Of a stretch of DNA of 22,054 bases, positions 1 through 22,054 are shown piece by piece. Positions within the stretch are counted from its first letter, which is position 1. Each line of letters starts with the position of its first letter. Source of the DNA: a virus; IMG/VR virus record IMGVR_UViG_3300034198_013712, positions 1 to 22,054 of that record; one strand, 5' to 3'. Under the pieces are notes generated by a model that worked only from the letters and a program-made list of their open reading frames with translations, did no database searches and had not been told where the DNA came from. A program made the position numbers and the translations under genes.

Positions 1-195
1 ACCAGGTAATGAATTGGCAGAATCAACTTGAGGTATAGGAACTTGTATATATGGTTGTCCACTAGATCCTCCTGCAGGTTGGTCATTTCCATATGGATGA
101 GTTTTAGCAGAAAAATTCCCTAACCCTCCTACATATCCTTTTGATTGGTAGTAATAAAAATTCTCTAAATTTGTAACTAATTCTACTAATGCCAT
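1..195 (-). CDS. Virion structural protein, N-terminal part only (runs off the left edge)
   Basis: The first 65 codons of a gene cut by the window edge. It starts at the ATG at 193-195, one base after the TAA of the upstream repeat protein (TAAAATG), so it is very probably co-translated with it. The N-terminus begins MALVELVTNL and then has a Tyr/Gly-rich stretch and the segment SSGQPYIQVPIP. I associate openings of this kind with large structural proteins of marine T4-like phages, but I cannot assign a function. Its place two genes after the tape measure is where T4 carries baseplate/tail-tube-cap genes 48 and 54, so a baseplate role is possible. That is inference from position only. Confidence 0.7.
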   Translation of the reverse strand, partial: MALVELVTNLENFYYYQSKGYVGGLGNFSAKTHPYGNDQPAGGSSGQPYIQVPIPQVDSANSLPG

Positions 196-196
196 T

Positions 197-1861
197 TTAT
201 CCGGGGATATTATTTAGGTATGGGTTATTTGGGGTAAAGAAATGTTTAAATCCACTAGCTATATCATTTGTAGGAGGATTGTTTTGGATATCTAATAAAC
301 CATTAAATCCTGTAAGGTATAAAAGAGAAGTATCGTCTGGGGGAGCGGCTTGGCTGCCTACTGCATTAACAAATGTACTATCAGGTAGATATGTTTGAGT
401 AAACCCATACTCAGGAGTATTTATAGGACCATTATCTATTAAATCTAATCCTTGATTACCAGTGTAACCATTATTATATAGATTTCCTCCTTCTACTGCT
501 CCTTCACCTACTACATTAGAAAATGTATTATCAGGTAAATAAGTTTGAACAAACCCATTTCCAGGAACATTTATAGGTCCGTTATTGTTTAAATCTAATC
601 CTTGATCACCATTAAATCCATTATTATATAGATTTCCTCCTTCTACTGCTCCTTCACCTACATCATTAACAAAAGTATTATTAGGTACATATGTTTGGGT
701 AAATCCACTACCAAGATCACTTATAGGTCCATTATTTTCTAAGTCAAATCCTTGGTTGCCTGAGAATCCATTGTTATATAAAGTTGAGTTTTCATTAGGA
801 GCACCAGCTTCACCTACATTGTTAGTGTATGATGTAGTGTTAGAAGATATATCATAATTACTATTTAAAAGACTATTTCCATCAGAAAGTATAAAAACAG
901 AATTTTCATTAGGTGGGGCAGACTGTCCTATATTATTAGCATATAATGAATAATTTCCTAAGCTAAGATCACTGTTATTAATTGATTCATTTACTAACCC
1001 TGAGATATTATTAGGGTTAGGGGAAGCTTGGCCTAGGTTGTCTGTATATTCTTCAATATCTTCTGGCCATAGGTTACTAAGGAATTGATAAAGCAACATT
1101 CCTGCAGAAGTTTGTTGAGCTAATGCATTTTGGGTAAGATATCCTGGGCCATCAGAAATAGTAACATAATTAAGATTACTGTTATCTTCGTAGTATAAGC
1201 TATTATATAAATAAGAATTTTCTTCTGAGGAGAATGTTTCACCTATTTCATTAGAAAATGTATTGTCGGGTAAATATGTTTGGCTAAAACCACTTCCTGC
1301 ATCAAATGTATTTCCAAAAGTTGTGTCATAATTACTTCCCTCAAATTCGTCATCATCAATAAAATAAGAACTATCATCAGATGGAGCAGCTTGACCTACA
1401 TTAAAGATATATCTATGGTTATCACTACCAAATGGATAATAATATTGAGAAAATCCACTCCCCACATCATAAAGATTATAATTAGGGGCAGTTAAATCTA
1501 AATCACTAATAAATCCTTCATTTACAAACCCAGATACATTATTAGGTGATGGAGCTGCTTGGCCTACATTATCAGTATATTGTGTTAAATTAGAGACATC
1601 TAGATTACTATTAAACCCATTGACTTCTAAATTTGAATTGGCTACTGCCGCTTGTCCAACGGAATTTAAATAACTATTTTCAGCAGTATATATTTGAGTA
1701 AAGTTACTTCCAATATCATTAATAATACTATTAGTATTATCTAATTGAGAAGTATTAATACCTTGTGTTGGTTGTATTGAGGGAGCTGTTATCACATCTG
1801 CAAAATTCTGTAATGCAGGAGATTTTAATGTAGTAGATGTGAGTAAATCAATTAGTGCCAT
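197..1861 (-). CDS. Repeat-rich virion protein of about ten 50-residue repeats, function unknown
   Basis: A 554-residue protein lying immediately downstream of the tape measure gene, with a 21-base gap. After about 45 residues of N-terminus (MALIDLLTST) it is almost entirely a degenerate repeat of about 50 residues. The repeat core reads GSGFTQTYLPDNTF, then xNxVGExA, then an acidic/Asn-rich segment such as LYNNGFNGDQGLDL. VGQAA/VGEGA-like cores recur about ten times. The last copies are nearly identical at DNA level: 468-511 repeats at 618-661. Composition is Asn/Gly/Ser/Asp-rich with almost no Lys or Arg, so it is strongly acidic. There is no signal peptide or membrane segment. I recognise no family. 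The regular length suggests a beta-rich elongated fibre, whisker or baseplate-associated protein, because its neighbours are tail genes. The start is the ATG at 1861, 13 bases after the conserved intergenic motif. Confidence 0.85.
   Translation of the reverse strand: MALIDLLTSTTLKSPALQNFADVITAPSIQPTQGINTSQLDNTNSIINDIGSNFTQIYTAENSYLNSVGQAAVANSNLEVNGFNSNLDVSNLTQYTDNVGQAAPSPNNVSGFVNEGFISDLDLTAPNYNLYDVGSGFSQYYYPFGSDNHRYIFNVGQAAPSDDSSYFIDDDEFEGSNYDTTFGNTFDAGSGFSQTYLPDNTFSNEIGETFSSEENSYLYNSLYYEDNSNLNYVTISDGPGYLTQNALAQQTSAGMLLYQFLSNLWPEDIEEYTDNLGQASPNPNNISGLVNESINNSDLSLGNYSLYANNIGQSAPPNENSVFILSDGNSLLNSNYDISSNTTSYTNNVGEAGAPNENSTLYNNGFSGNQGFDLENNGPISDLGSGFTQTYVPNNTFVNDVGEGAVEGGNLYNNGFNGDQGLDLNNNGPINVPGNGFVQTYLPDNTFSNVVGEGAVEGGNLYNNGYTGNQGLDLIDNGPINTPEYGFTQTYLPDSTFVNAVGSQAAPPDDTSLLYLTGFNGLLDIQNNPPTNDIASGFKHFFTPNNPYLNNIPG
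468..661 (-). repeat. 150-base tandem repeat inside the 50-residue-repeat gene
   Basis: The 44 bases at 468-511 are identical to 618-661, exactly 150 bases (50 codons) apart, with high similarity continuing on both sides. They encode the VGEGAVEGGNLYNNG part of the repeat. Identity this high against diverged copies elsewhere in the gene points to recent duplication or homogenisation. Confidence 0.9.
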
Positions 1862-1873
1862 GATTTAATTTGT

Positions 1874-1883
1874 TTATAAATAT
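1874..1883 (-). promoter_or_regulatory. Conserved intergenic motif upstream of the 50-residue-repeat gene
   Basis: Exact TTATAAATAT on the plus strand (ATATTTATAA on the coding strand), ending 12 bases before the ATG. It overlaps the last base of the tape measure stop codon. Candidate late promoter element. Confidence 0.5.
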
Positions 1884-4720
1884 TAACGTAATCTTGAGGT
1901 TGACATACCTACTGAAGTTCCTACTTTATTGCCATCCATAGTAACTTTTCCTTCTTTACCTAAAATTTGACCTAATAACTGATTAGTTCTTTTTACTTCA
2001 GCTATTAATTCTTTTTGTTTTTCAATTGCACTCTTAACATCACCAGATACAGTACCTGCTGGAGCGCTTGAAAAGTCATTTACTGGGGTAAGGTCAGTTC
2101 CTGCTAAAATTGTATCTCGGTTATTAAATGAGAATGTCCCTTCAGGGGATAATAAAACACGGTCTCCGTATCCTCCTTTGTTTGAAGCTGGAGATAATAA
2201 GTCATCTGCTGTTTCTCCACCTCCTAAATAACCTTGAGCTGCAGCAACCATAGCTAAAACTGCCGCTGCACCTAATGCAGGTCCAGCAACCGGAATTGCA
2301 GACAAAGATCCTACAATTTTAGGAGAAGCAGATGCTATGCTCTTAAACATATTTCCTTTCTCTTTTTTAGAATTAGCACTAATTTGTTTACCTTCAGCTT
2401 TTTTAGTTTTAACAATGGTTGAGGCAATTTTTTCTCTGCCTTTCATAGTTCTAGAGAGGGCCTTTTCGCTTTTATTTATTTGACCATTAGTTTTATTTTC
2501 TTGTTGTTTAAGTTTATTTAAATTCTTTTGTTTTTTAATCTTATCATCTAAAGCTTTTTTAAGCTTATCTTCTTGCTTCATCAAACTACCATTTACTTTA
2601 CCTTCAGCTTTTTTCTGGTTGGTTAGAGTTTTTTCTTGTTGGTTTTGTTTGGTTTTAGACTTATTTATTTTTTCTTCTAGTTTAAATTTATCACCAGTTA
2701 ATTTATTAAGTCCTTTAATTAAAACTTCATTTTTCTTTAATGCATTTTCTTTAAAAGTTTCAATAGCTGTTACTATAGCTTGATATCCCTTTTGGGCCAT
2801 CTGAAAACCTTTTATAGTAAGATATACACCAGCAATTGCTACAATTATTTTTTGGAAACCTGTTAATTCTTTATTTGCATCTGTAAGATTAGTAACTAAA
2901 TCTGCAATTCCTCCAACAAGCCATATTACTTTTTGAGCAATGAATTCAAATATAGGTTTAATGTTATCTAAAGCACCTTGTATTGCTGGGAGGAGAGCTT
3001 TGCCCATTTCTTGTAGTTTACCTCCTAATTCTTTAACAGGGGCTTCTATTTTTTTAAATATGTCGTAAACATATGTTATTAAATATTCCCCTAATTTAAG
3101 TGCAAATCCAATAATAGGTTTTAAAAGAGATGAAAGAGTTTGAACAGCTCCTAATATTATAGGAAAAATTTTATCCCCCATTTCTTTAAACTTATCTACA
3201 AAACTACCTACGGCATCCATAGGAATAGCTCCACTAAAAGCAGCTAGCAGCTGGGAGATTTTAGGCATAATGTATGATTGGAGTTCCCTTAATGCATCTA
3301 CAAATGGTTTAAAAGCACTATATACACTAGACCATGCTGCTTCTAACCCTTCAGCTCTTCGTTGTAATTGTTCACTTAAAGAAGCACCAGATTGTTGTGC
3401 TTTTAAACCATCTTTATGACCTTCTACTAAATCTCCTTGAATATTAGCTTGCTCTTTTTGAGTAACCATTGCTTTACTAAACTGGTCAAGACTTAGCCCA
3501 GCTGCTTTAGCTAATGATTCTTGTTGGATAACATTTAATTTAGCAAATTCTTCTTGGCCACCCATTTGGTTCATAACCTCTTTCATGGCTTCATCACTTT
3601 TACCATTAAGAGCTAATTCACGAGCTTTTGATAAATTAATGTCTTTACCAGTTAAGAGCTGAGCTTCCATTTCAGCTTCTATAGAATCTTCAATATTAAG
3701 TAATGATTTGGTAGCTGCTACCATTTCATCAATTTCCATTCCCATTTGTTTGGCGGTAAATGCTGCTTTTACTAAAGCATCTTTTTGTCCACCAAATTGT
3801 ATACGAGCATGATATCCGGCTTTAGCTACCGTTTCCATAACTACTTTAATGCTTAAAGCAGATTTGTTTACTTTTTTAAGTTCAACAACTTGATCAGCAA
3901 ATCTTTCAACCATTTCCCCAGCATCTTGACCAGATACTTTAGCCATTTTTTGAAACTCACCTAATGTATCTGCAGAATATCCTGCGAATACATTTAATCG
4001 CATAAATGTGTTAAGGGTTTTCCCGCCTAATTTTTCAGTAGTTTCTAATGCTCCTTGAATAGCGGTAGCAGATTCTACGGCTTGAGCATTAGTAATTCCC
4101 ATTCCTGCTCCTATACCTCGAGCAGCTCCAGCAAGTTTATTAGCAGCACCCTGAGCTATTCCTAGACTTCGAGCCATGCCAACATTTTGGTCACTTATTT
4201 TTTTAGCTGCTTCTTGTCCTTTTTCAAATCCTTCTTTGATTTTATTGACTAATCCTAAAATCATTCCAAAAACAGCTCCAGGCATTGCTGCTGCTAGTGT
4301 TTTAGCCATTGTAGCTGCTACTCTAAGTTTACCAGCTAATCCTAAAGCGGCTTTACCACCATCTGTTAATTTATGAGCTAAATCTTCTCCTTTTTTAGTA
4401 GCTTTTCCAAGTGCATCTGCTACTCTAGTTCCTCCTAATCCTATTTTTCCTAATACTTTTTCAGAGGCTTTAAGGGTGTTACCAAAAAGACCCATAGATT
4501 TATTTAAGTTGCGTTGACGACGTTCAGATTCATCAATTTTACCACTTATTTTATCTTGAGTATTAGAACTTTCTTCTAATTTTTCATTCATCTCATCAAC
4601 AGAGCCATTAAACCCTCGTTGAGAAGAAGTCATTTTATCGATAGATGCAGCTAGATTCTTAATTGTTTTATTGAGTTGCCCCATTAAACCTATTAAATCT
4701 TTTGCTTCTTTACTATCCAT
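1883..4720 (-). CDS. Tail tape measure protein
   Basis: A 945-residue protein that should set tail length and help build the baseplate-tube complex, as T4 gp29 does. The N-terminal ~100 residues are charged and helical (MDSKEAKDLIGLMGQLNKT). A hydrophobic stretch follows near residues 135-165 (MAKTLAAAMPGAVFGMILGL). Long amphipathic helices fill the middle. Another hydrophobic segment, KIIVAIAGVYLTIKG, lies around residue 640. A Lys/Gln/Asn-rich coiled coil of about 120 residues follows, then a strongly hydrophobic Ala/Gly segment near 805-835 (AIPVAGPALGAAAVLAMVAA). The C-terminal tail ends MSTSRLR. Position after the tail tube and chaperone genes, and size as one of the largest ORFs, fit a tape measure. 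It is longer than T4 gp29 (590 residues), suggesting a longer tail. It sits behind its own terminator and motif, so it is probably transcribed separately from the chaperone cassette. Confidence 0.88.
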   Translation of the reverse strand: MDSKEAKDLIGLMGQLNKTIKNLAASIDKMTSSQRGFNGSVDEMNEKLEESSNTQDKISGKIDESERRQRNLNKSMGLFGNTLKASEKVLGKIGLGGTRVADALGKATKKGEDLAHKLTDGGKAALGLAGKLRVAATMAKTLAAAMPGAVFGMILGLVNKIKEGFEKGQEAAKKISDQNVGMARSLGIAQGAANKLAGAARGIGAGMGITNAQAVESATAIQGALETTEKLGGKTLNTFMRLNVFAGYSADTLGEFQKMAKVSGQDAGEMVERFADQVVELKKVNKSALSIKVVMETVAKAGYHARIQFGGQKDALVKAAFTAKQMGMEIDEMVAATKSLLNIEDSIEAEMEAQLLTGKDINLSKARELALNGKSDEAMKEVMNQMGGQEEFAKLNVIQQESLAKAAGLSLDQFSKAMVTQKEQANIQGDLVEGHKDGLKAQQSGASLSEQLQRRAEGLEAAWSSVYSAFKPFVDALRELQSYIMPKISQLLAAFSGAIPMDAVGSFVDKFKEMGDKIFPIILGAVQTLSSLLKPIIGFALKLGEYLITYVYDIFKKIEAPVKELGGKLQEMGKALLPAIQGALDNIKPIFEFIAQKVIWLVGGIADLVTNLTDANKELTGFQKIIVAIAGVYLTIKGFQMAQKGYQAIVTAIETFKENALKKNEVLIKGLNKLTGDKFKLEEKINKSKTKQNQQEKTLTNQKKAEGKVNGSLMKQEDKLKKALDDKIKKQKNLNKLKQQENKTNGQINKSEKALSRTMKGREKIASTIVKTKKAEGKQISANSKKEKGNMFKSIASASPKIVGSLSAIPVAGPALGAAAVLAMVAAAQGYLGGGETADDLLSPASNKGGYGDRVLLSPEGTFSFNNRDTILAGTDLTPVNDFSSAPAGTVSGDVKSAIEKQKELIAEVKRTNQLLGQILGKEGKVTMDGNKVGTSVGMSTSRLR

Positions 4721-4734
4721 AAAAGTATATTTTA

Positions 4735-4744
4735 TTATAAATAT
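4735..4744 (-). promoter_or_regulatory. Conserved intergenic motif upstream of the tape measure gene
   Basis: Exact TTATAAATAT on the plus strand, lying between the intrinsic terminator at 4747-4772 and the tape measure ATG at 4720. A motif placed just after a terminator and before a gene is what a promoter should look like. Candidate late promoter for the tape measure. Confidence 0.55.
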
Positions 4745-4772
4745 TAAAAGGCATCGCTTTTACGATGCCTTT
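4743..4772 (-). terminator. Intrinsic terminator after the chaperone cassette
   Basis: On the coding strand there is a perfect 10-bp inverted repeat, AAAGGCATCG / CGATGCCTTT (arms at 4763-4772 and 4747-4756), with a 6-base loop and a TTTTAAT tail. The stem overlaps the TAA stop of the 107-codon ORF. It lies 26 bases before the tape measure start. Confidence 0.85.
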
Positions 4773-5103
4773 ATTGTTGAAATAATTTTTTATTTGGGTT
4801 GGATATATCTACTGGGGTAAATTTAGTAGACTTACCTGGGGTAGGGGAATGATTAGAGTGTTGGTTTGAAGACTCGCTTTGTTTATCATAGAAATCCTGT
4901 ATTCGTTTAAATGTAAAATTCCGAAGCCATACAGGCATATCATAAACCGTATCATAGTCAAATCCACCCTTACCATGAAATACTATTTCATGTATTTGAG
5001 TAAATATATGAACTCTATAATCAGATGTCAGGCCAAAAAAAGTCAGTTGTAATTGGGATGCTGACTCCCTCCTCTGAGCCGTTATCTCCCTCAAAATTAA
5101 ATG
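4771..5103 (-). CDS. Tail assembly chaperone C-terminal extension (T-like ORF), probably made by ribosomal frameshift
   Basis: The frame is open from after a TAA at 5104-5106 and ends with TAA at 4771-4773, overlapping the 3' end of the gp26-like gene by about 80 bases. The part outside the overlap reads GLTSDYRVHIFTQIHEIVF, then DYDTVYDMPVWLRNF and a helical, Gln/Lys-rich tail. That resembles the small helical domains of tail assembly chaperone extensions and T4 gp51-type proteins. There is no ATG before the conserved part. The only upstream start is a TTG at 5092-5094 inside the overlap, without a suitably placed ribosome site. The T7 run at 5035-5041 lies where the two frames would join, so I infer expression as a fusion of about 330 residues with the upstream product. 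Initiation at the TTG (107 residues) is the alternative. Confidence 0.65.
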   Translation of the reverse strand, partial: HLILREITAQRRESASQLQLTFFGLTSDYRVHIFTQIHEIVFHGKGGFDYDTVYDMPVWLRNFTFKRIQDFYDKQSESSNQHSNHSPTPGKSTKFTPVDISNPNKKLFQQ

Positions 5104-5764
5104 TTAGATCAACATCTGGTTGGATTTGTTTAATATATTCTCTAAATGCTCTTGAGTCTCTAGCTAAGAAGTTATTATCTACAAATTCTCTAATACTTGA
5201 ATTATCATCATCTCCATTAATTGAAAGAATCATATGTTTAAAACGAGTAGTTAATTCAGGATTAGTATTTTTAAATGCTTTTTTTAATCCTTTTAATTCA
5301 TTTTCAATTAATTTTTCATCACTTTGAGTTAGCAATTTAAAAGTAATTTCAAATTTAGAAAAAGGTAATGTAAATTTAAATTTATTAATATTAGGAGTTA
5401 ATAAATTCTTTTCATCTAATTCTTTAGATTCAATCTTAGATAAATCTACTGTTACTTTTTCTCCATCGTAGTCAAAAGAATAATCAGATCCATATCCTAA
5501 AATACGAGCTGCTACTAATAATGCGTTTTTATCACCCGTTATTAAATCATCATAATTGATTTTAGAAACAATTAGAGACTGTAATAGTTTATCAATTACA
5601 ATACCTTGTTTAATAAAATTTTGGTTGGTTAAAATGTCTTCCTCTCTAGCGGTCATGTATTTCATTTCTATCTTACCGCTTGATAGAGGATTTTCTTTTG
5701 GATATATTAAACCTTTAGAAGGTAATTCAATAACCTCAGATGGGAATTTTGGCTTTTCACTCAT
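5021..5764 (-). CDS. gp26: gp26-like baseplate/tail assembly chaperone protein (T4_baseplate family)
   Basis: A 247-residue protein. The N-terminal half has the family signature ELPSKGLIYPKENPLSSGK followed by MTAREEDILTNQ and VIDKLLQSLI. I recognise these from the T4 base plate protein family (Pfam PF12322), which includes T4 gp26. In tail gene order this is the chaperone slot: directly after the tail tube and before the tape measure. The protein ends TTDFFWPDI at a TGA 11 bases past a T7 run, and an overlapping ORF continues in another frame. That is the arrangement of two-protein tail assembly chaperones. T4 gp26 is about 208 residues. The gene stands behind a terminator and a candidate promoter, so it may be expressed at a different level from the abundant tube protein upstream. 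Confidence 0.85.
   Translation of the reverse strand: MSEKPKFPSEVIELPSKGLIYPKENPLSSGKIEMKYMTAREEDILTNQNFIKQGIVIDKLLQSLIVSKINYDDLITGDKNALLVAARILGYGSDYSFDYDGEKVTVDLSKIESKELDEKNLLTPNINKFKFTLPFSKFEITFKLLTQSDEKLIENELKGLKKAFKNTNPELTTRFKHMILSINGDDDNSSIREFVDNNFLARDSRAFREYIKQIQPDVDLTFNFEGDNGSEEGVSIPITTDFFWPDI
5035..5041 (-). promoter_or_regulatory. Candidate programmed frameshift site (T7 run)
   Basis: The coding strand reads CTGACTTTTTTTGGCCTGA. In the gp26-like frame this is GAC TTT TTT TGG CCT, and the stop comes at 5021-5023. The downstream ORF reads ACT TTT TTT GGC CTG. Passing from the first to the second frame needs +1 (skipping one T) or -2. A -1 slip would hit TGA at once. An AGGAGG lies about 26 bases upstream, farther than the stimulators known for dnaX or prfB. 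Confidence 0.55.
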
Positions 5765-5798
5765 AGATTTTTTATTTAATTAAAACTTTTATATTCAA

Positions 5799-5808
5799 AT
5801 ATAAATAT
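5799..5808 (-). promoter_or_regulatory. Variant of the conserved intergenic motif upstream of the gp26-like gene
   Basis: ATATAAATAT on the plus strand (9 of 10 match). It lies between the terminator at 5828-5860 and the ATG at 5764, about 34 bases upstream of the start. Candidate promoter for the chaperone cassette. Confidence 0.45.
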
Positions 5809-5827
5809 ATAAGAAAATACAAAGGTA

Positions 5828-5860
5828 TAAAAAAAGCCCACATTTCTGTGAGCTCTTTTG
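5828..5860 (-). terminator. Intrinsic terminator after the tail tube gene
   Basis: On the coding strand AGCTCACA GAAA TGTGGGCT forms an 8-bp stem with one T-G pair, capped by a GAAA tetraloop. It is followed by seven T (5828-5834) and can be extended by an A-run pairing with the T-run. It lies 17 bases after the tube stop codon. Strong rho-independent terminator. Confidence 0.88.
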
Positions 5861-5877
5861 AAAAATATTGTTTTGAA

Positions 5878-6366
5878 TTAGTAGTTCAATATACAGTAAT
5901 CCATACCTAATGATAAAGTTAGGTTTTGGGCAGCAGCTTCGTTATCCCAATTATATTCACCAAATTCAGCTGACTTGATGAATGCACCTTTAATAATCCA
6001 CTCACTTACTATATCACCTACAGGGCCTAGGATTTCAATTTTTACATCTTTTTTATAAAAATCGGAGTATCCGTCGCGACCTGTTACTGATTCGTGGTGT
6101 AAACGTACCCATTCCATTACTGCTTGAGCACCTGATGGAGTGATCGGATCGAATAATGTTAATGATAAGTCATTCCATTTTAATTTACCTTTAATTTTAC
6201 GGTAAATGTTAATGTGGTTTAATATAATTTCGTCTTGTGCGAAACCCATACCACTTACTGCTTTTATAATATAACTCGGGATGCCATTAACGTACATATA
6301 GAACCTATTCTGTAGTTTTGGTTCAAACGCCGAGAAAAATATTTCGTTAGAATTTAATATTGCCAT
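5878..6366 (-). CDS. gp19: Tail tube protein gp19
   Basis: A 162-residue protein, essentially the length of T4 gp19 (163). It polymerises into the inner tail tube through which DNA passes. The family pattern is clear: an N-terminal FEPKLQNRFYMYVNGIP, then KAVSGMGFAQDEI, and HINIYRKIKGKLKWNDLSL in the region where gp19-family tubes form their beta-barrel. A LFDPITPSGAQAVMEWVRLH segment and a C-terminal GEYNWDNEAAAQNLTLSL also fit. I recognise the family as Phage_T4_gp19 (PF06841). The gene follows the sheath gene with a 44-base gap carrying the conserved motif, and is followed by a strong terminator, in keeping with a very abundant structural product. Confidence 0.95.
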   Translation of the reverse strand: MAILNSNEIFFSAFEPKLQNRFYMYVNGIPSYIIKAVSGMGFAQDEIILNHINIYRKIKGKLKWNDLSLTLFDPITPSGAQAVMEWVRLHHESVTGRDGYSDFYKKDVKIEILGPVGDIVSEWIIKGAFIKSAEFGEYNWDNEAAAQNLTLSLGMDYCILNY

Positions 6367-6385
6367 GTCTTTACTTTATTATCAG

Positions 6386-6395
6386 TTATAAATAT
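6386..6395 (-). promoter_or_regulatory. Conserved intergenic motif upstream of the tail tube gene
   Basis: Exact TTATAAATAT on the plus strand in the 44-base gap between the sheath stop and the tube ATG, ending 19 bases before the start. Candidate late promoter element. Confidence 0.5.
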
Positions 6396-6410
6396 TATAT
6401 TTTTAAATTC

Positions 6411-8129
6411 TTATGCAGGGAATGTAGCTCCAGTTGGTAATATGTTAAAGTCTAGAATAATAAATTCTGCAGTCTTAGTAGGTTGGAGATAAATAGCTCC
6501 TCTTAATTGATTTCTATCTACTACGTCTGGTGTATTATTACTTTCATCCATTACTACTTTATAAGCGTATAAACCTTGACGTTGTTGTACACTTTCTAAA
6601 TATGGGTTCACTTGTGCTAAGAAGTTATTTCTAGTAGCTAATGTATTTTGTTCAAATACTAATGTGTTAGATATATTAGAAATAGTGTTTTTAAGAGTAA
6701 TTAACAAACGACGAACATTTACACGATCTAAAGCTGATGATTTAGTTTGTAATGTTTTCTGACCAAATACTACAACTCCAGTTGCTGGGAATGTAGCGAT
6801 TGGGTTAATCTTACCAGTGTATAAACTATCGCGATCTGCGGAAGTTAATTTTCTTTCAGCTAGTACTACTTGGCTTAAACCACCACGATTAATACCGGCA
6901 GGTGCAAACCATGGAGCAGATACATTATCGCTATAAGCATATACACCTGGAATTACAGTAGAGGCAGGAACCCATACTAAATTTTGAGTGTCAGGGTCTA
7001 CAATTTGAACCCAAGGCCAATATGCGGCTGCGTAGCTAGTGTTTAAAGTTGAAGCTTGGGCTTTAACTGTAGACACGTTTTGTCCGTATTTTACTAAGTC
7101 AATAACTGCAATAGCATCACCTCTGTTTTGAGTGTTATTGATTAATATATTCAATGGGATATTATGGCCTGTTTCAGCGCGCATTAATCCAGGAGCAGTA
7201 ATAACATTGTATTTATAATCATCTTTATTTGCTAAAACGGCAAACGATTGAGTATAATCATTTGGGCTTATCCCTTGGATATTAGAACCACCCATATTTT
7301 CATAGAATTTAGCTTCATAAGTAGGAATAGTATTTCCAGTTGCTCCACCAAGTGCACCACTTTGAGCTATAGGAATAGAACCAGTATATGATACAATTGC
7401 TGTTCCTGTGTTGTCAAAGTAATTAGGAGTTCTTTGGCTTACACTTTTTACTCTTACGTACTTACTACTTACAGGATAGCTACCTGATACTTGTAGGTAT
7501 GGGTTTAAGTTTTCGTCTAAACGAATATTGTATATTTGGTTACCAATTACTTTTTCAATGTAATTGTTTTGGTTAGGATCTAATGAAAGATTAGACCAAG
7601 TTTCCAAAATAGTAGGAGTATTAAAGGTATCATCTCCTCTTCTAATTAATAATGTAAATGTTCCAGATGCTGTGTTAGGTGCTTGAATCTCCCAACGAAC
7701 ATTGCTGGTGCTACCACTAGGTAATGAAGAAGATACTTCAGTACTATCACTATTACCAATAGTACCATCAGTAAGATATTCTAATGTGAACATATTACCA
7801 CCAATAGTACTACCACTTACATTAGAACTTGATGCAGGGGTAAATGAACCACTTGCAACACGAGTAACTAATAAGCTAGTACCACCATTGTTAAAATAAT
7901 TGTATGCAGATAACGCTGTTAAATAATTGTAAGTACCACCTCCGCTAATAAAATAACCTCCGAAATTTTGTAAATAATCAGAATAAGTGGTTACTATTTT
8001 TGGGATACCTACTTTACCCAACAGAGTTGGACCAACAATAGCTGCACCAATAGGTGCAGGGGTTGCAGAAACAAAAGATTGATCGTTCTCTCTTGCTAAA
8101 ACACCAGGGGATATTAAAGTTTCGGCCAT
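6411..8129 (-). CDS. gp18: Contractile tail sheath protein gp18
   Basis: A 572-residue protein that forms the contractile sheath around the tail tube. The N-terminus MAETLISPGVLARENDQSF is the classic sheath opening (SPGVxxxExD). It is followed by GAAIVGPTLLGKVGIP and YLTALSAYNYFNNGGTSLLV. The middle (about residues 100-250) is a variable Ser/Thr-rich surface region. The C-terminal part has the conserved sheath core: VVVFGQKTLQTKSSALDRVN, VRRLLITLKNTI, and DRNQLRGAIYLQPTKTAEFI. It is shorter than T4 gp18 (659). The order sheath then tube is as in T4. The start at 8129 is supported by the SPGV motif and lies 18 bases after a variant of the intergenic motif, with an A-rich leader and no Shine-Dalgarno. 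Confidence 0.96.
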   Translation of the reverse strand: MAETLISPGVLARENDQSFVSATPAPIGAAIVGPTLLGKVGIPKIVTTYSDYLQNFGGYFISGGGTYNYLTALSAYNYFNNGGTSLLVTRVASGSFTPASSSNVSGSTIGGNMFTLEYLTDGTIGNSDSTEVSSSLPSGSTSNVRWEIQAPNTASGTFTLLIRRGDDTFNTPTILETWSNLSLDPNQNNYIEKVIGNQIYNIRLDENLNPYLQVSGSYPVSSKYVRVKSVSQRTPNYFDNTGTAIVSYTGSIPIAQSGALGGATGNTIPTYEAKFYENMGGSNIQGISPNDYTQSFAVLANKDDYKYNVITAPGLMRAETGHNIPLNILINNTQNRGDAIAVIDLVKYGQNVSTVKAQASTLNTSYAAAYWPWVQIVDPDTQNLVWVPASTVIPGVYAYSDNVSAPWFAPAGINRGGLSQVVLAERKLTSADRDSLYTGKINPIATFPATGVVVFGQKTLQTKSSALDRVNVRRLLITLKNTISNISNTLVFEQNTLATRNNFLAQVNPYLESVQQRQGLYAYKVVMDESNNTPDVVDRNQLRGAIYLQPTKTAEFIILDFNILPTGATFPA

Positions 8130-8147
8130 GTTTTATATGTTTTTTTA

Positions 8148-8157
8148 TGATAAATAT
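8148..8157 (-). promoter_or_regulatory. Variant of the conserved intergenic motif upstream of the sheath gene
   Basis: TGATAAATAT on the plus strand (9 of 10 match to TTATAAATAT), 18 bases before the sheath ATG in a 47-base gap. Candidate late promoter element. Confidence 0.4.
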
Positions 8158-8176
8158 GGCGAACTATCTTCAAAGT

Positions 8177-8428
8177 TTAGACCTTAGGTAAAAATTCCCC
8201 AGTTTCTAAACTTATAGTTCCTTCACCATATTTAACTTTCATTTGTTCAACCAAATTAAGTTCTTGGTTTTTTAAATTATTAAATTCGGTTTTTAATTTT
8301 TCTTTATCTTCACTTAAACTGATAAATTCAATTTCAATTCTTCCTAAATTTAAAGATACTTGATTGTATTTGTTTTTAAGATCTTTAAGTGAAGTTAATT
8401 CTTCGGGAGTTAAAACTTTTTTTTCCAT
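8177..8428 (-). CDS. Small coiled-coil protein, function unknown
   Basis: An 83-residue protein, highly charged and predicted to be almost all helix. It opens MEKKVLTPEELTSLKDLKNK and continues with heptad-like Leu/Ile spacing through residue 65. The C-terminus is short and non-helical, VKYGEGTISLETGEFLPKV. I do not recognise a named family. It stands alone between tail-completion gp15-like and sheath genes, where T4 has the terminase genes 16 and 17. The length, coiled coil and position do not by themselves show that it is a small terminase, which is usually about 140-170 residues with a DNA-binding helix-turn-helix. A structural or assembly helper is as likely. It has conserved motifs both before and after it. 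Confidence 0.8.
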   Translation of the reverse strand: MEKKVLTPEELTSLKDLKNKYNQVSLNLGRIEIEFISLSEDKEKLKTEFNNLKNQELNLVEQMKVKYGEGTISLETGEFLPKV

Positions 8429-8440
8429 AAATTATTTTTA

Positions 8441-8450
8441 TTATAAATAT
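8441..8450 (-). promoter_or_regulatory. Conserved intergenic motif upstream of the small coiled-coil gene
   Basis: Exact TTATAAATAT on the plus strand in the 30-base gap, 12 bases before the ATG at 8428. Candidate late promoter element. Confidence 0.5.
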
Positions 8451-8458
8451 ATTAAAAC

Positions 8459-9415
8459 TTATACTCCATCAAACCCTGGTGAAGGAGGATCTTCAAAGTT
8501 TACAGGGTATTGAGGTACAACTGGGTATTGAAGAGGTACATTAGAGTATGGGTCTGTAGTTTCGTTAGGATTTAAAACAGTTTCTAAAGAGAATACTACT
8601 GATGTTTGATCTGGGAGTTTTTTAATGGATTGTAAATCCTTATTAATTATATCTGGGATGATATATCCATACATAGTAATGTTAAATTCAGTTTGAACTA
8701 ATCTTTCTTCCCCTTGATTGATAGAGTTATTAGTAGTAAAAGATGTAATTCTAGCTCTAAATTTAAATCTTGCTGGGTCACCCCAATATGCTTCAGATGC
8801 ATAGTTAATTGCTTCAACAATTTTATTCATTTGCTCCATGTAGTATGTTGACACTATGCATTTATATGTTAATGTTACATAATCAGGAACAACTATAGCA
8901 TATTGAGTTTTTTGAGGTATTCTATTATTTAATACACCAAAATTATCATATGCATTTTCTTTTCCATATGTTTTAGTAGAAATACTGTAGTTATGAGGAA
9001 AGTTAGCATCTAGTTTATTTGCAATGCTAAAATTCTTTTCCATAGACTCTCTCCTATACATTATAAGAGGAGCCATTATTTTATCATTTTGATCTCGATA
9101 ATATCCATCTGCTTGAACCGCCTTCCATCTTTCAGGGCTACCATAAATTATAGGAACCGGAATTTGAGTATTATTTTGATATACAGAAGGTTTAATAACA
9201 TTTGCAAAATAATAATAAATAGCTTCATCTATATCTTGGATACCAACACTAAATGGTTTTGTAGTATCTCCTTTAAATGATAATTGATTTGCTCTATTTA
9301 AAGGATTTATATTATTAGTAGAATCATTTGTATTACCATATTGAGAACTGTAAGGATTTATCTGCTCATTACTAAGTTCTTTTTGTGTTTTTGGTATGGG
9401 TTTTCTAGCAGGCAT
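8459..9415 (-). CDS. gp15: gp15-like tail sheath stabiliser / tail completion protein
   Basis: A 318-residue protein. After a disordered, Asn/Gln/Ser-rich ~45 residues it has KPFSVGIQDIDEAIYYYFAN, VIKPSV, VPIIYGSPERWKAVQADGYY, and APLIMYRR. Later come PDYVTLTYKCIVSTYYMEQM and EAYWGDPARFKFRARI. I recognise this set of motifs from the T4-like neck/tail-terminator proteins annotated as gp15 (proximal tail sheath stabilisation). Order 13-14-15 also fits. T4 gp15 is 272 residues. The gp15 ring closes the tail and docks it to the neck. The start ATG overlaps the stop of gp14-like by one base (TAATG), so the two are translationally coupled. Confidence 0.8.
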   Translation of the reverse strand: MPARKPIPKTQKELSNEQINPYSSQYGNTNDSTNNINPLNRANQLSFKGDTTKPFSVGIQDIDEAIYYYFANVIKPSVYQNNTQIPVPIIYGSPERWKAVQADGYYRDQNDKIMAPLIMYRRESMEKNFSIANKLDANFPHNYSISTKTYGKENAYDNFGVLNNRIPQKTQYAIVVPDYVTLTYKCIVSTYYMEQMNKIVEAINYASEAYWGDPARFKFRARITSFTTNNSINQGEERLVQTEFNITMYGYIIPDIINKDLQSIKKLPDQTSVVFSLETVLNPNETTDPYSNVPLQYPVVPQYPVNFEDPPSPGFDGV

Positions 9416-9921
9416 TAGATTCTAGCTTTAGTTAAACTGTATTTGTCAGATGGGATTAGTTGTCCTTGACATATAATTGAGATACTGGATCCAAAATTTT
9501 CTAATCCTGGGTTAAGTGGGTTAGGAGAATATGGGTATTCTTCAGATTTACCAGAAAATAATTGATTTTCTTGAATATTATCTAGTTCAAAAAAACTTTC
9601 ATACCACATAATTATATCCCCTACCTCAGGTACAACTTGTGCATCTTTTAAATCATCTCGAAATAAATTAAAGGTCATAGTTCTTGTAATGTTAGGACCT
9701 AAATCACTTGATCCCCATATCTGATCATTTCTTTGGATTAAACAATTTAAAAGAACAGGAGTAAAGAAGTATTTATCTATAGCTTCACCATATATATTAA
9801 CTTTATTTTTTCCATAATTATACTTATAGTATGCTATTTGTTGAGTAATAATATCCCCTAATAATTCTCGATTAAGGTTTCTAAATAAGCTGATATCTCT
9901 TGCTCCACCAAATAAAGCCAT
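9415..9921 (-). CDS. gp14: gp14-like neck protein
   Basis: A 168-residue protein. The opening MALFGGARDISLFRNLNREL with LGDIITQQIAYYKYN is typical of marine T4-like gp14 neck proteins. So is the central LFRDDLKDAQVVPEVGDIIM followed by WYESFFELDNIQENQLFSGK. With gp13 it forms the head-tail connector collar in T4. It is shorter than T4 gp14 (256), as in other environmental relatives. It starts three bases upstream-adjacent to the gp13-like stop (TAACATG), with TAGGATAAC giving a weak Shine-Dalgarno-like AGGA. It ends overlapping the next start by one base. The tight 13-14-15 packing indicates one transcript. Confidence 0.82.
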   Translation of the reverse strand: MALFGGARDISLFRNLNRELLGDIITQQIAYYKYNYGKNKVNIYGEAIDKYFFTPVLLNCLIQRNDQIWGSSDLGPNITRTMTFNLFRDDLKDAQVVPEVGDIIMWYESFFELDNIQENQLFSGKSEEYPYSPNPLNPGLENFGSSISIICQGQLIPSDKYSLTKARI

Positions 9922-9922
9922 G

Positions 9923-11077
9923 TTATCCTATATAAATTAAGTAAGGGGTTTGTTGTAATTCTTTTAATCTAGCATCTGTTTCTAAAGATTTTCTTTCTAG
10001 TATTTTTTCCCTAGAAGTTTCTTCTAAATAGAGTTTTAATTTTTCAACTAAAGCAGTTTTTTCAGCAGTAGCAGCATTTATAAGATCACTTTGATTTAAT
10101 GTTACTTCTGAGTTAGGAATAGGGATGGTTGAATATTTACCTCTAATATATCCTAACATTTCTTTACATAATGCTAATGTATATTCAAATATCCATTGGC
10201 GACCAATAGAATTAATTTGTCCATAAATCGGATTTGCAAAGGGTACATTAGAAACATTAGTAACTAATCCTGATCCAGAAGGAGCAACCGGGGTATTTTT
10301 TTCAGATTTAAGATAATACTCAAACCATAATCTTACTCCATTTTCTCCTTCTTCAGGTATAGGAAATAATCGTAATTTATTATTTCTAAGTTCAAAAGAT
10401 ATTTGTGATCTTCTTACTAAATCATTCATTTCAATTTCTTGAATCTTTTGAATATCAAAATAAATAGGATATAATGTAGCTGTGTTGGCTATACCATAGT
10501 TAGCCCAACCAAAGTCATTTAATATATTTAAATATTCATTACCAGCTCCAATATAAGGATCTAAGTATCTTACAGAAGCAGGAATTTGATTTCTAAATAA
10601 ACGAGTTATTGTAATATCTTGGCCTGATAGGCTTTGGGAAACAGCCCATTCATTTAAATCATAATCTTGAACATGTTCTTTAAGTATTATAGATCCTGAG
10701 TAGAAATTGACGTCTCCTCCTACGTTAGCTTCAATCCCATATTGTTCAGAAATACGAATAATTCCTCCTTGGTTAGGACGAATTAATGAGTGATTTAATA
10801 CGGATGCAGTAGTAAATCCTTCTATATCAAGATAATCTTGTCTAACTTTATATGCATAAACTAAATTTCCATATGTAGTAATTGCTTCTTCAAATGCTGT
10901 ATAAAAGTTTAAATCTTGGAGTTCAACATCAACTAATGGATATCCTAATCGACGAGCACAAAATGTTACTATTTTATCAGCATCAATTTGAAAATCATAA
11001 TCATAGTCATAAAATCCAAAAGGTGTATTACCAGGGATAAATGAACTTGAACCAGGATATATTGGGATGTTAGCCAT
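9923..11077 (-). CDS. gp13: gp13-like neck protein
   Basis: A 384-residue protein. The N-terminal region has FGFYDYDYDFQIDADKIVTF, ARRLGYPLVDVELQDLNFYT, and FEEAITTYGNLVYAYKVRQD. I recognise these as the conserved core of gp13-like neck proteins of environmental T4-like phages. The middle has beta-rich segments and YPIYFDIQKIQEIEMNDLVR. The C-terminal ~60 residues are a charged helix (LKLYLEETSREKILERKS) and end PYLIYIG. T4 gp13 is 309 residues. It joins the portal to the tail with gp14. It is the first gene of the 13-14-15 cluster, preceded by a 43-base gap containing the conserved motif. Confidence 0.82.
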   Translation of the reverse strand: MANIPIYPGSSSFIPGNTPFGFYDYDYDFQIDADKIVTFCARRLGYPLVDVELQDLNFYTAFEEAITTYGNLVYAYKVRQDYLDIEGFTTASVLNHSLIRPNQGGIIRISEQYGIEANVGGDVNFYSGSIILKEHVQDYDLNEWAVSQSLSGQDITITRLFRNQIPASVRYLDPYIGAGNEYLNILNDFGWANYGIANTATLYPIYFDIQKIQEIEMNDLVRRSQISFELRNNKLRLFPIPEEGENGVRLWFEYYLKSEKNTPVAPSGSGLVTNVSNVPFANPIYGQINSIGRQWIFEYTLALCKEMLGYIRGKYSTIPIPNSEVTLNQSDLINAATAEKTALVEKLKLYLEETSREKILERKSLETDARLKELQQTPYLIYIG

Positions 11078-11090
11078 GTGTTAGGTTTTG

Positions 11091-11100
11091 TTATAAATAT
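11091..11100 (-). promoter_or_regulatory. Conserved intergenic motif upstream of the neck gene cluster
   Basis: Exact TTATAAATAT on the plus strand, 13 bases before the gp13-like ATG. It is flanked by short imperfect arms (GTTTTGT / ACGAAAC) that could pair around it. Candidate late promoter element. Confidence 0.5.
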
Positions 11101-11120
11101 ACGAAACTATATGAATCGCA

Positions 11121-11357
11121 CTATTCAGGAAGAGGTGGTTCTGTAATTGGGGGTTCAATAGAAATATTCTCATCAATATCTTCTATTATAATAGATTCTT
11201 GATATTGTTGTCCATATAATTCTAAAGCAATAATAAGTTCTTCTTTAGTGCTGTAAAAAAATAACTTAGGTTGTCCGGTTGTTATTTGCCATTCTTCTTC
11301 TATTGATCCATAATGGAATACATCTATTTCATTTGTTGCTAAGTACCATTTTATCAT
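11121..11357 (-). CDS. Small acidic protein after the BspA-repeat gene, function unknown
   Basis: A 78-residue product if started at the ATG at 11355-11357. I prefer that start because it overlaps the upstream stop as ATGA and is preceded by GGAGGACAAAT, one of the few convincing Shine-Dalgarno sequences in the window. An upstream in-frame TTG at 11384 would add nine residues (MDNSRRRTN) but has no support. The protein reads MIKWYLATNEIDVFHYGS, then a TTGQPKLFFYSTKEELIIAL segment, and ends in a Pro/Glu/Ile-rich acidic tail (EPPITEPPLPE). I recognise no family. It ends the fibre module and could be a chaperone or minor structural component by position. Confidence 0.7.
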   Translation of the reverse strand: MIKWYLATNEIDVFHYGSIEEEWQITTGQPKLFFYSTKEELIIALELYGQQYQESIIIEDIDENISIEPPITEPPLPE

Positions 11358-13258
11358 ATTTGTCCTCCGTCTACTATTGTCCAACTATTAGGTGGTGATG
11401 TTAATATTGCTCTTGAAGCTGAGGCAGCGGATGTGTATTTAATTGTTCCAAAATCAATTGATATGTTAGGTTTAACAGATTGGGAAGCCCATCCTATTAA
11501 AATATCATCATAGTTTAAAGTTGAATAATCATTAAATGTTTTACTTGTCATAAATGAAGATGCATTTGACATTGAGGTTATTTTCCATCCTCCTAAAGGT
11601 TGATTAAAAGAAATAGCATTTAAAAATGTTTGACTAGCATTTGTTAAGTTAATTGTATTCCAATTTCGAATAGAATTACTTCCACTATTATTAAATTGAC
11701 TAGCACTTCTAGGTAAACCATAATTGTAAAATAAACCTAAAGATGATGTAAGAGCAGATACATTCCATAAACCTACTTCTTGGTTAAAATATGGTTGGCC
11801 AGTGAACATGAATCCCATGTCTCTTACTTTACTTACATTCCAATTTTTAATAGAAGGATCTCCACCATTATTAAATACACCATCTCTAGGCATACTACTT
11901 GGGTGGTTAAACATATGAAACATATTTGTAACATTTGATGTATCCCAAGATCCTATATTTTGGTTAAAATTAGATTGCCCTGCGAATAAATAAGACATAT
12001 CGGTTACTTTGCTGGTATTCCAATTATTTAATGGTTGGTTAAATGAACCAGTAGTTGCTCCATAAAACACAGCTAACATTGCATTCATTGCTGTAACATT
12101 TCCAACATTCCAACTCCCAATAGGTTGATTAAATTGTGGCGCCCCATAAAACATAGCAAACATATTAGAAGCACTAGCTACATTCCAATTTTTAATAGAA
12201 TCACTTCCTCCATTATTAAATGAGCTAGTTCGAGTAGCACTTGCACCAGCAAATGCATAATAAAATGATCTTACTTTACTGACATCCCAAGATCCTATAT
12301 TTTGGTTAAAAGCATAGGCCGAGTAAAACATAGTTGTCATATCTACTAAATTAGGTGTAGTCCAACTATTTATCGGCTGGTTAAAACGAGAAGCAGAAGA
12401 AAACATAGATGACATGCTGATAGCTGATATTGGTCTCCAGTTATCTAAAGGTTGGTTAAAATTACTATAGCCAAACATAAAGCTAAAATTACTAGCACTA
12501 CTTACATTCCAACTTTCAATAGGTTGATTAAAATTAGAATTATATAAAAATGTTTGACTAAATGAGGTTACTTTACTAGTATCCCAATTTTTAATAGAAT
12601 CACTTCCTCCATTATTAAATGAGTGAGTAAAAGTAGCATTTGCTGATCCAAGCATATTAGCCATATTAGTAGCATTACTTGTATTCCAATTACCTATATT
12701 TTGATTAAATCTATAGGTAGTATAAAAAGTTTGACCCATATTACCTACTTTACTAGTATCCCATTGATCAAGTCTACTAATAGTAGTAAGTAACGAACAT
12801 GATCTAAATGTAGCTGAGAGAGAAGCACTAAGTGTTGGGTTTAGATGTTTAGTGTAAAGATTTGGGGTATCAGATATATTATTTAAAGTTAAAGCATCGC
12901 ATCCATAAAATTGGGCTCCCTGGGATGATAGTTTTAACCCACCCCACTGTGATATATTGATTATTTTACGTCTATCTCTACCATTATTAAAAGACCACCC
13001 ATTAATATGGCCACTCATAGTTACATTATAAGTTCCAGCAGTAGCATAAGAATGTGTTACTTCAGGTTGTAAAGCAGATGATATTGAGCTACTAGTGTTA
13101 TCGCCCCAATACACCATAAAATTATATGAACCACTTACAGTTAATGGTAATACAATTTGATTAGCAGCACTTGAAGTTTGAGATAAATTATCCGTCTTCC
13201 ATGTTGATATGAAAGGTTTAGGTTTTGAATTTACTACACTTCTATTTGCTCTAGCCAT
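11354..13258 (-). CDS. PKD-domain plus BspA/DUF285-repeat fibre-like protein
   Basis: A 634-residue protein. Residues about 17-85 look like a PKD beta-sandwich: NFMVYWGDNTSS and THSYATAGTYNVTM, the usual WGDG and H-x-Y-x-x-x-G-x-Y signatures. From about residue 150 to 580 there are about 15 repeats of 23-26 residues with FNQPIGSWNVSNVTNMxxMF-like sequence. That is the BspA-like/DUF285 bacterial surface repeat (Pfam PF03382). Four or five repeats have a variant start, FNNGGSDSIKNW. There is no signal peptide, so this is not a bacterial secreted form, and its place among phage fibre genes makes it a virion protein. I infer a receptor-binding or polysaccharide-binding role. Such repeats are common on surface proteins of Bacteroidota and Mollicutes, which suggests exchange with host or prey surface genes. 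Confidence 0.85.
   Translation of the reverse strand: MARANRSVVNSKPKPFISTWKTDNLSQTSSAANQIVLPLTVSGSYNFMVYWGDNTSSSISSALQPEVTHSYATAGTYNVTMSGHINGWSFNNGRDRRKIINISQWGGLKLSSQGAQFYGCDALTLNNISDTPNLYTKHLNPTLSASLSATFRSCSLLTTISRLDQWDTSKVGNMGQTFYTTYRFNQNIGNWNTSNATNMANMLGSANATFTHSFNNGGSDSIKNWDTSKVTSFSQTFLYNSNFNQPIESWNVSSASNFSFMFGYSNFNQPLDNWRPISAISMSSMFSSASRFNQPINSWTTPNLVDMTTMFYSAYAFNQNIGSWDVSKVRSFYYAFAGASATRTSSFNNGGSDSIKNWNVASASNMFAMFYGAPQFNQPIGSWNVGNVTAMNAMLAVFYGATTGSFNQPLNNWNTSKVTDMSYLFAGQSNFNQNIGSWDTSNVTNMFHMFNHPSSMPRDGVFNNGGDPSIKNWNVSKVRDMGFMFTGQPYFNQEVGLWNVSALTSSLGLFYNYGLPRSASQFNNSGSNSIRNWNTINLTNASQTFLNAISFNQPLGGWKITSMSNASSFMTSKTFNDYSTLNYDDILIGWASQSVKPNISIDFGTIKYTSAASASRAILTSPPNSWTIVDGGQI
12185..12623 (-). 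repeat. Direct repeat within the BspA-repeat gene
   Basis: The 40 bases at 12185-12224 are identical to 12584-12623, 399 bases (133 codons) apart. They encode the variant repeat start SFNNGGSDSIKNW. The in-frame spacing suggests duplication of a block of five to six repeats. Confidence 0.85.
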
Positions 13259-13260
13259 GA

Positions 13261-13686
13261 TTACTGAGTTATCCAGTATTCTACTCTTGTTCCTTTAACC
13301 CATTCAGCATAAATTATATTTAGGGTATTTGGGACATAAATTCCATTACTTACTACTACCCAAGTTGCAGGCACAGATGGTGCTATTGTGTGGTTGTGGT
13401 ATATTTTTTGTACTACTCCAATTTGTGCTCCCGTTAAATCATTTGTTAAACTTCCAGTTGCAGGTGCGTCCCATTCATTATATACTGTTGTATTTACAAA
13501 TGATATTACTGTTCCCGTACCTGGTATAGCTCCAGTAACACCTTGTATACCTTGTGGTCCGGGTGAATTTACTTGGATAATATCTGTTACAGGTTGTACT
13601 ACTGTTAGTTGATTATTATCAGTATCATTAACAACAACATTGTTAGTGGTTAAATTTACTACTATTCTATTTGAGTTATCAGCCAT
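13261..13686 (-). CDS. Short collagen-like fibre/structural protein
   Basis: A 141-residue protein. The N-terminal 45 residues are Val/Asn/Thr-rich (beta). A short collagen-type stretch follows, GPQGIQGVTGAIPGTG (about residues 47-62). After it comes a compact C-terminal region with aromatic residues (NEWDAPATGSL, YHNHTIAPSVPATWVV, YAEWVKGTRVEYWITQ). Short G-x-y triplets in phages usually trimerise fibres. No named family is recognised for the C-terminal part. It is 3 bases after the 906-residue gene's stop and 2 bases before the next start, so all three belong to one operon. Role in adhesion or fibre attachment is inferred. Confidence 0.75.
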   Translation of the reverse strand: MADNSNRIVVNLTTNNVVVNDTDNNQLTVVQPVTDIIQVNSPGPQGIQGVTGAIPGTGTVISFVNTTVYNEWDAPATGSLTNDLTGAQIGVVQKIYHNHTIAPSVPATWVVVSNGIYVPNTLNIIYAEWVKGTRVEYWITQ

Positions 13687-13689
13687 ATA

Positions 13690-16410
13690 TTAAAAGAATG
13701 TTAGTTGTCTCCAGAATACAGAATCTGAATGTCTTGCTATATATAGATATTTTAAATTATCTTCTGTTCTTACCATCCACATTCTTCGACCTTGACGAGT
13801 TGTAGACATACCTGCAGGTATTTGGCCTGCGTTATGGGTTACATCTAAATCAACATCTAAATAATATAGACGAGCGTTGGCGTTAGTTTGGATATATAAT
13901 CTACTTTCTCCATCGTAAGCATACATTGTACCTGTTGTTAGTACCTCACCTATTTGTACACCTAATAAAGATGCTCTTGGGAATTCAAGTTGCATAGTAT
14001 TAATGTTATATTTAGTATATCTTGTAGTAGAGTTACCTTCAAATAAGTAAATATATTTTCCTCTATTAGCAGCAGAACCTGATGGTCCGTATCCATAAAT
14101 CCATTTTAGTTCTCCTCCTGTTGTTCTTAGAGCATTAGGTATAATACTATAAACACTTGTTGAATCAAAAGCAGTTGTTAATGCTACAGTAAGAGTATTA
14201 CTAGTATTAGCAGTAATAATATATTCATTACCTACGTTTGTTCCAGCTGAAATTCTTAAACGAGCACCCGCCCAAAAGTTAGAAGGCCAGTTTTTATTAC
14301 TATCAGTTAACACAGTAGTAGTACCAGAAGTACATACACCATGTCCCCAAGTTGAAGCCATACTTGATGTAGTAAAAATATTAGCAGTAGCTGTAGCATT
14401 TGCACTTATAGACATTGATATAAACTGAGGAGCTGTAGGTGCTATATCAAATGATCTATAAAATGTACCTGCAGGGATACCTGATCCTGTAATTGGGGCT
14501 CCTAATGGTAAAGCTAAAACACTCGCTGATAAACTAGCTGTTACATATACAAATGGTGCTCCATTGACTGTACTTCCAGATACAAAATAAGTACTACCAG
14601 TATAAGGAGCTGGGTCTAATCCATAACTCGCCTGGAATGAGGCAGATGAAATAATATTATATCCCCAAATTGCTCCTGCTATTGTAGCAGGAAGGACTGA
14701 GTTTAATGTTAATGATTGGGATGTATTACTAGCTATTAAGCGATAATAAGTAGTAGGACTTTGAGCTGTGTTATTCCATATTTGTAGTACTTTACCAACA
14801 TGCTCATTTGTTATCCAGTTTTTAGACACATCAAAAATTGGAGAAGTAGTATGAGAGTTTAATGTAGCATTAGCTGAAGGTGTACTGCTCATACCATAAG
14901 TAAATTGGGTAGGGCCTGTGCCTGCTGTTAATGCAGTAGATAAAGGGTATGAACTTGTTACTACAAAAAATCCATTATAAAAAGATGCATCAGCTCCTAA
15001 AGCCCCAGATACAAAGATTCTATCTCCATCTTTAAAAGAATGGTTAGCAATTGTTGTTACAGTTGCTACTGCTCCAGTTCTAGTAATAGTAGAAATTGGA
15101 AATTTCATTTCAGTACTAGAAGAATATTGAGCATATGCTATATTAGTAGTACCCCAATCAAATACTTGAGAAGGAGACCACGAATTACTTTCATCTGAGT
15201 ATTGGGCTAATGTAGCATTAGCTGCCCCCATCATATAATACTTATCATCATCAGGTACTATGTCATATAAATTACTAGCACTTAATGGAAAATCCCAGTC
15301 ATGACCTATAGTGATAGTATTATTAGTATTTCTAATAATAGTATGTTCTTGACCATTAGTTAAATTTCTAACTTTATAATTATTAAATTGGTCTGGGGTC
15401 CAAGTTTTAGTGCTATCAGTAAATGAACGAGATGAAGCAGATGTTATAGATCCTGTGTCATATGCTGCTACAATTGTACTATCAATCCCTTCAATATATA
15501 ATTCAGAAGCAGCAGTATATGAAGGTATAACTCCAGTTTGACTATGGGCTGAGAACCATTGGCCTCTAAGTGGTTCCCACCAATAATGGGTAAAGAATGA
15601 ACCAGCTGTTGTATTAGTAATATAATGTAATGTTCCACATTTAACCACACATTCACTTGTAATATCTAAAGTAGTAGTTAAGGGTAAATCTAAAGTTATA
15701 ACACTAGATTCAATGACTGCTCTTGAACCATAAGAAGTGCTAGGTGTTAAGAAAGAAGAATCCCAACCATGATTATAAGCATTATGAGTATCTATAGCAT
15801 GCCAGTTAGCATCTGCAAAGTATAAGGTATCATTATTATTATAAAGAATAGTTCTTACAAAATATTGCTGTGAGGTACCTAAATAAACTCTAATTTGATA
15901 ATTTCTCCATTGATTTATTCTCCATTTTTTAGATGAATCGGTTACATAACCAAGACCAGTTCCGCTATTTGCAAAGCTAGTTATTGTGAGATAGTCAAAA
16001 GTTGTTGGGTCAGACACAGCTGTTATGGTTCGTTCTTGTCCTGCTCCTAATCCATTTATAACTTTTATTTTATATCCTTTAACTGTTTCACCAGCTAAAA
16101 ATGCTCCAGTAATAGTGGAACCACTTCCACTTATGGCGTAAGTATGATAACCATCATCTACTTTCCAAGTACCAGTACATGTACTAGTTACACCAACAGG
16201 TACACCTGCATTTAGATAAGACCATGAGTCTGAGTATGTATCATATCTAAAAAAGTCAGTGTTGTTAATAGCATATATATATTGGTTACCACTACCTGTT
16301 AATGGAGGTAAAATAAATGTATTGGTTGCAGCTGTGGTGAATGGAAGATATCTCATCCATTCCCATATTGGTTGGTCTACTATTTTTCTAAGTCTGTTTA
16401 CTAATGCCAT
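13690..16410 (-). CDS. Large virion structural protein with four DSxKxW modules
   Basis: A 906-residue protein beginning MALVNRLRKIVDQPIWEWMR, an opening I associate with conserved structural proteins of environmental T4-like phages. Four copies of a module recur at residues about 158, 332, 527 and 703. Each has a core DS(S/T/N)K(K/T/N)W (DVSKNW once), then about 12 residues to a VRI/RLRI strand, and then an I(T/R)xNTxxTLT-like segment. The spacing is about 175-195 residues. Between modules there are Trp/Tyr-rich beta segments and Ser/Thr/Ala-rich linkers. The C-terminal part has YIYLFEGNSTTRYTKYNINT and ends LYIARHSDSVFWRQLTFF. There is no signal peptide or coiled coil. A repeated beta domain in a long tail or neck fibre is the best interpretation. 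No enzyme motif is evident. Confidence 0.8.
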   Translation of the reverse strand: MALVNRLRKIVDQPIWEWMRYLPFTTAATNTFILPPLTGSGNQYIYAINNTDFFRYDTYSDSWSYLNAGVPVGVTSTCTGTWKVDDGYHTYAISGSGSTITGAFLAGETVKGYKIKVINGLGAGQERTITAVSDPTTFDYLTITSFANSGTGLGYVTDSSKKWRINQWRNYQIRVYLGTSQQYFVRTILYNNNDTLYFADANWHAIDTHNAYNHGWDSSFLTPSTSYGSRAVIESSVITLDLPLTTTLDITSECVVKCGTLHYITNTTAGSFFTHYWWEPLRGQWFSAHSQTGVIPSYTAASELYIEGIDSTIVAAYDTGSITSASSRSFTDSTKTWTPDQFNNYKVRNLTNGQEHTIIRNTNNTITIGHDWDFPLSASNLYDIVPDDDKYYMMGAANATLAQYSDESNSWSPSQVFDWGTTNIAYAQYSSSTEMKFPISTITRTGAVATVTTIANHSFKDGDRIFVSGALGADASFYNGFFVVTSSYPLSTALTAGTGPTQFTYGMSSTPSANATLNSHTTSPIFDVSKNWITNEHVGKVLQIWNNTAQSPTTYYRLIASNTSQSLTLNSVLPATIAGAIWGYNIISSASFQASYGLDPAPYTGSTYFVSGSTVNGAPFVYVTASLSASVLALPLGAPITGSGIPAGTFYRSFDIAPTAPQFISMSISANATATANIFTTSSMASTWGHGVCTSGTTTVLTDSNKNWPSNFWAGARLRISAGTNVGNEYIITANTSNTLTVALTTAFDSTSVYSIIPNALRTTGGELKWIYGYGPSGSAANRGKYIYLFEGNSTTRYTKYNINTMQLEFPRASLLGVQIGEVLTTGTMYAYDGESRLYIQTNANARLYYLDVDLDVTHNAGQIPAGMSTTRQGRRMWMVRTEDNLKYLYIARHSDSVFWRQLTFF

Positions 16411-16411
16411 A

Positions 16412-16924
16412 TTAACTGAATGTTAAATTATTTCTTAATGCTATATATGCTTGTCTTGATCCTAATACGAAGTAATGTTCTGCTGGGGTGATTGTGGAGT
16501 TAGCTCCACCCAAATATGTTAAATTATGGTTAACAATAGTTTGAGGAACAGTTACAACTTCTATCCTTTGTAAGCCTGTAGAGTTTTGGTTAGCAGAAGG
16601 TTCTAATAATTTAGTTATACGTCTCATTAACTCTGTTTGTTCACCAACTAATTGTAATGTTTCATCAGAGGCAGGTATAAGAATATTATCAATGAATATT
16701 TGTAATCTTCCTTCACTTGACATTGAAGTTGTATCATAATTCAATGTTAATACATTATTTTCAATGCTACCTCCAGCATTAGGATCTGCAAAATTATAAA
16801 TAATCTGGTTAGTGGTTACATTTGTAATAATCAACAGTTGTTCTAATGTTATAACATCTGTTGTGTTAAATGTAACAGTTTTAGCAGCAGCATTAAAACT
16901 ATAATTTTCAAATAGTATTTTCAT
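16412..16924 (-). CDS. Conserved phage structural protein, function unknown
   Basis: A 170-residue protein opening MKILFENYSFNAAAKTVTF, with LEQLLIITNVTTNQIIYNFA, LTLNYDTTSMSSEGRLQIFI, and a C-terminal HYFVLGSRQAYIALRNNLTF. The first 90 residues look like a small beta-sandwich. A short helix with LVGEQTELMRRITKLLEPSA follows. Similar proteins are common next to fibre genes in marine T4-like phages, but I know of no function. Its start overlaps the 3' end of the 52-residue ORF by 17 bases, and its stop is one base from the next start, so it lies in a coupled operon. Confidence 0.75.
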   Translation of the reverse strand: MKILFENYSFNAAAKTVTFNTTDVITLEQLLIITNVTTNQIIYNFADPNAGGSIENNVLTLNYDTTSMSSEGRLQIFIDNILIPASDETLQLVGEQTELMRRITKLLEPSANQNSTGLQRIEVVTVPQTIVNHNLTYLGGANSTITPAEHYFVLGSRQAYIALRNNLTFS

Positions 16925-17066
16925 TGGATATTAATCTATATTGTTCCCCAGATGTACTTTTGTTTTGCAATTCAATCATAACTCGCTCAGATTGATATTG
17001 ATCGTAGCAACTAAAGACTGTAGTCCATATTCTTTCTTGTAATAATTGTACTTCGTATGTTGTCAT
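16908..17066 (-). CDS. Small 52-residue protein, function unknown
   Basis: A short ORF filling the gap between the collagen/YadA-like gene and the 170-residue gene. It starts at the ATG at 17064-17066 and ends with TGA at 16908-16910, overlapping the next gene by 17 bases. It begins MTTYEVQLLQERIWTTVFSC, has YDQYQSERVMIELQNK in the middle, and ends YRLISNENTI. The beta-helix-like pattern (hydrophobic strand, then amphipathic helix with R-x-M-x-x-x-L) and exact filling of the gap argue that it is real. Without it there would be 161 bases of non-coding DNA in an otherwise compact block. Start context is TTTATTACCATG with no Shine-Dalgarno. Confidence 0.65.
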   Translation of the reverse strand: MTTYEVQLLQERIWTTVFSCYDQYQSERVMIELQNKSTSGEQYRLISNENTI

Positions 17067-17068
17067 GG

Positions 17069-17078
17069 TAATAAATAT
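17069..17078 (-). promoter_or_regulatory. Variant of the conserved intergenic motif before the 52-residue ORF
   Basis: TAATAAATAT on the plus strand (9 of 10 match), only 2 bases upstream of the ATG, in the 19-base gap after the collagen/YadA-like gene. The closeness to the start makes a promoter for this ORF itself doubtful. It could serve the genes that follow. Confidence 0.3.
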
Positions 17079-17085
17079 ATAAAAA

Positions 17086-17958
17086 TTATCCTAATGCTAT
17101 TGCATAAGCAATTGATAATGCTTGTAAATTAACTCCATTTTGGATTATACTTCCTGATACAGATAATGAGCCTGATATTTGTACTTCATTTCCTGCGGCA
17201 TATATTAAATTACTTCTATTGCTATTGTCAGTTCCATTACCTACAATAAAAGCTGCAGGTACAGATGATGTAGCGTTCCATTGACCCTGTGCATGTTGAT
17301 GGTCAGCTAATGCTATTGTTTGATAACCCTCTGCATGTGAATACGATCCTGATGCTATTGTTTCTTGGCCTTCAGCGTGTGAGTAGTCTCCTTTTGCTTG
17401 TGTATAATCTCCTTCAGCATGTGAGTAGTTTCCTATTGCTTTAGTAATACTTCCTTCGGCATGTGAGTTTTCTCCTGTTGCTATATTACCTTCTAATCCT
17501 TGAATAAGAGAACCCGTTATAGTTTGATTGCCATTAAAATTATTTGAACCCGTAGTTGCAAATGAGCCTGTTTGAGTATTTATTATAAAACTACTTGTAG
17601 CACTATTTAAAACGTAGTTTGGAGCTAAGGAGGCAGTAGATGCATATGATGATGATAAAACATTTAAAGACCCAGTATTAGCGGTTGTTAAAATATTATT
17701 ACCATTTATAATGGCTGAACCACTGATGTTAACACTTCCACTAAAAATAGTTAGGCCGATATTTGTAAATGTGTTTGAGCCAGATACTATTACAGAACCT
17801 GTTACTATTAAACTTCCACTTACAGTTTGATTACCAATAAATGCATTTGATCCAGTAGTTGCAAATGACCCTGTATCAATACTACCAGAACCTGCTGGTC
17901 CTTGTGGGCCTGGGGGACCTTGAGGTCCAGTTGCGTTTACGACTATGACCCTTGCCAT
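17086..17958 (-). CDS. Collagen-like and YadA-head-like fibre protein
   Basis: A 290-residue protein. It opens MARVIVVNAT and then a collagen-type stretch GPQGPPGPQGPAGSG (residues 11-25). Beta repeats of the type TGSLIVTGSVIVSGSN (about 30-150) follow. Residues about 163-225 carry four copies of SHAEG at 14-residue spacing, in units like GxYSHAEGxxTxAxG, plus a degenerate HAQG. This is the Hep_Hag/YadA-head left-handed beta-roll repeat (PF05658) of trimeric adhesins. The segment AAFIVGNGTDNSNRSN after the roll, and a GSLSVSGSI tail, are usual in phage fibres of this type. The protein is probably trimeric, with the collagen stretch helping trimer register. Role in host adhesion is inferred. 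It ends SIAYAIALG without an intramolecular chaperone domain. Confidence 0.85.
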   Translation of the reverse strand: MARVIVVNATGPQGPPGPQGPAGSGSIDTGSFATTGSNAFIGNQTVSGSLIVTGSVIVSGSNTFTNIGLTIFSGSVNISGSAIINGNNILTTANTGSLNVLSSSYASTASLAPNYVLNSATSSFIINTQTGSFATTGSNNFNGNQTITGSLIQGLEGNIATGENSHAEGSITKAIGNYSHAEGDYTQAKGDYSHAEGQETIASGSYSHAEGYQTIALADHQHAQGQWNATSSVPAAFIVGNGTDNSNRSNLIYAAGNEVQISGSLSVSGSIIQNGVNLQALSIAYAIALG

Positions 17959-17962
17959 TATA

Positions 17963-18349
17963 TTATCGGGTTACTTCTTTGCTTAAACTAACTTGTCCTT
18001 CTAATAATCGAGTTACTGTAGTACCTGATGTTATTTCTAAATCGTATCGTGCTGATGCGAATGTAAAAGCAGAAGCTGAAGCTGCTGATATAAAAATTCC
18101 TATTGATCCTGAAGTGGGTGGGGTTGTACCATTACTTCCACTAAAATTTAATCCTGTTCCATCGGCTGCTAATGAGCTAGATAATATAGCATATGTGATA
18201 GGATTATTATCAGCATAATTAGATCTAATCATCATTTTACCACTATATCCTGTTAAATCAATAGGAGTATTATTAGAATCTTTATATTGGATTTCAAAAT
18301 TTAATGTTGATCCTTGTTCTATTGTAAATGAGTATTTTCCAGCAGCCAT
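17963..18349 (-). CDS. Small structural protein with a beta-sandwich, BppU-like N-terminal fold suspected
   Basis: A 128-residue protein reading MAAGKYSFTIEQGSTLNFEI, then QYKDSNNTPIDLTGYSGKMM and IRSNYADNNPITY. The C-terminal half has GSIGIFISAASASAF, RYDLEITSGTTVTRLLEG, and QVSLSKEVTR. The order 'polarised linear term, D-L-T-G-Y, R-M/I-R, ..., Y-D-L-E, ..., L-x-G-x-V-x-L-x-x-E-V-T-R' is typical of small phage baseplate or fibre-attachment domains such as the BppU N-terminal domain. I regard that assignment as tentative. It lies between fibre genes and stops 4 bases before the next start, so it may be an adaptor or assembly factor for those fibres. Confidence 0.75.
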   Translation of the reverse strand: MAAGKYSFTIEQGSTLNFEIQYKDSNNTPIDLTGYSGKMMIRSNYADNNPITYAILSSSLAADGTGLNFSGSNGTTPPTSGSIGIFISAASASAFTFASARYDLEITSGTTVTRLLEGQVSLSKEVTR

Positions 18350-18352
18350 GAA

Positions 18353-18384
18353 TTAGATTTTGTTATAAATATTAACAAATCTAA
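18353..18384. other. AT-rich inverted repeat surrounding the conserved motif
   Basis: Arms TTAGATTTTGTTA (18353-18365) and TAACAAATCTAA (18373-18384) pair with one bulged base, leaving TAAATAT as the loop. The structure covers the stop codon of the 86-residue gene and ends a few bases before the ATG at 18349. It has no T-run in the right place for a terminator, so a protein-binding site or an mRNA structure is more likely. Confidence 0.55.
18363..18372 (-). promoter_or_regulatory. Conserved intergenic motif upstream of the BppU-like gene
   Basis: Exact TTATAAATAT on the plus strand, 13 bases before the ATG at 18349, in the loop region of an inverted repeat. Candidate late promoter element. 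Confidence 0.5.
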
Positions 18385-18641
18385 CCTAGATTATTATAAA
18401 TAGAAAATGCAGTTGTGTGGTCTTGAAGCATTAATAATATAAAGTAATCTAATTTAGAATCATCTAAATAAAAATCTCTAATCATTTGGTCAAATTCATC
18501 AACTCTAGTTTCTATAAATACTATTTTTTGAGATAAATCAGATGGATTATTAAATAAAGTAATACGTACTTTAGCATCCATAGTATCAAGTAGTTCTAAA
18601 ATGTAATTTGTACCTAGTTGTGTAAATTTATTTTGTATCAT
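18381..18641 (-). CDS. Small acidic helical protein, function unknown
   Basis: An 86-residue product if started at the ATG at 18639-18641, which lies 4 bases after the upstream fibre stop. An ATG at 18692 would give 103 residues but overlaps the conserved C-terminus of the fibre gene by 47 bases, so I prefer the shorter form. Neither start has a Shine-Dalgarno. The sequence MIQNKFTQLGTNYILELLDT is followed by KVRITLFNNPSDLSQKIVFI, ETRVDEFDQMIRDFYLDDSK, and YFILLMLQDHTTAFSIYNNL. It is acidic, helical and Leu/Ile/Phe-rich. No family is recognised. A small gene right after a long fibre gene is often a fibre assembly chaperone, but that is inference from position. Confidence 0.65.
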   Translation of the reverse strand: MIQNKFTQLGTNYILELLDTMDAKVRITLFNNPSDLSQKIVFIETRVDEFDQMIRDFYLDDSKLDYFILLMLQDHTTAFSIYNNLG

Positions 18642-18645
18642 GTTT

Positions 18646-20406
18646 TTATGATGGATATATTCCGAAACTATATTGGTTAACTTGAGGTCCATTCGCTACA
18701 CTAGTACTAACTTGTAATGATATTTCAGCGCCTAGTGCAACTGATGCACTGTTAATTGTATTAGAATATAAACCAGCTGCTTGTCCTCCAGATATGTTTA
18801 TTTGAATATTTGTAGCTACACCATTAACTCTAACAATAAATGTAGTAAAACTAGTAGCAACAGCGGCACCATTAGTTCTTATATAAATATTTTTTAGTAA
18901 CCCGGCAAATGGAGATGCTATTTGGCGTTGTGTTTCAGTACCAGATACAGTTGTAGTTCCAAATGGTAAATATGTTACTACAGGATTTGTAAAACCCGTA
19001 CCAGCATAGTTACCAAATATAGTAGAGCCGAGTAATGAAGTTGTTAATATATTTCCACTAGTATCTACACCTAACATTGCTACTTCAGTCCCGGGAAATG
19101 CTCCTGATCCTGTGTAAGCAGGTAATGCCATTTGTAGATTATTCATACTCCACCAAGCAGCTTCACCAACACTCCCAGCATTTGTGCCTTTTAATACTCT
19201 AAGTCTATCTTGATAGAGATCAATCATTGAAGCAGAAGTATAAGTACCACCAGGAGCACTGAATCCAAGTTGACCTCCTTCATTTACACTATCACGTGCT
19301 CCTAAGGTTAGTGTGTTTTCGGATGGCCCTAAACTAGATGATCCTATAACTGCACTACCTGTTATTATTATATTTTGGTTTAATGTGTTAACAAATGATG
19401 CTGTAAGTGCATTTGATGATGATAGTGCGGCAAAATTAGATATTGATGATATAGATGTGCCAAGGCTATTTCTTAATTGAATACTTCCCACAGAAAGCTG
19501 GACTATTGTAGCTCCTAGTGTATCTGAGTATGATGCTGTGAGTGCATTTGATGAAGTTATAGCTCTTGAAGAAGATATAGCTTGAGAAGCACTTTGAGCC
19601 CAACTTGAGGTTACTAGATAAGTACCGGGGTTGAGAAATGATGAAGTTGATGCAAATGAAGCGCTTGTTATTGATCCTAATAGTAAAGATGCTGTTAATG
19701 CAAATGATGATGTTATTGCTCTAGAGGCAGATATAGCTTGAGAAGCACTTTCAGCCCAAGATGCTGTTCCAAATAAACTTCCTGTTAATGACCCGGATGC
19801 TCTTAATGCTAATGAAGCTGTAAGTGTATTGATTTGGGTTAAAACTGTAGCATCGCTACTAAGTAATGCTAATCCACCAAGTGAAGAAGTTTGTAAACGT
19901 TCACCTAATTTTGTCGAATAAGAAGCAGTTAAAGCATTTGTAGCGTTATTAGCCCAAGATGCGGTCCCCTCTAAAGAAGCAGATATTCCACCTGAAGCTG
20001 TAATTGATGAGTTTGATGGGTTTATTATAATGTTTACTCCATATAAACGTTCTTCTGTAAGTGGTGAGTTAAAGGAGTCAACTGCGGTTAAATAAAAAGG
20101 AGCATTAGTAGTAGATCGTTGATTTAGTATCACGGAAGCAGTTACAGCACTAGTTGCCCACGATGCTGTTCCAATTAAAGCACCAGTTAATGACCCTGTA
20201 AATGAAGAAGTAACTGAGGTAGCATTTATCGAGCCTGTTATAGCAACGCTTCCAGTTACTCTTAATGAACCTGTTATTACAGCACTACCACTATATGGAA
20301 ATGGGTTACCACTACTTCCACCTGTTAAAGCATATGATGCTGTAGTAGCAAATGAAGCAGTATCAGCATTTATTAGGTTATTATTTATTTTAGTTATATT
20401 AGCCAT
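18646..20406 (-). CDS. Tail fibre protein with GTASWA-type repeats
   Basis: A 586-residue protein. The N-terminus MANITKINNNLINADTASFA leads into Ser/Ala/Thr repeats: TGSLRVTGSVAITGSI, SFTGSLTGALIGTASWATSA, and several copies of ESASQAISASRAITSSFALTA. These alternating small-residue repeats form long beta fibres in many environmental myoviruses. From about residue 340 to 440 there are non-repetitive segments (GGQLGFSAPGGTYTSASMI, YQDRLRVLKGTNAGS). The last ~110 residues (NYAGTGFTNPVVTYLPFGTT to VNQYSFGIYPS) look like a compact jelly-roll-type tip domain that could bind receptor. It is strongly similar in repeat type to the truncated gene upstream and separated from it by only 8 bases. The pair likely form a fibre operon. 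The start ATG at 20406 is chosen because the MANITKINNN opening follows directly on the upstream stop. Confidence 0.85.
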   Translation of the reverse strand: MANITKINNNLINADTASFATTASYALTGGSSGNPFPYSGSAVITGSLRVTGSVAITGSINATSVTSSFTGSLTGALIGTASWATSAVTASVILNQRSTTNAPFYLTAVDSFNSPLTEERLYGVNIIINPSNSSITASGGISASLEGTASWANNATNALTASYSTKLGERLQTSSLGGLALLSSDATVLTQINTLTASLALRASGSLTGSLFGTASWAESASQAISASRAITSSFALTASLLLGSITSASFASTSSFLNPGTYLVTSSWAQSASQAISSSRAITSSNALTASYSDTLGATIVQLSVGSIQLRNSLGTSISSISNFAALSSSNALTASFVNTLNQNIIITGSAVIGSSSLGPSENTLTLGARDSVNEGGQLGFSAPGGTYTSASMIDLYQDRLRVLKGTNAGSVGEAAWWSMNNLQMALPAYTGSGAFPGTEVAMLGVDTSGNILTTSLLGSTIFGNYAGTGFTNPVVTYLPFGTTTVSGTETQRQIASPFAGLLKNIYIRTNGAAVATSFTTFIVRVNGVATNIQINISGGQAAGLYSNTINSASVALGAEISLQVSTSVANGPQVNQYSFGIYPS

Positions 20407-20414
20407 AAATTATC

Positions 20415-22054
20415 TTATTGTTCAAACCAATCATTACTTGGTCTAAATTTCATTGCCCACAAATTAGCACTTGGTGTACTTTGATAATAAATATGACCTA
20501 CTACTCTTACAAATCCTGTTGTTGGTTGTGTGGTTGTCATCTCTCCAAAAATATCAGACATATATACAGGTCGCCCATAGCTGGCTGAAACAACATATGC
20601 TCCTTGGCTATTATCATCACTTACTCCTATATCACCTTCTAATAGCACATATCCTGAGCCTGTGTCTACGCATATACCCTGCATTTGTGTAGCTCTAGTT
20701 ACGTTATTATTTCTTGTTTGGTACCAAGTACCATTTGTGTCTAAAAATACTAAATTGTAATTTTGCACAGATGTATGTATAGATGCTTGAATTATTTGAC
20801 CTGTATATGTTGGGGTATCTACTAGTTGTTTTTGAACTTGAGCTGAGATTATATTGCGGTAGTAGAGTTGGCTATTTATGTATGTGTCGTTAGAATAATT
20901 AAGAGCTTCAAATACATTACCAGGTTCGTAAAGTACTCTATTTGTCCAATCTATACTAGCGCCTACATCGTCATATAAAAATTTGTTTTCCCAATCAACA
21001 ACATTAATTCCAGTTGTAGTGTTAAGATAACCATTAATCCAATCTACCTTTGAGATAGAACCTGGGTTAGATAATATTCCATTAAGTGTATCTATTCCTC
21101 CTGTAGATCCCGATACTACTAATGAGCCTGTGATTTTAGCTGCTCCTATAAATGGGAAAGCTGATCCACCTCCTGGGGCCCAGGAAGCAGATGTAGCCCA
21201 ACTAGATGTGCCTAATAAACTCCCAGTAAATGATCCTGTGAATGAAGATCCGGTTATAGTAGAGGAGGAAACACTAGTGATAAATAATTTATTTGTAGAT
21301 GGGTTAAAGTTAATTATAGATGAGTCTGAGTATAGGAATGCATTTCCAAGTGCTGTGCTAGCAAAAGGTATAGGGTAGAAAGTATTAGTAGAAATATTAG
21401 GATCAATACCTATTGTAATAGAGTAATCAGCAATAGATGCTTGGGAAGATGAAATTGCTCTAGAAGATGATAATGAATAAGAAGCAGATATTACATTAGC
21501 AGCCCAACTTGCAGTACCAAATAAACTTCCTGTTATAACTGTAGGAGATCCTGCAGTGCCTATAATACCTACAGTTAATGTGTCTACAATAGGATTATAA
21601 GTGAAATTATTAAGTTCAGCATATGCAATTTGAGATCCAGTAGAAGTAACAAATAAAATTTCATATGCTCCTGGGGTTGAGCTTAAATCTGTTACTTCTA
21701 TTCTTTGAGCTAAACCTGCTGTTACAGCATATGAAGCTGATGTAGCATTGGTTATACTTCCTGAAAAATAAGATGCAGTAGATGCAAAAGATGCACTTAT
21801 AACATTATTAGCCCAACTTGATGTTGCTACAAAGGATGCAGTAGAAGCAAATGATGCACTAACAGCATTTAATATATAAGAAGCAGTTATGGCTTGAGAT
21901 GCACTTACTGCCCAACTAGCAGTACCAAATAAACTTCCAGTAAACGATCCTGTAAATGAGGACCCAGTTATAGTAGAGGAAGATATATTAGGGACAAATA
22001 GTTTGTTAGTAGATGGGTTAAAATTAAATATTGAATCACGATTTACATCAACTG
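20415..22054 (-). CDS. Large tail fibre protein, C-terminal ~545 residues (runs off the right edge)
   Basis: The frame is open without a stop from 22054 down to the TAA at 20415, so the gene begins outside the window. A GTG at 20768 is only an internal Val codon, not a start. Repeats dominate: FTGSLFGTASWAVSASQAI, TASYILN, VSASFASTASFVATSSWA, and SVTASYAVTAGLAQRIEVTD. A module FNPSTNKLF followed by SSSTITGSSFTGSFTGSLLG occurs twice, about 238 residues apart. After APGGGSAFPFIGAAKITGS the protein becomes non-repetitive: VDWINGYLNTTTG, VDWENKFLYDDVG and IDWTNRVLYEPG form three related VDW motifs. A helical QVQKQLVDTPTYTGQIIQ then leads into a C-terminal tip domain with LVFLDTNGTWYQTRNNN and ending SNDWFEQ. 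This is likely the main or proximal fibre of the pair, with a receptor-binding end. Confidence 0.85.
   Translation of the reverse strand, partial: VDVNRDSIFNFNPSTNKLFVPNISSSTITGSSFTGSFTGSLFGTASWAVSASQAITASYILNAVSASFASTASFVATSSWANNVISASFASTASYFSGSITNATSASYAVTAGLAQRIEVTDLSSTPGAYEILFVTSTGSQIAYAELNNFTYNPIVDTLTVGIIGTAGSPTVITGSLFGTASWAANVISASYSLSSSRAISSSQASIADYSITIGIDPNISTNTFYPIPFASTALGNAFLYSDSSIINFNPSTNKLFITSVSSSTITGSSFTGSFTGSLLGTSSWATSASWAPGGGSAFPFIGAAKITGSLVVSGSTGGIDTLNGILSNPGSISKVDWINGYLNTTTGINVVDWENKFLYDDVGASIDWTNRVLYEPGNVFEALNYSNDTYINSQLYYRNIISAQVQKQLVDTPTYTGQIIQASIHTSVQNYNLVFLDTNGTWYQTRNNNVTRATQMQGICVDTGSGYVLLEGDIGVSDDNSQGAYVVSASYGRPVYMSDIFGEMTTTQPTTGFVRVVGHIYYQSTPSANLWAMKFRPSNDWFEQ
21196..22043 (-). 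repeat. 714-base direct repeat in the truncated fibre gene
   Basis: The sequence around 21254 (TTATAGTAGAGGA) recurs at 21968, 714 bases or 238 codons away. Similarity extends over about 100 bases on the two sides, including the GATGGGTTAAA block encoding FNPST. The in-frame spacing fits duplication of a whole fibre module. Confidence 0.75.

Follow-up and report, generated by a model that had tools for sequence, protein, structure and literature searches.

How the frame behind the end of a gp26-like gene is entered is the question raised by the virus record IMGVR_UViG_3300034198_013712, a stretch of ∼22 kb (22,054 nucleotides; herein the window). Read on the minus strand, the gene ends GAC TTT TTT TGG CCT GAC ATC TGA, with a run of seven T (T7) at 5041-5035 and the stop codon at 5023-5021, 11 bases past the run. 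A second, overlapping ORF continues to 4771, and the sole start codon ahead of its conserved part is a TTG at 5094-5092. Its frame relative to the gp26-like gene is +1 (equivalently -2); the -1 frame runs TTG GCC TGA and stops immediately. The site reads C_TTT_TTT and offers no in-phase -1 heptamer (X_XXY_YYZ) with an open -1 frame. Re-reading the strand thus bore out the first-pass annotation of this DNA, which had described the T-run and the nearby stop, an ORF lacking any start other than the TTG, frames that can be joined only by +1 or -2, and a fused protein of about 330 residues; the +1 fusion is 330 aa long.

The two overlapping ORFs lie between a tail tube gene and a probable tape measure gene (Table 1). 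The gene order in Flavobacterium phage immuto, where the tape measure gene is annotated, matches that of the window. The hairpin in the gap before the tape measure gene may lower expression of that gene relative to the chaperone. On the plus strand, an antisense ORF of 100 codons (5025-5327) covers the gp26 end; the antisense strand over this end is open in 100 of 166 relatives in the commonest frame, no frame is universal, and the openness possibly reflects composition only.

Table 1. Features of the chaperone locus in the window
Feature	Position	Strand	Details
Gp26-like gene, short tail assembly chaperone (TAC-N)	5021..5764	-	247 aa, C-terminal FFWPDI; PHROG_150 E=1.9e-9
+1-frame part, gp51-like C-terminal domain	4771..5034	-	87 codons; conserved GLTxxYR...HEIVFHGKGG...VYxMPxWLR
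Putative shift site TTT TTT (T) GGC	5032..5041	-	Codon 1 5041-5039; P-site codon 2 5038-5036; skipped T 5035; GGC 5034-5032
C directly 5' of the T-run	5042	-	T here would give the -1 heptamer T_TTT_TTT
GAGGAGGG, anti-Shine-Dalgarno complement	5067..5074	-	GGAGG 3' end ∼29 nt upstream of the slip codon
Intrinsic-terminator-like hairpin, gap between chaperone and tape measure genes	4747..4772	-	11-pair stem, AAAGGCATCGTAAAAGCGATGCCTTT then TAATATTTAT
Probable tail tape measure gene, directly downstream	1883..4720	-	945 aa; assigned by position, with PHROG_167 (tape measure) matching weakly at E=0.013
Tail tube gene (gp19-like), directly upstream	5878..6366	-	PHROG_4542 E=8.7e-21

A search with the downstream part returned 80 IMG/VR loci, which were therefore fished by the downstream ORF itself; three gp26-alignment searches and one of bacterial genome contigs, Flavobacteriales MAGs among them, added ∼240 further loci, and those fished by gp26 form the less biased set. 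Profile HMMs of both parts detected the downstream domain in 321 of 326 loci, in the +1 frame every time (321/321); the other five loci are all cut at or near a contig end. The collection includes near-duplicates and reduces to 256 distinct junctions, of which 255 have a scorable site and fall into 166 clusters at <80% aa identity. Divergence among close relatives in the downstream part is distributed 255/131/1032 over the three +1-frame codon positions, a third-position bias indicating that this part is protein-coding. Stops in the +1 frame upstream reach 2 nt before codon 1 of the site, and the closest gp26 stops lie 15 nt after the start of codon 1; with stops on both sides, the shift must fall within ∼17 nt (-2 to +15 around codon 1, or ∼5043-5026 in the window). 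As far as sequence comparison goes, the relatives establish a single reading unit whose second part is in the +1 frame and whose shift is confined to that short interval.

The composition of the site is just as constrained. The 166 clusters read TTT-TTT-TGG (132), TTT-CTT-TGG (16), TTT-TTT-TAC (7), TTT-TTT-TTC (6) and TTT-CTT-TAC (2), with CTT-TTT-TGG, TTC-TTT-TGG and TTT-CTA-TTC once each, so that TTT fills codon 1 in 164 clusters and either TTT or CTT fills codon 2 in 165. Set against the background codon use of the same genes (TTT for 80% of Phe, CTT for 19% of Leu), the near-invariance of TTT-YTT-T shows selection on the bases beyond the amino acids alone. The base before the T-run is also biased: T precedes it in 5 of the 166 clusters, against 91 predicted by codon use, and C or G does so in 150. 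Avoidance of T appears to be explained by removal of a T_TTT_TTT heptamer that would lead into the closed frame; this leaves the avoidance of A unaccounted for. The pairing of a gp26-like gene with a start-less ORF is, on the frame relation and the near-invariant TTT-YTT-T, not a product of chance. The first-pass annotation had expected the T-run and the relative frame to persist while flanking codons drift, and this is the pattern across relatives; no relative turned up whose second ORF has a proper start, which would have spoken against it. One cluster (L084, LR756508 3980-4015), with the junction AAC TTT CTA TTC CCT, is the sole one of the 166 to lack YTT-T at codon 2; a slip at its first TTT would fit.

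The identity of the products was approached through profiles and predicted structures. The gp26-like protein of the window matches PHROG_150 with 38.4 bits (E=1.9e-9, profile positions 9-233) and the +1 fusion with 42.4 bits (E=1.1e-10, 9-264); for the relative LR756508 the score rises from 65.7 to 68.6 bits on fusion and the match reaches profile position 273. The gain through fusion is only 3-4 bits. T4 gp26 (E=6.7e-71, profile 14-235) and T4 gp51 (E=2.6e-84, profile 13-280) match the same family over spans that make gp51 the longer form of the same protein. Because the match to the family of both T4 proteins grows longer on fusion, the shift product is likely the gp51 equivalent, and the gp26/gp51-like reading given at first pass is supported. 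The Pfam family T4_baseplate (PF12322) did not match the window protein, and its cut-off is passed by LR756508, ∼41% identical, at 56.5 bits; single-sequence hhalign of the profiles against T4 gp26 or gp51 gave no match, the link coming via PHROG_150. The gp26-like protein was modeled with AlphaFold2 (pLDDT 92.6). For the N-domain of the model (residues 1-97) the top two of 595 solved chains, both with Z below 8, were YqbN (Z 5.5 over 88 aligned residues, rmsd 4.8), itself the tail chaperone of a phage element, and the HK97 tail assembly chaperone (Z 4.5 over 81 aligned residues, rmsd 5.5). The modeled N-domain resembles these chaperones, with modest scores; Foldseek found no PDB chain for it at E<=0.001. 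The gp26-like model also matches predicted T4-like baseplate hub proteins. The C-domain is modeled as a three-helix domain, with no significant match among viral structures (best E 4e-3).

We propose, with a probability of roughly 80% and on the evidence of sequence, that this is a conserved programmed +1 frameshift by which one gene yields a tail assembly chaperone of two lengths, the long form being the counterpart of T4 gp51. Under this proposal the gp26-like gene and the start-less ORF would be a single gene. Most ribosomes would terminate at the TGA at 5021 and give the short form, akin to T4 gp26, and a fraction would slip forward by one base at the U-run. The P-site tRNA on YUU (UUU in the window, CUU in many relatives) would re-pair with the overlapping UUU while UGG stands in the A site, and decoding of GGC after the slip would give the long form, akin to gp51. 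Both forms would coat the tape measure protein as the tail is put together, like lambda gpG/gpGT. We infer ribosome slippage, its direction (+1 rather than -2), its efficiency and the chaperone function.

The same target frame could be entered by a programmed -2 frameshift, in which the tRNA in the P site steps backward by two bases (YTT to TTY) and one extra residue is inserted, as in Mu. The first-pass annotation had left +1 and -2 side by side; the shared target frame stands, while the site proves to be not simply T7 but TTT-YTT-T, and for some relatives +1 alone fits. Backward pairing suits the majority site TTT-TTT-TGG as well as TTT-CTT-TGG, and -2 shifting is known for Mu and arteriviruses (PMC5009743). 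It would also account for codon 1 being TTT in nearly every cluster, a strictness that a +1 slip at codon 2 does not demand and that fits either -2 or a slip at codon 1. Against it stand the cluster with TTC-TTT-TGG (L116) and phage GXN1 (GAA-TTC-TTT-CGT), where a -2 slip would put tRNA-Phe on UCU and re-pairing is good in the forward direction only; CTA-TTC in L084 also pairs poorly backwards. In known cases, access to the +1 frame is mostly by +1 (PMC5009743), and YTT-T equals the slippery CTTT of prfB, including its rare poly-T variant (PMC12421855). For these reasons we prefer +1 and regard -2 as unlikely. With a +1 slip, the strict TTT at codon 1 may, by analogy, reflect a weak E-site codon, which is reported to favor +1 slippage at CUUUGA (PMC6321510); L084 (TTT-CTA-TTC) and Listeria phage LIS04 (TTT-TTT-AGT) need a codon-1 slip or imperfect pairing. 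The two directions predict different junction peptides, DFFGLTSDYR (+1) or DFFFGLTSDYR (-2) in the window, and in immuto ...GVSFLGLTPEYR after +1 at CTT or ...GVSFLFGLTPEYR after -2.

A separate downstream gene starting at a weak or non-canonical codon of its own, either the TTG at 5094 or the CTG of GGC CTG, is very improbable. The window does have the in-frame TTG and a GGAGG upstream of the site, but the GGAGG lies downstream of that TTG, and the CTG is not conserved (CTA, CTT and CAG occur). In 63 of the 166 clusters the downstream frame is devoid of ATG, GTG and TTG as far as 20 nt beyond the site, stops come within 2 nt of codon 1, and a separate gene would leave the selected TTT-YTT-T unaccounted for. 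Transcriptional slippage at the T-run or a metagenome assembly indel, either of which could fuse the frames through one T fewer, is scarcely credible, as TTTCTTT relatives interrupt the homopolymer and keep the frame, and the arrangement recurs across the 166 divergent clusters as well as in phages that were isolated and sequenced. Independent initiation, transcriptional slippage and assembly error were accordingly rejected on the start-less frames, the TTTCTTT relatives and the isolates.

The account of the site given at first pass holds for the T-run and the frames; it missed a conserved GGAGG ∼29 nt upstream. The motif occurs at -36 to -21 in 73 of the 166 clusters, under half of them, where synonymous codons predict 9.9 with a maximum of 16. 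It sits mostly at -31/-32 and is ∼100 times denser in this interval than elsewhere in gp26; the window has a sole copy of GAGGAGGG. None of the 17 window gene starts that were inspected has an evident Shine-Dalgarno (SD) site. The third codon positions of gp26 lean strongly toward G/C from -45 to -3 (166 clusters; 5042-5086 on the minus strand of the window), with no shift of comparable size before -48. RNA folding did not stand out, the mean z being -0.7 to -0.9 downstream vs. -0.6 in a control window and -0.1 to -0.5 upstream (synonymous third-base shuffles), and RNAalifold on the ungapped stack found no consensus fold. Elsewhere, SD-like elements act at a spacing of 3 nt in prfB and of 8-11 nt for -1 stimulation (PMC12421855, PMC6321510), and Bacteroidia ribosomes conceal the anti-SD unless bS21 is absent (PMC9976891). 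Microcystis phage Mel-JY01, a cyanophage with the +1 arrangement, has genes mostly with SD-like sites. We tentatively raise the idea, doubtful as it is, that the +1 sense-codon shift is stimulated by a new long-range signal composed of the anti-SD complement and the G/C-ending codons of the last 45 nt. It would operate in phages with few SD sites at their other genes, and in probable hosts where bS21 keeps the anti-SD out of reach. The distance of ∼29 nt is roughly one ribosome footprint, and such a signal could act via a trailing, SD-held ribosome or via a ribosome subpopulation without bS21.

The +1 arrangement is found in isolated phages, namely immuto (AGC TTT CTT TGG), Mel-JY01 (AAC TTT TTT TGG), Rhodothermus phage RM378 (TCC TTT TTT TGG), Bacillus phage SP-15 (GAA TTT TTT CAC), LIS04 (GAG TTT TTT AGT) and GXN1 (GAA TTC TTT CGT). 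In immuto (locus L082, 6136-6246), SP-15 (L334, 1721-1840) and RM378 (L330, 3201-3377), the annotation gives the C-domain behind the shift site as a short hypothetical ORF with an internal start, or puts such an ORF in its place. Many T4-like phages of the +1 group probably have marine and freshwater Bacteroidota as hosts, and the window phage would also infect Bacteroidota, judging from its relatives and its lack of SD sites. A homologous gp26-like gene with a putative shift site at Phe-Phe codons near its end is present in the jumbo phages RaK2, CBB, PA5oct, XacN1, RAS14, Atu_ph07 and Phosso (loci L332 and L335-L340). In contrast to the window group, which shuns a T before the run and uses +1, in all seven a T precedes TTT TTY and the second frame lies at -1. 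The direction of the shift therefore appears to differ inside one family at an identical position, and the base ahead of the run is its apparent determinant. For the chaperones of Vandenendeviridae, T4-related phages compared by description only, -1 shifting at poly-T (GTTTTT) is reported (PMC12846349). 

Several known systems frame the proposed +1 shift. The lambda pair gpG/gpGT is made by a -1 shift, as opposed to +1 at TTT-YTT-T in the window group, and a conserved frameshift in long-tail chaperones was reportedly described by Xu et al. in 2004. A review has this G-T frameshift conserved "except T4" (PMC5009743). The T4 pair gp26/gp51 (PF12322, PHROG_150) belongs to the same protein family as the window chaperone and likewise has short and long forms; in T4 these are separate genes on opposite strands, whereas the window group would use one gene and a frameshift. 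Separate short and long chaperone genes in some T4-like phages are reported from Vladimirov 2022 by PMC10885494, and 0305phi8-36 also has the two-gene form (PMC2147016). The +1 shift of prfB (RF2) at CUU_UGA_C likewise has a YUU in the P site with U as the next base, a tRNA that re-pairs with UUU, and an internal anti-SD complement upstream. Its slippery YTTT is present in 165 of the 166 clusters, but the stop (UGA) in its A site is replaced here by a sense codon (UGG, UAC or UUC), and its SD-like element lies 3 nt rather than ∼29 nt upstream. A tail chaperone of the haloarchaeal myovirus HSTV-2 likely also uses a +1 shift (PMC5009743); it is an archaeal virus, compared by description only. 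Tail-chaperone frameshifting is thus already known, as are -1 shifts at poly-T in some T4-like chaperones and a suspected +1 in an archaeal myovirus. The first-pass claim of novelty does not extend to chaperone frameshifting as such, which is classical; what looks new is a family-wide +1 shift at sense codons within a T4-like lineage.

On this reading, a single gene and a forward shift would supply the gp26/gp51 pair in a large T4-related lineage, while homologues appear to shift by -1 and T4 uses two genes. In the annotated genomes of immuto, RM378 and SP-15, the long form would be truncated or missing. Within a single protein family, the switch of frameshift direction at one pair of codons would thereby be open to study as a natural experiment, and the distant GGAGG is an unexplained, testable signal in hosts believed to make no use of Shine-Dalgarno sequences.
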